64,000 bases of DNA, from positions 58,340-122,339 of the forward strand of contig NZ_JOGX01000015.1 in the NCBI RefSeq assembly GCF_000719555.1, in the 5' to 3' direction. Positions within the stretch are counted from its first letter, which is position 1. Each line of letters opens with the position of its first letter. The notes below the pieces were generated by a model. It saw nothing but the letters and a program-made list of their open reading frames with translations, was not told the origin of the DNA and did not search any database. Source of the stretch: Streptomyces sp. NRRL F-5727 (lineage in GTDB: Bacteria; Actinomycetota; Actinomycetes; Streptomycetales; Streptomycetaceae). Shown piece by piece: positions 1 through 64,000 of this stretch. Made by a program: the position numbers and the translations under genes.

Positions 1-591
1 CACCTGCCGGTAGGACAGGTCCCGGGTGTCCAGGTGGAGGGCGTGGCCCTCCTCGGCGCAGGCGGAGGCCATCTGGTCCATGACGCCGCACGGCACGCCG
101 ACGAAGGCGTTCTCGGCGCGCTGGGCGAGCCGGGCCAGCTCGGGGCGGCCGAGCCCCAGGTCGAAGAGGTCGTTCAGGGCGAGGGCGGTGACGACCTCCA
201 GGGCGGCCGAGGAGGAGAGCCCGGCGCCGGTCGGCACGGTGGACGTGAGGTGGACGTCGGCGCCGGTCACCGGGTGCCCGGCCGCCCGCAGCGCCCAGAC
301 GACCCCGGCCGGGTAGGCGGCCCAGCCGCCGCCGGAGAGGGGTTCCAGGGAGTCGACGTCGAGCTGGACGATGCCGCCGGTCCCGAAGTCGGCGGACCCG
401 GAGTGCAGCCGCAGGACGCCGTCGTCGCGGCGGGAGACGGCGGCGACGGTGGTGTGCGGCAGGGCGAGCGGCAGCACGAAGCCGTCGTTGAAGTCGGTGT
501 ACTCCCCGATGAGGTTGACCCGCCCGGGGGCGGCCCAGACGCCGTCGGGGCGGGCGCCGTACAGCGCCTCGAAGTCGGCGGCGGCGCTCAT
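1..591 (-). CDS. galK: Galactokinase, 3' end missing (window edge)
   Basis: This is the N-terminal 197 residues of galactokinase, which phosphorylates alpha-D-galactose with ATP in the Leloir pathway in the cytosol. The galactokinase signature [19 protein letters not shown] lies near residues 24-42. The GHMP-kinase ATP loop [14 protein letters not shown] is near residues 120-133. The ATG (591-589) overlaps the galE stop in an ATGA tetranucleotide, so it is translationally coupled as the last gene of galT-galE-galK. The reading frame is open to the window edge, so the C-terminal half lies outside. The family identity is clear; only completeness is unknown. Confidence 0.95.
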
Positions 592-1565
592 GCGTTCTCC
601 TCCTGGCGGTGGCGGGCGAAGGCCCAGGCGTCGGCGACGACCTCGGCGAGGTCCGGGCGGGACGGCGTCCAGCCGAGCCGGTCGCGGGCGGCCTCGGCGG
701 AGGCGACCAGGACGGCGGGGTCGCCGGGGCGGCGCGGAGCCGTGACCTCCGGGACCGGGTGGCCGGTGACCTCGCGGACGGTCTCGATCACCTCGCGGAC
801 GGAGAAGCCGTTGCCGTTGCCGAGGTTGCAGATCAGGTGGTCGCCCGCGGTCATCGCGTCCAGGGCCAGCAGGTGGGCCTCGGCGAGGTCGGCGACGTGG
901 ATGTAGTCGCGGACGCAGGTGCCGTCGGGGGTCGGGTAGTCGTCGCCGTAGACGGAGATCGCCTCGCGGCGGCCGAGGGCGACCTGGAGGACGAGCGGGA
1001 TGAGGTGGGACTCGGGCTCGTGGCGCTCGCCCAGCGCACCGTACGCACCGGCGACGTTGAAGTAGCGCAGCGAGACGGCGGCGAGGCCGTGGGCGGCGCA
1101 CTCGCCGGTGATCATGTGGTCGACGGCCAGCTTGCTCGCCCCGTACGGGCTGGTGGGGGCGGTCGGCGCGGTCTCGGTGATCGGCACGGTCGCCGGCTCG
1201 CCGTAGGTGGCGGCGGTGGAGGAGAAGACCAGCTTGCGGACGCCGGCGGTGCGCATCGCGGCGAGCAGCGCCATGGTGCCGCCGACGTTGTTCTCCCAGT
1301 ACTTCTCCGGCTTGCCCACGGACTCGCCGACCTGCGAGAAGGCGGCGAAGTGCAGGACGCCGTCGTAGGAGCCGTCGAGCCACCGGGCGGCGTCCTGGAT
1401 CCGGCCCTCGACGAACTCGGCGCCGGCCGGGACGCCTTCCCGGAAGCCGGTGGAGAGGTCGTCGAGGACGGTGACGTGGTGGCCCCGCTCCAGGAGGTGG
1501 GCGGCGACCACGCTGCCCACGTAGCCGGCCCCGCCGGTGACCAGGTACTTCTCGGGCTTCGTCAT
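588..1565 (-). CDS. galE: UDP-glucose 4-epimerase
   Basis: GalE interconverts UDP-galactose and UDP-glucose using bound NAD. The 325-residue protein has the usual family length. The N-terminal Rossmann motif TGGAGYVGS is at residues 10-18. The extended-SDR active site is visible as [10 protein letters not shown] followed by YGASK, the catalytic Tyr-x-x-x-Lys. A conserved substrate-loop [10 protein letters not shown] follows. The ATG at 1565 overlaps the galT stop (1562-1564) and its own stop overlaps the galK start, so all three genes form one operon. Nothing suggests frameshift or truncation. Confidence 0.96.
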
Positions 1566-2605
1566 GCGCTTGCCACCTCTCGGATGCGCCGGGCCGCGTC
1601 CTCCGGCCGGATGTCGTTCATGAACGCGCCCATGCCGGACTCGGTGCCCGCGAGGAACTTCAGCTTGCCGGAGGCGCGCCGGACGGTGAACAGCTCCAGG
1701 TGCAGTCCGAAGTCCTCCCGCCGCTCGTCCGTGAACGGCGCCTGGTGCCAGGCGGCGATGTAGGGCGTGGGCGGCTCCGCCGGGCCGAAGATCCGGTCGA
1801 AGCGCCTCAAGAGTTCCAGATAGACCTGTGCGAAGTCCGTCCGCGCGGCCTCGTCGAGGGCGAGCAGGTCGGGGACGCGCCGGGTGGGGTGGAGGTGGAC
1901 CTCGTACGGCCACTTGGCGGCGTACGGGACGAAGGCGATCCAGTGCTCGGTCTCCAGGACCACCCGTTCGGCGTCGGCGCGCTCGCGGGCGACGAGGTCG
2001 TCGAAGAGGTTCCGGCCGGTCTCCCTGCGGTGCTCGTCGAGGCGGCGGCGGGTCAGGGCGGTGCGGGGGGTGACGTAGGGGAAGGCGTAGATCTGGCCGT
2101 GCGCGTGGGGCAGGGTGACGCCGATCTCCCGGCCGCGGTTCTCGAAGCAGTAGACCTGTTCGACGCCGGGGAGGGCGGAGAGTTCGGCGGTGCGGTCGGT
2201 CCAGGCGTCGAGGACGAGGCGGACCCGCTCCTCGTCGAGGTCGGCGAAGGAGGCGGTGTGGTCGTCGGTGAAGCAGACGACCTCGCAGCGGCCGACGCCG
2301 CCGGAGAGGGAGGGGAAGCGGTTCTCGAAGACCGCGACCTCGTAGCTCTCCTCGGGGATCTCGCTCTCGCGTCCGTCGCGGGCCGGGCAGAGCGGGCAGG
2401 CGTCGGCCGGCGGGAGGTAGGTGCGGCTCTGCCGGTGGGAGGCGACGGCGACGTGGTCGCCGGTCAGCTCGTCGTACCGGATCTCCGAGCGGGAGGTGAC
2501 GGGGGCGAGCGGGCGGGGGTCGACGGCGGCGCGGACGGCGTCGTCCCGGCTGTCGTAGTAGATCAGCTCGCGCCCGTCGGCGAGCGTGGTGACGGTCTTC
2601 TTCAC
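1562..2605 (-). CDS. galT: Galactose-1-phosphate uridylyltransferase
   Basis: GalT exchanges UMP between UDP-glucose and galactose-1-phosphate. The zinc-ligand motif CPLC lies in the N-terminal third. The nucleophilic histidine lies in [12 protein letters not shown], a variant of the usual H-P-H-G-Q. I chose the GTG at 2605 (protein starting [11 protein letters not shown], 347 aa) because GGAGGG precedes it by about 7 nt; an open frame continues to 2644 but has no ribosome site. It is the first gene of the galT-galE-galK operon, and a candidate promoter lies about 40-70 nt upstream. Confidence 0.94.
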
Positions 2606-2644
2606 GGGGGTGCCCTCCGGGCGCGAACAAACAGAACCACGCAC

Positions 2645-2673
2645 AAAGAATCACAACCGAACATCAGAGTCAA
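2645..2673 (-). promoter_or_regulatory. Candidate gal operon promoter
   Basis: On the minus strand, TTGACT (2673-2668) is a good -35 element. It is followed after 17 nt by TTCTTT (2650-2645), a poor -10. The segment is unusually AT-rich for this genome and lies 40 nt before galT. Streptomyces gal operons are known to have an inducible promoter directly upstream of galT. The -35 is seen; the -10 assignment is tentative. Confidence 0.35.
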
Positions 2674-2710
2674 TGGCGAGGCCCCACCACCACCCCCGCC
2701 GTCCCCCGGA

Positions 2711-2808
2711 ACCGGACGCGACCGGACTCGACGCGACCGGACTCAGCGCGACCGGACTCAGTCGGACTCAGTGCGGTCGGACTCAGTGCGGTCGGACTCA
2801 GTGCGGTC
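2711..2808. repeat. 15-bp tandem repeat at the 3' end of the LuxR-type gene
   Basis: Three perfect direct copies of GGACTCAGTGCGGTC occupy 2764-2778, 2779-2793 and 2794-2808. They are preceded by degraded copies with an ACCGGACTCRRCGCG core at about 2711-2760. The regulator's stop codon (2798-2800) lies inside the last copy. The array therefore covers its extreme C-terminal codons and the intergenic space towards galT. Copy number is likely to vary between strains by slippage. Confidence 0.9.
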
Positions 2809-3481
2809 GGCGCTGAGCCGGTACCGCCCGCTCCAGGAGCCCTGTGCGGGCCGCCAGCGCCGCCGCCTCCAGACGCGAGCCCACCCCGAGCTTCATCAGC
2901 ACCCGCTGGACGTGCGTCCGCGCCGTGCTCGGCGCGATCCCCATCCCCGCCGCGATCAGCCGGGTGTCCTCCCCCTCCGCGACCCGCACCAGGACCTCCA
3001 CCTCCCGGGTGGTCAGCAGCCGCAGCAGCCGCTGCGCCTCGTCGTCCGGCTGCGCCGCCGGGTTCAGCAGCTCCGCGAAGGCCCCCGCGAGCAGCTGCGG
3101 CGCCACCGCCGCCTCCCCCGCCCGCGCCTTCAGCAGCGCCCGCTCAACGCCCTCGATCCGCTCGTCGTGCCGGACGTACCCGGAGGCCCCGGCCGCGAAG
3201 GCCGCCGCGATCCCGCGCGGCGACGGCACCGGGCCCAGCACCACCACGGCCACCTGCGGGCGCTCCCGCTTGATCCGCGCGACCGGGTCGAACGCCCCGG
3301 GCGCGGCCGGCGCGGCCGTGCCGAAGAGGCAGACCTCCGGCGCCCGGCCGACCACGACCTCCGCCGCCCCGGCCGCCGGCGCGGCCGCCGCGAGCACCCG
3401 GTGCCCGCGCAGCTTCAGTGCCGAGGCGAGCGCCTCCGCGAGCAGGCGGTGGTCGTCCACGACCACGAGCCGAACGCCCAT
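2798..3481 (-). CDS. LuxR-family response regulator with degenerate receiver domain
   Basis: A roughly 227-residue protein with a receiver-like N-terminus and a C-terminal LuxR/NarL helix-turn-helix (LTTREVEVLVRVAEGE onward, about residues 158-215). The acidic pair D9-D10 is present in VVVDDHRLL. The phosphoacceptor strand, however, reads CLFGTAAP with Gly54 where Asp is expected. The GYLLKD-type lysine position reads GYVRHD. Phosphorylation by a kinase is therefore unlikely and no kinase gene is adjacent, so it is an orphan atypical regulator. ATG 3481 has a GGGGGA upstream; an in-frame ATG at 3496 adds five residues. Its target is unknown. Confidence 0.8.
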   Translation of the reverse strand: MGVRLVVVDDHRLLAEALASALKLRGHRVLAAAAPAAGAAEVVVGRAPEVCLFGTAAPAAPGAFDPVARIKRERPQVAVVVLGPVPSPRGIAAAFAAGASGYVRHDERIEGVERALLKARAGEAAVAPQLLAGAFAELLNPAAQPDDEAQRLLRLLTTREVEVLVRVAEGEDTRLIAAGMGIAPSTARTHVQRVLMKLGVGSRLEAAALAARTGLLERAVPAQRRPH

Positions 3482-3631
3482 CCCGTCATCCCCCATCCCC
3501 CGGGCGTGCCGCACCCCGGCACCTCTGACCCGGCAAGCTACACGCTCCCCCGCCTCACGGTCCGTCAACCTCCGCGCCCCGAAAGGGGGATGTCTGGCAT
3601 GATCACCTCACAAGCGCCGAAAGGAACACAC

Positions 3632-4081
3632 ATGCGCATGCGACGTCGCACCGTCGCCCTGGCCGCCGCCGCGGCCGCCCTCGCGATCCCCGCCACGGCC
3701 GGCAGCGCCCAGGCCGTCACGCCCAACAGCGAGGTGTACCTGACGACGACCTACGCCAAGGTCGTCGCCGGCTGGACGTGGCGCGCCGACCGCCTCGACC
3801 CGGTCATGATGTCCGTCCAGGACACCAACCCGGACGGCTACGCCGTCGCCTTCCGCCTGGTCACGCTCTCCGACGACCAGGGCTACCGCTACTGGGGCTA
3901 CCGCTACCTGACCAGCGGCGCCGGCACCGGCGTCAACGTCACCACGTACGCCATCACCGGCTACAGCCCGAAGGCCGCCTGGGTCGAGGTCTGCAAGTAC
4001 AAGAGCGGCGCCTTCTCCGACTGCCGCAAGACGGCGACCACGTACAACCCGATCGACGACTCCAGCGTCTCTGGCACCTGA
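3632..4081 (+). CDS. Small secreted protein of unknown function
   Basis: A 149-residue protein starting at ATG 3632, with AAGGA six nt upstream. The N-terminus MRMRRRTVALAAAAAALAI is a classical Sec signal peptide, probably cleaved after GSAQA near residue 28. The mature domain of about 120 residues is rich in Tyr, Thr and Trp, with repeated YRYWGYRY-type strands. It contains one Cys pair (EVCKYKSGAFSDCRK) that could form a disulfide. It looks like a small beta-sandwich, but I do not recognise the family. It is monocistronic with a strong terminator directly after it. Confidence 0.75.
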   Translation: MRMRRRTVALAAAAAALAIPATAGSAQAVTPNSEVYLTTTYAKVVAGWTWRADRLDPVMMSVQDTNPDGYAVAFRLVTLSDDQGYRYWGYRYLTSGAGTGVNVTTYAITGYSPKAAWVEVCKYKSGAFSDCRKTATTYNPIDDSSVSGT

Positions 4082-4094
4082 TCGCCGCGCGCAG

Positions 4095-4136
4095 ACGAGA
4101 AGGGCCTCCCCGGTGCTCCGGGGAGGCCCTTCTCGT
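4095..4136. terminator. Bidirectional intrinsic terminator
   Basis: A perfect 19-bp inverted repeat (ACGAGAAGGGCCTCCCCGG, 4095-4113, with its complement at 4118-4136) has a TGCT loop. It separates the small secreted protein gene (+) from the convergent beta-propeller gene (-), and lies 14 nt from both stop codons. Confidence 0.9.
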
Positions 4137-4150
4137 CGTGGTCGCGGACG

Positions 4151-5992
4151 TCAGCCCCTGGTGCTGAACGAGACCGCGAGGTACTTCTTGTCGAGGGTCG
4201 AGCCGGACTCCCTCGGCTTGTTGGCGTAGGTGCCGGAGATGAAGAACCGGCCGTCGCTGTAGAGGAGTTCGGCGCCGGTGATCGAGAAGCTGGTCTCGAT
4301 GTCCCGGCTCCCCTCGTCCGAGGGGTTCTCCAGGAGCAGCGTCGACTTCATCGTGCCCGCGTGGACGGAGACGAGCTGCCCGCCCTTGTCGTGCGGGGGG
4401 ACCTTGTACGCGATGAGGTCGCCGCCGTCCATGCGCAGCGGCATCAGCACGTAGCCGTCGCCCGCGTCGGCCTTCTCCGGCGCCATCTTGCCGTCGGCGA
4501 GGCTGAAGGCGACGATCTCGTTGGTCTCGTCGCCGTACTCGCCGGTCGAGCCCTCGTGCTCCTCGGTCGGCAGGTAGAGCCGGTCGTCGCCGACGAGGGC
4601 CTGCGAGCACTCCTCGACCGAGGTGGAGCCGCACTCGGCCGCGTAGCGGTCCGCGTTGGCCGTGATCTTGGTCCGCAGCTTGCCGGTCTTCTCGTCGATG
4701 GAGAAGAAGTCCGAGATGCTGCTGCCGTCGTCGGCGGCGTCGCCGACGTTGGCCGCGACCACCAGCGGCTTGGACGACACGACCGAGGCGTACTCGACGC
4801 CCTGGGGCATCTTGAACTGCGAGAGCGGCTTGCCCGACTTCGGGTCCAGGTTCTGGACGAGGACGGTCTGCGCGCCGTACTTGCCGCACTTGCGGACCGC
4901 GATGAGGCCGGCGCCGCCGCCGTACCCCATGTCGTAGCAGTTCTGGTCGTTGGACTGCGGCTTCCAGAGCACCTTGCCGGTGGCCGCGTCGAAGGCCGCG
5001 CCGCCGTCGGTGCCGCCGGCCGCGACGGTGCCGGCGCCGAGCGTCACCTCGCTGAAGCGGGCCTTCTCGTCGCCGCCGCCGCTGACGGAGGCGGACCAGA
5101 GCAGCTTGCCGGTGTTCAGGTCGAGCATGCCGACCTGGTTGCAGCTCTGGTAGTAGCGGGGCGCGACGCGCTTCTTCTCCTCGAAGAGCACCGGCACCTT
5201 GTTGTCCTCGGTCTTGTGCCGGGACGCACCACAGACCTGGCCGGCCAGCGGGATGGTCCAGGAGACCGTGCCCTTGTCGATGTCGTAGCCGACGACCGAG
5301 TTGATGCCCGTCTTCACGAAGGTCTTGTCGGTGATCCAGGAGCCGTCGACGGGCGTCGTGTCGGGCACCTTCGGCACGTCGACGCGGAAGGCGAGCCGGG
5401 CGTTCGTCTTCTCGCCCGGCTTCTCCTTGCCGTTGCCGCCGAGGCCGTTGCCGGCGCCACCGCCGGAACCGCCGCCGTCGCCACCCCCGTTCGGGGCCTG
5501 GGTCGTGCCGCCCGTGGGCTTGGCGTCCGTGGACGTGTCCGAGCCGGAGTTGGCGTACCAGATGCCGCCGCCGACGATCAGCGCGACGGCCACGACCGCC
5601 GCGATGACGATCTGCGCCTGCGCCGACAGCTTCCTCCCGCCGCCGCCCGGCCCGGGAGCCGGGACGTGCTGCTGGGGCGCGGTCGGGTAGCCGTACGGCT
5701 GCTGGGGCTGCTGCTGGTTCGGGTAGCCGTACGGCGGCGGCACCGGCTGCTGATACGGCTGCTGGGGCTGCTGGGGCTGCTGCGACGGCTGCCCGGGGTA
5801 GCCGTAACCCGGCTGCGGCGCCTGTCCCCCCGGGTACCCGTACCCCGGCTGGCCCTGCGGCGGGGGCGGGGGCGTCGGCGCGCCGAAGCCGCCCGCCGGC
5901 GGCGGGTAGCCGCCGGGGGGCTGGTTCGGGGGCTGGTTCGGCGGCGGGAAACCGCCCGGGGGCTGGTTCGGCGGCGGGGGCGGCTGGGTCAC
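4151..5992 (-). CDS. PQQ-like beta-propeller membrane protein (downstream paralogue)
   Basis: A 613-residue protein. It has a long low-complexity N-tail rich in Pro, Gln, Gly and Tyr (repeats such as NQPPGG and QPGYGYPG). One transmembrane helix follows (about residues 122-145, IVIAAVVAVALIVGGG), then a Ser/Gly linker. The outer domain carries PQQ-propeller-type strands (DLNTGKLLW, DAATGKVLW, DPKSGKPL, DEKTGKL). The GTG start overlaps the upstream paralogue's stop in GTGA, so the pair is co-translated. A role as an extracytoplasmic sensor or scaffold is inference; PQQ binding is not implied, because such repeats are mostly structural. Confidence 0.82.
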   Translation of the reverse strand: MTQPPPPPNQPPGGFPPPNQPPNQPPGGYPPPAGGFGAPTPPPPPQGQPGYGYPGGQAPQPGYGYPGQPSQQPQQPQQPYQQPVPPPYGYPNQQQPQQPYGYPTAPQQHVPAPGPGGGGRKLSAQAQIVIAAVVAVALIVGGGIWYANSGSDTSTDAKPTGGTTQAPNGGGDGGGSGGGAGNGLGGNGKEKPGEKTNARLAFRVDVPKVPDTTPVDGSWITDKTFVKTGINSVVGYDIDKGTVSWTIPLAGQVCGASRHKTEDNKVPVLFEEKKRVAPRYYQSCNQVGMLDLNTGKLLWSASVSGGGDEKARFSEVTLGAGTVAAGGTDGGAAFDAATGKVLWKPQSNDQNCYDMGYGGGAGLIAVRKCGKYGAQTVLVQNLDPKSGKPLSQFKMPQGVEYASVVSSKPLVVAANVGDAADDGSSISDFFSIDEKTGKLRTKITANADRYAAECGSTSVEECSQALVGDDRLYLPTEEHEGSTGEYGDETNEIVAFSLADGKMAPEKADAGDGYVLMPLRMDGGDLIAYKVPPHDKGGQLVSVHAGTMKSTLLLENPSDEGSRDIETSFSITGAELLYSDGRFFISGTYANKPRESGSTLDKKYLAVSFSTRG

Positions 5993-7860
5993 TTGCTGAA
6001 GCCCATCATCGTCTTGGTCTCCTTCTCCTCGGCGTCGTTGGTCGCCGAGACGCGACCCGCCGCCACCACGAACGTGCCGTTTCCGTAGGCGTAGCCCGCG
6101 CTGAAGAAACCGCTCTCGATCTGCGCGACCGAGACGGGGTGCTTGAGGAGGATCTTCGGCGCGCCGCCGGTCGGGGCGATCGTCGCGACCGCGCCGCCCT
6201 TGTCGTACTTGGGCGCGACGTAGACCAGCACCTCGCCGCCCTCCATGCGCAGCGGCGTCATCTGCTGCTCCTCGGGCGCCTTCGAACGCCACTTGGGCTT
6301 GCCGGTCTTGAGGTCGAAGGCGACGACCTCGTTGGCGGTGCCGTAGGAGGTGTCGGTCGCCATGTAGAAGGTGTCGCCGGCGGCGGCGACGCCGGTGCAG
6401 CCCTGGAGGTTACGGCCGAAGATGACCAGGCCGCCGCCGCAGCGCGGCGCGAACTTGTCCTTGCCGCCGCCCTGGATCTGGGAGCGGACGGTGCCGTTCG
6501 GGTTGAGCGCGACGATCGACCACTTCTTCTGCTCGCGCTGGAAGGCGGAGACGACCAGCGGGTTCACCGAGTAGACCTTGTCGACCTCCCAGGTGGCGGC
6601 CAGCCTGTAGGTCCACTTGGGCTTGCCCGTGCGGGGGTCGACCTCGCTGACCGTGTGCTGTTCCTTGCTCACGTCGGCGGTGCGGCACTGGTTGGCCGCG
6701 ATCAGCCTGGTGGCGTCGCCGGCGTAGGCGTACGGCTTGCAGTCGCCGGTGGGGCCGGTGAAGACCTGCTTGCCGTCGGTGAGGGAGAAGCCGTAGGCGC
6801 TGCTGCTGCCGGCCGCGGTCACCGTGTTGCCGCCGATGGCGAGGGTGTTGTCGGAGAAGGCGAAGAGGCCGGTCGGCTTCGGGACGGCCTTCTTCCAGCC
6901 CGCCTTGCCCGTCTTGAGGTCGATCTGCTGGAGCATCGTGCACTTGGCGCCGTCCTTGGCGCTCTCCTCGTACCCGAAGACCATCAGGCCGTTGGCGCCG
7001 GGCTGGGCCGGGGCGGCGCACAGCTTGAACGGCACGTCGACCGACCACTTCTTGCTGCCGTCGGCGAGGCTGTAGCCGGCGACGCCCTTGTACATGGCCT
7101 TGACGACGGTGTCGCCGACGATCCAGGGGCCGAAGACCTCGGAGCCGTTGCGGGGCAGGTCGACGTCGTTGGTGGTGAGGAAGTTGACCTTCGCCTCGCC
7201 CTCCTGGCGGGCCGCGTTGAGGTCGTCCTCGCCGCCGCCCTTGTCGCCGTCGCCGGAGCCGTCGCCCTGGTCGACGGACTCGGTCGGCTTCGGCTCCATG
7301 GTGGCGCCGGTGCTCGCGCTGGTGGTCGGCTCGGCGACGGTCGGCTCGTCGTCGCCCTTGCCGACGACGGCCCAGGTGGTGACCGCGGCAACGGCGACGA
7401 CGGCCGCCGCGACGACCGCGACGAGCGCGGTGCGGTTCTTGAACGGGCCGCCGCCGGAGCCGCCGGCCGGGGCGGGCGGGGCCGGGTACATCGGCTGGGT
7501 CTGGCCCGGGTAGCCCCCGTAGGCGTTGCCCTGCTGCCCGTACGGGCCGGGCTGCTGGCCGTACGGCCCCGGCTGCTGCTGCGGCTGGCCGTACGGGCCC
7601 GCGGGCTGCGTCGGCTGCTGCGGGTAGCCGTAGGGCCCGGGCTGCGGCGCCTGCTGCGGATACCCGTACCCCGGCTGGCCCTGCGGGGCGCCCTGCGGAG
7701 GCGTCTGCGGGGGCTGGGCGGGCGGCTGGGCCGGGGCCTGCGGCGGCATCTGCGGCGGCTGGGCCGGCATCTGCGGCGGGACGGGCGGCATGCCGCCCTG
7801 GTTCGGGTCCTGGGGCGCTCCGAAGCCCCCCGGCGGCTGGTTGCTGGGCGGCTGGGTCAT
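5989..7860 (-). CDS. PQQ-like beta-propeller membrane protein (upstream paralogue)
   Basis: A 623-residue paralogue of the next gene with the same plan. It has a Pro/Gln/Gly/Tyr-rich cytoplasmic tail (QQPGPYGQQ-type repeats), one membrane helix near residues 142-165, an acidic Gly/Asp linker, then propeller repeats (DLKTGKAGW, DPRTGKPKW, DLKTGKPKW). ATG 7860 is preceded by GGGGGA at 7 nt; the open frame further upstream is not needed. The tails look disordered and may interact with cytoplasmic partners. The tandem pair probably arose by duplication. The function is unknown. Confidence 0.82.
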   Translation of the reverse strand: MTQPPSNQPPGGFGAPQDPNQGGMPPVPPQMPAQPPQMPPQAPAQPPAQPPQTPPQGAPQGQPGYGYPQQAPQPGPYGYPQQPTQPAGPYGQPQQQPGPYGQQPGPYGQQGNAYGGYPGQTQPMYPAPPAPAGGSGGGPFKNRTALVAVVAAAVVAVAAVTTWAVVGKGDDEPTVAEPTTSASTGATMEPKPTESVDQGDGSGDGDKGGGEDDLNAARQEGEAKVNFLTTNDVDLPRNGSEVFGPWIVGDTVVKAMYKGVAGYSLADGSKKWSVDVPFKLCAAPAQPGANGLMVFGYEESAKDGAKCTMLQQIDLKTGKAGWKKAVPKPTGLFAFSDNTLAIGGNTVTAAGSSSAYGFSLTDGKQVFTGPTGDCKPYAYAGDATRLIAANQCRTADVSKEQHTVSEVDPRTGKPKWTYRLAATWEVDKVYSVNPLVVSAFQREQKKWSIVALNPNGTVRSQIQGGGKDKFAPRCGGGLVIFGRNLQGCTGVAAAGDTFYMATDTSYGTANEVVAFDLKTGKPKWRSKAPEEQQMTPLRMEGGEVLVYVAPKYDKGGAVATIAPTGGAPKILLKHPVSVAQIESGFFSAGYAYGNGTFVVAAGRVSATNDAEEKETKTMMGFSK

Positions 7861-7922
7861 CAGCGCTTCCCCCTTGCTGTGAGCGGGTTTTCTTTCTACC
7901 ACTCACGGGGTGGCGCAAAAGC

Positions 7923-7960
7923 GACCGGTCCATCCCTTGTGCCCAAGGGAGGACCGGTCC
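7923..7960 (-). terminator. Terminator downstream of the ABC-F gene
   Basis: An inverted repeat of about 17 nt per arm (GACCGGTCC-ATCCCTTG against CAAGGGA-GGACCGGTC) with one bulge lies 12 nt after the ABC-F stop codon and before the propeller operon. Confidence 0.75.
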
Positions 7961-7972
7961 GTGATGCCCTCG

Positions 7973-9778
7973 TTATGCGTTCTCGGCGAGTTCGAGCCAG
8001 CGCATCTCCAACTCTTCACGTTCTCCAGCGATTTCCCGCAACTCGGCGTCGAGCTTCGCGACCTTCTCGAAATCCGTCGCGTTCTCGGCGATCTGCGCGT
8101 GCAGCTTCGACTCCTTCTCGGAGAGCTTGTCGATCTGCCGCTCGACCTTCTGCAGCTCCTTCTTCGCGGCGCGCGCGTCCGCGGCGGAGAGGCCGGAGGC
8201 GGGCTGCGCCGCGGGCGCGGCGGGGGCCGGGGCGGCCGCCTCGATCATCCGCTGCCGCCGCTCCAGGTACTCGTCGATGCCGCGCGGCAGCATCCGCAGG
8301 GTCCGGTCGCCGAGCAGGGCGAAGGTGCGGTCGGTGGTGCGCTCCAGGAAGAAGCGGTCGTGGGAGATGACGACCATGGAGCCGGGCCAGCCGTCGAGGA
8401 GGTCCTCCAGCTGGGTCAGGGTCTCGATGTCGAGGTCGTTGGTGGGCTCGTCGAGGAAGAGGACGTTGGGCTCGTCCATGAGCAGGCGCAGCAGCTGGAG
8501 TCGGCGGCGCTCGCCGCCGGAGAGGTCGCCGACCGGCGTCCACTGCTTCTCCTTGCCGAAGCCGAACTGCTCGCAGAGCTGCCCCGCGGACATCTCGCGG
8601 CCCTTGCCGAGGTCGACCCGGTCGCGGATCTGCTGCACCGCCTCCAGGACGCGCAGCTGGGCGGGGAGTTCGGTGACGTCCTGCGAGAGGTAGGCGAGCC
8701 GCACGGTCTTGCCGACGACGATCCGGCCGGCCGGCGGCTGCTTCTCGCCCTGGGAGACGGCGGCATCCGCCAGTGCCCGCAGGAGTGAGGTCTTGCCCGC
8801 GCCGTTGACGCCGACGAGTCCGACGCGGTCGCCGGGGCCGAGCTGCCAGGTGAGGTGCTGGAGGAGCGTCTTGGGACCGGCGGTGACGGTCACGTCCTCC
8901 AGGTCGAAGACGGTCTTGCCGAGCCGCGCGTTGGCGAACTTCATCAGCTCGGTGGAGTCGCGGGGCTCCGGCACGTCCGCGATGAGCGCGTTGGCGGCCT
9001 CGATGCGGAAGCGGGGCTTGGAGGTGCGGGCGGGGGCGCCGCGGCGCAGCCAGGCCAGCTCCTTGCGGACCAGGTTCTGCCGCTTGACCTCCTCGGTGGC
9101 GGCGATCCGCTCCCGCTCGGCCCGGGCGAAGACGTAGTCGGAGTAGCCGCCCTCGTACTCGTACACGTCACCGCGCTGCACGTCCCACATGCGGGTGCAG
9201 ACCTGGTCGAGGAACCAGCGGTCGTGGGTGACGCAGACGAGCGCCGAGCGGCGGTTCTGGAGGTGGCCGGCGAGCCAGGCGATGCCCTCGACGTCGAGGT
9301 GGTTGGTCGGCTCGTCGAGGACCAGCAGGTCCTGCTCCTCGATGAGGAGCTTGGCGAGGGCGATGCGGCGGCGCTCGCCGCCGGAGAGCGGGCCGATGAC
9401 CGTGTCGAGGCCGTTCTCGAAGCCGGGCAGGTCCAGGCCGCCGAAGAGGCCGGTGAGCACGTCGCGGATCTTGGCGCTGCCGGCCCACTCGTGGTCGGCC
9501 ATCACGCCGATGACCTCGTGCCGGATGGTGGCCGCCGGGTCGAGCGAGTCGTGCTGGGTGAGCACCCCGAGCCGCAGTCCGCCGCTGTGCGTGACCCGGC
9601 CGGTGTCGGCCTCCTCCAGGCGCGCCAGCATCCGGATGAGGGTGGTCTTGCCGTCGCCGTTGCGCCCGACGACGCCGATCCGGTCCCCCTCGGACACGCC
9701 GAGCGAGACCCCGTCGAGCAGGGCACGGGTGCCGTACACCTTGCTGACGTTCTCGACATTGACGAGGTTGACGGCCAC
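7973..9778 (-). CDS. ABC-F family ATPase (Uup-like, ribosome-associated)
   Basis: A soluble 601-residue protein with two ABC cassettes and no membrane segment. The first cassette has Walker A GRNGDGKTT, signature LSGGERRR and Walker B LLVLDEPTNHLD. The second has GVNGAGKTS, LSGGERRR and VLFLDEPTNDLD. The linker between them is rich in Arg/Lys, as in ABC-F translation factors. The C-terminal 65 residues form a charged coiled coil (KKELQKVERQIDKLSEKE) like the Uup tail that binds nucleic acid. The GTG at 9778 has GGAG about 6 nt upstream. A housekeeping role in ribosome rescue is more likely than antibiotic resistance, since no biosynthesis genes are nearby. Confidence 0.92.
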   Translation of the reverse strand: MAVNLVNVENVSKVYGTRALLDGVSLGVSEGDRIGVVGRNGDGKTTLIRMLARLEEADTGRVTHSGGLRLGVLTQHDSLDPAATIRHEVIGVMADHEWAGSAKIRDVLTGLFGGLDLPGFENGLDTVIGPLSGGERRRIALAKLLIEEQDLLVLDEPTNHLDVEGIAWLAGHLQNRRSALVCVTHDRWFLDQVCTRMWDVQRGDVYEYEGGYSDYVFARAERERIAATEEVKRQNLVRKELAWLRRGAPARTSKPRFRIEAANALIADVPEPRDSTELMKFANARLGKTVFDLEDVTVTAGPKTLLQHLTWQLGPGDRVGLVGVNGAGKTSLLRALADAAVSQGEKQPPAGRIVVGKTVRLAYLSQDVTELPAQLRVLEAVQQIRDRVDLGKGREMSAGQLCEQFGFGKEKQWTPVGDLSGGERRRLQLLRLLMDEPNVLFLDEPTNDLDIETLTQLEDLLDGWPGSMVVISHDRFFLERTTDRTFALLGDRTLRMLPRGIDEYLERRQRMIEAAAPAPAAPAAQPASGLSAADARAAKKELQKVERQIDKLSEKESKLHAQIAENATDFEKVAKLDAELREIAGEREELEMRWLELAENA

Positions 9779-9853
9779 GTTGACTCCAGTGCGGGGTGAT
9801 CGATCGACGTACCAGGGTACGTCCCCGGGGCCGTCGGCGGCCCGCCGCCGAGG

Positions 9854-11137
9854 TCAGGGCCGGGGCCGGCCCGGCCGGTCCACCAGGAACCAGCCCGCCA
9901 GGGCCATCGCGACCGCCGCCGGGGCGGTCACCCTGACGGCCACCAGGGTCGCCGTGTGGCCCTCCAGGAGGCCGCCGAAGCCGGTCATCGACAGGCCGAG
10001 GATCCCCAGCAGGGCGAGCGCGATGCCGAGGGCGGCGAGCGGGCCGGAGCCGCCGGTACGGGGGACCGGCGAGGGGGCCTCGAAGCGGCGGAAGACGGCG
10101 ACGAGCAGGGCCGTCAGCAGGACGGCCGCGGCGAGCCTGAGCGGAAGCTGCGCCCACCAGGCGCCGGTCGCCGGGGCCGGGAGCCGGACGCCGAGCGCGA
10201 GCATCCCGCCGTACACGCCGAGCATCGCCGTCAGGTGCCACAGGAACGCGGTCATGGCGATGCCGTTCGCCGCGACCACCGCCCGCCAGACCCGCGCCCG
10301 CGCCGCGAACCGCGCCCCCGGGCCGCGCAGCAGCTCGACCGCCCCGATCAGCCACAGGCCGTGGCAGAGCAGGGCCAGCGTCGGCGGCGCCATGTTCGAC
10401 ACCTTCTCGCCGGGCATTCCCACCATGGACAGCGGATACGGGCCGAGGGCCACCAGCAGGCCCGCGCCCACGAGCCCCGCCCCCGCGAGCAGCGCCGGGC
10501 GCCGGATCATGCCGTCCGCCCGCAGGAAGCCCAGCTGGTGCACGGCCAGCCAGACGAAGGCGAAGTTCAGGAACTCGACGTACGGAACACCGGCGGCGAA
10601 CCGCAGCACGTCGACGAGGACGGCGGCCCCGGCGAGTCCCGCGAAGGCGCCCCAGCCGTACCGCTCGTGCGCCCGCAGCAGCGGCGGCGTGAACGCGACC
10701 ATCGCCAGGTAGATGCCGATGAACCACAGCGGCTGCGTGACCAGCCGCAGCGCCACCCCGGTCAGTCCGCCGTCGGCGCCGGCCGCCTGGAGGAGCAGCG
10801 CCGCCGCGCCCCACACCGCGACGAAGACCATCGTCGGCCGCAGCAGCCGGCGCAGCCGGGCCCGCAGGAAGTCGGCGTAGCCGGGGCGGGAGCGGTGGGC
10901 CAGGGCGTGCGCGAAGCCGCCCACGAAGAAGAAGACCGGCATCACCTGGAGCGCCCAGGTGACCACCTGGAGCCCGGGCACGACGGCGAGCAGGTTCCCG
11001 ACCCCGTCGGAGGTGACCGCCGCCATCAGCCAGTGGCCGAGGACGACGACGCCGAGCGAGACGACCCGCAGCAGGTCCACATACCGGTCGCGCGCCGCCG
11101 GGGTGGCGGCGGCGAGCTCACGCGCGCTGATTCCCAT
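9854..11137 (-). CDS. Membrane acyltransferase, acyltransferase-3 family
   Basis: A 427-residue integral membrane protein with about ten hydrophobic helices. The N-terminus matches the acyltransferase-3 (OafA/YrhL) pattern: RYVDLLRVVSLGVVVLGHW near residues 18-36 carries the conserved Arg and the probable catalytic His. Family members O-acylate sugars, peptidoglycan, lipids or antibiotics using acyl-CoA from the cytoplasm. No clear substrate gene is next to it. ATG 11137 has no good ribosome site, so the start is less certain. The frame is intact to a TGA at 9854. Confidence 0.85.
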   Translation of the reverse strand: MGISARELAAATPAARDRYVDLLRVVSLGVVVLGHWLMAAVTSDGVGNLLAVVPGLQVVTWALQVMPVFFFVGGFAHALAHRSRPGYADFLRARLRRLLRPTMVFVAVWGAAALLLQAAGADGGLTGVALRLVTQPLWFIGIYLAMVAFTPPLLRAHERYGWGAFAGLAGAAVLVDVLRFAAGVPYVEFLNFAFVWLAVHQLGFLRADGMIRRPALLAGAGLVGAGLLVALGPYPLSMVGMPGEKVSNMAPPTLALLCHGLWLIGAVELLRGPGARFAARARVWRAVVAANGIAMTAFLWHLTAMLGVYGGMLALGVRLPAPATGAWWAQLPLRLAAAVLLTALLVAVFRRFEAPSPVPRTGGSGPLAALGIALALLGILGLSMTGFGGLLEGHTATLVAVRVTAPAAVAMALAGWFLVDRPGRPRP

Positions 11138-11363
11138 GCCGGTACGGTCCCGCGCCGGCCCCGGGGTCCGTCAGGGCGCGGATACTCAACCGGCGTCTGA
11201 GTACGGGGCGTCGGCGCGCGCGTCCGCCGCCCGCGCGCGCCTGCCAACCGGCCCACGCCGTCCACCCCGCGGGCGACCTCCCGGCCGGGGCTGCCGGACG
11301 GCCCGCCCGGCACACCGTCATGTTCTCCTCAGGTCACCCCCCACCACCCCCGAGGAGAGATCC

Positions 11364-12332
11364 ATGTCGAGACGCCCACGCCTGGCGGCCGCCGCCGGCG
11401 CCGCCGTCGCCCTCGCCGTGCTCGCCGCCGGCCCCGCGTCGGCCGGCGATCCGGCCGTCACCGACCCCCGAGTCGTCGCCCACTTCGACTTCGCCGCCGG
11501 TGAGAACGCGGAGAACATCGCCCTCGAACCCGACGGCTCCGCCGACATCACCTTCGCCTTCGCCCACAAGGTCGTCCGCGTCACCAGGGAGGGCGTCACC
11601 ACGCCCCTCGCGACCCTGCCCGACGTGCCGGGCGCCCAGACGCCGGTCGGCGGGGCCGTCGCCCTCGGCATCGCCCGCGCCCACGACGGCACCCTGTACG
11701 TCACCTACGTCACCGGCACGAAGGAGACCGGTGTCTGGCGCGTCCCGCCCGGCGGGGGCACGCCCGAACAGATCGGCTTCTTCCCGGCCGGCGCCTTCCC
11801 CAACGGCCTCGCCCTCGACGAGAAGTGCGGCATCCTCTACACGGCCGACACCCGCCTCGGCAGGGTGTGGAGCCTCCCGGTGACCGGCGGCGAGCCCACC
11901 GCCTGGGCCACCGGGGCCGCGCTCGAACCCACCGCCGAGATCCCGTTCGGCGCCAACGGCCTCAAGGTCCACGACGGCGCCGTCTGGGTGTCCAACACGG
12001 CCCGGGGGACGCTGCTGCGGATCCCGGTCCGGAAGGACCTGACCGCCGGCCCGGTCGAGACCCGGGCGACCGGTCTCGACTTCATCGACGACTTCGCCTT
12101 CACCGGGCACGGCGACACGGTCCTCGCCGCCCTGATCATGTCGAACGAGCTGGAGCTCGTCCGGCCCGACGGCACCCACAAGACCGTGCTCACCGGCACG
12201 GACGGGCTCGACAACCCGACCTCCGTGGCGGTGCGTCACAAGACCGTCTACGTGAACAGCGCGGCCTTCTTCGACACGGTGGACCCCGACCCGAACCTGC
12301 TCCTGGCCACGCTCTCCAAGAACAAGCTCTAG
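11364..12332 (+). CDS. Secreted SMP-30/gluconolactonase-like beta-propeller
   Basis: A 322-residue exported protein. The signal peptide MSRRPRLAAAAGAAVALAV ends near GPASA (about residue 28). The mature part has NHL/SMP-30-type propeller strands (HDGTLYVTYV, CGILYTADTRLGRVW, GANGLKVHDGAVWVSN, TSVAVRHKTVYVNSA). Related proteins are lactonases or binding propellers; no catalytic assignment can be made by eye. GAGGAGAGA at 11351-11359 supports ATG 11364. Its TAG stop shares the palindrome CTAG with the stop of the convergent ispE, so the two genes overlap by two bases and have no room for a terminator. Confidence 0.82.
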   Translation: MSRRPRLAAAAGAAVALAVLAAGPASAGDPAVTDPRVVAHFDFAAGENAENIALEPDGSADITFAFAHKVVRVTREGVTTPLATLPDVPGAQTPVGGAVALGIARAHDGTLYVTYVTGTKETGVWRVPPGGGTPEQIGFFPAGAFPNGLALDEKCGILYTADTRLGRVWSLPVTGGEPTAWATGAALEPTAEIPFGANGLKVHDGAVWVSNTARGTLLRIPVRKDLTAGPVETRATGLDFIDDFAFTGHGDTVLAALIMSNELELVRPDGTHKTVLTGTDGLDNPTSVAVRHKTVYVNSAAFFDTVDPDPNLLLATLSKNKL

Positions 12333-13225
12333 ACGAGCGCCGCGCCCGGCGCCGGGGAGGTCGCGGTGTGGGTGGCACGGCAGGTGCCGGAGGCCCGCAG
12401 GGCCCGCGCCACCTGGTCCGCCGCCTCCGCGTCCTTCACCAGGAAGGCCGTCGTCGGGCCCGAGCCGGACACCAGCGCCGCCAGGGCCCCGGCCTCGGTG
12501 CCCGCCGTGAGGGTGGCGGCGAGGGAGGGGCGCAGGGAGAGCGCCGCGGGCTGGAGGTCGTTCGAGAGGGCGGCCGCCAGCGCCGTGGTGTCGCCGGAGG
12601 CCAGGGCGTCCAGGAGCACCGGGGAGGCCGCCGGCTCCGGGATCTCGACGCCTTCCGCGAGCCGGTCGAACTCGCCGTACACCGCCGGGGTCGACAGACC
12701 GCCGTCGGCGACCGCGAAGACCCAGTGGAAGGGCCCGGCGACCGGCAGCTCCGTCAGCCTCTCGCCGCGCCCCACGCCGAGCGCCGCCCCGCCGACCAGG
12801 CTGAAGGGCACGTCGGAGCCGAGCTCGGCGCAGATCTCCAGGAGGACCTCGCGCGGGGTGTTCAGGCCCCAGAGCGCGTCGCAGGCGAGCAGCGCGCCGG
12901 CGCCGTCGGCGCTGCCGCCGGCCATGCCGCCGGCGACCGGGATGGCCTTGGCGATGTGGAGGTGGACGTCCGGGGAGAGGCCGTGCCGGGCGGCGAGGAG
13001 TTCCGCGGCGCGGGCGGCCAGGTTGGTGCGGTCGAGGGGGACCTTGTCCGCGTCGGGGCCCGCGCAGGTGATCGTCAGGCCGTCGGCGGGGGTGGCGGTC
13101 ACCTCGTCGTGGAGGGAGACCGCGAGGAAGACGTTGGCCAGGTCGTGGAAGCCGTCGGGGCGGGCCGCGCCCACCGCGAGCTGGACGTTGACCTTGGCCG
13201 GTACGCGTACGGTCACCGCGTTCAC
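12329..13225 (-). CDS. ispE: 4-diphosphocytidyl-2-C-methyl-D-erythritol kinase
   Basis: IspE phosphorylates CDP-methylerythritol in the MEP pathway for isoprenoids. The 298-residue protein begins with the family motif [14 protein letters not shown]. Its GHMP ATP loop [17 protein letters not shown] lies near residues 93-109. The C-terminal loop [13 protein letters not shown] is also conserved. The GTG start overlaps the rsmA stop (GTGA), the rsmA-ispE pairing common in actinobacteria. It is convergent with the SMP-30-like gene. Confidence 0.95.
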
Positions 13226-14106
13226 GCCGTCGCCTCCGGCTTGTTCTCGGCGATCCGCGCGAACTTCTCGACCGTCAGCGCCTCGCCGCGCGCCTGCGGC
13301 GAGATCCCGGCCTTCACCAGCGCCTCCTCGGCGGCGGCCGGGGAGCCGGCCCAGCCGGCGAGGGCGGCCCGCAGGGTCTTGCGGCGCTGCGCGAAGGCCG
13401 CGTCGACGACCGCGAAGACCTCCGCCTTGCTCGCGGTGGTGGCGATCGGCTCGGTGCGGCGGACCAGGGAGACGAGACCCGAGTCGACGTTGGGCGCGGG
13501 CCAGAAGACGTTGCGGCCGATCGCCCCGGCGCGCTTGACCTCGGCGTACCAGTTCGCCTTGACGGAGGGGACCCCGTACACCTTGTTGCCCGGTCCGGCG
13601 GCGAGCCGGTCGGCGACCTCGGCCTGGACCATGACGAGGGTCCGCTCGATGGTCGGGAAGCGGTCGAGCATGTGCAGCAGGACGGGCACGGCCACGTTGT
13701 ACGGGAGGTTGGCGACGAGCGCGGTCGGCGCCGGGCCCGGCAGCTCCTGGACGAGCATGGCGTCGGAGTGGACCAGCGCGAAGCGGTCCTTCCGCTCCGG
13801 CATCCGGGCGGCGATCGTCGCGGGCAGCGCGGCGGCCAGGAGGTCGTCGATCTCGACGGCGGTCACCCGGTCGGCGGCCTCCAGGAGCGCCAGGGTGAGG
13901 GAGCCGAGTCCGGGCCCCACCTCGACGACCACGTCGTCCGGGCGCACGCCCGCGGTGCGGACGATGCGCCGGACGGTGTTGGCGTCGATGACGAAGTTCT
14001 GGCCCTTCTGCTTCGTGGGGCGCACGCCGAGGGCGGCGGCCAGCTCACGGATGTCGGCGGGGCCGAGGAGGGCGTCGGGGCCGTCGGGGCCGGTGGTGGT
14101 GCTCAC
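13222..14106 (-). CDS. rsmA: 16S rRNA (adenine1518/1519-N6)-dimethyltransferase
   Basis: RsmA (KsgA) dimethylates two adjacent adenines in the 3' hairpin of 16S rRNA during 30S maturation. The 294-residue protein has the N-terminal [10 protein letters not shown] signature. The SAM motif [16 protein letters not shown] is followed by the acidic loop AVEID. The catalytic N6-adenine motif NLPYN is present. The GTG at 14106 has no Shine-Dalgarno, but TACGCT (14118-14113) ends 6 nt upstream, consistent with a leaderless transcript. It is coupled to ispE downstream; rpfB lies 28 nt upstream. Confidence 0.95.
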
Positions 14107-14134
14107 CGGTACAGCGTAGGCCCTGTCCGGGGCG

Positions 14135-15403
14135 TCACTGGAAAAGCCTGCGCCCGCAGTGCGGCCAGGGTCCCGCGCCGCGCTGCACGTACAGCTTCTT
14201 CGCCCGGAAGGTCTGCTCGGCGGCGGGCGCGTTCTGGGCGACGCCGGAGCCGCCCAGGGAGCGCCAGGTGCCGGGGTCGAACTGGTAGAGGCCGCCGTAC
14301 GTCCCCGAGGGGTCGACGGCGTTCGGGCGGCCGCCGGACTCGCAGGCGGCGAGGGCGCCCCAGTTCAGTCCGTCGGCGCCGGCGACGGAGGTGGGGAGCC
14401 GGCGGGTGCCGACGCGGACCTTTCGGGAGACGGGTTCGCGGACGAGCTCCTCGCCGGTGCGGCGGGGCCGCTGCTTCACGCCGTTGACGGACCGCAGGTG
14501 GTACGTGACCCGGCGCAGGCCCGGGACGCCCTGCCGCTCGACGACCTCGGTGCCGGCGAAGAGCTCGGGGTCGCGGATCCGCTCGACGGCGTACGGGACG
14601 GCCTCCTCGCGGGTCTGGGTGGAGCCGGTGATCCGCAGCACGGTGATGGTCTGCCCGTCGCGAGGGAAGGCGTCGCGGGGCACGGAGGTGGTGTCCTCGC
14701 CGCCGAGGGTGATGCCGGCCTCGTCGAGGGCCTCGGCGACGGTGGCCGCGTTGGTGCGGACGGTCCGCTCGCGCCCGTCGGCGAGGAAGGTGACCGCGCG
14801 CTCGGTGCGGACGTCGAGGGCGAGGCCGGTGCGGGAGATCGCGGCGGAGCGGGAGACCGACAGGTGGGCGCCCTCGGCGCGGACGCCGAGCTGGCGCAGC
14901 GCGCCCTCGACGGTGTCGGCGGTGGTCCACACCTGGCGGCGGTAGCCGTCGAGGGTGAGGGCGACCGGCCGGCCGTACCGGAGGACGATCTCGTCGCCGC
15001 TGGCCAGCGCCTCGCCGGGGGCGGGGGCGACGAGGTCGTGGGCGCCGACGGTCAGGCCCTCGTCGGCGAGCAGCTCGTCCACGTCGTCGGCGAAGGTGTG
15101 CAGGGTGCGGGGGACGCCGTCGACGGAGAGCCGGACGGCCTTGTCGTCGGCGACGAAGGCGGTGGTGCCGCCGGCCAGGAAGGCCACGACGAGGGCCTGC
15201 GGCACGAGCCTGCGCAGCCCGTCCCCGGCCGGGCGGGCGGCCTTGCGGCGCCGGGCGCCGCGGCGGGCGGCGGCCCGGCCCTGGGCGGGCACGGGGAGGG
15301 GGTCCGTGGCGAGGGGCGCCACCTGGGTGGGCTGCTCGTGGACGGGCAGCGTGGCCGCCCCGCCTCGGCGTCCGGCGCGGTGACTGCCCTGGGAAGTGCT
15401 CAC
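14135..15403 (-). CDS. rpfB: Resuscitation-promoting factor, RpfB type
   Basis: A 422-residue cell-wall lytic enzyme promoting germination and outgrowth. Domains in order: basic N-tail; signal anchor (about residues 63-86, [19 protein letters not shown]); three DUF348 repeats ([48 protein letters not shown]); a G5 domain (about 255-335); and a C-terminal lysozyme-like Rpf domain. The catalytic Glu sits in [17 protein letters not shown]. The order matches RpfB. The start is GTG 15403; TAGGGT lies nine nt upstream, so the leader may be very short. It is followed by rsmA and ispE. Confidence 0.93.
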
Positions 15404-15485
15404 GAGGCCGGGACCCTAGCCCCGTCGGCCGGCACTCTCCAAAGCGACCCGACTACGACACGTAACCGTTATGGATCGGTGACCA

Positions 15486-16355
15486 TCAGTAGTCGAAGGC
15501 GCGGGCCGTGTTCACGGCGAGCGCCTCGGCCATCGCGTTCTCGTCGATCCCGCGGACCTCCGCCATCGCCCGGACGGTGACCGGGATCAGGTAGGGGGCG
15601 TTGGGGCGGCCGCGGAAGGGGGCCGGGGTGAGGAAGGGGGCGTCGGTCTCGACGAGGACGAGGTCCAGCGGCGCGACGGCGAGCGCGTCCCGCAGCGGCT
15701 GGGCGTTCTTGAAGGTCATGTTGCCGGCGAAGGACATGTAGTAGCCCTTGGCGGCGCAGATCTCCGCCATGGCGGCGTCGCCGGAGTAGCAGTGGAAGAC
15801 GGTCCGCTCGGGGGCGCCCTCCTCGTCGAGGACGCGCAGGACGTCGGCGTGCGCCTCCCGGTCGTGGATGACGAGCGTCTTCCCGTGCCGCTTGGCGATC
15901 TCGATGTGGGCGCGGAAGGAACGCTCCTGCGCGGCCATGCCCTCGGGGCCGGTGCGGAAGAAGTCGAGGCCGGTCTCGCCGACGCCGAGGACGTGCGGGA
16001 GGGCGGCGAGCCGGTCGATCTCGGCGAGCGCGTCGTCGAGCGCCGCGTCACCGCCCGCGTCGCGAGCCCCCTGCCGGGACCACCCGTCGGGGTCCCCCAG
16101 CACGATCCGGGGGGCCTCGTTCGGGTGCAGGGCGACGGCCGCGTGCACGTTCTCGTACCGCTCCGCCGTCTCGGCGGCCCACCGGGAGCCCTTCACGTCG
16201 CAGCCGACCTGCACGACCGTCGTGACGCCGACGGCCGCCGCCTTGGTCAGCGCCTCCTCGACCGTCCCGGACTGCATGTCCAGATGGGTGTGCGAGTCCG
16301 CGACCTCCACGAGGAGGGGTTCGGGCAGCGGCGGCGGGGCGTCCTTGGCACTCAT
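15486..16355 (-). CDS. tatD: TatD-family metal-dependent hydrolase / DNase
   Basis: A 289-residue TIM-barrel metallohydrolase. The first metal site is DSHTHLD (residues 20-26). GVGETGLDFFR carries the bridging Glu. IHDREAHADVL and VFHCYSGD give further His ligands, and LVETDAPFLTP the last Asp. Family members are 3'-5' exonucleases or D-aminoacyl-tRNA deacylase-like. The ATG at 16355 has TACGAT (16367-16362) ending 6 nt before it and no Shine-Dalgarno, so it is probably leaderless. The tatD-rpfB-rsmA-ispE order is typical of actinobacteria. Confidence 0.93.
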   Translation of the reverse strand: MSAKDAPPPLPEPLLVEVADSHTHLDMQSGTVEEALTKAAAVGVTTVVQVGCDVKGSRWAAETAERYENVHAAVALHPNEAPRIVLGDPDGWSRQGARDAGGDAALDDALAEIDRLAALPHVLGVGETGLDFFRTGPEGMAAQERSFRAHIEIAKRHGKTLVIHDREAHADVLRVLDEEGAPERTVFHCYSGDAAMAEICAAKGYYMSFAGNMTFKNAQPLRDALAVAPLDLVLVETDAPFLTPAPFRGRPNAPYLIPVTVRAMAEVRGIDENAMAEALAVNTARAFDY

Positions 16356-16378
16356 GGTCCGATCGTACGAGGACGGTT

Positions 16379-16795
16379 TCAGCGGCGTGAGCGGAAGGGG
16401 TGCAGCAGGTCGGAGAGGTGCCAGTGGTGCGGGACCGGGGGCTGCTCCTCGCCCTGGGTCAGCTCCTGCCCGATCGGCCCGGTCATCGCGACGGGCCTGG
16501 CCTCCTTCGCCCCGCGCCCGTGGTGCTCCATCGACGCGATCAGGTCCAGGACGGTGGACACCTGCCCGGCGCGCATGATCCGCACCACGTGCCCGCCGCA
16601 GTTCATGCAGGTCGGGTTCGAGAGCGGTGAGGGCACCCGCTCGCCGTCCGCCTTGTACACGACGAACGCCTCACCGCGCGCGTCCGTGTGGTGCTCGATG
16701 TCGTAGGACTGCTCCCAGCCGTACCCGCACCTCATGCAGGCGAAGGCGTACGCCTCGTGCACGACGGGCGTTCCGGTGCCGGTGGTCTCGCTCAT
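16379..16795 (-). CDS. Conserved zinc-ribbon protein of unknown function
   Basis: A 138-residue soluble protein. CMRCGYGW near residues 20-27 and CMNCGGH near 62-68 form two CxxC knuckles, likely one zinc-ribbon site. The middle (DIEHHTDARGEAFVVYKADG) looks like a small beta domain, and the C-terminal third is polar. GAGGAG about 6 nt before ATG 16795 supports the start. A 16-bp palindrome lies just upstream. It sits 23 nt before tatD on the same strand. I do not know a function. Confidence 0.8.
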   Translation of the reverse strand: MSETTGTGTPVVHEAYAFACMRCGYGWEQSYDIEHHTDARGEAFVVYKADGERVPSPLSNPTCMNCGGHVVRIMRAGQVSTVLDLIASMEHHGRGAKEARPVAMTGPIGQELTQGEEQPPVPHHWHLSDLLHPFRSRR

Positions 16796-16807
16796 GCCAG
16801 CTCCTCT

Positions 16808-16823
16808 CCACTGGGTCCAGTGG
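16808..16823. promoter_or_regulatory. Palindrome upstream of the zinc-ribbon gene
   Basis: CCACTGG-GT-CCAGTGG is a perfect 7-2-7 inverted repeat lying 13 nt before the ATG at 16795 and next to the GAGGAG ribosome site. It could be an operator, or an mRNA hairpin that controls translation. The remaining gap to 17087 (about 260 nt) holds a locally AT-rich patch around 16930-16960 but no gene that I can support. Confidence 0.45.
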
Positions 16824-17087
16824 ACGCCTTTTCGGCCCGGAGCGCATCAGCACGGAAGGAAGCATGGAGCGGTTTTGGGCGTTCCCTTGCCAAGCGCCCC
16901 GTGACGACTCCCGGCGCCGGATTCGGCTTTGCATTAAAGGTTATCCCTTTACCGATTCCAGAGCCTTCCCAGAGTTTCCCGGAACCTTTCCCACCCCGCC
17001 CCGACACCGGATTCCCGCCCCGCCGCCGCGCGTCTCCCTGGGAGGGGCCCGGGGGGCGGGAGGGCCGGACGGTCGGGGCCCCGGCGG

Positions 17088-17933
17088 TCAGGGGGTGTGC
17101 TTCGCGGCTACCACCGCGTCGAAGACCTCGCGCTTGGGGAGACCCGCTTCGGCGGCTACCGCGGCGATCGCTTCCTTGCGCCGTTCGCCGGCCTCCTCGC
17201 GGACCCGTACGCGGCGGACCAGTTCGGCCGCGTCCAGCTCCTCCGGGCCCGTTTCGGGGGCGCCCTCGACGACGACCGTGATCTCGCCGCGCACCCCTTC
17301 CTTGGCCCAGGCGGCCAGTTCGCCCAGCGGGCCCCGCTTCACTTCCTCGTACGTCTTGGTCAGCTCGCGGCAGACGGCGGCGCGGCGCTCGGCGCCGAAC
17401 ACCTCGGCCATCGCGTCGAGGGTGTCGTCGAGCCGGTGCGGCGCCTCGAAGTAGACGAGGGTGCGGCGCTCGGCCGCGACCTCCTTCAGCCGGCCCAGCC
17501 GCTCACCCGCCTTCCGCGGCAGGAAGCCCTCGAAGCAGAAGCGGTCCACCGGCAGCCCGGACAGCGCCAGCGCGGTGAGCACCGCGGACGGGCCGGGGAC
17601 GGCCGTCACCTTGATGTCCGCCTCGACGGCGGCGGCGACCAGCCGGTAGCCCGGGTCGGAGACGGACGGCATGCCCGCGTCGGTGACGAGCAGCACCCGC
17701 GCCCCGCCGGCCAGCGCCTCGACCAGCTCGGGCGTACGGGCCGACTCGTTCCCCTCGAAGTAGGAGACGACCCGCCCCGTCGTGTGCACGCCGAGCGCCC
17801 GGGTCAGCCCGCGCAGCCGGCGGGTGTCCTCGGCCGCGACGATGTCCGCGCCCTCCAGCTCGGCGACGAGCCGGGGCGGGGCGTCCGCGATGTCGCCGAT
17901 GGGGGTGCCTGCGAGTACCAGCGTTCCTGTCAC
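17088..17933 (-). CDS. rsmI: 16S rRNA (cytidine1402-2'-O)-methyltransferase
   Basis: RsmI methylates the ribose of C1402 in the decoding centre. The 281-residue tetrapyrrole-methylase-fold protein shows LVLAGTPIGDIADA, the SAM-site AAEDTRRLRGL and the family motifs TDAGMPSVSDPGYRLV and VPGPSAVLTALALSGLP. It continues with FCFEGFLPRK and YFEAPHRLDDTL. GTG 17933 is preceded by GGGAGGA at 8 nt. It is divergent from pmt, with 90 nt between the starts. Confidence 0.95.
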   Translation of the reverse strand: MTGTLVLAGTPIGDIADAPPRLVAELEGADIVAAEDTRRLRGLTRALGVHTTGRVVSYFEGNESARTPELVEALAGGARVLLVTDAGMPSVSDPGYRLVAAAVEADIKVTAVPGPSAVLTALALSGLPVDRFCFEGFLPRKAGERLGRLKEVAAERRTLVYFEAPHRLDDTLDAMAEVFGAERRAAVCRELTKTYEEVKRGPLGELAAWAKEGVRGEITVVVEGAPETGPEELDAAELVRRVRVREEAGERRKEAIAAVAAEAGLPKREVFDAVVAAKHTP

Positions 17934-18023
17934 CCGCCCATCCTCCCAGGAGTCGCACCCGCCGCGGCGCCCCGTACCGCCCGGACAGGCGACGCGCACA
18001 GACGCAGTCCCTACGATGGCGCG

Positions 18024-19781
18024 GTGACCCGTACCGCACCCGAGGCCCTGGAGGGCCAGCACTCCATGGCGAAGACCGTGGCCGAGCCCTCGTCGTGGCA
18101 GCTGCGGCTGCGGCGCTTCGGCTACCGCCCGCCCGCCGCCGGCACGCTCTCCATCGGCACGAGGGACCGGCTCGACCCGCCGTACACCCGGCCCTCGCCG
18201 CGGGTCATGTCGCTGCTCGGCCTCGGCCCGGCCGCCGCCGACCGGCTGTGGCGGCTGGCCGCCTGGGGCGGCCCGCTGCTGGTCGCCGCCGTCGCGGGCG
18301 TGCTCCGGTTCTGGAACCTGGGCAAGCCGCACGCGGTGATATTCGACGAGACGTACTACGCCAAGGACTCCTGGGCCCTGATCAACCAGGGGTACGAGGG
18401 GGCCTGGCCCAAGGACATCGACAAGACGATCCTGAAGGACCCCGGCTCGGTCCTGATCCCCACCGACCCCGGCTACGTCGTCCACCCGCCGATGGGCAAG
18501 TGGGTCATCGGCCTCGGCGAGAAGATCTTCGGCTTCGAGCCGTTCGGCTGGCGGTTCATGGTGGCGCTGCTCGGGACACTCTCCGTCCTGATGCTCTGCC
18601 GGATCGGCCGCCGCCTCTTCCGCTCCACCTTCCTCGGCTGCCTCGCCGGGCTGCTGCTCGCCGTCGACGGCCTGCACTTCGTGATGAGCCGCACCGCGCT
18701 CCTCGACCAGGTGCTGATGTTCTTCGTGCTGGCCGCGTTCGGCTGCCTGGTCCTCGACCGCGACCGGACCCGGAGACGGCTCGCCGCCGCGCTCCCGGAG
18801 GACGACGAGGGGGTGCTCCGCCCCGACGCGGAGATCGCCGAGACCCTGCGCCTCGGCTGGCGGCCCTGGCGGATCGCGGCCGGCGTGATGCTGGGCCTCG
18901 CGGCGGCGACCAAGTGGAACGGCCTCTACGTCATGGTCGGCTTCGGCCTGATGACGGTCCTGTGGGACATCGGCGCCCGCCGCACGGCCGGCGCCGTCCG
19001 CCCGTACCTCGCGGTGATCAAGAAGGACGTGCTGCCGGCGTTCGTGTCGGTCGTGCCGGTGGCGCTGGCGACGTACCTGGCGACCTGGACCGGCTGGCTC
19101 GTCACCGACAAGGGCTACTTCCGCGACTGGGCCGAGAAGCAGGACGCCCTGCCGAACGGCGGCGGCACCTGGTCCTGGCTGCCGGAGTGGCTGCGCAGCC
19201 TGTGGCACTACGAGACCGAGGTCTACAACTTCCACGTCGGCCTGACCTCGCCGCACACCTACGAGTCGAACCCCTGGTCCTGGATCGTCCTCGGCCGCCC
19301 GGTCTCCTACTTCTACGAGTCCCCCGCCCCCGGCACCCGCGGCTGCCCCGCCTCCGCCGGGGAGAAGTGCGCCCAGGAGATCCTCGCCCTCGGCACCCCC
19401 CTCCTCTGGTGGGCCGCCTGCTTCGCCCTCCTGTACGTCCTCTGGCGCTGGGCCTTCCGCCGCGACTGGCGCGCCGGCGCGATCGCCTGCGCGGTGGCGG
19501 CCGGCTGGGTCCCCTGGTTCCTCTACCAGGAGCGCACGATCTTCCTCTTCTACGCCGTCGTCTTCGTCCCCTACCTGTGCCTGGCCGTGGCGATGATGAT
19601 CGGCGCGATCATCGGCCCCAAGGGCGGCACGGAGAAACGCCGCACCTTCGGCGCGGTGGCGGCCGGCTGCCTGGTCCTGCTGATCGTCTGGAACTTCATC
19701 TACTTCTGGCCGATCTACACGGCGACGCCGATCCCGATGGACCAGTGGCGGGCGCGGATGTGGCTCGACACCTGGGTCTAG
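18024..19781 (+). CDS. pmt: Dolichyl-phosphate-mannose protein O-mannosyltransferase
   Basis: Pmt transfers mannose from polyprenyl-phosphate-mannose to exported proteins at the membrane; in Streptomyces this also makes the phage phiC31 receptor. The 585-residue protein has about ten transmembrane helices. The first external loop carries the catalytic acidic pair in VIFDETYYAKD. HPPMGKW and the central MSRTALLDQVLMFF stretch are family hallmarks. The last four helices (from ILALGTPLLWW) match the PMT 4TMC module. The GTG at 18024 follows TACGAT (18012-18017) by 6 nt, so it is probably leaderless; ATG 18066 is an alternative. Confidence 0.94.
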   Translation: MTRTAPEALEGQHSMAKTVAEPSSWQLRLRRFGYRPPAAGTLSIGTRDRLDPPYTRPSPRVMSLLGLGPAAADRLWRLAAWGGPLLVAAVAGVLRFWNLGKPHAVIFDETYYAKDSWALINQGYEGAWPKDIDKTILKDPGSVLIPTDPGYVVHPPMGKWVIGLGEKIFGFEPFGWRFMVALLGTLSVLMLCRIGRRLFRSTFLGCLAGLLLAVDGLHFVMSRTALLDQVLMFFVLAAFGCLVLDRDRTRRRLAAALPEDDEGVLRPDAEIAETLRLGWRPWRIAAGVMLGLAAATKWNGLYVMVGFGLMTVLWDIGARRTAGAVRPYLAVIKKDVLPAFVSVVPVALATYLATWTGWLVTDKGYFRDWAEKQDALPNGGGTWSWLPEWLRSLWHYETEVYNFHVGLTSPHTYESNPWSWIVLGRPVSYFYESPAPGTRGCPASAGEKCAQEILALGTPLLWWAACFALLYVLWRWAFRRDWRAGAIACAVAAGWVPWFLYQERTIFLFYAVVFVPYLCLAVAMMIGAIIGPKGGTEKRRTFGAVAAGCLVLLIVWNFIYFWPIYTATPIPMDQWRARMWLDTWV

Positions 19782-19784
19782 CGG

Positions 19785-20201
19785 GGCGGACGTGAGAAGA
19801 GGGCGCGACCGGCGGTCGCGCCCTCTCGGTTGTTGTCGGCGGCTGTCGGTGGGCGCCGACGGCCCCGGACGGCCTACGGACGGCCCGGAACAGCCGCCGC
19901 TCCCCTGCCACCGCCGACAGCAGCCGCGCCCGCCGGCTAGCGGCTCCCACCGGTGAGCTGGTTCCATTCGTCCCACGCCGTGGTGGCTCCTCCCCGTCGA
20001 TGCGGTAGCAACGCCAGAACGCATCCTGGGGAGCGACGCGCGGGACGCCATGGCTGGGACCGGAGTTCGGACGCTGCCACGACTCCTTCGCAACGGGAAA
20101 TTCCGTTTGCGCAGGATGTGACAGGTGTGGCCGATCTTGCTCGACAGTTGTCAGTGGCGACTGCTTGACTCGATGGTCCACACGGGGAGGGGAACCCAGT
20201 C
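19785..20201. other. Intergenic region of about 420 bp between pmt and the PBP gene
   Basis: The first 45 nt hold the pmt terminator. The remainder has lower GC than its surroundings in places (for example 20090-20160) and presumably contains the PBP promoter, but I cannot place -35 and -10 boxes with confidence. Short ORFs on either strand look like chance frames. No RNA gene is recognisable. Confidence 0.5.
19798..19826 (+). terminator. Terminator of pmt
   Basis: AGAGGGCGCGACC and its complement GGTCGCGCCCTCT form a 13-bp stem with a three-nt loop (GGC), starting 17 nt after the pmt stop codon. Confidence 0.85.
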
Positions 20202-21836
20202 ATGCGCAGTGGGGTGAAGGTCGGTGTCGTCGGGGGCGTGTTCGCGGTCGTCGCGAGCGGGGTCGCGTACGGGGGGTACAACCTCTGGAACGGGGTCACG
20301 GGAGGTTCGTCGGGCGACGGTACGAGGACGGCGGCGGCGCGGACCGGGCCGGTGACGACCGAGGAGGTCACCGCCACCGCGCGGGACTTCCTCGCCGCCT
20401 GGGCCGGCGGCGAGGCCGACCGGGCCGGTCAGCTGACGAACGATCCGGTGACGGCGGGCCCGGCGGTCGCCGCGTACCACCAGGAGGTCGGCGTCTCGGC
20501 GGCAGAGATCACGCCCGGGACGCCCACGGGGGCGGTCGTGCCGTTCACGGTGAAGGCTACCGTCACGTACGACGGGGTGTCGAAGCCGTGGACGTACGAG
20601 TCGAAGCTCACCGTCGTCCGCGGCGAGTCCACCGGCCGCCCGCTGGTGCGCTGGACGCCCACCGTCCTCCACCCGAAGCTGACCCCCGGTGCCTCGCTGC
20701 GGACCGGCACGGCGAAGGCGCCGGCGGTGAAGGCGCTCGACCACGAGGGCACCGCGCTGCCGCCCGAGAAGTACCCGTCGCTGGTGCCGGTCCTCGACGC
20801 GCTGCGGCAGCGGTACGGCGCCAAGGCGGGCGGCAAGGCGGGCATCGAGACCTGGATCGAGAACGCCGGCGGCACGCCGACCAGCACGCTCCTGGTGCTG
20901 TCGGCGGGCAAGCCCGGCGAGCTGCGCACGACCATCGACGCGGACGTGCAGGCGGCGGCGGAGAAGGCCGTGAAGGAGTTCCCGACGGCGGCCGTGGCGG
21001 CGGTCGAGCCGTCGACGGGGGCGATACGGGCGGTCGCCAACAACCCGGCGTCGGGCTTCAACACCGCGTTCCAGGGGAAGCAGGCGCCCGGCTCCACGAT
21101 GAAGATCGTGACGGGGGCGATGATGATGCGGTACGGCATCGCCGGGCCGGGCACGCGGGTGGAGTGTCCGCCGACCGTGCAGTGGGACGGCGCCACCTTC
21201 CAGAACCTCGAACGCTTCACCACGAACGGCGACCTCACCAACGCCTTCGCCATGTCCTGCAACACCGCCTTCATCAAGGCGATCAAGCCGCTCCAGGCCA
21301 AGGGCGTCCACAACACCGCGCTCGGCGACACCGCCCGCAAGTGGTTCGGCATCGGCGAGGTGTGGTCGGTCGGCGTGCAGACCAGCGACGGGTCCGTGCC
21401 CGAGTCCAGCGGCACCGAGACCGCCGCCTCGTACATCGGCCAGGGCAGGATCACCATGAACGCGCTCAACATGGCGTCGGTCTCCGCCACCGTGAAGAAC
21501 GGCGGCTTCCTCCAGCCGTATCTGATCCCGCAGGACGTGGACGACCGGAAGTTCGCCACCGCCGAGCCGCTGCCGGACGACGTCGCCCGCGGGCTGCGGA
21601 AGATGATGAACGCGGCCGCCACCGCCCCGCAGGGCACGGCCCTGGCGGCGATGGCCGGGGTGCCGTCGCCGAAGGGCGCGAAGACCGGCTCGGCGGAGGT
21701 CGGCGACCAGGCCACCTCCAACAGCTGGTTCACCGGCTACTCCGGCGACCTCGCCGCCGCGGCCGTGGTCCAGGCCGGCGGACACGGCGGCGACGCGGCG
21801 GGACCGGTGGTGGCGCGGGTCCTGAAGGCGGGCTGA
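20202..21836 (+). CDS. Class B penicillin-binding protein (transpeptidase)
   Basis: A 544-residue bitopic peptidoglycan transpeptidase. After a short N-tail and signal anchor (residues 5-27) comes an NTF2-like MecA N-terminal domain (about 48-160) and then the transpeptidase. Active-site motifs are Ser298 in GSTMK, Ser352 in SCN and Lys494 in KTG. No glycosyltransferase domain is present. GGAGGGG lies about 8 nt before ATG 20202. Streptomyces has several such PBPs near sporulation genes. A role in sporulation septation or spore wall is plausible but inferred. Confidence 0.92.
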   Translation: MRSGVKVGVVGGVFAVVASGVAYGGYNLWNGVTGGSSGDGTRTAAARTGPVTTEEVTATARDFLAAWAGGEADRAGQLTNDPVTAGPAVAAYHQEVGVSAAEITPGTPTGAVVPFTVKATVTYDGVSKPWTYESKLTVVRGESTGRPLVRWTPTVLHPKLTPGASLRTGTAKAPAVKALDHEGTALPPEKYPSLVPVLDALRQRYGAKAGGKAGIETWIENAGGTPTSTLLVLSAGKPGELRTTIDADVQAAAEKAVKEFPTAAVAAVEPSTGAIRAVANNPASGFNTAFQGKQAPGSTMKIVTGAMMMRYGIAGPGTRVECPPTVQWDGATFQNLERFTTNGDLTNAFAMSCNTAFIKAIKPLQAKGVHNTALGDTARKWFGIGEVWSVGVQTSDGSVPESSGTETAASYIGQGRITMNALNMASVSATVKNGGFLQPYLIPQDVDDRKFATAEPLPDDVARGLRKMMNAAATAPQGTALAAMAGVPSPKGAKTGSAEVGDQATSNSWFTGYSGDLAAAAVVQAGGHGGDAAGPVVARVLKAG

Positions 21837-21889
21837 CGGTCCGGGAAAGCCGGTCGCGTGCCCCGTACACCCACCGCTACCGTGCGGGC

Positions 21890-22378
21890 ATGACGACCGA
21901 CGCCTCCGCCGCCCACCCCCGGTTCGCCGCCGCCCTCGCCGAGTCGGGCCTCGACGTCGAGGTCCGGCGCTTCCCGGACGAGACCCGGACCGCCCAGCAG
22001 GCCGCCGACGCGATCGGCTGCGCGGTCTCCGAGATCGTGAAGTCGCTGGTCTTCGCCGCCGACGGGGTCCCGGTGCTCGTCCTCATGGACGGGGCCTCGC
22101 GGGTGGACGTCGAGCGGGTGCGGGAGGCGTTGGGCGCCGGGGAGGTCACCCGGGCCGACGCGCGCGTGGTGCGGGAGACGACCGGGTACGCGATCGGCGG
22201 CGTACCGCCCTTCGGGCACCGCACCCGGACCCGCGTACTGGCCGACGAGGGACTGCTCGACCACGCCCTGGTGTGGGCGGCGGCCGGCACCCCGCACTCC
22301 GTCTTCGCCCTCCCCCCGAAGGAACTGATCGCCCACGCGGGCGCCACCCTCGCGGACGTGCGCGAGCGCACGGCGTGA
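21890..22378 (+). CDS. YbaK/EbsC-type aminoacyl-tRNA deacylase
   Basis: A 162-residue single-domain protein of the YbaK/ProX editing family, which hydrolyses mischarged tRNA in trans. The conserved lysine is in EIVKSLVFAADG and the substrate pocket in GYAIGGVPPFGH. The end (ALVWAAAGTPHSVFALPPKEL) is typical. ATG 21890 follows TACCGT (21878-21883) by 6 nt with no Shine-Dalgarno, so it is probably leaderless. Which amino acid it edits cannot be told from sequence. Confidence 0.9.
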   Translation: MTTDASAAHPRFAAALAESGLDVEVRRFPDETRTAQQAADAIGCAVSEIVKSLVFAADGVPVLVLMDGASRVDVERVREALGAGEVTRADARVVRETTGYAIGGVPPFGHRTRTRVLADEGLLDHALVWAAAGTPHSVFALPPKELIAHAGATLADVRERTA

Positions 22379-22453
22379 CGCCGCTGGTCGCGCCCGCGGT
22401 CACGGATGCCCCACCCGGCCGCGGGGGCGTCGCGACCGGTGGCGACGACCTGG

Positions 22454-23200
22454 TCAGCCGCCGTCCAGGATCTCCCGGAAGTGCCTGTTCACCCCGAGGA
22501 GGCCGCCGTCGACGCGGAGGGTGGTGGCGGTGATCCAGGCGGCGTCGGCGGAGGCCAGGAAGGCGACCGCGGCGGCGATGTCGTCGGGGGTGCCGACGCG
22601 GCCCAGGGGGTAGGCACGGTCGGCGAGGGCGGCGAGGCCCTTCTCCCTGCCCGACCGGGCGGGGGTGGCGACCGTGCCGGGGTTGATCTGGTTGACGCGG
22701 ACGCCCAGCGGGGCCACCTCGGCGGCCAGGGTGCGCGTGTAGGAGCCGAGGGCCGCCTTCGCGGCGCTGTAGGCGTGGTCGCCGAAGGAGACCTCCGCGT
22801 TGACCGAGCCGATGGTGACGATCGCGCCCCGGGTCGCCGCCAGGTGGGGAAGGGCGGCCCGGGCGCAGTGGACGGTGCCGAGGAGGGTGCCGTCGAGCTG
22901 GCGGCGCCAGTTCTCGTCGGGGTCGTCGACGAAGGGGACGAGGGCGTTGTTGACGAGGGCGTGGAGGGCGGGGAGCCCGCCGATCAGCCGGTCGATCGCC
23001 GCGCGGTCGGTGATGTCGAGGCGGAGCGGGGTCGCGTCCGGGAGGGCCGCCGCGACCCGCTGGGCCGCCTCCTCGTCGATGTCCGTGACCAGGAGGTGCG
23101 CGCCCTCCGCCGCCAGGCGGCGGGCGGTCGCCGCGCCGATGCCGCTGCCGCCGCCCGTGACGAGGACCGTCTTTCCCGCGAACCGTGCCGTGAGATCCAT
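22454..23200 (-). CDS. Short-chain dehydrogenase/reductase
   Basis: A 248-residue classical SDR. NAD(P) site TGGGSGIG is at residues 15-22, then an acidic DID after strand 2, suggesting NAD preference. Active-site residues are Ser in IGSVNAE and YSAAK (Tyr-x-x-x-Lys). VNNALVPF replaces the usual NNAG: the helix-4 Asn is kept and the Gly lost. It stands alone on the minus strand, convergent with the deacylase gene. The substrate is unknown. Confidence 0.88.
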   Translation of the reverse strand: MDLTARFAGKTVLVTGGGSGIGAATARRLAAEGAHLLVTDIDEEAAQRVAAALPDATPLRLDITDRAAIDRLIGGLPALHALVNNALVPFVDDPDENWRRQLDGTLLGTVHCARAALPHLAATRGAIVTIGSVNAEVSFGDHAYSAAKAALGSYTRTLAAEVAPLGVRVNQINPGTVATPARSGREKGLAALADRAYPLGRVGTPDDIAAAVAFLASADAAWITATTLRVDGGLLGVNRHFREILDGG

Positions 23201-23295
23201 GTCCCGATCTCAGCACCGGCCGGCTGCCGCGGCCAGACCCCGTGCGGCCGGGAAATCGCTGGGCGGCGGGCGGTTCCGGGCCTACCGTCGCCGGT

Positions 23296-23766
23296 ATGGA
23301 GATCTCCTTCCGGAAGCTGCCGGATGGCCGGCACGAGATCCTGGTCCGCGCCCGCAAGGGGCCGGACGTCAGGCTGCCCGCCCGGCCCGTCGGCCCGAGC
23401 CTGCCGCACGACCTGGTCCACGCCGTCGTGGAGACCGCCCTCGGTATCGAGGACGGCTTCTGGGGGGCGACGGCGCGCGGCGCCACCTTCGAGGGCTTCG
23501 AGCCCGTCGTCCCGGGCCGGCACCGCCGGTCGGGGCTGAAGGTGCTGCGCCGGGGCGGCGACGCCGTGCTGGCCGCCGAGCTGTCGGTGAACTGGGCCTA
23601 CCGGGTGTGGCGCGGCCTCCCCGTGGAGGGCCGCGGTGTCGGCCCGGCGCTCCTGGACGCGGAGGCCCTGGCGAGGACGGGGCCGCGCCTGGACGCCGCC
23701 GCCGCCCGCTGGGCCGCCGTGCCGGACGGCGGGGAGCTGCTGTGGCGCTGGGGGACGGACCGCTAG
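23296..23766 (+). CDS. Hypothetical soluble protein
   Basis: A 156-residue protein without membrane segments, Cys motifs or a family I recognise. Notable stretches are LPHDLVHAVVETALGIEDGF, which recalls a His-containing helix, and DGGELLWRWG at the C-terminus. ATG 23296 follows TACCGT (23283-23288) by 7 nt, which suggests a leaderless transcript; an in-frame upstream start at 23242 lacks support. It is convergent with the beta-lactamase-like gene, 9 nt between stops. Codon usage fits the genome. Confidence 0.7.
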   Translation: MEISFRKLPDGRHEILVRARKGPDVRLPARPVGPSLPHDLVHAVVETALGIEDGFWGATARGATFEGFEPVVPGRHRRSGLKVLRRGGDAVLAAELSVNWAYRVWRGLPVEGRGVGPALLDAEALARTGPRLDAAAARWAAVPDGGELLWRWGTDR

Positions 23767-23775
23767 GGCCGCCCG

Positions 23776-24945
23776 TCAGAGCAGGGACTTGACCGCCCGT
23801 ACCAGGGCCTGGGCCCGGGGGTCCGAGGTGACCGTCTTGCGCATGCCGTTGGTGACGTAGCCGAAGGCGGTGCCGGATTCGGGGTCGGCGAAGGCGAGGG
23901 AGCCGCCGCGGCCGGGGTGGCCGAAGGAGGTGGGGCCGAGGAGGGGTGAGGCGGGGCCGTGGAGCATGTGGCCCAGGCCGAAGCGGGTGCCGACCAGGAG
24001 GACCCGGTCCGTGCCCGCCGACTCCTCCGTGCGGGCCAGGGCCAGGGTCGCGGGGGCGAAGAGGCGGGGGGTGCCGTCGGCGAGGGGGCCGAGGGTGGCG
24101 GCGTAGAAGCGGGAGAGGGAGCGGGCGGTGGCCACGCCCGCCGAGCCGGGGAGTTCGGCCGCCCGGTAGGCGGGGTCGTTCTCGTCGGGCTTCGGGGTGA
24201 TGACCTCGAAGGCGCGGCGGGTGAGGGACGCCGGGTCCTCCCACGCCTCCGTGACGGAGCGCTTGGGGCGCAGCCGGAGGGCGCCGCTGTCCTCGGGGGC
24301 GTCGACGGGGGCGAGGCGGCCGACGCGGTGCTCCTCGGCGGCCGGCATGCCGATCCAGAGGTCCAGGCCGAGCGGGCCGGCCAGTTCGTCGGCGACCCAG
24401 CGGCCGATCGTGCGGCCGGTCACCCGGTGGACCAGGCCGGAGAGGAGCCAGCTGAAGGTGTGGGCGTGGTAGCCGTGGGCGGTGCCGGGCTCCCAGGCGG
24501 GGGCCTGGGCGGCGACGGCCGCGGTGGACGCCTCCAGGTCGGTGGCCTCGGCGAGGGTGAGCGGGCGGTCGAGGACGGGGACGCCCGCCTGGTGGGCGAG
24601 GAGCTGCCGTACCGTCACGCGGTCCTTGCCGGCCGCCTTGAACTCGGGCCAGTACGTGGCCACCGGGGCGTCCAGGTCGATCCGGCCGCGCTGGTGGAGG
24701 AGGAGCGGGACGGCGGCGGCGACGCCCTTGGTGGCCGAGCGGACGATCTGGGCCGTGCCCTCGGTCCAGGGGGCGGTGCCGTCGGCGTCCCTGGTGCCGG
24801 CCCACAGGTCGACGACCTTGACCCCGTCGCGGTGGACGGCGACGGCCGCGCCGCGCTCGCCCCGCTGCTCGAAGTTGCGCAGGAACGCGTCCCTGACCGG
24901 CTCCCAGCCCGCCGCCACCGTGCCCTGCACGTCCACCTGACCCAC
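23776..24945 (-). CDS. Serine beta-lactamase-like hydrolase / esterase
   Basis: A 389-residue protein of the beta-lactamase/EstB class C family. The nucleophile motif SATK (Ser-x-x-Lys) is near residue 70. The second motif appears as a Tyr in HGYHAHTFSWLL, and HPGRGGS near the C-terminus stands for the H/K-T-G box. There is no signal peptide, so a cytoplasmic esterase or lipid-ester hydrolase is likelier than a penicillinase. The GTG at 24945 has AAGGA four nt upstream. It appears monocistronic. Confidence 0.88.
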   Translation of the reverse strand: MGQVDVQGTVAAGWEPVRDAFLRNFEQRGERGAAVAVHRDGVKVVDLWAGTRDADGTAPWTEGTAQIVRSATKGVAAAVPLLLHQRGRIDLDAPVATYWPEFKAAGKDRVTVRQLLAHQAGVPVLDRPLTLAEATDLEASTAAVAAQAPAWEPGTAHGYHAHTFSWLLSGLVHRVTGRTIGRWVADELAGPLGLDLWIGMPAAEEHRVGRLAPVDAPEDSGALRLRPKRSVTEAWEDPASLTRRAFEVITPKPDENDPAYRAAELPGSAGVATARSLSRFYAATLGPLADGTPRLFAPATLALARTEESAGTDRVLLVGTRFGLGHMLHGPASPLLGPTSFGHPGRGGSLAFADPESGTAFGYVTNGMRKTVTSDPRAQALVRAVKSLL

Positions 24946-25028
24946 TCATCCTTTCGTACGACCGGCTCCCATGGTGCAACGTGAGGGGGGACGGCCGGAT
25001 TCCGGGGTCAGGTGGACGTCGGGGGAGG

Positions 25029-25540
25029 TCAGGCGAGGTGGATCGTGAAGCGCCTCGTGCCGACGCCGATCGTGTCGGCGTGGACCGAGCCGCGCGCCTT
25101 CTCGTACTTCCCGGTGCCGCCGGTGATCGCGCTGTCGAACGAGGGGGGCGGTCCCGGGTTGAGGATGCCGTAGTACATGCCCTGCACGGTGAGCTGGCCG
25201 CCGGGGAGGGTGTAGGTCACCAGGCACTCCTCGGCGCCGCCGCCGTTGGCGTTGGTGGTGTAGCAGAAGCCGTTGGTCTCGCCGACCTCGACCTGTCGTC
25301 CTTGTCGAAGAGGACCGAGCGGAAGACGGTCCGGTCGCCCTGCGCGGCGGGGCCGTTGGGGTTCACGGGGAAGTCGTGCTGCTCCGCGAGGTGGCCGATG
25401 AAGGTGAGGACCCGGCCCTTGGCCTTGTCCTTGTCGGTGCCGGCGTCCGCCGCGCTGGCGGTCGTGAGCGAGGTGCAGGCGAGGAGAGCGGCCAGTGCGG
25501 TGGCCGTGCCGAGGCAGGCTGCTCTGGTGGGGCGCATCAT
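25029..25540 (-). pseudogene. Secreted allene-oxide-cyclase-barrel-like protein, frameshifted
   Basis: The ATG at 25540 has AGGAG six nt upstream and encodes a signal peptide (MMRPTRAACLGTATALAALL, cleavage near TASA) and mature sequence to LFDKDD. The homologous continuation VEVGETNGFCYTTNANGGG lies in another frame and runs to a TGA at 25029. One base appears missing near 25295-25300; restoring it gives a protein of about 170 residues. The two halves fit a small secreted lipocalin-like barrel related to allene oxide cyclase/dirigent proteins. It is either a recent pseudogene or a sequencing error. The function is unknown. Confidence 0.8.
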
Positions 25541-25690
25541 GCGGCTCCTGAGGTCGATGTACGGGGTGTTCGAATGACGAACTGTCATCCGTTTTCCCTT
25601 CATAACCTCGGCCCTGTCGCCGCGCGGACCGTCGCGGCACGGCTCACCGGAAGATCCGACCGATCGGAGCACACCCGGGACCGGAGACGG

Positions 25691-26434
25691 TCAGGCGACG
25701 GAACCCGGAACGAAACCGAAGGGCAGTTCGAGGCGGTGGCGGGCCATGAGCTCCTCGTCGGCGAGGATCTCGCGGGTCGGCCCGTCGGCGGCGATCACGC
25801 CCTCGCTGAGGACCAGCGAGCGCGGGCAGAGCTCCAGGGCGTACGGCAGGTCGTGGGTGACCATGAGGACGGTGACGTCGAGGGAGCGCAGCACGTCGGC
25901 GAGCTCGCGGCGGGAGGCCGGGTCGAGGTTGGAGGACGGCTCGTCGAGGACGAGGATCTCCGGCTCGGTGGCGAGGACGGTCGCGACGGCGACCCGGCGC
26001 CGCTGCCCGAAGGAGAGGTGGTGCGGGGGCCGGTCCGCGTACGCGGCCATGCCGACCCGGTCCAGGGCCCGCTCCACGACGGCGTCCAGTGCGGCGCCGC
26101 GCAGCCCGGCCGCGGCGGGGCCGAAGGCGACGTCCTCGCGGACGGTGGGCATGAAGAGCTGGTCGTCGGGGTCCTGGAAGACGATGCCGACCTTCCGCCG
26201 GATCTCCGCCATGTGCTGCCTGCCGACGGGCAGCCCGGCGACGGTGACGGTGCCCGCGCCGGCGGTGAGGATGCCGTTGAGGTGGAGGACGAGGGTGGTC
26301 TTCCCGGCGCCGTTGGGGCCGAGCAGGGCGACCCGCTCGCCGCGTCCGATGGTCAGGTTCACGCCGAAGAGCGCCTGGTGGCCGTCGGGGTAGGCGTAGG
26401 CGAGGCCGGAGACGTCCAGCGAGGGCGCGGTCAT
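25691..26434 (-). CDS. cbiO: ECF transporter ATPase, CbiO/NikO
   Basis: A 247-residue ATPase of a nickel/cobalt energy-coupling-factor importer. Walker A is GPNGAGKTT (about residues 38-46), the Q-loop FQDPDDQLF is typical of ECF ATPases, the signature is LSFGQRRR and Walker B ILVLDEPSSNLD, with THD as switch His. The ATG at 26434 overlaps the cbiQ stop in ATGA. It is the last gene of cbiM-cbiQ-cbiO, probably controlled by the Nur-like site at 28298-28314. Confidence 0.92.
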   Translation of the reverse strand: MTAPSLDVSGLAYAYPDGHQALFGVNLTIGRGERVALLGPNGAGKTTLVLHLNGILTAGAGTVTVAGLPVGRQHMAEIRRKVGIVFQDPDDQLFMPTVREDVAFGPAAAGLRGAALDAVVERALDRVGMAAYADRPPHHLSFGQRRRVAVATVLATEPEILVLDEPSSNLDPASRRELADVLRSLDVTVLMVTHDLPYALELCPRSLVLSEGVIAADGPTREILADEELMARHRLELPFGFVPGSVA

Positions 26435-27201
26435 GGGGTCCGTCCGAGGAGGGCGAGGAGGCAGATCGGGAGGGCGGCGAGCGGCAGCGCCAGGGCGGTC
26501 GCCCACTGGGCGCGGGTGGCGGGCCGGTCGTCGAGGAGCGGCATGGTGCCGGTGTAGCCGCGGCTGACCATGGCGAGGTGGACGCGCTCGCCGCGCTCGT
26601 ACGAGCGGATGAAGAGCGCGCCGGCGGACTTGGCGAGGACGCCCCAGTGGCGGACGCCGCTCGCCTCGAAGCCGCGGGAGCGGCGGGCGATGGACATCCG
26701 GCGCATCTCGTCGGTGATGAGGTCGCCGTACCGGATCATGAACGAGGCGATCTGGACGAGGAGCGGGGGCAGGCGGAGGCGCTGGAGGGCGAGGATCAGG
26801 GCCCGGAGCTCGGTGGTGGCGGCGAGGAGCACGGAGGCGGCGACGCCGAGGGTGCCCTTGGCGAGGATGTTCCAGGCGCCCCAGAGGCCGGGGACGCTCA
26901 GGGAGACGCCGAGGACCTGGGTCTGCTCGCCGGGGACCACGAACGGCATGAGCAGGGCGAAGGCGACGAAGGGGAGCTCGATGGCGAGCCGCCGGAGGAC
27001 GAATCCGGCGGGCACGCGCGCGCGTGCGGCGACCGCGCCGAGCAGGACGGCGTAGCCGGCGAAGGCCCAGACGGCCTCGCGCGGGGTGGTGACGACGACC
27101 AGGACGAAGCCGAGGACGGCGACGAGCTTGGTGTGCGCGGGCAGGGCGTGGACCGGCGAGTCGCCCCGCCGGTACAGCTTGTGCGCGTGGCCCGCTCCCA
27201 T
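26431..27201 (-). CDS. cbiQ: ECF transporter transmembrane subunit, CbiQ/NikQ
   Basis: A 256-residue coupling subunit. It opens with HKLYRRGDSPVHALPAHTKL, the conserved CbiQ N-terminus, and has about five to six helices. The coupling helices that contact the ATPases contain the two Ala-Arg-Gly-type motifs, seen here as ARRSRGFEA and MVSRGYTG. Its ATG (27201) lies two nt after the cbiM stop, and its own stop overlaps the cbiO start. Confidence 0.92.
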   Translation of the reverse strand: MGAGHAHKLYRRGDSPVHALPAHTKLVAVLGFVLVVVTTPREAVWAFAGYAVLLGAVAARARVPAGFVLRRLAIELPFVAFALLMPFVVPGEQTQVLGVSLSVPGLWGAWNILAKGTLGVAASVLLAATTELRALILALQRLRLPPLLVQIASFMIRYGDLITDEMRRMSIARRSRGFEASGVRHWGVLAKSAGALFIRSYERGERVHLAMVSRGYTGTMPLLDDRPATRAQWATALALPLAALPICLLALLGRTP

Positions 27202-27203
27202 CG

Positions 27204-28277
27204 TCAGACCCGGGCGCCGGTGGTGTCGCCGGTACGCCGGCGGCGGACGGCCCAGAAGGCGCCGGTGCCGACGGCGAGGGTGGCGCCGACGCCGATGACG
27301 CCGGCGAGGCCGCCGGAGAGGCGGGCGGAGTCGACGCCGCGGACGCCGTAGTCGGCGAGCGGGGAGTCGGCGGTGGCGTGCTCGTACTCCTCGGCCTTGG
27401 CGTCGATGCCCTGGTCGGCGGCGACCTTCTCCAGGCCGTCGGGGCTGGCGGAGGCGTAGAAGGAGACGACGCCGGCGAGGACGAGGGCGGTGACGACGCC
27501 GCCGATCCACACCTTCTTCGGGCTCTTCGCGGCCGGGGCCGCGACCGGGGCGGGGGCCGCGTCGACCAGTTCGCCGTCGACGCGGAGCTTCAGCGGGGCG
27601 GTGAGGCCGCGGGCGCCGTACACGAGGTCGGGGCGGACGGCGAGGACCGCGCCGACGGTCAGCATGGTGATGACGGCCTCGCCGACGCCGATGAGGACGT
27701 GGACGCCGAGCATGGCGGTGAGGACCTTGCCGATCGGCACCTCGGTGGTGCCGCCGACGGCGTAGACCAGGGTGAAGGCGGCGGCCGAGGCGGGTACGGA
27801 GACGAGCGCGGCGACGAAGGTCGCGGCGGTGACGCCGCCGCGATTGCGGGGCAGCACGAGCCGCAGCCCGCGGAAGAGGAGGTGGGCGGTGACGACGGTG
27901 ACCACGCCCATGACGGTGATGTTGACGCCGAGGGCGGTGAGGCCGCCGTCCGCGAAGAGGACGCCCTGCATGAGGAGGACGACGGCGATGCACAGGACGC
28001 CGGTCCAGGGTCCGACGAGGATCGCGGCGAGCGCCCCGCCGAGGAGGTGGCCGCTGGTGCCGGCGGCGACCGGGAAGTTGAGCATCTGGACGGCGAAGAC
28101 GAAGGCCGCGACCAGGCCCGCGAGCGGCGCGATCCTTTCTCCCCCGAGGTCTCCGGCCTGGGGGGTACCCCCGAGCTCCTTGCGCGCGCCGCGCAGGCTC
28201 ACGGCGACCGCGGCTGCGGCGACGACGCCGGCCGCGGCCGACACGGGGGCGTTGATGAATCCGTCAGGTACATGCAC
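27204..28277 (-). CDS. cbiM: Nickel/cobalt ECF substrate-binding subunit, CbiM fused to a PDGLE (CbiN/NikN-like) domain
   Basis: A 357-residue membrane protein. The N-terminal MHVPDGFI carries the histidine whose N-terminal geometry binds Ni or Co in CbiM/NikM. Six to seven helices follow to about residue 215, then a linker and a second module with a helix and ASPDGLEKVA, the PDGLE motif of NikN/CbiN-like proteins. It is a one-chain NikM-NikN fusion, which occurs in actinobacteria. The GTG at 28277 lacks a good ribosome site. No cobalamin genes are nearby, and the Nur-like box argues for nickel. Nickel versus cobalt is inference. Confidence 0.9.
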   Translation of the reverse strand: MHVPDGFINAPVSAAAGVVAAAAVAVSLRGARKELGGTPQAGDLGGERIAPLAGLVAAFVFAVQMLNFPVAAGTSGHLLGGALAAILVGPWTGVLCIAVVLLMQGVLFADGGLTALGVNITVMGVVTVVTAHLLFRGLRLVLPRNRGGVTAATFVAALVSVPASAAAFTLVYAVGGTTEVPIGKVLTAMLGVHVLIGVGEAVITMLTVGAVLAVRPDLVYGARGLTAPLKLRVDGELVDAAPAPVAAPAAKSPKKVWIGGVVTALVLAGVVSFYASASPDGLEKVAADQGIDAKAEEYEHATADSPLADYGVRGVDSARLSGGLAGVIGVGATLAVGTGAFWAVRRRRTGDTTGARV

Positions 28278-28297
28278 GTCCCGAATGATGAGCGCTC

Positions 28298-28314
28298 CTG
28301 CAAAAGAGTTGCAA
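28298..28314. promoter_or_regulatory. Candidate Nur box (nickel-uptake regulator operator)
   Basis: cTGCAA-AAGAG-TTGCAA is a perfect inverted repeat TGCAA-N5-TTGCA. It matches the published Streptomyces Nur consensus tTGCaa-N5-ttGCAA in all but the first base. It lies 21-37 nt upstream of the cbiM GTG, where it would cover the -35 region of a near-leaderless promoter. It sits between cbiM and the divergent SsgA-like gene. An adjacent GAGCGCTC palindrome occupies 28290-28297. Confidence 0.75.
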
Positions 28315-28444
28315 GAGCGTCCGGATCACAAGATGCCGGATGTGAGGCCGGCCACTGTCCGGGCGCTTCGGGAGTGACCATGCGAGCGGCCGGGAAGAAT
28401 GCGACATTGAGTGACAAAGCGCAGCTCTAGGTGAGGAGTACGTG

Positions 28445-28792
28445 ATGGCCGCCGTCGAGGACCACGCCCGAGGCCGCCTCATCAGCGACGCGCCGGTCGC
28501 CCGGGCGGTGCCGGTCGCCCTCCGCTACGACCCCGGCTTCTCCCCCGCCACCGTGCGCTTCGTCCTCCCCGGCGGCGTCGAGTGGTCCTTCCCGCGCGCC
28601 CTGCTGGAGGACGGGATCCAGCAGCCGGCCCACCGCGGCGACATCGCGGTCTGGCCGTGCGGGCGGGCGCAGACGGTGGTCGAGTTCCACGGTGAGGAGC
28701 AGGTCTCCGTGGTGCAGTTCGACAGCGTCGCCCTCTCCCGGTTCCTGGAGCACACGTACGCCGCCGGTGCGTCGTCGCTCACGACGCACTGA
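28445..28792 (+). CDS. SsgA-like protein (sporulation/cell division regulator family)
   Basis: A short protein of 115 residues (116 if the preceding GTG at 28442 is used) of the actinomycete-specific SsgA-like family, whose members control septum-site selection and spore-wall processes. The core PVALRYDPGFSPATVRFVL, VEWSFPRALLEDGI, GDIAVWP and the C-terminal LSRFLEHTY match SsgA/SsgB-like proteins. It is shorter than the usual 130-145 residues, with a reduced C-terminus. GAGGAG ends 6 nt before ATG 28445. It is divergent from cbiM. Which paralogue it is I cannot say. Confidence 0.88.
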   Translation: MAAVEDHARGRLISDAPVARAVPVALRYDPGFSPATVRFVLPGGVEWSFPRALLEDGIQQPAHRGDIAVWPCGRAQTVVEFHGEEQVSVVQFDSVALSRFLEHTYAAGASSLTTH

Positions 28793-28840
28793 CGGCGTAC
28801 GGCCGCGTCGGCTCCCCGTCCCCACAGGTCCCGGCGCGGT

Positions 28841-28875
28841 CCGGGGCGCGACCCCCCGCTCAGGGGGCGCCCCGG
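28841..28875. terminator. Terminator between convergent SsgA-like and MMPL genes
   Basis: CCGGGGCGC (28841-28849) pairs with GCGCCCCGG (28867-28875), with additional C/G pairs inside the loop. It lies between two convergent stop codons and could serve both. Confidence 0.65.
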
Positions 28876-28889
28876 GGTCTACGGAGGCG

Positions 28890-31052
28890 TCACGCCTTCA
28901 CGAGGTCGGGCTTCGCGGTGGCGGTGTCGTGGCCGGCCAGCGCCTCGCCCTCCACGTCCACGTTCGGCAGCGCGCGGTCGAGCCACTTCGGCAGCCACCA
29001 CGCCTTGTGGCCGAGGAGCGCGAGGACGGCGGGGACGATCGCCATGCGGACGACGAAGGCGTCGAAGAGGACGGCGACGGCGAGGCCGAAGCCGATCATC
29101 TTGATCATCTGGTCGCTCATGCCGATGAATCCGGAGAAGACCGCGATCATGATCACCGCGGCGGCGGTGACCACCCGGGCGCTGTGCCGGAATCCGGTCA
29201 CGATCGCCTCGCCGGGCCGCTCGCCGTGGACGTACGCCTCGCGCATCCGGGTGACGAGGAAGACCTCGTAGTCCATCGCGAGGCCGAAGACGACACCCAC
29301 CATGAAGATCGGCATCATCGACATGATCGGGCCGGTCTGCTCGACGCCGAACAGGCCGCCCAGCCAGCCCCACTGGAAGACGGCGACGACGGCGCCGAGC
29401 GCGGCGACCACCGAGAGCAGGAAGCCGAGGGCGGCCTTGAGCGGGACGAGGACCGACCGGAAGACCACGGTGAGCAGGACGAAGGCGAGGCCGACGACGA
29501 GTGCCAGGTAGGGCACGAGGGCGTCGTTCATCTTCTGCGAGAAGTCGATGTTCATCGCGGTGGCGCCGGTGACGAGGACGTCGTCGCCGGTGGCGTCGCG
29601 GATGTCGTGGACCAGGGTCTCGGTGGCGCCGGAGGACGGGCGGTCCTTCGGGATCACCGTGATCATGGCGGCGTCGCCGGCCTTGTTGGGCGTGGCCGGG
29701 GTGACCGCGGCGATGCCGTCGAGCTCCTTGATGGTGGAGACGGTCCTGTCGGCGGTGGCCCTGTCGCCGTCGACGACGACGAGCAGCGGGCCGTTGAAGC
29801 CGGGGCCGAAGCCCTCGGAGAGCAGGTCGTAGGCGCGGCGCTCGGTCGCGGAGACCGGCTTCACGCCGTCGTCGGGCAGGCCCATCTCCAGGGAGGAGGC
29901 CGGGACGGCGATGGCGCCGAGGCCGATGACGCCGGCGAGGAGCACGAAGAGCGGGCGGCGGATGACGAAGCGGGCCCAGCGGGTGCCGGCGTTCGGCTTC
30001 CCGGACTTCTCCGGGGCCTCGGCCGCGCCCTTGCGCTGCTTGCGGCCGATCACCCTGTCGCCGGCGAAGCCGAGCAGCGCCGGGATCAGGGTGAGGGCGA
30101 TGAGGACGGCGATGACAACGGTGCCGGCGGCGGCGAAGCCCATCTTCGTCAGCATCGGGATGTTGACGACGGCGAGGCCGACGAGGGCGATGACGACGGT
30201 GAGTCCGGCGAAGACGACGGCCGATCCGGCGGTGCCGGTGGCGCGGCCCGCGGCCTCCTCCTTGCTGCGCCCGTCGGCCAGCTCGGAGCGGTAGCGGGAG
30301 ACGATGAAGAGGGCGTAGTCGATGCCGACGGCGAGGCCGATCATCATCGCGAGGGTGGAGGTGGTGGTGCCGAGGTCGAGGACGTTGGCGAGCGCGGTGA
30401 TCGCGGAGACGCCGATGCCGACGCCGATGATCGCGGTGAGCAGCGGCAGTCCGGCCGCGACGAGCGAGCCGAAGGTGATGACGAGGACGATGCCGGCGAT
30501 GACGACGCCGACGATCTCGCCGGTGCCGGTCTCGGGCATGGTCTGGAGGGCGTCGCCGCCGACCTCGACCGTCAGCCCCTTGCCCTGGGCGGCGTGCCCG
30601 GCCTGTTCGAGGGCCTCGCGGGTCTCGTCGGTCAGCTCCATCGCGTTGACCTTGTAGGCGACGGAGACGTAGGCGGTGGAGCCGTCCCGGGAGACGGCCT
30701 GGGCCTGGTACGGGTCGGTGACGGAGACGATCTGGTCGGAGCCCGACTTCAGGGCGGCGACGGTCTCCTCGACGACGGCCCTGGGGGCCGCGTCGGTCAT
30801 CTTGCCGCCGTCGGGGGCCTTGAAGACGACGCGGGCGGTGGCGCCGTCGGCGCCGGCGCCGGGGAACCGCTCTTCGAGCAGGTCGAAGGCGCGCTGGGCC
30901 TCGGTGCCGGGGATGGAGAAGGAGCTGGAGGTCGCGGCGGGCGCGGTGGCGGCGCCGACTCCGGCGATCGCCAGGAGCGCCACCCAGAGGAGGGCGACGA
31001 GCCGTCGGCGCCGGAAGGCGGTGCGGCCCAGCTTGTACAGGAAGGTGGCCAC
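28890..31052 (-). CDS. MMPL-family RND transporter
   Basis: A 720-residue exporter of the MmpL class, which moves lipids or siderophores and drugs using proton-motive force. Two halves each have six helices and a large external porter loop. The proton-relay Asp-Tyr pairs appear as VGIDYALFIVSRYRSEL in the first half and FGLAMDYEVFLVTRMREAY in the second. GTG 31052 has GGGAG 11 nt upstream. It follows the tetR gene by 103 nt on the same strand, so it is probably repressed through the twin operators near 31764-31833. The cargo is unknown. Confidence 0.92.
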   Translation of the reverse strand: MATFLYKLGRTAFRRRRLVALLWVALLAIAGVGAATAPAATSSSFSIPGTEAQRAFDLLEERFPGAGADGATARVVFKAPDGGKMTDAAPRAVVEETVAALKSGSDQIVSVTDPYQAQAVSRDGSTAYVSVAYKVNAMELTDETREALEQAGHAAQGKGLTVEVGGDALQTMPETGTGEIVGVVIAGIVLVITFGSLVAAGLPLLTAIIGVGIGVSAITALANVLDLGTTTSTLAMMIGLAVGIDYALFIVSRYRSELADGRSKEEAAGRATGTAGSAVVFAGLTVVIALVGLAVVNIPMLTKMGFAAAGTVVIAVLIALTLIPALLGFAGDRVIGRKQRKGAAEAPEKSGKPNAGTRWARFVIRRPLFVLLAGVIGLGAIAVPASSLEMGLPDDGVKPVSATERRAYDLLSEGFGPGFNGPLLVVVDGDRATADRTVSTIKELDGIAAVTPATPNKAGDAAMITVIPKDRPSSGATETLVHDIRDATGDDVLVTGATAMNIDFSQKMNDALVPYLALVVGLAFVLLTVVFRSVLVPLKAALGFLLSVVAALGAVVAVFQWGWLGGLFGVEQTGPIMSMMPIFMVGVVFGLAMDYEVFLVTRMREAYVHGERPGEAIVTGFRHSARVVTAAAVIMIAVFSGFIGMSDQMIKMIGFGLAVAVLFDAFVVRMAIVPAVLALLGHKAWWLPKWLDRALPNVDVEGEALAGHDTATAKPDLVKA

Positions 31053-31155
31053 GGGTGCGTACTCCCATAGTGGGGTGGGACAGGGGCATGGGGAGCCGGC
31101 CCGACGGCGTGAGCGGTGCGCAGTCAGGTGGAGCAGGGACGTGCGGTGGTGCGGG

Positions 31156-31728
31156 TCAGGCGCCGAGTGAGGGGAGCACGACGGCGTCGACGTAGGCGCT
31201 GAGGAAGGCGTGGTCGACCGGCTGGTCGTCGACCAGCGGGCGGGCGACGAACGCCCCGATCAGCATGTGCGGGACGAGATGGAGCGCCGGATTGTCCGGG
31301 TCGATCTCGCCGCGCCGGACCGCGCGGGCGAGGACCTCGTCGAAGCTGTTCAGCTCGGGTTCGATGAGCAGCTCGCGCAGGGCCCGGTGCAGGTCCGGGT
31401 TGTCGTGGACGGCATGGGCCAGACCCCGCATCAGCGCGGTGTCCTTCTCCATCTGACAGTCGTCGGTGAGCGCCAGGAGGGCCTGGAAGTCGCCGCGCAG
31501 CGAGCCGGTGTCGATCTCGGCGAGATGGACGGGCTTGTTGTGGCGCAGGGCCCGGGCGACCAGCTCCGGCTTGCTCCCCCACTGGCGGTAGAGGGTGGCC
31601 TTGCTGGAGTGGGTGCGGGCGGCGACGGCGTCCATGGTGAGGGCGTCGTAGCCGACCTCGCGGAGGAGGTCGAGCACGGCCGTGTACAGCTCGGTCTCCC
31701 GCTCGGGAGTGAGTCTGCTGCGGGCCAT
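31156..31728 (-). CDS. TetR-family repressor
   Basis: A 190-residue regulator. The N-terminal helix-turn-helix is LREVGYDALTMDAVAARTHSS followed by KATLYRQWGSK, the characteristic TetR recognition helix. The C-terminal ligand domain (about residues 60-190) is typical in length. I start it at ATG 31728 with GGAGG nine nt upstream; the longer frame to 31875 would run through the operators. It leads the tetR-mmpL unit and probably regulates itself through two identical palindromes in its upstream region. The inducer is unknown. Confidence 0.92.
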   Translation of the reverse strand: MARSRLTPERETELYTAVLDLLREVGYDALTMDAVAARTHSSKATLYRQWGSKPELVARALRHNKPVHLAEIDTGSLRGDFQALLALTDDCQMEKDTALMRGLAHAVHDNPDLHRALRELLIEPELNSFDEVLARAVRRGEIDPDNPALHLVPHMLIGAFVARPLVDDQPVDHAFLSAYVDAVVLPSLGA

Positions 31729-31763
31729 GTCGGGACCTCCGGTCGGGGGGACGAGCAGAGCGA

Positions 31764-31778
31764 ACGAAACGGTTTCGT
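31764..31778. promoter_or_regulatory. TetR operator candidate 1
   Basis: ACGAAAC-G-GTTTCGT is a perfect 15-bp palindrome 36 nt upstream of the tetR start. Confidence 0.8.
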
Positions 31779-31818
31779 ACTCTGCGTACGGTACGAAGGT
31801 ACCCGCCCGACCAGCGAA

Positions 31819-31833
31819 ACGAAACCGTTTCGT
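31819..31833. promoter_or_regulatory. TetR operator candidate 2
   Basis: ACGAAAC-C-GTTTCGT is the same palindrome with a different centre base, 55 bp centre-to-centre from the first copy (five to six helical turns). It lies nearer the divergent Tricorn-like gene, which may be co-regulated. Confidence 0.8.
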
Positions 31834-31901
31834 ACGTGTCCTGGGCCACACGCACTCCTGTACGAGTTGCCGCACCCCCTCCGCGCGGAAAGCATGAACG
31901 G

Positions 31902-34900
31902 GTGAGAGACGACGTGGCCTACCTCCGCTTCCCCCACCTCCACGACGACCTGCTGTGCTTCACGGCCGAGGACGACCTCTGGGTCGCCCCGCTCGTCCCC
32001 GACGGACAGAGCCCCGGCCGCGCCTGGCGGCTCACCGTCGACCGCACCCGGGCCGGGCACCCCCGCTTCTCCCCGGACGGGCGCCACATCGCGTACACGA
32101 ACTGGCGCAGCCTCGACCCCGAGATCCACCTCGTCCCGGTCGACGGCGGCCACGCCCGCCAGCTCAGCCACTGGGGCTCCACCGACACCCGGGTCTGCGG
32201 CTGGTCCCCCGACGGGGACATCCTCGCCGTCTCCTCGCAGGGCCAGCCCTTCTCGTACTTCTCCTGGGCCTACACCGTCGCCACCGACGGCTCCCCCGGC
32301 CGCCGGATGCCCTGGGGGCCCGTCTCCGACATCGCCGTCCGGGACGTCGGCGGCGAGCGCCGCACCCTGCTCCTCACCGGCACCCCGCCGCACGAACCCG
32401 CCGCCTGGAAGCGGTACCGGGGCGGCGCCACCGGCCGCCTCTGGCTGCACGGCGAACGACTCCTCGCCGACCTCGAAGGCCACCTCGCCGACCCGATGTT
32501 CGTCACCGCGCCACCCGGCGAGGACGGCTACCGGATCGCCTTCCTCTCCGACCACGAGGGCATCGGCAACCTCTACTCCTGCCGCCCCGACGGCACCGGG
32601 CTGCGCCGCCACACCGATCACGCCGACTTCTACGCCCGGCACGCCTCCTCCGACGGCCACCGGGTCGTCTACCAGTGCGCCGGCGAGCTGTGGATCGTCG
32701 AGGACCTGGCCGCCGGCGCCGAGCCGCGCCGCCTGGAGATCCGCCTCGGCGGCCAGCGGGCCGGCCGGCGGCCCTACCAGGTGCCCGCCGCCCGGCACGT
32801 CGACGCGCTCTCCGTCGACGAGACGGGCCGGGCCAGCGCCGTCGGCGTCCGCGGCAGCCTGTACTGGCTCACCCACCGCGACGGCCCCGCCCGCGCCATC
32901 ACCGACACCCCCGGCGTCCGCGTCCGGCTCCCCGAGATGCTCGGCAGCGGCGGCCAGATCGCCTACGTCACCGACGCCGAGGGCGAGGACGCCGTCGAGA
33001 TCGCCTACCTGCCCCGGGCCAGCGGCGACCGGCCGCCGCGCCGGCTCGCCGCCGGGGAACTCGGCCGCGTCGAGGAGCTCGTCGCCGACCCCGACGGCGA
33101 ACGGCTCGCCATCGCCTCGAACGACGGCCGGCTCCTCCTCATCGACGCCACCGAGGACTCCAACGGCGAGGTCACCGAGCTCATCCGCTCCGTCAACGGC
33201 CCCGTCCGCGACCTCGCCTTCTCCCCCGACGGCGCCTGGCTCACCTGGTCCCACCCCGGCATCGGCCGCTCCCTGCGCTCCATCAAACTGGTCCGCATCT
33301 CCGGGCCCGGGCCGCGCGCGGTCATCGACGTCACCAACGGGCGCTTCGAGGACGAGAACCCGGTCTTCACCAGCGACGGCCGCTACCTCGCCTTCCTCTC
33401 CTGGCGCGGCTTCGACCCGGTGTACGACGTCCACACCGGCGACCTGTCGTTCCCGCTCGGCTGCCGCCCCTACCTGGTGCCGCTCTCCTCCGCCACCCCC
33501 TCCCCCTTCGCGCTCCTCCCCGACGGGCGCCCGGCGGCCGGCGGACTCGACCCGGCCGACGACGGCGCCGACAGCGGCGACGGCACGGTCACCGTCGAGA
33601 TCGAGGGCCTGCCCGACCGGGTCACCCCCTTCCCCGTCGCCGCCTCCAAGTACTCGGCGCTCGCCCCGGTCTCCGGCGGCGGGCTCGTCTGGCTGCGCTG
33701 GCCCATCTCCGGCGCCCTCGGCGAGACCTTCGCCAACCCCGCCGACACCTCGGGCCGCCCCACCCTGGAGCACTTCTCCGTCGTCAAGGCCCGCCGCACC
33801 GAACTCGCCCGCGACCTCGACTGGTTCGCGGTCAGCGGCGACGGCACCCGGCTCGTCGTCTTCGACGAGGGCGAACTGCGGGCGGTGCCCGCCACCGAAC
33901 CCGGCGACGGCGACTCCACCGTCTACCTCGACCTGCGCCGCATCCTGCACGACGTCGACCCCGGCGCCGAATGGCGCCAGTCCTACGCCGAGGCCGGACG
34001 GATCGTCCGCGCCTACTTCTGGGAGCCCGGCATGGGCGGCGTCGACTGGGACGCGATCCTCGACCAGTACCGGCCGCTGCTCGAACGGGTCGCCTCCCCC
34101 GACGAGTTCGCCGACCTGCTCCGCGAGGTCATGGGCGAACTCGGCACCTCCCACGCCTACGTCACCCCCGCCCGGCGCAACGAGGGCCCCGCCCACTACC
34201 AGCGCCCCCAGGGCCTCCTCGGCGCCAACTTCGTCTGCCGGGACGGCAACTGGCTGGTGAAACGGATCCTGCCCGGCGACTCCTCCGACTCCAAGGCCCG
34301 CTCCCCGCTCGCCGGCACGGGCATCCGCGAGGGCGCCGCCCTCACCCACATCGACGGCCGGCCCGTCGACCCCGTCACCGGCCCCTACCCGCTGCTCGCC
34401 GGCACCGGCGGCACCACGGTCGAGCTCACCTTCACCCCGGCCGGCGGCGAGGGCCGCTCCCGCCGGGTCGCCGTCGTCCCGCTGATCGACGAACGCCCGC
34501 TGCGCTACCAGGACTGGGTGGCCAAACGGCGGGCCGTGGTCCGCGAGCTCAGCGGCGGCCGCTGCGGCTACCTCCACATCCCCGACATGGGCGGCTCCGG
34601 CTGGGCCCAGTTCAACCGCGACCTGCGGATGGAGGTCTCCCGGCCCGCCCTCATCGTCGACGTGCGCGGCAACGCCGGCGGCCACATCAGCGAACTCGTC
34701 GTGGAGACCCTGACCCGGAAGATCATCGGCTGGGACCTCACCCGCAACGCCCAGCCCGTCAGCTACGCCTCCAACGCCCCGCGCGGCCCCGTCGTCGCCC
34801 TCGCCGACGAGGCCACCTCCTCCGACGGCGACATGATCACCGCCGCCTTCCGGCTGCTGAACCTCGGCCCGGTCGTCGGACAGCGCACCTGGGGCGGGGT

Positions 34901-35192
34901 CGTCGGCATGACCGGCCGGCACAAGCTCGGCGACGGCACCCAGATCACCGTCCCCATGAACGCGGCCTGGTTCGCCCCCTGGGGCTGGTCCGTGGAGAAC
35001 CACGGCGTCGAACCCGACCTCGCCGTCCTGCGCACCCCCCTCGACTGGGCCGAGGGCCGGCACGCCCAGCTCGACGACGCCGTCCACAAGGCGCTCGCCC
35101 TGCTGGAAGCGGAACCGGCCGCCGTCCCGCCCGGCTACGAGGACGTGCCGAACCGCTCCCGCCCGAAGCTCCCCCCGAGGTCCAGCTCGTAG
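31902..35192 (+). CDS. Tricorn-like protease (S41 family)
   Basis: A 1096-residue cytosolic protease of Tricorn architecture. N-terminal propeller repeats of the PD40 type occupy about residues 25-330 (RFSPDGRHIAYTNWRS) and continue to about 640 (TSDGRYLAFLSWRG). They are followed by the C1 helical region, a PDZ domain (about 775-870) and a C-terminal S41 domain. Catalytic residues by analogy are Ser750-His751 in GTSHAY and Ser974-Asp975 in SSDGD. I chose GTG 31902; GTG 31914 is possible. Its 3' end overlaps the convergent acetyltransferase gene by 58 nt. Tricorn trims proteasome products to short peptides. Confidence 0.9.
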   Translation: MRDDVAYLRFPHLHDDLLCFTAEDDLWVAPLVPDGQSPGRAWRLTVDRTRAGHPRFSPDGRHIAYTNWRSLDPEIHLVPVDGGHARQLSHWGSTDTRVCGWSPDGDILAVSSQGQPFSYFSWAYTVATDGSPGRRMPWGPVSDIAVRDVGGERRTLLLTGTPPHEPAAWKRYRGGATGRLWLHGERLLADLEGHLADPMFVTAPPGEDGYRIAFLSDHEGIGNLYSCRPDGTGLRRHTDHADFYARHASSDGHRVVYQCAGELWIVEDLAAGAEPRRLEIRLGGQRAGRRPYQVPAARHVDALSVDETGRASAVGVRGSLYWLTHRDGPARAITDTPGVRVRLPEMLGSGGQIAYVTDAEGEDAVEIAYLPRASGDRPPRRLAAGELGRVEELVADPDGERLAIASNDGRLLLIDATEDSNGEVTELIRSVNGPVRDLAFSPDGAWLTWSHPGIGRSLRSIKLVRISGPGPRAVIDVTNGRFEDENPVFTSDGRYLAFLSWRGFDPVYDVHTGDLSFPLGCRPYLVPLSSATPSPFALLPDGRPAAGGLDPADDGADSGDGTVTVEIEGLPDRVTPFPVAASKYSALAPVSGGGLVWLRWPISGALGETFANPADTSGRPTLEHFSVVKARRTELARDLDWFAVSGDGTRLVVFDEGELRAVPATEPGDGDSTVYLDLRRILHDVDPGAEWRQSYAEAGRIVRAYFWEPGMGGVDWDAILDQYRPLLERVASPDEFADLLREVMGELGTSHAYVTPARRNEGPAHYQRPQGLLGANFVCRDGNWLVKRILPGDSSDSKARSPLAGTGIREGAALTHIDGRPVDPVTGPYPLLAGTGGTTVELTFTPAGGEGRSRRVAVVPLIDERPLRYQDWVAKRRAVVRELSGGRCGYLHIPDMGGSGWAQFNRDLRMEVSRPALIVDVRGNAGGHISELVVETLTRKIIGWDLTRNAQPVSYASNAPRGPVVALADEATSSDGDMITAAFRLLNLGPVVGQRTWGGVVGMTGRHKLGDGTQITVPMNAAWFAPWGWSVENHGVEPDLAVLRTPLDWAEGRHAQLDDAVHKALALLEAEPAAVPPGYEDVPNRSRPKLPPRSSS

Positions 35193-35659
35193 GCGATCGC
35201 GGTCTCCCCGGTCTTCAGCGTCTCGCGGCCGACCGCACCGAAACCGACCCGGGCGAGCACCGCCCGGGACGCGCCGTTGTCCGGCGACGCCTTCGCGTAC
35301 AGCCGGCGCAGCCCGTACTCCTCCACGGCGAGCCGGCAGACCTCCAGGACGCCCCGGGTGGCCAGCCCCCGGCCGGTGGCCGACTCGGCGATGCGGTAGC
35401 CGAGTTCGGCCGCGCCGTCGGCGAGGTCCAGCAGGTTGACCCGGCCGAGGATCGCGCCGTCCTCCGCGACCAGGACGTGGAAGCGGATCGTCCCCTCGTT
35501 CTCCTGCTCGTCGAGCAGGGCCTGGTGACGGGCGCCGAACTCGGCGAAGTACGCGTCCCCCCGGTCGGGCACGGAGGCGGCGAAGTACGCCCGGTTCTCC
35601 CGCTCGAAGGCGAGCAGGGCGGGCGCGTGGTCGGAGCGCAGGAGTTCGAGTACCGGCAT
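35135..35659 (-). CDS. GNAT acetyltransferase, RimJ-like
   Basis: A 174-residue acetyl-CoA-dependent N-acetyltransferase. The family profile includes LGRVNLLDLADGAAELGYRI, an acetyl-CoA loop degenerated to ATGRGLATRG, then YAKASPDNGASRAVLARVGF. The last 19 codons overlap the Tricorn-like gene on the other strand. ATG 35659 follows TACCGT (35671-35666) by 6 nt, so it is probably leaderless. Proteins like this acetylate ribosomal proteins or small amines; the substrate is unknown. Confidence 0.88.
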   Translation of the reverse strand: MPVLELLRSDHAPALLAFERENRAYFAASVPDRGDAYFAEFGARHQALLDEQENEGTIRFHVLVAEDGAILGRVNLLDLADGAAELGYRIAESATGRGLATRGVLEVCRLAVEEYGLRRLYAKASPDNGASRAVLARVGFGAVGRETLKTGETAIAYELDLGGSFGRERFGTSS

Positions 35660-35764
35660 GGGGACACGGTACGGAGATCCCCGCCCCCGGCGCGCGTGAA
35701 TTGCGCCACGCCCGCGCACCCGCGAGGAGGCGGCGCCCCGACACCCCGGAACCGCGCGCACGCG

Positions 35765-35800
35765 CGAGGGGCGCACCCGGCGTCCCGGGTGCGCCCCTCG
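35765..35800. terminator. Strong intrinsic terminator
   Basis: A perfect 16-bp inverted repeat (CGAGGGGCGCACCCGG, 35765-35780, and complement 35785-35800) has a CGTC loop. It lies 13 nt after the stop of the small charged protein gene on the minus strand. Confidence 0.88.
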
Positions 35801-35812
35801 TCTCAGGACGGG

Positions 35813-36004
35813 TCAGGCTTCGCGGCTGCGGTCGCGCTCCGTGCGCTCCCGCGCCTCCCGCTGGGCGCGCTCCTTCGCCTCCTGCGAGCCCTCGCGAGCC
35901 TGCGAGGCGCGCTGGGAGGCTTCGTCCTTGGCGTTGCCCATGGCCTTCTTGGCGCGGTCCTGAAGCTCCTGCGCCTTGTCCTGGAACTGGTCCTTGATGC
36001 CCAT
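35813..36004 (-). CDS. Small, highly charged helical protein (CsbD-like in character)
   Basis: A 63-residue protein with alternating acidic, basic, Gln and Ala residues (KDQFQDKAQELQDRAKKAMG) and no hydrophobic core. It is predicted to be a single amphipathic or coiled helix, much like CsbD or LEA-type stress proteins, though I cannot confirm the family. ATG 36004 has AGGAG nine nt upstream and a strong terminator follows, so the gene is real and monocistronic. A role in desiccation or osmotic stress is inference. Confidence 0.7.
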   Translation of the reverse strand: MGIKDQFQDKAQELQDRAKKAMGNAKDEASQRASQAREGSQEAKERAQREARERTERDRSREA

Positions 36005-36101
36005 GAAGGTTCACTCCTAGACGGGGTGTGAGGGGGACGGGGCGGGTGTTGCCCCTGGGCCTCGACCAGCCTCGCACGAGCGAACACGCCGCGCATGTCG
36101 A

Positions 36102-37010
36102 TCAGTCACGGTCCGTGCCCGGCCCCGGTCCGGCGCTCTCCTTCCGGGCCTGCTCGTCGGCCGCGCCGCCCGCGCCCACCAGACCCCTGGAGACCGTGGA
36201 GAGCCGGGGTGCGAAGCGCGCGACCTCCCGCTTGCCGACCGTGGCGATCACGCCGGGCAGATAGCCGCGGACCGACTGCATCCCGCGCAGCCACCACTGT
36301 GCGTACACGTGCGCGGAGCGGCGCTCGATGCCCTCGACGATCCGGTCGACGGCCGGGCCGAGCGGGTACGTGCGGTTGGACGGCCACGGCAGCCGCTGCC
36401 GCAGCTCCTTCATCACGTCGTCCTGGTCGGCGCCCCGCACCATGTCGGTGTCGGTCCAGGAGAGGTAGCCGACGCCGACCTTCACGCCCTGGTACGCGAC
36501 CTCGGCGCGCAGGCTGTGCGCGAAGGCCTCGACGCCGGACTTGGAGGCGCAGTACGCGGTCATCATCGGGGCCGGGGTGATCGCGGCGAGCGAGGCGATC
36601 TGGAGGAAGTACCCGCGGGACTCCATGAGGACCGGCAGGAAGGCGCGGCCGGTGACGGCCCCGCCGATCAGGTTGACCTCGACGACCCGCCGCCAGGCGA
36701 CCGGGTCGGAGTCGACGAACGGGCCGCCCGCGGCCACACCCGCGTTGGCGACGACGATGTCGACCTTGCCGAACCGCTCCTTGACCTCGCCGGCGACCCG
36801 GGCCATCGCCTCGTGGTCGGTGACGTCGGCCTCCCACCAGTCGGCCTCGGTGTGCAGCCGGCCGGCGACCTCCTCGAGGAGCTCCGGCTCCAGGCCGACG
36901 AGCGCGATCTTCGCGCCGCGGGCCGAGAGCTTGCGGGCGAGCAGCTCGCCGACGCCGCGGGCGCCGCCGGTGACGACGGCGACCTGTCCTTCCAGGCTGA
37001 CCCTGCTCAT
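36102..37010 (-). CDS. Short-chain dehydrogenase of the monooxygenase operon
   Basis: A 302-residue SDR, longer than the classical 250, with TGGARGVG (residues 14-21), ANAGVAAGG and the active-site YCASK. The C-terminal 60 residues (from GIERRSAHVYAQWWLRG) form the extension common in SDRs that act on lipids. Its ATG overlaps the stop of the hydrolase gene in ATGA. It is the third gene of a Baeyer-Villiger monooxygenase - hydrolase - SDR operon, suggesting stepwise breakdown of a ketone or alcohol; the substrate is inferred only. Confidence 0.9.
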   Translation of the reverse strand: MSRVSLEGQVAVVTGGARGVGELLARKLSARGAKIALVGLEPELLEEVAGRLHTEADWWEADVTDHEAMARVAGEVKERFGKVDIVVANAGVAAGGPFVDSDPVAWRRVVEVNLIGGAVTGRAFLPVLMESRGYFLQIASLAAITPAPMMTAYCASKSGVEAFAHSLRAEVAYQGVKVGVGYLSWTDTDMVRGADQDDVMKELRQRLPWPSNRTYPLGPAVDRIVEGIERRSAHVYAQWWLRGMQSVRGYLPGVIATVGKREVARFAPRLSTVSRGLVGAGGAADEQARKESAGPGPGTDRD

Positions 37011-37912
37011 ACCCCTGCCTCCTTGCCGGTCGGACGCGCTCCGAGATAGGTGAGCGTCAGTTCGCGGATCTGTGCGGTGACGGCCTCCGGGGCCTCGACC
37101 GGCGTCATGTGGCCCATGCCGGCCAGTTCGGTCAGGCCGGTGCAGTGCGGCAGCGCCTCGGCCATGGCCCGGGAGTGCACCGGCGGGGTGAGCCGGTCGA
37201 CGGTGCCGACGAGGACGGCGGCCGGCACCCGGAGGTCCCGTACGCCCGCCTCCAGGTCGAGCGCGGCGAGCACCCGCGACCAGCCGTACCGGGACGGGCG
37301 CGGGCAGGCGTGCACGATCCGGGCGCAGGCGTCGACCCGGTCGGGCGCCGAGCCCGGTCCCATCGTCGCGTATCTGAGGACCTTCTTCGACAGGCCGGTG
37401 ACCGGGCCCAGCGGCGCCTTCGAGCCGAGGACGGCGCCGGTCAGCCGGGTCCGCAGGCCGCCGGGGCCGAGCGGCACCACGGTCGCCTCGGCGGTGAGCC
37501 GGGACGGGCCGGTCGAGCAGAGCAGGACGGCGGCGGCGTGCTGGACGAAGCCGGGCCGGCCGGCCGCCGCCATGATCGTCATGCCGCCCATGGAGTGGCC
37601 GGCGATCACGGCCCGTTCGCCGGGCCCGAGGGTGGCGGCGAGCACCGCCTCCAGGTCGTCGGCGAGCGCGGTGGTCGAGTAGCCGCCGGCGGCGGGGACC
37701 GGGGAGCGGCCGTGCCCGCGCTGGTCGTAGGCGATCACCCGGTGGTCGGCGGCCAGGGCCCGGATCTGCCCGGCCCAGAAGGCGGTGGAGCAGGTCCAGC
37801 CGTGGGCGAGGACGACGGCGGGCGCGTCCTCGGGGCCGTACACCTCGGCGTGCAGCTCGGCGCCGTCGGCGGAGCGGACGGTGTGGGTGCGGGGCGCGGG
37901 GAGGCGGATCAC
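37007..37912 (-). CDS. Alpha/beta-fold hydrolase
   Basis: A 301-residue esterase/lipase-fold enzyme. The oxyanion loop is HGWTCSTAFW, the nucleophile elbow GHSMGG, the acidic residue probably in VGTVDRLTP and the catalytic His in GMGHMTPVEAP. The GTG start overlaps the monooxygenase stop (GTGA) and its own stop overlaps the SDR start. In this context it may hydrolyse the ester or lactone produced by the upstream monooxygenase. That coupling is an inference from operon order. Confidence 0.9.
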   Translation of the reverse strand: MIRLPAPRTHTVRSADGAELHAEVYGPEDAPAVVLAHGWTCSTAFWAGQIRALAADHRVIAYDQRGHGRSPVPAAGGYSTTALADDLEAVLAATLGPGERAVIAGHSMGGMTIMAAAGRPGFVQHAAAVLLCSTGPSRLTAEATVVPLGPGGLRTRLTGAVLGSKAPLGPVTGLSKKVLRYATMGPGSAPDRVDACARIVHACPRPSRYGWSRVLAALDLEAGVRDLRVPAAVLVGTVDRLTPPVHSRAMAEALPHCTGLTELAGMGHMTPVEAPEAVTAQIRELTLTYLGARPTGKEAGV

Positions 37913-39432
37913 TGGGCGGCCTCCTTCTTGCGGGCCGGGCGGGCGGTGGCCTTCACGGGCCGGGCGGCGCGGACGACCTCGTACTCGGAGAGGTCGACCT
38001 GCCGGGTCTCGCGGCGGAACTCGCCGGTGGTGCCGGGCCACAGGGTGGTGTTGCGCCCGTTGGCGTCGAGGTACCAGCTGTCGCAGCCGCCGGCCTTCCA
38101 GACGGTCCGCTCCATGCGGTTCTGGACCTTGCGGTTCCAGGCGTGCACGGCGGAGGGGCGGGCGGCGAGCGCGGCCCGGCCGCCGAGGACGTCGAGCTGG
38201 CGGAGGTAGTCGGCCATGTAGTTCAGCTGGGACTCGATCATGAGGATCATGGAGGAGTTCCCGAGGCCGGTGTTGGGCCCGATGATCGTCATCCAGTTGG
38301 GGAAGCCGTCGACGGTGGCGCCGCGCAGCGACTGCACGCCGCCCTTCCAGTGCTCGGCGAGCGAGCGGCCGTCGGCGCCGTGGACGAGGTCGGCGACCGG
38401 CATGTCGGTGACGTGGAAGCCGGTGCCGAAGATGATCGCGTCGACCTCGGTCTCGCTGCCGTCGGAGCCGACGACGACGTTCCCGCGGACCTCCTGGAGC
38501 CCGCCGCCGACGACGTCGACGTTGGGCTGGGCGAGGGCCGGGTAGTACGTGTTCGACAGCAGGATCCGCTTGCATCCGATGCGGTACGAGGGCGTGAGCC
38601 TGGCCCGCAGCTCCGGGTCCTTGATCGCCCTGGCGATGTTGGCCTTGGCCAGCTTCTCGACCAGGCCCAGCTCGCCCGGGTGCTTGGTGAAGGCGCCGAC
38701 CTGGAGCTCGCGGATGCCCCAGAGGATGCCGCGGCGCAGGGTGGCGGTGGCCGGCAGGGCGCGGTGCAGCCAGCGCTCGGGGCCGCTGATGGCCCGGTCC
38801 ATGCGGGGCATGACCCACGGGGGCGTGCGCTGGAAGAGGGTCAGCTTCGCGACCTCGGGCTGGATGGCGGGCACGATCTGGATGGCGGAGGCGCCGGTGC
38901 CGATCATGGCGACGCGCTTGCCGCGCAGGTCGTAGTCGTGGTCCCAGCGGGCCGAGTGGAAGACCTTGCCGGTGAAGCCGTCGAGCCCCGGGACGTCCGG
39001 GATCTTCGGGTCGGAGAGCGGGCCGGTGGCGGAGACGACGACGTCGGCGGAGAAGCCGCCGCGGCTGGTCTCGATGTCCCAGCGCAGTTCGTCCTCGTTC
39101 CAGGCCATCCGCACGACCTCGTGGTTCAGCCGCAGGTGCGGCCGGAGCCCGAAGGTGTCGGTGACGTGCTCCAGGTAGGCGCGGATGTGCCGCTGGCCGG
39201 AGAAGGTGCGCGGCCAGTCCGGGTTGGGCGCGAAGGAGAAGGAGTAGAGGTGCGAGGGCACGTCGCAGGCGCACCCGGGGTAGCTGTTGTCCCGCCAGGT
39301 CCCGCCGACGGAGTCGGCGCGCTCCAGGACGACGAAGTCGGTGATCCCCTCGCGGCGCAGCCGGACGGCGGCCCCGAGCCCGCCGAACCCCGATCCGATC
39401 ACCGCCACCCGTACGTGCTCGTGCTTCGCCAT
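37909..39432 (-). CDS. Flavin-containing monooxygenase, Baeyer-Villiger type
   Basis: A 507-residue FAD/NADPH enzyme. FAD-binding GSGFGGLGAA is at about residues 12-21, and the NADPH site GTGASAIQIVP lies near the middle. The Baeyer-Villiger fingerprint appears as FTGKVFHSARWD (F-x-G-x3-H-x3-W-D). It inserts oxygen next to a carbonyl, or oxidises N/S atoms. ATG 39432 is preceded by GGGAGG at 6 nt. It heads a three-gene operon with 4-nt overlaps, divergent from a MerR-type regulator; two matching dyads lie between them. Confidence 0.92.
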   Translation of the reverse strand: MAKHEHVRVAVIGSGFGGLGAAVRLRREGITDFVVLERADSVGGTWRDNSYPGCACDVPSHLYSFSFAPNPDWPRTFSGQRHIRAYLEHVTDTFGLRPHLRLNHEVVRMAWNEDELRWDIETSRGGFSADVVVSATGPLSDPKIPDVPGLDGFTGKVFHSARWDHDYDLRGKRVAMIGTGASAIQIVPAIQPEVAKLTLFQRTPPWVMPRMDRAISGPERWLHRALPATATLRRGILWGIRELQVGAFTKHPGELGLVEKLAKANIARAIKDPELRARLTPSYRIGCKRILLSNTYYPALAQPNVDVVGGGLQEVRGNVVVGSDGSETEVDAIIFGTGFHVTDMPVADLVHGADGRSLAEHWKGGVQSLRGATVDGFPNWMTIIGPNTGLGNSSMILMIESQLNYMADYLRQLDVLGGRAALAARPSAVHAWNRKVQNRMERTVWKAGGCDSWYLDANGRNTTLWPGTTGEFRRETRQVDLSEYEVVRAARPVKATARPARKKEAAQ

Positions 39433-39504
39433 GCCGCCTCCCGTGCGCCCGGCCAAGATTCCGCCAGCAATCACTGGCACAGTCGGGACTGTAGAGCAGC
39501 TCCA

Positions 39505-39516
39505 TACCGAGCGGTA
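39505..39516. promoter_or_regulatory. Dyad TACCG-AG-CGGTA (operator candidate)
   Basis: A 12-nt inverted repeat in the gap between the monooxygenase operon and merR. It has the same half-sites as the element at 39537-39547, which suggests one regulator binds both. A third, different dyad GCCAG-N6-CTGGC lies at 39463-39478, closer to the monooxygenase start. Confidence 0.6.
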
Positions 39517-39536
39517 GGGGTCCGGCGAGGGAAAGT

Positions 39537-39547
39537 TACCGGCGGTA
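39537..39547. promoter_or_regulatory. Dyad TACCG-G-CGGTA in the merR promoter
   Basis: An 11-nt palindrome sits just before TAGGCT (39553-39558), the presumed -10 of the regulator gene. MerR proteins bind dyads in the -35/-10 spacer, so this is the likely autoregulatory site. Confidence 0.65.
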
Positions 39548-39565
39548 CAACATAGGCTGGCGGGC

Positions 39566-40255
39566 GTGGCGGAACGATCAGGAGCACAGGAGATGCCCAC
39601 GGAGGCCCAGGAGCCCCCGCACGAGTACCGCATGGCCGAACTGGCCGAGGCGGCCGGGATCACCGTGCGGACCCTGCGGTTCTACCGGGAGCGCGGACTG
39701 ATCCCGCCGCCCCGTCGGGAGGGCCGGATCGCCTGGTACGACGAGCGGCACCTGGCCCGGCTGCGGACCATCGCCGCCCTCCTCGAACGGGGCCACACCC
39801 TCACCGGGATCGCCGACCTCACCACCGCCTTCGAGTCCGGCCGGGACGTCGGCGAGGTCCTGGAGCTGGGCCCCCCGACCGAGGAGGAGCCGGTCCGGCT
39901 CACCCCCGAGGAACTGGCCGACCACTTCGCCGGCGAGGTCACCCCGGAGAACCTCGCCGCCGCCCTCGACCTCGGCTACCTCGCCACCGACGGCGAGGAC
40001 ATCGTCCACGTCAGCCGCCGGCTCCTCGACGTCTCCGCGGCCCTCGTCCGCGAGGGCGTCCCGCTCGCCGAGGTCCTCAGGGCCGGCGCCCGCGTCCGCG
40101 AACACGCCGACGCCCTCGCCGCCCTCTTCGCCGAGATGCTGACCGCCCACGCCCCGGAGGCCGACCCCCAGCGGCTGCGCCCGCTCGCCAAGAGCGTCGT
40201 CGAGGCGGAGCTCTCCATGGCCCTCGACCGGCGCCTGCGCGGCGCCGGCGGCTGA
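39566..40255 (+). CDS. MerR-family transcriptional regulator
   Basis: A 229-residue regulator. The winged helix begins EYRMAELAEAAGITVRTLRF and continues YRERGLIPPPRREGRIAWYD. The rest, from about residue 90, is a helical effector domain without the Cys of metal sensors. The GTG at 39566 follows TAGGCT by 7 nt and has no Shine-Dalgarno, indicating a leaderless mRNA; ATG 39593 is an alternative. It is divergent from the monooxygenase operon and probably controls it through the TACCG/CGGTA dyads. The ligand is unknown. Confidence 0.9.
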   Translation: MAERSGAQEMPTEAQEPPHEYRMAELAEAAGITVRTLRFYRERGLIPPPRREGRIAWYDERHLARLRTIAALLERGHTLTGIADLTTAFESGRDVGEVLELGPPTEEEPVRLTPEELADHFAGEVTPENLAAALDLGYLATDGEDIVHVSRRLLDVSAALVREGVPLAEVLRAGARVREHADALAALFAEMLTAHAPEADPQRLRPLAKSVVEAELSMALDRRLRGAGG

Positions 40256-40302
40256 CACCCGGCCCGCCGGAGAGGGCCGGACGAGCGGGCGGGCGGCGGC
40301 GC

Positions 40303-41106
40303 CTAGAGGTCGTAGACGGCGGTCACGGGGGCGTGGTCGCTCCACCGCTCGGGGTGGCTGGCGGCCCGCTCCACATACGCCTTGACCGCCTTGGCCGCCA
40401 GGCCGGGGGTGGCCATCTGGTAGTCGATCCGCCAGCCCGTGTCGTTGTCGAAGGCGCGGCCCCGGTAGGACCACCAGGAGTAGGGGCCCTCCTGGTCGGG
40501 GTGGAGGGCGCGGACGACGTCGACGTAGCCGCCGTCGGTCTCCTCCAGGACGCGGGTGAGCCACTCGCGCTCCTCGGGGAGGAAGCCGGCGCTCTTGCGG
40601 TTGGCCCGCCAGTTCTTGAGGTCGGCCTCGCGGTGGGCGATGTTCCAGTCGCCGCAGACGACGACCTCGCGCCCGTCGGCGGCGGCGCGGACCCGCAGCT
40701 CCTTGAGGTAGGGCAGGAACTCGCCCATGAAGCGGTACTTCTCGTCCTGCTTCTCGGTCTCGGCCTCGCCGGAGGGGAGGTAGAGGCTGGCGACGGTGAC
40801 GCCGGGCAGGTCGGCCTCGATGTAGCGGCCGGAGCCGTCGAACTCGGTCGACCCGAAGCCGACGCGGACGGCGTCGGGCTCGCGGCGCAGGTAGAGGGAG
40901 ACGCCGGCGCGGCCCTTGGCGGCGGCGGGGGCGTGGGCGGTGAACCAGCCCTCGGGGGTCCGGACCTCGGCGGGCAGCTGCGCCTCCTCGGCGCGCACCT
41001 CCTGGAGGCAGACGGCGTCGGCGGAGGTCTCCGCCAGCCACTCGACGAAGCCCTTCTTGGCGGCGGCGCGGAGGCCGTTGACGTTCGCGGTCGTGACAGT
41101 GAACAT
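40303..41106 (-). CDS. xthA: Exodeoxyribonuclease III (AP endonuclease)
   Basis: A 267-residue Mg-dependent nuclease of base-excision repair. Family motifs in order are TANVNGLRAA, CLQEVRAEE (metal Glu), SLYLPSGE, CGDWNIAHREADL (Asp-x-Asn), WRIDYQMAT and the terminal WSDHAPVTAVYDL (catalytic Asp-His). ATG 41106 follows TATTCT (41118-41113), an excellent -10, by 6 nt, so the transcript is probably leaderless. It is divergent from a GNAT gene, with 50 nt between the starts. Confidence 0.95.
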   Translation of the reverse strand: MFTVTTANVNGLRAAAKKGFVEWLAETSADAVCLQEVRAEEAQLPAEVRTPEGWFTAHAPAAAKGRAGVSLYLRREPDAVRVGFGSTEFDGSGRYIEADLPGVTVASLYLPSGEAETEKQDEKYRFMGEFLPYLKELRVRAAADGREVVVCGDWNIAHREADLKNWRANRKSAGFLPEEREWLTRVLEETDGGYVDVVRALHPDQEGPYSWWSYRGRAFDNDTGWRIDYQMATPGLAAKAVKAYVERAASHPERWSDHAPVTAVYDL

Positions 41107-41112
41107 CCCGGG

Positions 41113-41118
41113 AGAATA
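41113..41118 (-). promoter_or_regulatory. -10 element for leaderless xthA
   Basis: TATTCT on the minus strand ends 6 nt before the xthA ATG, which places the start site at the A of the initiation codon. Confidence 0.6.
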
Positions 41119-41143
41119 CCGACACCCGGCGCTCGCATACACG

Positions 41144-41149
41144 TACGAT
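41144..41149 (+). promoter_or_regulatory. -10 element for leaderless GNAT gene
   Basis: TACGAT on the plus strand ends 7 nt before ATG 41157. It forms a back-to-back leaderless promoter pair with that of xthA. Confidence 0.55.
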
Positions 41150-41156
41150 CGACGCC

Positions 41157-41639
41157 ATGCGCATCCAGCCGACCCCGTACGACCACCCCGACGCCGTGAA
41201 ACTGCAGGACGAGGTGCAGGCCGAGTACGTCGTCCGCTACGGCGACGGTGAGGGCGACGCCACACCGCTCGACCCCGGGATGTTCGTCCCGCCGCGCGGC
41301 CTCTACCTGCTCGCGTACGACGCCGGGGACCGGCCGGTCGCCAGCGGGGCCTGGCGCAGCCAGGACGAGAACGAGGAGGGGTACGCGGACGGGGACGCCG
41401 AGCTGAAGCGGATGTACGTGATACCCGAGGCGCGCGGCCTGGGTCTGGCCCGCCGGATCCTCGCCCTGCTGGAGGAGGACGCCCGCGCCGCCGGCCGGAC
41501 CCGCATGGTCCTGGAGACCGGCACGGCCCAGCCCGAGGCCATCGCCCTCTACCTCTCCAGCGGCTACGAGCCGTGCGCCAAGTTCGGCCACTACCGCGAC
41601 TACGAGAACAGCCGCTGCTTCGCCAAGCCGCTGATCTGA
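41157..41639 (+). CDS. GNAT acetyltransferase
   Basis: A 160-residue GNAT. The acetyl-CoA motif is LKRMYVIPEARGLGLARRIL (about residues 83-102), followed by LETGTAQPEAIALYLSSGYE. No signal or membrane segment is present. Close relatives acetylate small molecules; the substrate is unknown. It is monocistronic, with a strong terminator 10 nt after its TGA. Confidence 0.9.
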   Translation: MRIQPTPYDHPDAVKLQDEVQAEYVVRYGDGEGDATPLDPGMFVPPRGLYLLAYDAGDRPVASGAWRSQDENEEGYADGDAELKRMYVIPEARGLGLARRILALLEEDARAAGRTRMVLETGTAQPEAIALYLSSGYEPCAKFGHYRDYENSRCFAKPLI

Positions 41640-41648
41640 TCCCAGGCA

Positions 41649-41689
41649 ACGAGGCCCCGTCCGGTCACCCCGACCGGGCGGGGCCTCGT
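41649..41689 (+). terminator. Terminator of the GNAT gene
   Basis: ACGAGGCCCCGTCCGGTC (41649-41666) pairs with GACCGGGCGGGGCCTCGT (41672-41689), with one mismatch and a five-nt loop. Confidence 0.88.
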
Positions 41690-41815
41690 CGTGTGCGGGC
41701 GCCCTCATGGAGGCCGTCTCGTGCGCAACCCCTTGCCCAGCCATGTGACATGTGCAATTTTACTCCGCAGCCGTCACGACGACGGCCTCCGACTCCCCAT
41801 CCCCAGGAGTGAATT

Positions 41816-42754
41816 GTGCGCGCCCTCACCCTCACCGCCGCCGCCCTGCTCATAGCGGCGGCGGCCGTCCCCGCCCAGGCCGCGACCGCCGCAGCCCCCG
41901 CCTCCCCCGAGCCGCCCCACGTCTACGCCGACCCGGGCCAGCGCCCGGCCCACGGCAAGACCGGGCTCGCCCCCGCGGGCGGCGGCGGCCTGGAGTCGCG
42001 CATCCTGCCGATCGTCCACAACTGCGGTCCGTCGCTGCGGATCCGGGCCCAGGAGATGACCGCCGCCCAGCTGGCGGCGACCTGCGCGAGCCTCGCGAAC
42101 CAGGACGCCTACTTCCACAACGTGGTCAAGGACTCCGGGCCGGTCGCGGACGACCACAACACCACCCTGGAGGTCGACGTCTTCAACTCCAGCGCGGACT
42201 ACAAGAACTACGCGCGGAAGATCTACGGCATCGACACCAACAACGGCGGCATGTACCTGGAGGGAGACCCCTCCAGGCCCGGCAACCAGCCGCGGTTCAT
42301 CTGCTACGAGCGCACCGACGTGAGCCCCGGCTGGCAGATCTGGAACCTGAACCACGAGTACACCCACTACCTCGACGGCCGCTACGACCTGTACGGCGAC
42401 TTCGGCGACAGCCAGACCACCCCCACCGTCTGGTGGGGCGAGGGCATCGCGGAGTACGTCTCCTACTCCTACCGCGGCATCCCCTACAGCAAGGCCCTGG
42501 CCGAGGCCGGCAAGCACACGTACGCCCTGCGCACGCTGTTCGACACCACGTACGAGAACAGCGACGTCAACCGCACCTACAACTGGGGCTACCTCGCCGC
42601 CCGTTACATGGTCGAGGAGCACCCCGCCGACGTCGCCACCGTGCTCGGCCACTACCGCACCGGCAACTGGGCGGCCGCCCGCGCCTTCCTCACCTCGCTG
42701 GACTACGAGAGCGACTGGAACGCCTGGCTGACGGCGGTGGCCACGACCGCCTGA
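41816..42754 (+). CDS. Secreted M9-like (collagenase catalytic domain) metallopeptidase
   Basis: A 312-residue exported zinc peptidase. The signal peptide MRALTLTAAALLIAAAAVPA ends near residue 23. The zinc motif HEYTH is at 180-184 and the third-ligand helix WWGEGIAEY at 207-215, as in M9 bacterial collagenases. Unlike clostridial enzymes of about 1000 residues, it lacks the activator, PKD and collagen-binding domains, so activity on native collagen is doubtful. AGGAG six nt before GTG 41816 supports the start. It is monocistronic with its own terminator. Confidence 0.87.
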   Translation: MRALTLTAAALLIAAAAVPAQAATAAAPASPEPPHVYADPGQRPAHGKTGLAPAGGGGLESRILPIVHNCGPSLRIRAQEMTAAQLAATCASLANQDAYFHNVVKDSGPVADDHNTTLEVDVFNSSADYKNYARKIYGIDTNNGGMYLEGDPSRPGNQPRFICYERTDVSPGWQIWNLNHEYTHYLDGRYDLYGDFGDSQTTPTVWWGEGIAEYVSYSYRGIPYSKALAEAGKHTYALRTLFDTTYENSDVNRTYNWGYLAARYMVEEHPADVATVLGHYRTGNWAAARAFLTSLDYESDWNAWLTAVATTA

Positions 42755-42770
42755 CCCACCCCGTGAACGA

Positions 42771-42810
42771 CGAAGATCCCGCCCGATCTTTCGATCGGAC
42801 GGGATCTTCG
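42771..42810. terminator. Terminator between the M9 peptidase gene and tRNA-Ala
   Basis: An 18-bp inverted repeat with one mismatch and a TTTC loop (42771-42788 and 42793-42810) lies between convergent transcripts and can serve both. Confidence 0.85.
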
Positions 42811-42818
42811 TCATCCGC

Positions 42819-42895
42819 TGGTGGACCTGAGGGGATTCGAACCCCTGACCCCCTCGATGCGAACGAGGTGCGCTACCGGACTGCGCCACAGGCCC
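42819..42895 (-). tRNA. tRNA-Ala (anticodon CGC)
   Basis: On the minus strand the 77 nt fold into a full cloverleaf with encoded CCA. The acceptor stem GGGCCTG/CAGGTCC contains the G3-U70 wobble that defines alanine tRNAs. The D arm is GCGC-N9-GCGC, the anticodon stem CCTCG/CGAGG with loop TTCGCAT (anticodon CGC, reading GCG), and the T arm AGGGG-TTCGAAT-CCCCT. GCG is a heavily used codon in this genome. Confidence 0.97.
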
Positions 42896-42982
42896 CTGCG
42901 ACGTGTGAAACATTAGCATCCCGGTCGGCGAGAAGAAAAATCGCTTCCGCCGCAGGTCAGGCGAGGACCCGCCGCACCGCCC

Positions 42983-44047
42983 TCATTCGTTGGCGGCGCG
43001 CGGCCGGTCGTCGTCCGCGTACTGGTCGAAGAGCGGGGTCCTGCCGTGGTCACGGCCCCGGCGCGGCGGGGCCGGACGGCGGCGCGGGGCCGGTGCGGCG
43101 GCCGGGGGCTGCTCGGCGGTGGAGGAGCGGGCCGCGCTCCAGGTCTCCGGGTCGGTGACGTCCACGCCGTGGGAGGCGCGGGGGGCGACCGGCGCGGTGA
43201 CGTACGTGGGCAGCGGCACCGGCACCGGGTCCCAGCTGTCGCCGCGGGCCGGGCCGCGCTCGCGCTGCTGGTCCACCCACTCCGCGTGGTCCGTCTGCTC
43301 GACCAGCGCGCGCCGGTCGGCCTCCTGCGGGGAGACCACCGGCGCGGGGGTCGGCTCCGGCTCGGGCGCCGGCGCGGCGGCCCGGCGGCTCTCGCGGAGC
43401 CGGGCGGCGGCGGCCTCGGCGCGGCGCCGGTCCATCACGTAGACGAACCGGCGGCGCTCCTGGCCGCGCAGGTGGACGATGTAGGCGCTGAGCAGCACGG
43501 CGGGGACGGCGGGCGCCCACAGGAAGGCGACGCCGCCGACGGCGGCGACCACGGCCCCGAGGGTGAAGGCGGAGAAGAGCACGATGGTGGTGCGCCGGCG
43601 GCGCGCCAGGGCCTTGCCGCGGCGGGCCCGCTCGGCGGCGCCGCCCGCGGCCGGCCGGGCCGCCGCGGCGGGGGCCGGTTCGTCGCGCTCGGGCCGGCGC
43701 TCCGGCTCCGGACGGGGCTCGGGCTCCGGCTCGGGGAGTTCGAGGCGCGCCTCGGTCCTGGCCGGAGGCGCGGAGAAGGCCCGGACGTCGACCGAGCTCA
43801 GATGCTCGGTCGCCGCGTCCGGGTCCACGTCGGGGGCCGCCTCCAGGGCCGTACGGTCCCGCTCGCGAAGCTCCTTGGCGTACCGGCGCTCCATGCCCGC
43901 CCGTCCGGACAGCAGCCGGATGGCGGTGCTGAAGCGTTCCGTCGGACGGGCCTCGTTCAGCTCGTCCTGCCTGCGGAGCCACATCGGCACCAGGTAGGCG
44001 GCCCAGGCCCCGACGATGACTGCGTAGATGAGGCCGCTGCTGCTCAC
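42983..44047 (-). CDS. sepX: Divisome membrane protein SepX / Glp receptor (GlpR)
   Basis: A 354-residue actinobacterial membrane protein. The first helix is at the extreme N-terminus (SSGLIYAVIVGAWAAYLVPM), followed by the conserved WLRRQDELNEARPTERFSTA. Then comes a long Pro/Glu/Arg linker, a helical hairpin (about residues 150-190) and a disordered Pro-rich tail. This matches SepX of Streptomyces and GlpR of Corynebacterium, which binds the gephyrin-like protein Glp and stabilises the FtsZ-based divisome. Glp is encoded in the same cluster. GTG 44047 follows TACCGT (44060-44055) by 7 nt, suggesting its own leaderless promoter. Confidence 0.85.
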   Translation of the reverse strand: MSSSGLIYAVIVGAWAAYLVPMWLRRQDELNEARPTERFSTAIRLLSGRAGMERRYAKELRERDRTALEAAPDVDPDAATEHLSSVDVRAFSAPPARTEARLELPEPEPEPRPEPERRPERDEPAPAAAARPAAGGAAERARRGKALARRRRTTIVLFSAFTLGAVVAAVGGVAFLWAPAVPAVLLSAYIVHLRGQERRRFVYVMDRRRAEAAAARLRESRRAAAPAPEPEPTPAPVVSPQEADRRALVEQTDHAEWVDQQRERGPARGDSWDPVPVPLPTYVTAPVAPRASHGVDVTDPETWSAARSSTAEQPPAAAPAPRRRPAPPRRGRDHGRTPLFDQYADDDRPRAANE

Positions 44048-44054
44048 GCCTCAC

Positions 44055-44060
44055 ACGGTA
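44055..44060 (-). promoter_or_regulatory. -10 element of the sepX promoter
   Basis: TACCGT on the minus strand ends 7 nt before the sepX GTG. The 164-nt gap upstream of sepX is clearly AT-richer than its surroundings, as expected for an independent promoter. Confidence 0.5.
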
Positions 44061-44082
44061 GAGGGGTTCGCGACGGGGCATC

Positions 44083-44094
44083 GGCCAATTGGCC
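44083..44094. promoter_or_regulatory. Perfect palindrome upstream of sepX
   Basis: GGCCAATTGGCC is a perfect 12-bp palindrome next to the expected -35 position of the sepX promoter. It is a candidate operator for a developmental regulator. Confidence 0.45.
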
Positions 44095-44123
44095 CGGTGT
44101 GTCGCACGATCTGGCTGATATCA

Positions 44124-44147
44124 CTGAACTTTTTTGTGATTGTTCAG
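44124..44147. promoter_or_regulatory. Inverted repeat CTGAAC-N12-GTTCAG
   Basis: A 6-12-6 dyad with a T-rich spacer lies between the RimJ-type gene and sepX. It may be a regulator site, or a weak terminator for the upstream operon (three sevenths of the loop is T). Confidence 0.4.
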
Positions 44148-44211
44148 ATCGATCGGTGTTCATATGCCGCTGGAATTCGAACAGTTATCGGAATTTCCTG
44201 CGCGGTGAGCG

Positions 44212-44832
44212 TCACACGGCATCCCGGCGCCGGGTGCGGTGCCAGCGGGCCAGCAGCCCCTCCGGGATCTCCTCCGCCGTCAGCGCGAACACCAGATGGT
44301 CCCGCCACGCCCCGTCGATGTGCAGATAACGCGGCCGCAATCCCTCTTCCCGGAAACCGAGTTTCTCCACCACCCGGCGGGACGGGCCGTTCTCCGGCCG
44401 GATGCACACCTCCATGCGGTGCAGTCCCACCGTCCGGAAGCAGTGGTCGACGGCGAGCGCGACCGCCGTCGGCATCACCCCGCGCCCGGCGACCGCGCTG
44501 TCCACCCAGTAGCCCACGTGCCCCGAGCACATCGAGCCCCAGGTGATCCCGGCGACCGTCAGCTGCCCGGCCATCCGCCCCTGGTACTCGATGACGAACG
44601 GCAGCATCCGCCCGCGGTTCGCCTCCGCCCGCAGATGGCGCACCATCTGACGGTACGTGGGGCGCTGCGCGGGCGGCATGCCCGGGGCGGGCGGCGGCAC
44701 CGTCGCCTCCCAGGGCCGCAGCCACTCGCGGTTGCGCCGGTTCACCTCCCGCCATTCCCGCTGGTCGCGCATCCTTATCGGGCGGAGCAGCACGTCTCCG
44801 TCGACGAGGACGACCGGCCAGGGCGTGGTCAT
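44212..44832 (-). CDS. RimJ/RimL-type GNAT acetyltransferase
   Basis: A 206-residue acetyltransferase. The RimJ-type profile is seen in LRPIRMRDQREWREVNRRNR, the GHVGYWVDSAVAGRGVMPTA acetyl-CoA loop and MEVCIRPENGPSRRVVEKLG followed by FREEG. Its ATG overlaps the mog stop (ATGA). The same gene type lies between glp and glpR in corynebacteria, so it is a conserved part of the locus; whether it acetylates ribosomal proteins or divisome partners is not known. Confidence 0.92.
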   Translation of the reverse strand: MTTPWPVVLVDGDVLLRPIRMRDQREWREVNRRNREWLRPWEATVPPPAPGMPPAQRPTYRQMVRHLRAEANRGRMLPFVIEYQGRMAGQLTVAGITWGSMCSGHVGYWVDSAVAGRGVMPTAVALAVDHCFRTVGLHRMEVCIRPENGPSRRVVEKLGFREEGLRPRYLHIDGAWRDHLVFALTAEEIPEGLLARWHRTRRRDAV

Positions 44833-45374
44833 GAGGCCGGGCCCGCTTCCGCCGGTCTCGGGTGGTCGCCGCCGCGGATCTGGTCCACGGCGTGCCGCAG
44901 CAGCGGCTCCAGGACGGCGAGCCCGTCCCGCACCCCGCCGGTCGACCCCGGCAGGTTCACGATCAGGGTGGAGCCCGCGACCCCGGCGAGGCCGCGGGAG
45001 AGCGCCGCCGTCGGCACCTTCTCCCGGCCGTACGCCCGGATCGCCTCCGGGATGCCGGGGATGTGCCGCTCCAGGACCCGGGCGGTGACCTCGGGCGTCT
45101 CGTCGGTCGGCGAGATGCCGGTGCCGCCGGTCGTGAGGATCACGTCGTACCCGGCGGCGATCCCGGCCCGCAGCGCCGCCTCGACGGGCGCCCCGTCCGG
45201 CACGACCTGCGGCCCGTCGACCGCGAAGCCCATGGAGCGCAGACCCTCGGCGATCAGCGGCCCGCCCTTGTCCTCGTAGACACCGGCGGAGGCCCGGTTG
45301 GAGGCGGTGACGACGAGCGCCCGGTGGCCGCCGTGGGCCTCGTGGACGCCCGCGACCCGGCCGCCGCGCGTCAC
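44829..45374 (-). CDS. mog: Molybdopterin adenylyltransferase-like protein (MogA/MoaB)
   Basis: A 181-residue MogA/MoaB-fold protein that adenylylates molybdopterin before Mo insertion. The substrate-binding motif TTGGTGISPTDETPE is near residues 79-93, and VNLPGSTGGVRDGL provides the second conserved loop. The GTG start overlaps the moaC stop and the stop overlaps the RimJ-type start. The Mo cofactor would serve enzymes such as the oxidoreductase at 59.7-62 kb. Confidence 0.92.
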   Translation of the reverse strand: MTRGGRVAGVHEAHGGHRALVVTASNRASAGVYEDKGGPLIAEGLRSMGFAVDGPQVVPDGAPVEAALRAGIAAGYDVILTTGGTGISPTDETPEVTARVLERHIPGIPEAIRAYGREKVPTAALSRGLAGVAGSTLIVNLPGSTGGVRDGLAVLEPLLRHAVDQIRGGDHPRPAEAGPAS

Positions 45375-45856
45375 GCGTCGTCCCGGGTCCAGTGCCCGGA
45401 CTTGCCGCCGGTCTTCTCCTCCACCCGCACGTCGGAGATGACCGCGCCCTTGTCGACCGCCTTCACCATGTCGACGACGGTCAGCGCGGCCACCGACACG
45501 GCGGTCAGCGCCTCCATCTCGACGCCCGTGCGGTCGGTGGTCTTCACCGTCGCCAGGATCTCCACGGCGTCGTCCGCGACCGTGAGGTCGAGCGTCACCC
45601 CGGAGACGGCCAGCGGGTGGCAGAGCGGGATGAGGTCCGGGGTCTTCTTGGCGCCCATGATCCCGGCGATCCGTGCGGTCGCCAGCGCGTCGCCCTTCGG
45701 CACGCCCTCGCCGCGCAGCAGCTCGATCACGCGCGGCGAGACGAGGACCCGCCCGCTGGCGCGTGCCGTGCGGGACGTGACGTCCTTCGCCGATACGTCG
45801 ACCATGCGGGCGGCGCCCGCCTCGTCGATGTGGGTGAGACCTTGCTGCGTGCTCAT
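45371..45856 (-). CDS. moaC: Cyclic pyranopterin monophosphate synthase
   Basis: MoaC rearranges the GTP-derived intermediate into cPMP, the first stable molybdopterin precursor. The 161-residue protein is of normal length. Motifs are THIDEAGAARMVDVS, IMGAKKTPDLIPLCHPL and TTDRTGVEMEALTAVSVAAL, with KAVDKG and EKTGGKSG near the C-terminus. ATG 45856 is about 60 nt after the end of the Glp gene. It is coupled to mog by a 4-nt overlap. Confidence 0.95.
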   Translation of the reverse strand: MSTQQGLTHIDEAGAARMVDVSAKDVTSRTARASGRVLVSPRVIELLRGEGVPKGDALATARIAGIMGAKKTPDLIPLCHPLAVSGVTLDLTVADDAVEILATVKTTDRTGVEMEALTAVSVAALTVVDMVKAVDKGAVISDVRVEEKTGGKSGHWTRDDA

Positions 45857-45915
45857 GGCCGTGACACTCCCGGTCGCTGTGTGGGACGACACACCGTACC
45901 CCCGCCCGGCCCCCC

Positions 45916-47277
45916 TCAGCCGAGGAGGACCACGTCCAGCTCCTCGCCCGGGTCGGCGCCCGTGCGGTCCTCCGGGACCACGAGCAGGCAGTCCGCGTGG
46001 GCCAGGGCGGCGATCAGGTGGGAGCCGGCGCCGCCCACGGGGGTGACGGTGCCGGACTCGGCGTCGTACGTCCCCCGGAGGTACTGGCGGCGGCCGGCCG
46101 GGGAGGTGAGCGGGGCGTCGGCCTTCAGGGTGGCGCGGACGACCGGGCGGTTCAGGTCGCCGAGGCCCATCAGGGCGCGGATCGCGGGCCGGACGAAGAG
46201 CTCGAAGGAGACGTACGAGGAGACCGGGTTGCCCGGCAGGGCGAGCAGCGGGATCTGCTCGGGGCCGATCGCGCCGAAGCCCTGCGGCTTGCCCGGCTGC
46301 ATGGCCAGCTTGCGGAAGTCGACCTGTCCGTCGGCGGTCAGGGCCTCCTTCACCACGTCGTAGGCGCCGACGCTGACGCCGCCGGTGGTGACGAGCAGGT
46401 CGGCCCGGATCAGCTGGTCCTCGATGGTGGCGCGGAGCGACTCGGCGTCGTCGGCGACCGCGCCGACCCGGTAGGCCAGCGCGCCCGCGTCCCGGGCGGC
46501 GGCGGCCAGCGCGAAGCTGTTGGAGTCGTGGATCTGACCGGGGCCCAGTTCCTCGCCGGGCTGGACGAGTTCGCTGCCGGTGGAGAGGACCACCACGCGC
46601 GGGCGCGGCCGGACCCGGACCGTGCCCCGGCCGATCGCGGCGAGCAGCCCGAGCTGCGGCGGCCCGAGGACCGTCCCGGCCGCGAGGGCGAGCTCCCCGG
46701 CCCGGACGTCGCTGCCCGCCCGGCGGACATGGGCGCCGGGCTCCGCCGCGCGGTGCACCCGCACCTCGCCGGCGGCGCCCTCCGGGGCGGCGCTCGCGGC
46801 CCGCATGCCGGTGGCCGCGCCCTCGCCCGCGCCGCCGTCGGTCCACTCGACCGGGACGACGGCCTCGGCGCCGGGCGGCAGCGGGGCGCCGGTCATGATC
46901 CGGGCGGCCTGTCCGGGGCCGACCTCCGGCAGGCCGCCGGCGCCCGCGGCGACGTCGCCGACGACGGTGAGCACCGCCGGGTACTCCTCCGTCGCGCCCG
47001 CCACGTCGGCGACCCGGACCGCGTACCCGTCCATGGAGCTGTTGTCGAACGGCGGCAGCGCCGCCGGCACCGTCACGTCCTCGACCAGGACGCAGCCCTG
47101 CGCGTCGAGCAGCGGGAGCTCGATCGGGTCCAGGGGGCGGACGGTCGCCAGGATGTCGGCCAGGTGCTCGTCGACCGACCACAGGCCCGTGCGGTCCGGG
47201 CCCGCGCAGGGGTCGCCGGGCCCGTGACCGGTGCCGTGGTCCCGGGGGTCCTGGGACGGTGCCGTGTCGCTGCTCAA
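45916..47277 (-). CDS. glp: Gephyrin-like molybdotransferase Glp (MoeA family)
   Basis: A protein of about 453 residues with MoeA architecture: PPFDNSSMDGYAV in domain 1, a moderately long variable domain 2, STGSELV and LVTTGGVSVGAYDVVKEAL in the MogA-like domain, and ALPGNPVSSYV before the C-terminal barrel. In actinobacteria a MoeA paralogue at galU - glp - rimJ - glpR acts as the divisome protein Glp, binding FtsZ and its receptor GlpR. Genomic position makes that the best call; cofactor synthesis activity is not excluded. I use TTG 47277, preceded by AGGA, but the true start is uncertain. Confidence 0.8.
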   Translation of the reverse strand: MSSDTAPSQDPRDHGTGHGPGDPCAGPDRTGLWSVDEHLADILATVRPLDPIELPLLDAQGCVLVEDVTVPAALPPFDNSSMDGYAVRVADVAGATEEYPAVLTVVGDVAAGAGGLPEVGPGQAARIMTGAPLPPGAEAVVPVEWTDGGAGEGAATGMRAASAAPEGAAGEVRVHRAAEPGAHVRRAGSDVRAGELALAAGTVLGPPQLGLLAAIGRGTVRVRPRPRVVVLSTGSELVQPGEELGPGQIHDSNSFALAAAARDAGALAYRVGAVADDAESLRATIEDQLIRADLLVTTGGVSVGAYDVVKEALTADGQVDFRKLAMQPGKPQGFGAIGPEQIPLLALPGNPVSSYVSFELFVRPAIRALMGLGDLNRPVVRATLKADAPLTSPAGRRQYLRGTYDAESGTVTPVGGAGSHLIAALAHADCLLVVPEDRTGADPGEELDVVLLG

Positions 47278-47281
47278 GGTC

Positions 47282-48193
47282 CTACATCTCCTCGCTGACG
47301 TATCTCCGGAGCCAGGCCCGGAAGTCCGGTCCCAGATCTTCACGTTCGCACGCGAGTCTGACAATGGCACGCAGATAGTCACCGCGGTCCCCGGTGTCAT
47401 AGCGGCGGCCCTTGAAGACCACGCCGTGCACCGGACCGCCGAGCTTCTCGTCGCTCGCCAGCTTCTGCAGGGCGTCGGTCAGCTGGATCTCGCCGCCCCG
47501 GCCGGGCTCGGTCTCCCGCAGCGTCTCGAAGACCGCCGGGTCGAGCACATAGCGGCCGATGATCGCGTAGTTGCTGGGCGCCTCGGCCGGCTCCGGCTTC
47601 TCCACCAGGTCCGTCACCCGCACCACGTCGCCGTCGACGGTCGCCTCGACCGCCGCGCAGCCGTACAGGTGGATCTGCGAGGGCTCGACCTCCATCAGCG
47701 CGATGACGCTGCCGCCCTCGCGCTCCTGGACCTCGACCATCCGTGCGAGGAGGGGGTCGCGCGGGTCGATCAGGTCGTCGCCGAGGAGGACCGCGAAGGG
47801 CTGGTCGCCGACGTGCGGGGCCGCGCACAGGACCGCGTGGCCGAGGCCGCGGGGGGCGCCCTGGCGCACGTAGTGCATGGTGGCGAGGTCGTTCGACTCC
47901 TGCACCTTGGAGAGGCGCTCGCCGTCGCCCTTGCGGCTCAGGGCCTCCTCCAGCTCGTAGTTCCGGTCGAAGTGGTCCTCCAGCGGACGCTTGTTCCGAC
48001 CGGTGATCATGAGCACGTCGGAAAGCCCGGCGGCGACGGCCTCCTCGACGACGTACTGGATCGCCGGCTTGTCGACGACCGGAAGCATCTCCTTCGGCGT
48101 CGCCTTCGTCGCCGGCAGGAAGCGGGTGCCGAGGCCCGCGGCCGGGATGACGGCCTTGCTGATCCGGCCGAGGCGGGGGAACGACTGATTCAT
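47282..48193 (-). CDS. galU: UTP-glucose-1-phosphate uridylyltransferase
   Basis: GalU makes UDP-glucose for cell-wall and exopolysaccharide synthesis and for the galT reaction. The 303-residue protein shows KAVIPAAGLGTRFLPATKA followed by TPKEMLPVVDKPAIQYV, the nucleotide and active-site region. LLGDDLIDPRDPL carries the metal Asp. ATG 48193 has AAGGTG five nt upstream. It heads the galU-glp-moaC-mog-rimJ cluster and is divergent from the folate cyclo-ligase gene. Confidence 0.95.
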   Translation of the reverse strand: MNQSFPRLGRISKAVIPAAGLGTRFLPATKATPKEMLPVVDKPAIQYVVEEAVAAGLSDVLMITGRNKRPLEDHFDRNYELEEALSRKGDGERLSKVQESNDLATMHYVRQGAPRGLGHAVLCAAPHVGDQPFAVLLGDDLIDPRDPLLARMVEVQEREGGSVIALMEVEPSQIHLYGCAAVEATVDGDVVRVTDLVEKPEPAEAPSNYAIIGRYVLDPAVFETLRETEPGRGGEIQLTDALQKLASDEKLGGPVHGVVFKGRRYDTGDRGDYLRAIVRLACEREDLGPDFRAWLRRYVSEEM

Positions 48194-48289
48194 GCAGGCA
48201 CCTTAACCGCTAGGGAATGAGAGAAAGATGTGGCTCCGATTAACTTTCTCCCCATAAAGACTGTTACGAGAGTTTTCCAGGGATCCGCT

Positions 48290-48895
48290 GTGCAGAAAGA
48301 GAATCCTGAGTTGTCCGAAAAAGCCCTTCTGCGTCGCCGGCTGCTCGACGCCCGCGCCGCCCTCGCCCCCGACGCCCTCGCGGAGACGGCCCGGGCGCTG
48401 GCCGGGCACGGCCTCGAACTGCCCGAGCTGGCCGGCGCCGCCACCGTCGCCGCGTACGTCTCGGTCGGCCGCGAGCCCGGCACGCGCGTGCTGCTCGACG
48501 CCCTCCACGCGCGCGGGGTGCGGGTCCTGCTGCCGGTGCTGCTGCCCGACAACGACCTGGACTGGGCCGTGTACGAGGGCCGGGAGACGCTCGCGAAGGC
48601 CGGCCGCGGCCTGCTGGAGCCGACCGGCCCGCGGCTCGGCCCGGACGCCGTGTGCACGGCGGACGCGGTGCTGCTGCCGGGGCTCGCGGTGGACGCGCGC
48701 GGCATGCGTCTGGGCCGGGGCGGCGGCTCGTACGACCGGGTCCTCGCCCGGCTCGCCCGCGCCGGGAAGGACCCGTCCCTCGTGGTGCTCCTCTACGCCG
48801 ACGAGGTGGTCGCGCGGGTCCCGGAGGAACCGCACGACCACCCCGTGCACGCGGTGGTCACCCCGGACGGGGTGACCCGTTTCGGCCGTTCCTGA
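48290..48895 (+). CDS. 5-formyltetrahydrofolate cyclo-ligase
   Basis: A 201-residue enzyme converting 5-formyl-THF to 5,10-methenyl-THF with ATP. The N-terminus KALLRRRLLDARAAL and the ATP/substrate loop LLPGLAVDARGMRLGRGGGSYDR (split over residues 130-152) are diagnostic. GTG 48290 has AGGGA six nt upstream; TTG 48311 is another possibility. The stop codon is followed at once by the complementary stop of the penicillin-acylase gene, so the two convergent genes have zero spacing. Its position next to galU-glp is conserved in actinobacteria. Confidence 0.92.
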   Translation: MQKENPELSEKALLRRRLLDARAALAPDALAETARALAGHGLELPELAGAATVAAYVSVGREPGTRVLLDALHARGVRVLLPVLLPDNDLDWAVYEGRETLAKAGRGLLEPTGPRLGPDAVCTADAVLLPGLAVDARGMRLGRGGGSYDRVLARLARAGKDPSLVVLLYADEVVARVPEEPHDHPVHAVVTPDGVTRFGRS

Positions 48896-51631
48896 TCACG
48901 GCCTGAGCGTCAGCGTGTCCTTCGCCGCCGCGTCGACCGCCGCCTTGCCGTAGGCCCAGTCGTACAGCTCGCCCTTGGCCCAGGCGTCCGTCTGGTCCGT
49001 GTAGTTGTCGTGGAAGGCGTGGCCGGAGGCGCCGGTCAGGTTGATCCAGCGGGACTTGTCCCAGTCGCCGACGTTGACGACCATCCGCATCGACGGCACC
49101 CAGATGACCTCGTAGCCGCCGGCCGCGTTCCAGCCGGTCGCGTCGACCGCGGCCTCGCCGCCGCCCAGGTTCCACGGGCCGCGGTTCAGCATCTGCTGCA
49201 CCACGCCGGGGCCGGCGGTGCCGAGGGTCTGGTTCTTCAGCGTCAGCTGGTGCAGCCGGCCCCAGCTCCAGGTGGAGACGTCCTTGCCGAGCTTGGCGGT
49301 CAGCTCCCAGCGGGCGTCCTTCATGGCCCGGGCGAGCAGCTGGTCACGGGTCTCGGTGGCCGGGTCGGTGCGGGTGGCGGGGGTCTTCCACCACTCGCTC
49401 TTCTCCTGCTTGAGCAGCGGGCGGACCACCTCGTACCAGCGGTCGCCGCCGTCCGGCTGGGCCGAGTCGGGGTCGCGCTCGCCGCACTCGCGGACCAGCT
49501 TGTTCTGCTCGTCGACGGGGCCGGTGGCGTCCACCGGGCGGACCATGACGCAGTCGCCCTCGGCGCGCACCTCCTTGGGCAGCTTGTCGCCGAAGGAGAG
49601 CTTGAGGACGTTGCGCCAGACCGCGTTGAAGTACGCGGCGGCGGCCGAGTCGGGCTCCTGCGTGTAGTCCCAGCCCTCCAGGAGCTTCTGCGCCTCGCGG
49701 ACGTACGGGTCGGAGATGTCGACCTTCAGCAGCAGCGGGTTGAGCAGGGTGGCGATCTCGCTGCGGTTGTCGGTCTGCATGGTCCGCATGTCGTCCGGCG
49801 AGATCTTGCCGCCGTCCTTGGTCTTCGACTCGATGAGGTCGTTGATCCGCTGGCTCCGGGAGCCGTAGCCCCAGTCCTTCGTGAGCAGGTCGTCGTACTG
49901 CTCCGGGGAGATCACGGCCTGGTTGGCGGTGACGATGTAGCCGCGCTCGGGGTCGTACTCGTACGGCAGCTGCTCGAAGGGGATGTACCCCTTCCAGCGG
50001 TACGAGGAGTCCCAGCCGGGCGCGGGCAGGGTGCCGTCGCCCTTGGCGCGGCGCGGGATCTTGCCCGGGGACTGGTAGCCGATGTGGCCCTCGGTGTCGG
50101 CGTAGACGAGGTTCTGCGAGGGGACCTCGAAGTACCGGGCGGCGGCCCGGAACTCCTTGAAGTTCTGGGCGCGGTCGATCGCGAAGATCGCGTCCATCGA
50201 CCTGCCGGGCTGGAGGGCGGTCCACTGGAGGGAGACGCCGTAGCCGGTGCCGCGGTCGGGGGCCGAGTTGCCGACGGGGGCCTTCTGGCCGACCTTCTCC
50301 AGTTCGGAGGAGCGGTCGGAGACCAGCGGGCCGCGGTCGGTGGAGCGGACGGTGATGGGCCGGTCCGCGCCGCCGGCGACCTTGATGATCTCCTCGCGGG
50401 TGTCGAACGGCTTGACCTTGCCGTCGACGAGGTAGCCGTCGGGGCTGATCTTCTCCAGGTAGAGGTCGGTGACGTCGGCGCCGAGGTTGGTGAGGCCCCA
50501 GGCGATGGAGTCGTTGTGGCCGATGATCACGCCGGGCATGCCGGAGAAGGTGTAGCCGGCGACGTCGTAGCGGCAGGTCGCCGAGACCGAGCGGCAGTGC
50601 AGGCCCATCTGGTACCAGAGGGACGGCAGCATCGGCGCGAGGTGCGGGTCGTTGGCGAGCAGCGGCTTGCCGGAGGTGGTGAGGTCGCCGGAGACGACCC
50701 ACGAGTTGGAGCCGATGCCGTTGCCGTTGGGGCCGAGCAGCGCCGGGACGGAGTCGAGGACGTCGGAGAGGCCGGAGAGCGCGGCGAGCTGGGCGCTCGC
50801 GCCCCCGGAGCCGTCGCCGGATCCCGTACCCGCGCCGCCGTCGGACTCCTCGCCCTTGCCGGCCTTCGGGTCGAACTTCCGCGTCACCGGGTCGACCGTG
50901 CCGCGGTCGAGGATCGGCTGGTGGAGCTCATAGGGGTACTCGGGGTAGAGCTGCTTGATCTGGGCCGCGCTCAGCCGGCTGGTGAGCAGCGAGCGGTCGA
51001 TCTCGTCCTGCATGTTGCCGCGCAGGTCCCAGGCCATGGCCTTGAGCCAGGCGACCGAGTCGACCGGGGTCCACGGTTCGATCGTGTACTCGTTGGTGAA
51101 GGCCAGCGCCGCGTACTCGACGGAGACGTCCTTCGGCTGCCGGTCCTTCAGATAGGCGTTGACGCCCTCCGCGTACGCCTGGAGGTACTTCTTCGTCTCC
51201 GGCGACAGGACCTTGTCGTACTCCTGCTGCGCGACCTGGCGCCAGCCGAGGGTGCGCAGGAAGGCGTCGGTGTCGACCTGGCTCTCGCCGAACATCTCGG
51301 AGAGGCGGCCGGCGGTCAGGTGCCGGCGGACGTCCATCTCGTAGAAGCGGTCCTGCGCCTGGACGTAGCCCTGCGCGCGGAAGAGGTCCGTCTCGTTGTC
51401 CGCGTAGATCTGCGGGATGCCGTGGGCGTCCCGCTTCACCTCGACGTCGCCGGAGAGCGAGTCGAGCCGGATCTCGCCGGTGGTCTGCGGGAACGAGGCC
51501 CGGACGGTGCCGACTCCCCACCAGCCGCCGAAGGCGACGGCCCCGACCAGCGCAAGGACCAGGAGCAGGACGATCAGGCGGGCGCGCCTGCCTTTCTTCT
51601 TGGCGGGGGGCGCGGTCGTGTTGGAGGGCAT
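48896..51631 (-). CDS. Penicillin acylase family N-terminal-nucleophile hydrolase
   Basis: A 911-residue exported enzyme with a basic N-tail and signal anchor (about residues 18-42, IVLLLVLALVGAVAFGGWWG). The alpha-chain region includes VEVKRDAHGIPQIYADNETD. Autocleavage should expose Ser308 at GIG|SNSWVVSG, the beta-chain nucleophile. A Gly/Ser-rich spacer (about 265-290) precedes it. Family members hydrolyse acyl amides such as acyl-homoserine lactones, cyclic lipopeptides or penicillins, so quorum quenching or lipopeptide degradation is possible. It is monocistronic and divergent from the antiporter gene. Confidence 0.92.
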   Translation of the reverse strand: MPSNTTAPPAKKKGRRARLIVLLLVLALVGAVAFGGWWGVGTVRASFPQTTGEIRLDSLSGDVEVKRDAHGIPQIYADNETDLFRAQGYVQAQDRFYEMDVRRHLTAGRLSEMFGESQVDTDAFLRTLGWRQVAQQEYDKVLSPETKKYLQAYAEGVNAYLKDRQPKDVSVEYAALAFTNEYTIEPWTPVDSVAWLKAMAWDLRGNMQDEIDRSLLTSRLSAAQIKQLYPEYPYELHQPILDRGTVDPVTRKFDPKAGKGEESDGGAGTGSGDGSGGASAQLAALSGLSDVLDSVPALLGPNGNGIGSNSWVVSGDLTTSGKPLLANDPHLAPMLPSLWYQMGLHCRSVSATCRYDVAGYTFSGMPGVIIGHNDSIAWGLTNLGADVTDLYLEKISPDGYLVDGKVKPFDTREEIIKVAGGADRPITVRSTDRGPLVSDRSSELEKVGQKAPVGNSAPDRGTGYGVSLQWTALQPGRSMDAIFAIDRAQNFKEFRAAARYFEVPSQNLVYADTEGHIGYQSPGKIPRRAKGDGTLPAPGWDSSYRWKGYIPFEQLPYEYDPERGYIVTANQAVISPEQYDDLLTKDWGYGSRSQRINDLIESKTKDGGKISPDDMRTMQTDNRSEIATLLNPLLLKVDISDPYVREAQKLLEGWDYTQEPDSAAAAYFNAVWRNVLKLSFGDKLPKEVRAEGDCVMVRPVDATGPVDEQNKLVRECGERDPDSAQPDGGDRWYEVVRPLLKQEKSEWWKTPATRTDPATETRDQLLARAMKDARWELTAKLGKDVSTWSWGRLHQLTLKNQTLGTAGPGVVQQMLNRGPWNLGGGEAAVDATGWNAAGGYEVIWVPSMRMVVNVGDWDKSRWINLTGASGHAFHDNYTDQTDAWAKGELYDWAYGKAAVDAAAKDTLTLRP

Positions 51632-51866
51632 CGCTGTCCTTCGAGGGGCAGGGTGGTCCTGGAGTACGGGAGCAACCTTAGGCGCAGCGCCTGGGCGCCC
51701 CGGACTCGGTATCGGGCAGGAACCGCACAGTTGACCGCTCAGCTGACCGTATCGAAGGACCGGAGCGCAAAGAAGGCGTCAAGAAAGCGTTAAAGATTAG
51801 GTAAGGTAACGAAGTACCTGCGGCTGGAGGAACGATCCGGCGCGTGCGAGGGGAAGGAACGGTGCA

Positions 51867-53441
51867 CTGACTGTCCACGAGCTCAACGAACTCCTGCTGA
51901 TCAGCTCACTCGTGCTGCTGATCGCGGTCGCCGCCGTCCGGATCTCGTCCCGGAGCGGGCTCCCCAGCCTGCTGCTCTACCTCGGCATCGGGGTCGCCAT
52001 CGGGCAGGACGGCATCGGCAACGTCGCCTTCGACAACGCCGAACTCACCCAGGTCATCGGCTACGCGGCCCTCGTCGTCATCCTCGCCGAGGGCGGCCTC
52101 GGCACGAAGTGGAAGGAGATCGAACCGGCCCTCCCGGCCGCGGTCGTCCTCTCCACCGTCGGCGTCGCCGTCTCCGTCGGCATCACCGCCGCCGGCGCCC
52201 ACTACCTCGTCGGCCTGGAATGGCGGCAGGCGCTGATCATCGGCGCCGTCGTCTCCTCCACCGACGCCGCCGCCGTCTTCTCCGTGCTGCGCAAGGTGCC
52301 GCTGCCGTCCCGGGTCACCGGTGTGCTGGAGGCCGAGTCCGGCTTCAACGACGCCCCGGTCGTCATCCTCGTCGTCGCCTTCTCCTCCGCCGGACCCGTC
52401 GACGACTGGTACGTGCTCGTCGGGAAGATCGCCCTGGAGCTCGCCATCGGCGCCGCCGTCGGCCTCGCGGTCGGCTTCGTCGGCTCGTACGGGCTCAAGC
52501 ACGTCGCCCTGCCCGCCTCCGGCCTCTACCCGATCGCCGTCATGGCCATCGCCGTCACCGCCTACGCGGCCGGCGCGATCGCCCACGGCTCCGGCTTCCT
52601 CGCCGTCTACCTGGCCTCGATGGTCCTCGGCAACGCCAAGCTGCCGCACGCCCCCGCCAACCGCGGCTTCGCCGAGGGACTCGGCTGGATCGCCCAGATC
52701 GGCATGTTCGTCCTGCTCGGACTGCTCGTCACCCCGCACGAGCTCGTCAACGACTTCTGGCCGGCCGTCGTCATCGGCCTCGTCCTCACCATGGTCGCCC
52801 GCCCCATGGAGGTCCTGGTCAGCCTGGCGCCCTTCCGCATCCCCTGGCAGGAGCAGGCCCTGATGTCCTGGGCCGGCCTGCGCGGAGCCGTCCCCATCAT
52901 CCTCGCCACCATCCCGATGGTGGGGGAGATCGACGGCAGCGAGCGGATCTTCAACATCGTCTTCGTCCTGGTCGTCGTCTACACCCTCGTCCAGGGCCCG
53001 ACCCTGCCCTGGCTCGCCCGGGCCCTCCGGCTCGGCGACACCGGCGAGGCCGCCGACCTCGGCGTCGAGTCCGCCCCGCTGGAGCGGCTCCGCGGCCACC
53101 TGCTGTCCGTCGCCATCCCCGAGGGCTCCCGGATGCACGGCGTCGAGGTCGCCGAGCTGCGGCTGCCCACCGGCGCCGCCGTCACCCTCGTCGTACGGGA
53201 GGACGCCAGCTTCGTCCCCGGCCCGGCGACCGTGCTCCGCAAGGGCGACGAACTGCTCGTCGTCGCCACCGATCCGGTGCGCGACGCCACCGAGCGGCGG
53301 CTGCGCGCCGTCGGCCAGGGCGGCAAGCTGGCCGGCTGGCTCGGCACCGGCGACGGGAAGGAGACGGCGGTCACGACGACCGCGACCCGCTTCCACCGGC
53401 CGGCCTCCGTGACGGGGAAGCACAAGCCACGGGAGCGTTAA
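51867..53441 (+). CDS. K+/H+ antiporter (CPA1 family, with C-terminal TrkA-C domain), probable CTG start
   Basis: A cation/proton antiporter with about twelve helices (YAALVVILAEGGLGTKW, SSTDAAAVFSVLRKVPLP, ESGFNDAPVVILVV with the transport Asp) and a TrkA-C-like cytosolic domain (about residues 410-480). The first canonical start is GTG 51912 (509 aa), but the conserved N-terminus TVHELNELLLISSLVLL lies upstream in frame. The only plausible start for it is CTG 51867, which has GGAAGGA about 9 nt upstream and gives 524 residues. The CTG is therefore preferred, with normal caution. Confidence 0.85.
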   Translation: MTVHELNELLLISSLVLLIAVAAVRISSRSGLPSLLLYLGIGVAIGQDGIGNVAFDNAELTQVIGYAALVVILAEGGLGTKWKEIEPALPAAVVLSTVGVAVSVGITAAGAHYLVGLEWRQALIIGAVVSSTDAAAVFSVLRKVPLPSRVTGVLEAESGFNDAPVVILVVAFSSAGPVDDWYVLVGKIALELAIGAAVGLAVGFVGSYGLKHVALPASGLYPIAVMAIAVTAYAAGAIAHGSGFLAVYLASMVLGNAKLPHAPANRGFAEGLGWIAQIGMFVLLGLLVTPHELVNDFWPAVVIGLVLTMVARPMEVLVSLAPFRIPWQEQALMSWAGLRGAVPIILATIPMVGEIDGSERIFNIVFVLVVVYTLVQGPTLPWLARALRLGDTGEAADLGVESAPLERLRGHLLSVAIPEGSRMHGVEVAELRLPTGAAVTLVVREDASFVPGPATVLRKGDELLVVATDPVRDATERRLRAVGQGGKLAGWLGTGDGKETAVTTTATRFHRPASVTGKHKPRER

Positions 53442-53464
53442 TCCGCGGCATTATTTCGGGGTCA

Positions 53465-53506
53465 GGAGCGTTCTCCCCAGTGGAATCACAGGCGGGAGAC
53501 CGCTCC
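53465..53506 (+). terminator. Stem-loop downstream of the antiporter gene
   Basis: GGAGCG-TT-CTCCC (53465-53477) pairs with GGGAG-AC-CGCTCC (53494-53506) around a 16-nt loop, 24 nt after the antiporter stop. It has no T-run; it may be a terminator or part of the MFS gene leader. Confidence 0.5.
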
Positions 53507-53702
53507 TCCCTGTACCATGAAGGCACACTTGATCGAACCAACTCTGCCTGACGCAGAGCTGGCGCGACCGTATGGCGGCCGGCGCCCCCTCCCGCAGTGG
53601 GGCCCTCCCGGTATCTACCGCAGTTCCGCGCATGAGGACAGCTCTCGGCGAGACCGGCACCACCGTGCCCGCGCGCTACCAGGCGGCAGAAAGGCCAGGA
53701 CC

Positions 53703-54995
53703 GTGGAGTCCACGGTCGTCTCCGAGAAGCGGCCCGGCTACGGGCAGCTGCTGCGCACCCCCGGTGCGCTCTCCTTCCTGATCCCCGGCTTCGCCGCCCG
53801 GCAGCCGTTCGCGATGCTGACCATCGGCATCGTCCTGCTCGTCCAGCACACCACCGGCTCCTACGGCAGCGCCGGCGCCGTCGCCGCCGTCACCGGCGTC
53901 TCCATGGCGCTCTTCGCCCCGCAGAGCGGCAAGCTCGCCGACCGCTTCGGTCAGCGCGCCGTCCTGGTCCCGGGCGTCATCGTCCACGCCGCGGCCGTCT
54001 CGCTGCTCGTCGCGCTCGCGCTGGCCGGCGCCCCGCTGTGGGCGCTGTTCCTCGCCGCCGTGCCCGCCGGCGCCTCCGTCCCGCAGGTCGGCCCCATGGT
54101 CCGGGCCCGCTGGGCCGCCAAGCTCGACGGCACCCCGCTGATGCCGACCGCCGCGGCCTTCGAGTCCGTCACCGACGAGTTCACCTTCGTCGTCGGACCG
54201 GTCCTCGCCACCGCCCTGTGCACCGGCGTCCACCCGGCCGCCGGCCTCATCACCGAAGCCGCCCTCACCCTCTTCGGCGGCCTCTTCTTCGCCGCCCAGC
54301 GCGCCACCCAGCCGCCGCACGGCATGCTCGCCGCCGCCGCCCACGGCGACGCCGAGCCGCACCGCTCCGCGCTCTCCGTCCCCGGCGTCCGCGTCCTGAT
54401 CGTCGCCTTCCTCGGCATCGGCGCCGTCTTCGGCGGCATGCAGGTCTCGCTCACCGCCTTCACCGAGGAGATCGGCAACCCCGGCGCCAACGGCCTGCTC
54501 TACGGGGTCTTCGCCGCCGGCAACATGCTCGCCGGCATCGCCATGGGCGCCATCGCCTGGAAGACCGGCCCCCGCCGCCGCCTGATCCTCGGCTACACCG
54601 GCCTCACCCTCGCCGCGTCCCTGCTGTGGACCGCGCACTCGGTGCTGCTGCTCGGCGCCCTCGGCCTCGTCGTCGGCCTGTGCATCGCCCCGGCCCTGAT
54701 CACCGGCTACACCATCGTCGAGACCCTGATCCCGGCCTCCGCCCGGACCGAGGCGTTCACCTGGCTCACCGGAGCCGTCGCCCTCGGCCAGGCCCTGGCC
54801 GTCACGGTCGCCGGCCGGCTGGCCGACGCCCACGGCTCCACCGCCGGATTCCTCGTCCCGGCCGCGGGCACCGCGCTCGCCTTCGTGACGCTCGTCGCCC
54901 TGCGCGGACAGCTCAAGCCGCGGCCGGCCAACCGGATCACGACCCGGGTCGCGGCACGTGGTGTCGGTCACCGCGTGCCGGTGGCGGTGGACTGA
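53703..54995 (+). CDS. Major facilitator superfamily transporter
   Basis: A 430-residue MFS protein with twelve predicted helices, lacking a clear substrate signature. The motif-A loop appears as APQSGKLADRFGQRAVLVPG between helices 2 and 3. I start at GTG 53703 with AGGA close upstream. The frame stays open back to ATG 53517 (MKAHLIEPTLPDAELARPYG), whose 62 extra residues are polar and not MFS-like, so they are probably leader sequence, although a translated extension cannot be excluded. Neighbours give no cargo hint. Confidence 0.88.
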   Translation: MESTVVSEKRPGYGQLLRTPGALSFLIPGFAARQPFAMLTIGIVLLVQHTTGSYGSAGAVAAVTGVSMALFAPQSGKLADRFGQRAVLVPGVIVHAAAVSLLVALALAGAPLWALFLAAVPAGASVPQVGPMVRARWAAKLDGTPLMPTAAAFESVTDEFTFVVGPVLATALCTGVHPAAGLITEAALTLFGGLFFAAQRATQPPHGMLAAAAHGDAEPHRSALSVPGVRVLIVAFLGIGAVFGGMQVSLTAFTEEIGNPGANGLLYGVFAAGNMLAGIAMGAIAWKTGPRRRLILGYTGLTLAASLLWTAHSVLLLGALGLVVGLCIAPALITGYTIVETLIPASARTEAFTWLTGAVALGQALAVTVAGRLADAHGSTAGFLVPAAGTALAFVTLVALRGQLKPRPANRITTRVAARGVGHRVPVAVD

Positions 54996-55025
54996 ACCGA
55001 CGGAATACGTCACTATGGATCGTCG

Positions 55026-55052
55026 TTAGCACTCGATGAGTGTGAGTGCCAG
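55026..55052 (+). promoter_or_regulatory. CIRCE-like (HrcA operator) element before fmdB
   Basis: TTAGCACTC-N9-GAGTGCCAG: the left arm matches the CIRCE consensus 9/9, the N9 spacing is exact and the right arm matches GAGTGCTAA at 6/9, the deviation overlapping the AGGAGG ribosome site. Streptomyces HrcA is known to regulate groE and dnaK-type heat shock genes through CIRCE. Confidence 0.65.
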
Positions 55053-55063
55053 GAGGAAGACTA

Positions 55064-55378
55064 GTGCCGACCTACCAGTACCAGTGCACCGAGTGTGGCG
55101 AGGGCCTTGAGGCGGTCCAGAAGTTCACGGACGACGCGCTGACCGAGTGCCCCGCCTGCCACGGCCGCCTCAAGAAGGTGTTCTCGGCCGTCGGCATCGT
55201 CTTCAAGGGCTCCGGCTTCTACCGGAACGACAGCCGCGGCTCCTCGTCCAGCAGCTCCCCGGCCACGAAGAGCTCGACGTCCTCCACGACGTCCACCTCC
55301 TCGGCCTCGACCGACGCGAAGCCGGCCTCGACGACGTCCACCTCGACGTCCTCGTCGTCCTCGACCCCGGCCGCCTGA
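55064..55378 (+). CDS. FmdB-family zinc-ribbon protein
   Basis: A 104-residue protein. The FmdB zinc ribbon is at the N-terminus: TYQYQCTECGEGLEAVQKF with a second knuckle CPACHGRLKKVF and the typical GIVFKGSGFYRND. The last 40 residues are a Ser/Thr/Pro-rich low-complexity tail. AGGAGG is 7 nt before GTG 55064. FmdB proteins are presumed regulatory or chaperone-like; their function is not settled. The CIRCE-like site upstream points to heat-shock control. Confidence 0.9.
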   Translation: MPTYQYQCTECGEGLEAVQKFTDDALTECPACHGRLKKVFSAVGIVFKGSGFYRNDSRGSSSSSSPATKSSTSSTTSTSSASTDAKPASTTSTSTSSSSSTPAA

Positions 55379-55433
55379 GCCCCACCCCGCAGCACCGCCC
55401 CGGCCCCGGCCCCCACGGGGGGACCCGGGGCCC

Positions 55434-55537
55434 CGGCATGTCCGGAACCACCCGGCCCGGCTCCCCGCCCCGGGCCTCGGCATGTCCCGGACCACCCGGC
55501 CCGGCACCCCGGCCTCGGGCCCCGGCATGTCCGGAAC
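55434..55537. repeat. 44-45 bp GC-rich tandem repeat
   Basis: About 2.3 copies start at 55434, 55478 and 55523, each opening CGGCATGTCC and containing ACCACCCGGCCCGGC. They lie in the gap between fmdB and the MTA phosphorylase gene and are not coding. Confidence 0.75.
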
Positions 55538-55576
55538 CCTCCGCCGGGGCCGGAGCCCCTGCGTAGGGTGACGGGC

Positions 55577-56443
55577 ATGGTGACCACCCCGTCCAGCGAC
55601 GCAGCCCACGACACGTACGCCGAGATCGGCGTGATCGGCGGATCCGGCTTCTACTCCTTCCTCGACGACGTCCGCGAGGTCCCCGTCACCACCCCCTACG
55701 GCGACCCCAGTGACTCCCTCTTCCTCGGCGAGGTCGCCGGCCGCCGGGTCGCCTTCCTCCCCCGCCACGGCCGCGACCACCGCATCCCCCCGCACCGGAT
55801 CGACTACCGCGCCAACCTCTGGGCCCTCCGCTCCCTCGGCGTCCGCCAGGTCCTCGGCCCCTGCGCCGTCGGCGGACTGCGCCCCGAGTACGGCCCCGGC
55901 ACCCTCCTCGTCCCCGACCAGCTGATCGACCGGACCAAGAACCGCGCCCAGACCTACTTCGACGGCGAACCGCGCCCCGACGGCGCCGTCCCCCGGGTCG
56001 TCCACATCTCCTTCGCCGACCCCTACTGCCCCGACGGACGGCAGGCCGCGATCAAGGCCGCCCGCGGCCGGGACTGGCAGGCCGTGGACGGCGGCACCCT
56101 CGTCGTCGTCGAGGGCCCCCGCTTCTCCACCCGCGCCGAATCCCGCTGGCACGCCGCCAACGGCTGGTCCGTCGTCGGCATGACCGGCCACCCCGAAGCC
56201 GTCCTCGCCCGCGAACTCGGCCTCTGCTACACCTCCCTCACCCTCGTCACCGACCTCGACGCCGGCACCGAGACCGGCGAGGGCGTCTCCCACACCGAGG
56301 TCCTCCGCGTCTTCGGCCAGAACATCGGCCGGCTCCGCGACGTCCTCTTCGACACCATCGCCGCCCTCCCGGCCACCGCCGACCGCGACTGTCTCTGCAC
56401 CCATGCCCACGACGGCTGGGACCTCGGCATCGAACTCCCGTGA
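55577..56443 (+). CDS. mtnP: S-methyl-5'-thioadenosine phosphorylase
   Basis: A 288-residue nucleoside phosphorylase splitting methylthioadenosine (or a 6-oxopurine nucleoside) with phosphate, in methionine salvage. Motifs: IGVIGGSGFYSFL (residues 16-28, phosphate loop), LPRHGRDHRIPPHRIDYRAN, VVVEGPRFSTRAES and GMTGHPEAVLAREL followed by TDLDAG. HPEAVLAREL with TDLDAG fits MTAP/MtnP-type enzymes; strict substrate needs assay. ATG 55577 follows TAGGGT (55564-55569) by 7 nt, so it is probably leaderless. Confidence 0.9.
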   Translation: MVTTPSSDAAHDTYAEIGVIGGSGFYSFLDDVREVPVTTPYGDPSDSLFLGEVAGRRVAFLPRHGRDHRIPPHRIDYRANLWALRSLGVRQVLGPCAVGGLRPEYGPGTLLVPDQLIDRTKNRAQTYFDGEPRPDGAVPRVVHISFADPYCPDGRQAAIKAARGRDWQAVDGGTLVVVEGPRFSTRAESRWHAANGWSVVGMTGHPEAVLARELGLCYTSLTLVTDLDAGTETGEGVSHTEVLRVFGQNIGRLRDVLFDTIAALPATADRDCLCTHAHDGWDLGIELP

Positions 56444-56542
56444 ATCTCGTCAAACCCCTCGCCGGGGTGGCCGAGTTGTCCACAGGCAGTGGACTGTCCA
56501 CAGGCCGGAGCGGGACGGCGAGGCGAGCGGGACAGTGAGCGC

Positions 56543-57148
56543 ATGCACACGAACCCGAGCACGAACACACCGCTCACATCCGTCCCCGCCCACGTCTCCG
56601 TCCCCGCCCACGTCTCCGCCCACGTCCCCGCCCACGTCTCCGTCCCCGCCTTCCGCGAGGTGCCGGGCTTCGCGCCGCTGCGGGTCCGCGGCGGCCGGCT
56701 CCGGCCCCGGCTGCGCCGCGCGCCCGGCGCGCTCCTCGTCCTGACGGCCGCCGCGCTCGCCCTCACCGCCGCCCGGCCCGGCCCGCCCGCCCCACCCGGC
56801 GGGTACGACCCCGGGCCCCGCACCCTCGCCGCCCCCGCGGCCCGCTCCCCCGCCCCCGTCCGGCTCGTCTCCGCGCCGGTACGGATCGCGGACGCCGACG
56901 CGGTACGACTCCTGCGCGCCGGCGACCGCGTCGACGTCATCGCCGCGCCGGCCGTCAACTCCCCGCTCGGAGAAGGTGACAGCACGGTCCGGGTGGTGGC
57001 CCGCGCCGCCCGAGTGGCCGAAGTCCCGCCCCCGGGTGAGACTCGTTCGGACGGAGGGGCGTTGATCGTCCTGACCGTGCCCCGGACGACCGCGACCGAG
57101 CTGGCGAGTGCCGGTGTCACCTCCCAACTGGCGGTGACAATGTGCTGA
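56543..57148 (+). CDS. SAF/CpaB-like membrane protein with VPAHV repeats
   Basis: A 201-residue protein. Residues 13-35 are a repeat of the VPAHVS type, encoded by a 12-nt DNA repeat at 56581-56650. A basic stretch and one helix (about 62-80, GALLVLTAAALALTAA) follow. Then comes an extracytoplasmic SAF-like fold: APVRIADADAVRLLRAGDRVDVIAAP resembles the CpaB/RcpC pilus assembly domain, ending in LTVPRTTATELASAG. It has no prepilin or CpaA/TadA partners nearby, so a pilus role is doubtful. ATG 56543 has no clear ribosome site. It precedes mscL by about 110 nt. Confidence 0.7.
   Translation: MHTNPSTNTPLTSVPAHVSVPAHVSAHVPAHVSVPAFREVPGFAPLRVRGGRLRPRLRRAPGALLVLTAAALALTAARPGPPAPPGGYDPGPRTLAAPAARSPAPVRLVSAPVRIADADAVRLLRAGDRVDVIAAPAVNSPLGEGDSTVRVVARAARVAEVPPPGETRSDGGALIVLTVPRTTATELASAGVTSQLAVTMC
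56581..56650 (+). repeat. 12-nt coding tandem repeat (VPAHV unit)
   Basis: Imperfect copies of CCCGCCCACGTCTCCGTC and shorter CCCGCCCACGTC units recur here. They are in frame in the SAF-like gene and would vary in copy number by slippage. Confidence 0.7.
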
Positions 57149-57262
57149 TTCGCACTGACTGCCTGTCAAGTCACCGTCCCGTGTGTACGGATTGGACGGC
57201 TCTGCGCCCTTCACGGCCTAATGGCTGCGCACACAGCAGCACATCCGAAGAAAGGCACCTTG

Positions 57263-57748
57263 GTGGCCGAGAAGAAGGAAAGCGTGATGGCGGGCTTCAA
57301 AGCCTTCCTGATGCGCGGGAACGTGATCGACCTCGCGGTGGCGGTCGTCATCGGCGCCGCGTTCACCAACATCGTGAACTCGGTGGTCAAGGGCATCATC
57401 AACCCCATCGTGGGCGCCTTCGGCACGAAGGACCTGGAGAGCTACGCGAGCTGCCTCAAGGACCCCTGCCGGGTCGTCGACGGCGAAATGCAGGGCATCC
57501 AGCTCCAGTGGGGCCTGGTGCTGAGCGCGATCCTCAGCTTCCTCATCACCGCCGCCGTCGTCTACTTCCTGATGGTCCTGCCGATGGCCAAGGTCCTCGC
57601 CAAGCGCGCCGCGCACGACAGGGCGAAGGAGAGCGTCGGGGAGGTCATGGAGGTCAGCGAGCTGGAGGTGCTCAAGGAGATCCGCGACCACCTGGTCGCG
57701 CAGCGCGGCGGCTCCGGCAGCAGCACGGGCACGCACTCCACCTCCTGA
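57263..57748 (+). CDS. mscL: Large-conductance mechanosensitive channel
   Basis: MscL opens under membrane tension to release solutes in hypo-osmotic shock. The 161-residue protein has the family N-terminus MAGFKAFLMRGNVIDLAVAV, where the first helix (VIGAAFTNIVNSVVKG) forms the pore. The second helix is SAILSFLITAAVVYFLM. The periplasmic loop is long with two Cys (ASCLKDPCRVVD), unusual for the family, and the tail is a charged helix. GTG 57263 has AAAGG seven nt upstream. Confidence 0.95.
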   Translation: MAEKKESVMAGFKAFLMRGNVIDLAVAVVIGAAFTNIVNSVVKGIINPIVGAFGTKDLESYASCLKDPCRVVDGEMQGIQLQWGLVLSAILSFLITAAVVYFLMVLPMAKVLAKRAAHDRAKESVGEVMEVSELEVLKEIRDHLVAQRGGSGSSTGTHSTS

Positions 57749-57767
57749 CCGGAGGGACGCTCCGGGG

Positions 57768-57986
57768 TCAGAGGTGGTGCGGCGGCTTCTCGTCCAGGAA
57801 GCGCGCGAGGTCGGCGGCGCTGCCGCCGGTCGGAGGCCGCTCACCCCACCCGCGGTCCGTGTCGTCCGCGGACTGCGCGTCCAGCGGATCGTCGAAGACG
57901 ATCACCGGCTTCGGAGCGTTCTCGGAATTCGGCCGAATGCCGTTCGGCTTCGCGTCTCGCGGTCCGTGGGCGGGGGCGGTGCTCAT
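57768..57986 (-). CDS. Small conserved acidic protein
   Basis: A 72-residue soluble protein with no motif I can name. The C-terminal half ends SAADLARFLDEKPPHHL. ATG 57986 follows TACCCT (57998-57993) by 6 nt, so it is likely leaderless. It is convergent with mscL, 19 nt between the stops. I judge it a real gene from codon bias, start-site geometry and position. The function is unknown. Confidence 0.65.
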   Translation of the reverse strand: MSTAPAHGPRDAKPNGIRPNSENAPKPVIVFDDPLDAQSADDTDRGWGERPPTGGSAADLARFLDEKPPHHL

Positions 57987-58028
57987 GTCTTCAGGGTACG
58001 CCCGCTCCCCCGCCCCGGACCCGCCTGA

Positions 58029-58442
58029 TCAGCGGTCCTTCGGGTCCAGCGCCCACAGGCCCAGGACCACCAGGAACGACAGGACGAGGAACCCCGCGCC
58101 CCACCACGCGGTGCCGGTGTCGCCGGACATCCACTCGTCCACCACGATGGTCAGCCCCCAGAGCTGGCCGATCACCACCGTGAGCGCCAGCGCCAGCCGC
58201 GCCGACAGCTTCGACGAGCGCTCCGGTTCCTGCTCCGTGCCCGCCCCGGGCCCCGGACCCGTGTGCCGGATCCGCGGGTCGCCGTACCCGCTGGTGGGCC
58301 GGATCTGCGGATACCGCTCGTGGACCGGCCGGTTCAGCCGCGGCTGCGCGCTGCCCGGACGGTACGACGGCGGCCGGTCCGGCGGCGGGGTGCCCGACGG
58401 GCGCGGAGCCTCCGGGTCCTGGGGGAAGGGACTCTCCGTCAC
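58029..58442 (-). CDS. Small two-helix membrane protein co-translated with the Rieske protein
   Basis: A 137-residue protein. The N-terminal 75 residues are Pro/Arg/Ser-rich and disordered. Two helices follow (ALALTVVIGQLWGLTIVV and GAGFLVLSFLVVLGLWAL) joined by WMSGDTGTAWW. The GTG overlaps the Rieske stop in GTGA, so it is the last gene of the oxidoreductase operon and perhaps an assembly factor or accessory subunit. I do not recognise the family. Confidence 0.78.
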   Translation of the reverse strand: MTESPFPQDPEAPRPSGTPPPDRPPSYRPGSAQPRLNRPVHERYPQIRPTSGYGDPRIRHTGPGPGAGTEQEPERSSKLSARLALALTVVIGQLWGLTIVVDEWMSGDTGTAWWGAGFLVLSFLVVLGLWALDPKDR

Positions 58443-59074
58443 GTGCGCTCACTCCTCTCCGGGCCGGACTGCTGCCGGTCGCGGCACAGCCGCAACGCGT
58501 CCCCCTGCTGGCGGCACAGACCCTCCTCCAGGCTCTCGCCGGAGCGGGCGGTACCGATGGCCCAGACACTGCCGTCGACCTGCTCGATCAGGATCACCTT
58601 CGGCAGGCCGCGCGGCGGCGGGCCGGCCGTGACCTCTCCCGTACGGGCGTCGAAGACACCCTCGTGGCACGGGCAGTACAGCTCGCCCTCGCTGCCCCGG
58701 TCCTGGCGCCACAGGACGGCGCAGGCCAGGTGGGTGCAGACGGCCGAGTAGCCGGTGAGGGTGCCGTCCTCCATGCGGATCGCGATGGCCCGGTCCTCGT
58801 CGCCGGGGTAGCGGAAGGCGAGGGACTCGCCGGGCAGGATCCGGTCCGCGATCCTCTTCGGCTCGGGCGGGCCGTCACTGTCGCCGTGCCGGTGCAGGAT
58901 GCCGGAGGCGACGGCGACACCGCCGACGGCGAGACCGCCGGAGACGGTGGCGACGATCCGCAGGTAGTCCCGGCGGGTGGTGAGGGAGTCGGCGGCGATC
59001 CGGTCGCGGAGCGCCTCCTGCGCCGCGTCGGCGCCGGCCTCCGGCGCGGGCGGCTGCGGGTCCGTGACGCTCAT
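58439..59074 (-). CDS. Tat-anchored Rieske [2Fe-2S] protein
   Basis: A 211-residue iron-sulfur protein. The N-terminus LTTRRDYLRIVATVSGGLAV has a twin-arginine-like TRRDYLR followed by a hydrophobic anchor, so the domain should face outward. The cluster ligands are in CTHLAC (Cys-x-His) and CPCHEG (Cys-x-x-His). It differs from the cytochrome bc1 Rieske proteins in its shorter spacing and lack of the usual three-helix N-terminus. The ATG overlaps the ferredoxin stop. It probably relays electrons for the adjacent oxidoreductase. Confidence 0.9.
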   Translation of the reverse strand: MSVTDPQPPAPEAGADAAQEALRDRIAADSLTTRRDYLRIVATVSGGLAVGGVAVASGILHRHGDSDGPPEPKRIADRILPGESLAFRYPGDEDRAIAIRMEDGTLTGYSAVCTHLACAVLWRQDRGSEGELYCPCHEGVFDARTGEVTAGPPPRGLPKVILIEQVDGSVWAIGTARSGESLEEGLCRQQGDALRLCRDRQQSGPERSERT

Positions 59075-59670
59075 CGGACGTCCCTTCCGTTGATCTCGAC
59101 GACGGGCAGACCGCCGGGGACGGGCCACTGCACCTTGTCGGCGGGCACGACCATCGCCACACCGGTGGTGACGGTGGTGCTGCCGAAGGTGAACGAGTCG
59201 GCGACCTGGACGCCGGGGCGCTCGGCGCGGAGCTCGTCGATGGTGCCGTAGAAGAGGGCGCCGGTCGGGCAGACGGTCGCGCACATGGGGGCGAGGCCGT
59301 AGGCGGTGCGGTCGTAGCAGAGGTTGCACTTCATCTGCAGCTTCGCCTGGAGGTCGATCTTCGGCACGCCGAAGGGGCAGGCGTTGACGCAGTTGGCGCA
59401 GCCGATGCAGCGGGTGGTGTCGGCCTGCTGCACCACCCCGTCGGCGGTCACCAGGATCGCGTCGGCGGGACAGACCTCGGCGCACGGGGCGACGGGGTCC
59501 TCGCAGTGCATGCAGACGGTGGGAAGGGAGGCGACGGAGTGACCTTCGTCGGGGTAGTCGAGGTGGATCATCGACTTGCCGCGGTGCGAGTCGCATTCGC
59601 GGCAGGCGGAGACGCATGCCTGGCAGCCGATGCAGCGGCCCGGGTCGATGAAGATCGTGCGGCCCATCAT
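59071..59670 (-). CDS. Four-cluster [4Fe-4S] ferredoxin subunit (DmsB/NrfC-like)
   Basis: A 199-residue cytosolic electron-transfer subunit. Four Cys sets appear in order: CIGCQACVSACRECD; CMHCEDPVAPCAEVCP; CIGCANCVNACPF; and CNLCYDR with CATVCP. This is the arrangement of the beta subunits of complex iron-sulfur molybdoenzymes, linking catalytic and membrane subunits. Two ATGs in tandem (59670, 59667) make the start ambiguous by one residue. It lies 6 nt after the catalytic gene and overlaps the Rieske start. Confidence 0.92.
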   Translation of the reverse strand: MMGRTIFIDPGRCIGCQACVSACRECDSHRGKSMIHLDYPDEGHSVASLPTVCMHCEDPVAPCAEVCPADAILVTADGVVQQADTTRCIGCANCVNACPFGVPKIDLQAKLQMKCNLCYDRTAYGLAPMCATVCPTGALFYGTIDELRAERPGVQVADSFTFGSTTVTTGVAMVVPADKVQWPVPGGLPVVEINGRDVR

Positions 59671-59676
59671 GTGCGG

Positions 59677-61989
59677 TCAGCTCCTCTCCGCGGTGCCCCG
59701 GCCCTGCGGGGACGTGGGCGGCAGGGGGTCGGTGCGGGAGACCTGGGTCTCGGGGTAGGCGGGCCGGCCGGGGGCGGTCGGCGGCGCGGGCACCTCGTCG
59801 ACGCGTTCGGCGGCCTCGATGCGGGCCGCGCAGACCTTGTACTCGGGGATCTTCGACCGCGGGTCGAGGGCGTCGACGGTGAGGGCGTTCGCCGCGGTGG
59901 GGACGGGCCAGTGGTAGGGGACGAAGACGGTGTCGGGCCGGATGGCCTCGGTGACCAGGGCGGGGAAGACCTCGCTGCCGCGGCGGGTGACGACCCGGAC
60001 CGGGTCGCCGTTGCGGAAGCCGTGCGAGGGATGGACCTCGACCCACGGGCGGGGGGTCTGCTCGACGAGGGCGCCGAGCCGGCGGGTCTGGTTGCCGGAC
60101 AGGAAGTGGGCGACGGTGCGGCCGGTGGTCAGCGACAGCGGGTACTCCTCGCTGTACGGGTCCATCGGCGGGTGCCACTCGACGACCTGCAGGTGGATCC
60201 TGCCGTCGGGGTGGTAGGTGCGCCCGTCCTCGAAGAGGCGGGGGGTGCCCGGGTGCTCGGTGGTCGGGCAGGGCCAGGCGATGCCGCCGGTCTCCTCCAG
60301 GCGCTCGTAGGTGATGCCGTAGTAGTCGTTGACGGTGCCGGCGGAGGCGATCCGCAGCTCCTCGAAGACGGAGCGGGAGTCGGGGAAGGCGAACTTGTCG
60401 CCGGCACCGAGCCGCTTGGCCAGCTCGCAGATCACCCAGGTGTCGGTGCGGACGCCGGCCGGGGGCTCCTGGGCCTTGTTGTGCTTGACGACACGGGCCT
60501 CGGCGTTGGCCATGACGCCCTCGTCCTCGGCCCACACGGTGACCGGGAAGACGACGTGCGCGTTGGCGGCGGTCTCGGAGAGGAAGAAGTCGAACTGGGC
60601 GTGGAACTGCAGGGTGTCGTACCCCTCCTTGACCGTGGCGTAGTTCGGCAGGGAGACGAAGGGGTTGTTGCAGATGCCGATGAGGCCGCGGATCTCGGCG
60701 CGCTGCATCTGCCAGACCATCTCCATCATGGAGGTGCCGGCGGGCGGGAGCTCGGACTCCTCGATGCCCCAGATCTCGCAGATCTGACGGCGGTGCTCCG
60801 GGTCGGAGATGGAGCGCCCGCCGGGGAGGAGGTCGGACTTCTGGCCGTGCTCGCGGCCGCCCTGCCCGTTGCCCTGGCCGGTGATGGTGCCGTAGCCGGC
60901 GCCGGGCCTGCCGATGTTCCCGGTGGCGACGCAGAGGTTGATGATGGTGAGGCAGTTCTCGACGCCCTGGGAGTGGTGCTCGACACCGCGGGCGTGCCAG
61001 GCCATGGCCTTGTCCGCGCCGGCGAACATGCGGGCGACCTGGACGATCTGCTCCTCGGGGACGCCGCAGATCTGCGCGGAGCGGGACGGCGGGTACTCGG
61101 CGACGGTGGCTCTGACCTCGTCCCAGCCGGTGGTGTGGGCGGCGAGGTACGCCTCGTCGGTGAGACCCTCGGCGACGATGACGTGCAGCACGGCGTTGAA
61201 GAAGGCCGAGTCGGTGCCGGGCTTGAGGGCGACGTGGACGTCGGCGGTGCGGGCGACGGCGGTCTGCCGGGGGTCGACCACGATGAGGGAGGCGCCGCGG
61301 TCACGGGCCCCCCACAGGTACTGGGTCATCACCGGGAAGCACTCGCCGACGTTGGAGCCGGCGATGAGGAGGCAGTCGGTGAGGAGGATGTCGGAGAAGG
61401 GGTTGCCGGCCCGGTCGATGCCGAAGGCGAGCTTGTTGGCTCCGGCGGCGGAGACCATGCAGAGGCGCCCGTTGTAGTCGACGTGCCTGGTCCTGAGGGC
61501 GACCCGGGCGAACTTCCCGACCAGGTACGTCTTCTCGGAGTACAGGCTCGCACCGCCGAGCAGCCCGAAGGCGTCGTTGCCGTACTCGCCCTGGATGCGG
61601 CGGATCTCGGCGACGGTGTGGTCGAGCGCGTCCTCCCAGCTGACCTCGCGGAACGGCTCGTCGCGGTTGCGCCGCATCAGCGGGGCGGTGAGCCGGTCGG
61701 GGTGGTTGACCTGCTGGTAGGCGTTGATGCCCTTGGGGCAGAGCCGCATCCGGTTGATGTCGTGGTTGCGGGGTTCGACCCCGAAGACCTTGCCGGCCCG
61801 GTCCACCCGCAGGTACATGCCGCACTGCACCCCGCAGAAGCAGCAGTGGGTGGGGACGAGCGTCTCCTCGTTCTGGTCGGCATGCCATCGGTCGGCGGGG
61901 ATCCCGCCGGCGTCCCGGAAGTTGCGCGTCCCGGGCGGGGCGACGGAGGGGTCGAGCGGCAGCGCACGGGGAGGGTCGGTCGCGGTCAC
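59677..61989 (-). CDS. Molybdopterin oxidoreductase, NasC/NarB-like
   Basis: A 770-residue catalytic subunit of the DMSO reductase superfamily. The [4Fe-4S] site is CCFCGVQCG with a distal LCPKG. NGRLCMVSAAGANKLAFG supplies the probable Mo-ligand Cys, as in assimilatory and periplasmic nitrate reductases rather than selenocysteine formate dehydrogenases. There is no Tat signal, so it is cytosolic. The C-terminal domain (from LSLTTGRTVAHFLSG) binds the second molybdopterin. The GTG at 61989 immediately follows the membrane-subunit TAA. Nitrate is a guess; formate or another small substrate is possible. Confidence 0.9.
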   Translation of the reverse strand: MTATDPPRALPLDPSVAPPGTRNFRDAGGIPADRWHADQNEETLVPTHCCFCGVQCGMYLRVDRAGKVFGVEPRNHDINRMRLCPKGINAYQQVNHPDRLTAPLMRRNRDEPFREVSWEDALDHTVAEIRRIQGEYGNDAFGLLGGASLYSEKTYLVGKFARVALRTRHVDYNGRLCMVSAAGANKLAFGIDRAGNPFSDILLTDCLLIAGSNVGECFPVMTQYLWGARDRGASLIVVDPRQTAVARTADVHVALKPGTDSAFFNAVLHVIVAEGLTDEAYLAAHTTGWDEVRATVAEYPPSRSAQICGVPEEQIVQVARMFAGADKAMAWHARGVEHHSQGVENCLTIINLCVATGNIGRPGAGYGTITGQGNGQGGREHGQKSDLLPGGRSISDPEHRRQICEIWGIEESELPPAGTSMMEMVWQMQRAEIRGLIGICNNPFVSLPNYATVKEGYDTLQFHAQFDFFLSETAANAHVVFPVTVWAEDEGVMANAEARVVKHNKAQEPPAGVRTDTWVICELAKRLGAGDKFAFPDSRSVFEELRIASAGTVNDYYGITYERLEETGGIAWPCPTTEHPGTPRLFEDGRTYHPDGRIHLQVVEWHPPMDPYSEEYPLSLTTGRTVAHFLSGNQTRRLGALVEQTPRPWVEVHPSHGFRNGDPVRVVTRRGSEVFPALVTEAIRPDTVFVPYHWPVPTAANALTVDALDPRSKIPEYKVCAARIEAAERVDEVPAPPTAPGRPAYPETQVSRTDPLPPTSPQGRGTAERS

Positions 61990-63105
61990 TTACTGGAAGC
62001 CCTTCTTGACGTGGGTGAGGTAGGCGTTGCCGCGGAGGACGCGCTTGCAGCGGGGGCAGTACTCGGCCCACTCGTCGAAGTCGAGCTTGAGGTCCTTCAT
62101 GGTGCCGCGCAGGTTGTCGACGTAGTCGGGGGTGTCGATGGGCTCGTGGCAGCGGCGGCAGGTCTGGAGCTCCTCGTCCTTGCGGCGGGAGGTGTACTTG
62201 AAGAGCTGCATGCCGACGGCGGCGGGCCGCTGGACGATGTGGAAGAACTTCCCGAAGGGGATGTAGATGAGCGTGAAGACGACCGAGACCATGTGGAGGA
62301 TCGCCAGGAACTCGTAGCCGCCGCCGTGCAGGAAGATCGACGAGAAGGTGAGCAGCAGGCCGGTGACCGAGATGACGATGAGGGCGAGCAGCGGGATCAG
62401 GTCGTAGGCGAACCGCTGGCCGGTGATGGCGCCGCGGTCCTTCATGCGCCGCCACAGGAAGTAGGAGGCGCCGGCGATGACGAGGACGGCGGCGATGTCC
62501 AGGCCGTGGAACATGAGCCAGCCGACGAGGTTCAGCGAGTCGAAGCCGAGGACCTTGAAGCCCCAGATCCGCATCTCGTAGCCGGGGCCGTCGCCGGTGC
62601 CGGACGTGAAGGTGAACCAGCCCCAGGTGAGGGGGAAGGTGATGAGCGCGGCGAGGACGCAGCCCCAGAAGAGGAGCTGGTGGGCGGCCCAGCGGGCGTG
62701 CGAGCGGGCGCCGAGGAACTTCTGGAAGCCGAGATAGGTGGCGATCATCTTCGGCAGGGCGGTGGGGGCCCTGCGGAAGTTCGCGGTGGAGAAGAAGGAG
62801 CCCCAGCCCTGGCGGAAGAGGCGCCGGGCGCCGGGGGCGGAGATCCAGACGGTGTAGCGGTAGGCGACGCCGAAGGCGAGGAAGACGGTGGCGACGGCAT
62901 AGGGCAGCAGGGCCGAGTCGAAGTCGCGGAGCAGCCGGCTGCCGAAGACGATCGCGAGGATCAGGAGGACGGAGACGGCCGTGCCGGCGAGGACGGCGCG
63001 GCGGCGGACGGCGGCGGGTGTCTGGGGCGCGCGGCCGTCCGGGACCGGGGCGGGCGCCTCCGGCTCGGGAGTGGTCGGCTCGGCTGTCTGCGGTGGCTCG
63101 GTCAC
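61990..63105 (-). CDS. NarI-like membrane subunit with C-terminal CxxC pair
   Basis: A 371-residue membrane protein with an N-terminal Pro-rich tail, six to seven helices and several helix histidines (WAAHQLLF, MFHGLD, AILHMVS, KFFHIVQRP) suited to b-type haem. The last 60 residues hold CRRC and CPRC, a metal-binding knuckle, and end KKGFQ. It likely passes electrons between quinone and the ferredoxin subunit. GTG 63105 follows TACCGT (63117-63112) by 6 nt, so the operon mRNA may be leaderless. Spacing to the catalytic gene is 0 nt. Confidence 0.85.
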   Translation of the reverse strand: MTEPPQTAEPTTPEPEAPAPVPDGRAPQTPAAVRRRAVLAGTAVSVLLILAIVFGSRLLRDFDSALLPYAVATVFLAFGVAYRYTVWISAPGARRLFRQGWGSFFSTANFRRAPTALPKMIATYLGFQKFLGARSHARWAAHQLLFWGCVLAALITFPLTWGWFTFTSGTGDGPGYEMRIWGFKVLGFDSLNLVGWLMFHGLDIAAVLVIAGASYFLWRRMKDRGAITGQRFAYDLIPLLALIVISVTGLLLTFSSIFLHGGGYEFLAILHMVSVVFTLIYIPFGKFFHIVQRPAAVGMQLFKYTSRRKDEELQTCRRCHEPIDTPDYVDNLRGTMKDLKLDFDEWAEYCPRCKRVLRGNAYLTHVKKGFQ

Positions 63106-63111
63106 GGGGCC

Positions 63112-63117
63112 ACGGTA
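63112..63117 (-). promoter_or_regulatory. -10 element of the oxidoreductase operon
   Basis: TACCGT ends 6 nt before the membrane-subunit GTG. The -35 region lacks a TTGAC-like hexamer, so an activator or alternative sigma factor may be needed. Confidence 0.5.
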
Positions 63118-63180
63118 GGACGTATGTACCCTTTGGGCCCGTTTTGACCCCCTGGAGGGTGAACGCGTCGCCCGGCGCCC

Positions 63181-63966
63181 TCAGACCGCGTTCAGGCCGT
63201 GGGCGCGGAAGACCTCGCGGACGGAGGCGACCTGCTCGGGGGTGGGCGACGGGGTGTCGTGGAGGGTGAACGGCATGTCCAGTGCCTGCCACTTGGCCTC
63301 GCCCAGCTTGTGGAAGGGGAGGACGTCGACGCGGGAGACGTTGCCGAGGCCGCCGGCGAAGGCGGCGACGCCCTCGACGTTGGCGGGGTCGTCGGTGAGG
63401 CCGGGCACGAGCACGAAGCGGACGTGGACGTCCTGGCCGAGGCCGGCGAGGCGGCGGGCGAAGTCCAGGGTCGGCTTCAGCGGCCGGCCGGTGACCTTCC
63501 GGTAGGTCTCCGGGTCCCAGGACTTGATGTCGAGGAGGACGAGGTCGGTGTCGCGGAGCAGGGCGTCGGTGGCGCGGACGCCGAGGAAACCGGAGGTGTC
63601 GAGGGCGGTGTGCAGACCGAGCTCGTGCTTCATGCGGTGCAGCAGCTCGCCGGTGAAGACGGGCTGGAGCAGCGGCTCACCGCCCGAGACGGTGGCGCCG
63701 CCGCCGGACGCGGCGATGAAGCGGACGTACTTGGACGCCTCGGCGATCACGTCGTCGGCGGAGGTCCGCCTGCCGTTCCGCATCCTCCAGGTGTCCGGGT
63801 TGTGGCAGTAGAGGCAGGTCAGCGGGCAGCCGGAGAGAAAGGTGACGAAGCGGGTGCCGGGCCCGTCGACCCCCGTGGACAGGTCCCACGAGTGCACCGA
63901 CCCCTCGGACGGGCGATGGGTCGCGGCCGCGGCGAGCGTCACGGGGCTGGTGGCGAGGCTGGTCAT
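63181..63966 (-). CDS. pflA: Pyruvate formate-lyase activating enzyme-like radical SAM protein
   Basis: A 261-residue glycyl-radical activase. The radical SAM site CPLTCLYCHNPDTW (Cys-x3-Cys-x2-Cys) lies near residue 51. It is followed by GGGATVSGGEPLLQP, the SAM GGE motif, and by VLLDIKSWDPETYRKVTG and RFVLVPGLTD, all PflA-like. ATG 63966 has AGGAGG eight nt upstream. The partner lyase (pflB) is not in the window but may lie just beyond the edge. PflA-type enzymes are oxygen-sensitive, which is notable in a Streptomyces. Confidence 0.92.
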   Translation of the reverse strand: MTSLATSPVTLAAAATHRPSEGSVHSWDLSTGVDGPGTRFVTFLSGCPLTCLYCHNPDTWRMRNGRRTSADDVIAEASKYVRFIAASGGGATVSGGEPLLQPVFTGELLHRMKHELGLHTALDTSGFLGVRATDALLRDTDLVLLDIKSWDPETYRKVTGRPLKPTLDFARRLAGLGQDVHVRFVLVPGLTDDPANVEGVAAFAGGLGNVSRVDVLPFHKLGEAKWQALDMPFTLHDTPSPTPEQVASVREVFRAHGLNAV

Positions 63967-64000
63967 GGCAGGACCTCCTGAGGGAGGGGTGGGGTGGGTG

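Follow-up and report, generated by a model that had tools for sequence, protein, structure and literature searches.

The window, i.e. the whole stretch of 64,000 nucleotides that was analysed, ends on the last base of contig C15, and close to this end its minus strand carries a block of five genes (63105-58029) in the order membrane subunit, Mo subunit, ferredoxin, Rieske protein and DUF6755 protein, with pflA upstream of them:

63181..63966, minus strand: pflA, encoding PflA, the radical SAM enzyme that activates pyruvate formate-lyase; a neighbour that is optional and does not count as a subunit
61990..63105, minus strand: NarI-type di-haem cytochrome b subunit, 371 aa, six predicted TM helices, N-in/C-in
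59677..61989, minus strand: NasC-type Mo-bisPGD catalytic subunit, putative nitrate reductase, 770 aa
59071..59670, minus strand: DmsB/HycB-like ferredoxin, 199 aa, four [4Fe-4S] motifs
58439..59074, minus strand: Tat-targeted Rieske [2Fe-2S] protein with N-terminal anchor, 211 aa, PF00355
58029..58442, minus strand: DUF6755 small membrane protein, 137 aa, two predicted TM helices

The ORFs, gaps and overlaps agreed to the base with the preliminary description of this DNA, which had reported minus-strand genes with 0-6 nt gaps and 4-nt overlaps: 75 nt separate pflA from the membrane-subunit gene, 0 nt the latter from the Mo gene and 6 nt the Mo gene from the ferredoxin gene, and overlaps of 4 nt join the ferredoxin gene to the Rieske gene and the Rieske gene to the DUF6755 gene. 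The radical SAM activase placed 75 nt upstream was likewise confirmed as a pyruvate formate-lyase activase, since the pflA product scores 288.9 bits against the TIGR02493 cut-off of 231.75; it carries CxxxCxxC at residue 47.

In the NCBIfam search the best model for the Mo subunit was NasC (NF047855, 765.8 bits, below the cut-off of 1100, a score reached in none of 149 Actinomycetota genomes), followed by Fdh-alpha (575 bits, below its cut-off of 666). A NarG-type catalytic subunit was not indicated: NarG is absent among the best 25 of the 27 models, and the protein has a Cys-Met motif. The second model, together with the fact that the closest PDB sequences are formate dehydrogenases (FDHs), favours a formate:quinone oxidoreductase acting on formate from a neighbouring pyruvate formate-lyase (PFL), a reading which we regard as highly improbable in view of the active site. 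The Met at the Mo site marks the Nas/Nap nitrate reductases, while a His and an Arg mark the FDHs. The window subunit has the Mo-site motifs DYNGRLCM and TGQGNGQGGRE, and DYNGR(L/M)CM with TGQ(G/A)NGQGGRE is present in all 106 Mo rows examined, that is, Cys-Met and GGRE as in NasC/NarB, with the FDH His and Arg absent throughout. The same kind of motif was seen in the soluble NasC-type proteins compared. In the FDH rows, by contrast, His comes after either Cys or a TGA codon read in frame as selenocysteine, and the second motif is LRGQNNVQGA or nearly so; His also occupies this place in two FDHs whose structures are known. The Cys/Sec-His plus LRGQNN combination of an FDH alpha subunit is thus missing here.

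The maximum-likelihood tree of 58 rows is in accordance with this. The 35 family rows form a single group (100/99) and, with 7 NasC rows, a joint one (100/99), from which 15 FDHs (100/100) stand apart; support for the NasC rows as a group of their own is low (77/38), and some branches are long. One NasA-flavodoxin row (L012) has nitrate-type motifs, yet its very long branch is placed elsewhere than in this joint group. Identity as an FDH was therefore rejected on the motifs and the tree, despite the closest PDB sequences, and judged from its sequence the Mo subunit looks like a nitrate reductase. It has no visible signal peptide or TM helix. NasC/NarB nitrate reductases are soluble, and here the gene context departs from that habit, as the operon includes membrane subunits. 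Elsewhere the same genome encodes a soluble protein of NasC type, a fusion of NasA-flavodoxin type and a NarG; the NarG and flavodoxin assignments were made from the sequence by eye.

The membrane subunit had no Pfam match at E<=0.001. It weakly resembles QmoC/TmcC/TcuB/HmcE in the profile search, and predicted-structure comparison gives it a NarI/EtfD fold; in the Foldseek list for the model GPCRs dominate, with similar E-values. Lacking a Pfam match and having this fold, it is not a bc-type cytochrome b of the bc1/b6f or haloarchaeal NarBC kind, and it agrees with the NarI-type di-haem subunit of NarGHI. Candidate haem ligands are H142, H200, H271 and H289; the 18-residue spacing of the last two is as in NarI, whose H187/H205 we take to be their counterpart. 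Among the 120 homologues listed, PF02665 NarI is precomputed for 2, and for 5 a source gives the name 'nitrate reductase gamma subunit'. Public records mostly label the subunit 'MFS transporter' and seldom nitrate reductase gamma subunit, so that the system is easily overlooked. The label probably stems from fusions of a NarK-type domain to the membrane subunit, which occur in 3 of the same 120 homologues, all three without the transporter start. A further MFS fusion, suspected in a 902-aa frame of locus L144, was not confirmed: no MFS family was found in it.

The membrane subunit ends in a CxxC-x30-CPxC metal-binding tail, and its C-terminus is cytoplasmic in 91 of 91 cases by the positive-inside rule. 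We have compared this tail with that of HycF in E. coli formate hydrogenlyase (PMC9474812). A HycF-type tail is recognised by its fold and a CxxC-x34-CPxC site; profile search of the tail returned ribosomal L34e (E 0.71) and NarI (E 1.1) and no HycF, and kinship between the two is suggestive only.

The ferredoxin belongs to Fer4_11, and its four-cluster Cys pattern is present in 104 of 105 rows, the single miss being a split frame in L146, where both the Mo and the ferredoxin genes are split over two frames. The Rieske protein (PF00355, 37.3 bits, cut-off 20.3) has R34-R35 of a Tat signal, one predicted TM helix, and, with roles assigned by homology, cluster ligands C113, H115, C134 and H137 and a C118/C136 disulphide; the CxH and CxxH boxes and the disulphide Cys were found in 103 of 104 rows. 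Its best fold match is AioB of arsenite oxidase. The small two-helix protein narrowly misses the cut-off of DUF6755 (PF20540; 26.9 bits against 27), which 4 of 6 relatives scanned exceed.

The preliminary description had pointed out that this combination of subunits is non-standard and had suggested a search for the gene order across Streptomyces; the combination was borne out, and the gene set proved to be conserved across distant groups as well. From 144 loci encoding a relative 80 were kept, nearly all with Streptomyces names, and in 77 of these Streptomyces-type loci the five-gene order is kept within 7.5 kb. In the remaining three (L044, L073 and L078) short contigs of 4.2, 6.4 and 5.8 kb break off within the block; the neighbourhood is thus not a matter of chance. 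The same five genes stand in the same order on all four Deinococcus plasmids, with identities to the window proteins of 38-40% (membrane subunit), 47-49% (Mo subunit), 51-55% (ferredoxin) and 39-41% (Rieske protein). Within the Actinomycetota the membrane subunit is encoded in 23 of 396 genomes sampled. The wider set, with the window's own locus left out, consisted of 23 loci from 22 genomes, 2 of the same genus and 20 sharing only the phylum; membrane subunit, Mo subunit, ferredoxin and Rieske protein occur together in 22 of these loci, while in the remaining one, L142, the sequence stops within the Mo gene. The subunits thus do co-occur in other genomes, and the five genes form a real, widely conserved unit.

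DUF6755 follows the Rieske gene directly in 77 of the 80 Streptomyces-type loci and in all four Deinococcus loci. In the wider set it was detected in 16 of 23 loci, in one weakly and at a distance, and it seems dispensable because it went undetected in the other 7, two of them truncated at a contig end. This patchiness would suit a merely co-located arrangement, in which the Rieske and DUF6755 proteins serve another respiratory complex. We hold that to be very unlikely, since the Rieske gene itself is present in 22 of the 23 wider loci and the 4-nt overlaps on both its sides recur in the four Deinococcus loci despite identities of only 38-55%.

Signals of regulation were sparse. No Rex, FNR or CRP sites were found in the regions preceding narK (32) or the membrane-subunit gene (40). 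Loose DevR-like matches appeared in 6 of the 32 narK regions (shuffles 3.45), which include coding sequence because the narK query lacked its N-terminal part, and in 0 of the 40 others (shuffles 4.4). The sigma-70-type promoter search found 0 (shuffles 0.2), two overlapping terminator-like sites lie inside the Mo gene on the opposite strand (shuffles 1.1), and no Rfam family was found in 55000-64000.

The link to PFL drawn in the preliminary description is real but optional. Gene pflB could not lie in the window, which stops at the end of contig C15, and in this genome PFL and complex are on different contigs: the single PFL found (TIGR01255, 1186 bits, cut-off 994) is encoded at an end of contig C123, and the gene before it is of NarK/NarU type. 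The two contigs likely abut, because near relatives (e.g. L019) have a continuous narK-pflB-pflA-complex arrangement. For the 68 Streptomyces-type loci whose upstream sequence extends over 6 kb or more, full pflA and pflB were found upstream in 33 and full narK, pflB and pflA in 28 when 80% coverage was asked (34 and 30 with partial genes admitted), and 32 have no trace of narK-pflB-pflA. In loci L029, L031 and L056 the five-gene order persists, and the pfl genes next to it are reduced to shortened pieces. Of 295 Streptomyces genomes 65 encode the membrane subunit and 108 a PFL (103 over the cut-off); both occur in 30 (overlap counted by eye; Fisher odds 1.67, p 0.08), with PFL within 5 kb on the same strand in 24 of these (also by eye) and PFL fragments only in two (G436 and G657). 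Obligate coupling was rejected on the 32 loci without narK-pfl and on the genome counts, and with full pflB and pflA at just 33 of 68 loci PFL is an optional partner: the linkage is positional, PFL being neither needed by the complex nor confined to it.

The same counts bear on the formate:quinone oxidoreductase introduced above. The full pflB and pflA neighbours speak for it; against it, narK-pfl is absent beside the 32 loci, no PFL is annotated in four Deinococcus stretches of about 25 kb, the family stands apart from the FDHs in motifs and tree, and the genome already has a separate FDH, over its cut-off and with formate motifs, on contig C1. Because of this FDH a chain from formate through menaquinone to nitrate is possible. 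The preliminary description had offered formate oxidation or reduction of an oxyanion; the second is retained, with nitrate as the oxyanion, and the first is given up in the face of nitrate-type motifs in 106 of 106 rows and the separate FDH.

The choice of nitrate draws on the linkage with NarK as well. A NarK-type gene lies directly downstream of DUF6755 in all four Deinococcus loci, its products being 39-41% identical to the NarK-type protein of the window's genome (the L102 copy was checked by family models). In the wider set, 7 of the 23 loci have a NarK-type match of at least 45 bits in the sequence retrieved around them; genes of 4 of these 7 were compared with family models, and their best model was TIGR00886 (NarK family), below its cut-off. 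Taking Mo motifs, tree position and NarK linkage together, we infer that nitrate is the substrate. A quinol-linked reductase of the same build might serve another oxyanion (chlorate, selenate, iodate), or only assimilation or redox balance. Streptomyces and Deinococcus are known as aerobes, the substrate is not readable from motifs alone, and a quinol/haem b anchor is unusual in assimilatory enzymes; the first two points favour this alternative and the third opposes the assimilatory form of it. PMC10100899 describes the NasC enzymes as solely assimilatory, a further point in its favour. The NarK-type linkage nevertheless points to nitrate, and the genome already has its soluble NasC-type protein and NasA-flavodoxin-type fusion, hence we judge it unlikely.

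The earlier proposal of electron flow across the membrane gained in strength, as a signal-less molybdoenzyme combined with a Tat-targeted Rieske protein makes such flow probable. In our preferred reading, which we consider probable, the genes encode one membrane-bound nitrate reductase with a cytoplasmic catalytic module, where electrons from quinol and/or the Rieske protein on the outer side cross to nitrate inside. Confidence is good for a nitrate reductase complex and moderate for the electron route; assembly into one complex, the haem pairs, the direction of flow and the role of the Rieske protein are all put forward conditionally. The source of electrons would be menaquinol, a high-potential donor at the outer face (the bcc complex, for example), or both, the Tat-anchored Rieske protein acting as outer redox partner through a direct quinol site or a link to bcc. 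They would then pass the membrane in the NarI-type subunit via two haems, the outer one bound by H200/H271 and the inner one by H142/H289, and the four-cluster ferredoxin would relay them to the Mo site of the NasC-type subunit. There, in the cytoplasm, nitrate brought in by NarK could be reduced to nitrite. With protons released outside and taken up inside, the process would be electrogenic. Where narK-pflB-pflA lies upstream, PFL may supply formate and the separate FDH may feed menaquinone at low oxygen.

The catalytic module might instead be placed outside, the Tat signal of the Rieske protein carrying the Mo subunit and the ferredoxin across to form an extracytoplasmic reductase or oxidase; the Tat signal of AioB, which carries AioA across the membrane, is the model for this. 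We find it quite unlikely, because the NarK-type linkage and fusions indicate that nitrate is used inside, the tail and the last haem ligand of the membrane subunit are predicted on the inner side, and NarI-type subunits serve inward-facing partners, as established for NarGHI. Nitrite oxidation, i.e. the reverse direction, was set aside on the potentials: without the Ser and Tyr of bc1 a Rieske centre should lie under +300 mV, and nitrate/nitrite lies at +430 mV.

The membrane-bound nitrate reductase could also be a self-contained hybrid with a bc complex. Quinol electrons would then be split at an outer quinol site shared by the Rieske protein and the NarI-type haems, one going through the Rieske protein to a high-potential outer chain (cytochrome c, bcc-aa3) and one across the membrane to nitrate, or the Rieske protein would collect bcc electrons, adding Q-cycle protons. 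We offer this tentatively and lean rather against it.

NarGHI shares with the window's set the Mo enzyme, the four-cluster ferredoxin, the di-haem NarI-type subunit and the NarK partner. In contrast to it, the catalytic subunit here is of NasC/FDH size with a Cys-Met motif instead of NarG, the membrane subunit has an extra N-terminal helix besides the CxxC-CPxC tail, the operon adds its own Rieske and DUF6755 proteins, and none of the five genes is NarJ-like. Assimilatory nitrate reductases of the NasC/NarB kind have the Mo-site motifs in common with the Mo subunit and neighbour it in the tree, but according to gene content the window's operon supplies a NarI-like membrane anchor and a Rieske partner. 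Arsenite oxidase has in AioB a Rieske partner of a Mo enzyme too, and to our knowledge it has no NarI-type subunit. As described in PMC10100899, AioA differs further in being periplasmic and without an amino-acid Mo ligand.

The nearest described gene set with a Rieske protein that we have found is the haloarchaeal NarB-NarC-NarGH, where Rieske protein and cytochrome b are encoded together with Nar and a Q-cycle was proposed (PMC2483277). Its catalytic subunit is NarG and its cytochrome NarC, whereas the window's subunit has no cytochrome-b Pfam match and a NarI/EtfD fold. In S. coelicolor, according to PMC7931247, Nar1 needs the bcc-aa3 supercomplex and co-purifies with it, and electrons were proposed to pass from QcrC to the outer haem bD of NarI1 with a Q-cycle gain. 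There, as in the complex proposed here, nitrate reduction inside is tied to a Rieske-containing complex; the Rieske protein of that system, however, resides in the separate bcc complex, while the window encodes it within the reductase operon. No description of this operon was recognised among the papers listed from the open-licence literature, where DUF6755 gives 0 papers, which is not proof of absence; apparently, this is an undescribed variant of membrane-bound nitrate reductase.

A respiratory membrane complex that contains an assimilatory-type catalytic subunit and a Rieske protein of its own does not fit the usual separation of Nas from Nar enzymes. With reductase and Rieske protein in one operon, it offers a direct, testable system for the question why Nar1 of S. 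coelicolor depends on a Rieske-containing complex. If either form of the hybrid with a bc complex were true, Streptomyces, other Actinomycetota and Deinococcus would be conserving energy from nitrate in a manner not seen before. Together with pyruvate formate-lyase, the complex may provide a low-oxygen energy route in a genus known as aerobic.

Among the relatives of the five-gene operon, shortened genes were recognized beside the complex: pieces of pflB/pflA, the pyruvate formate-lyase (PFL) and activase genes, at the loci L029, L031 and L056, and a piece of the nitrate transporter gene narK at L045. The genes of the complex keep their order at all of these loci. In S. zaomyceticus (L035, about 9150-10560) approximately 1.4 kb lies between the membrane-subunit gene and the Mo gene. 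The membrane-subunit matches were partial or split in four of the genomes searched (G474, G432, G579, G403), and these could possibly represent broken genes or assembly errors. The membrane-subunit gene is 94% identical at L025, recorded as Microtetraspora glauca NRRL B-3735, which is perhaps a mislabelled Streptomyces.

A further small gene is situated just downstream of the DUF6755 gene:

57768-57986, gene of a 72-aa protein

It is kept at the same place in 77 of the 80 loci compared, and its product had no match in Pfam or NCBIfam.

The haem subunit (61990-63105, and L099-L102 of the Deinococcus plasmids) is usually labelled 'MFS transporter' in public records, a name probably transferred from NarK fusions; one record calls it TMEM165/GDT1, and a few name it nitrate reductase gamma subunit.

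In all four Deinococcus loci (L099-L102) a gene for a protein of 65-70 aa overlaps the operon start. Near the operon there are also FmdE-family genes at L099, L100 and L101, hemerythrin genes at L100 and L101, and at L101 a gene for a truncated haemoglobin; these perhaps serve nitric oxide or Mo handling.

Pyruvate formate-lyase, a glycyl radical enzyme that is sensitive to oxygen, would not be expected in aerobes. It was noted for L010, and in a sample of 295 Streptomyces genomes it exceeded the cut-off in 103, about one third of the species sampled.
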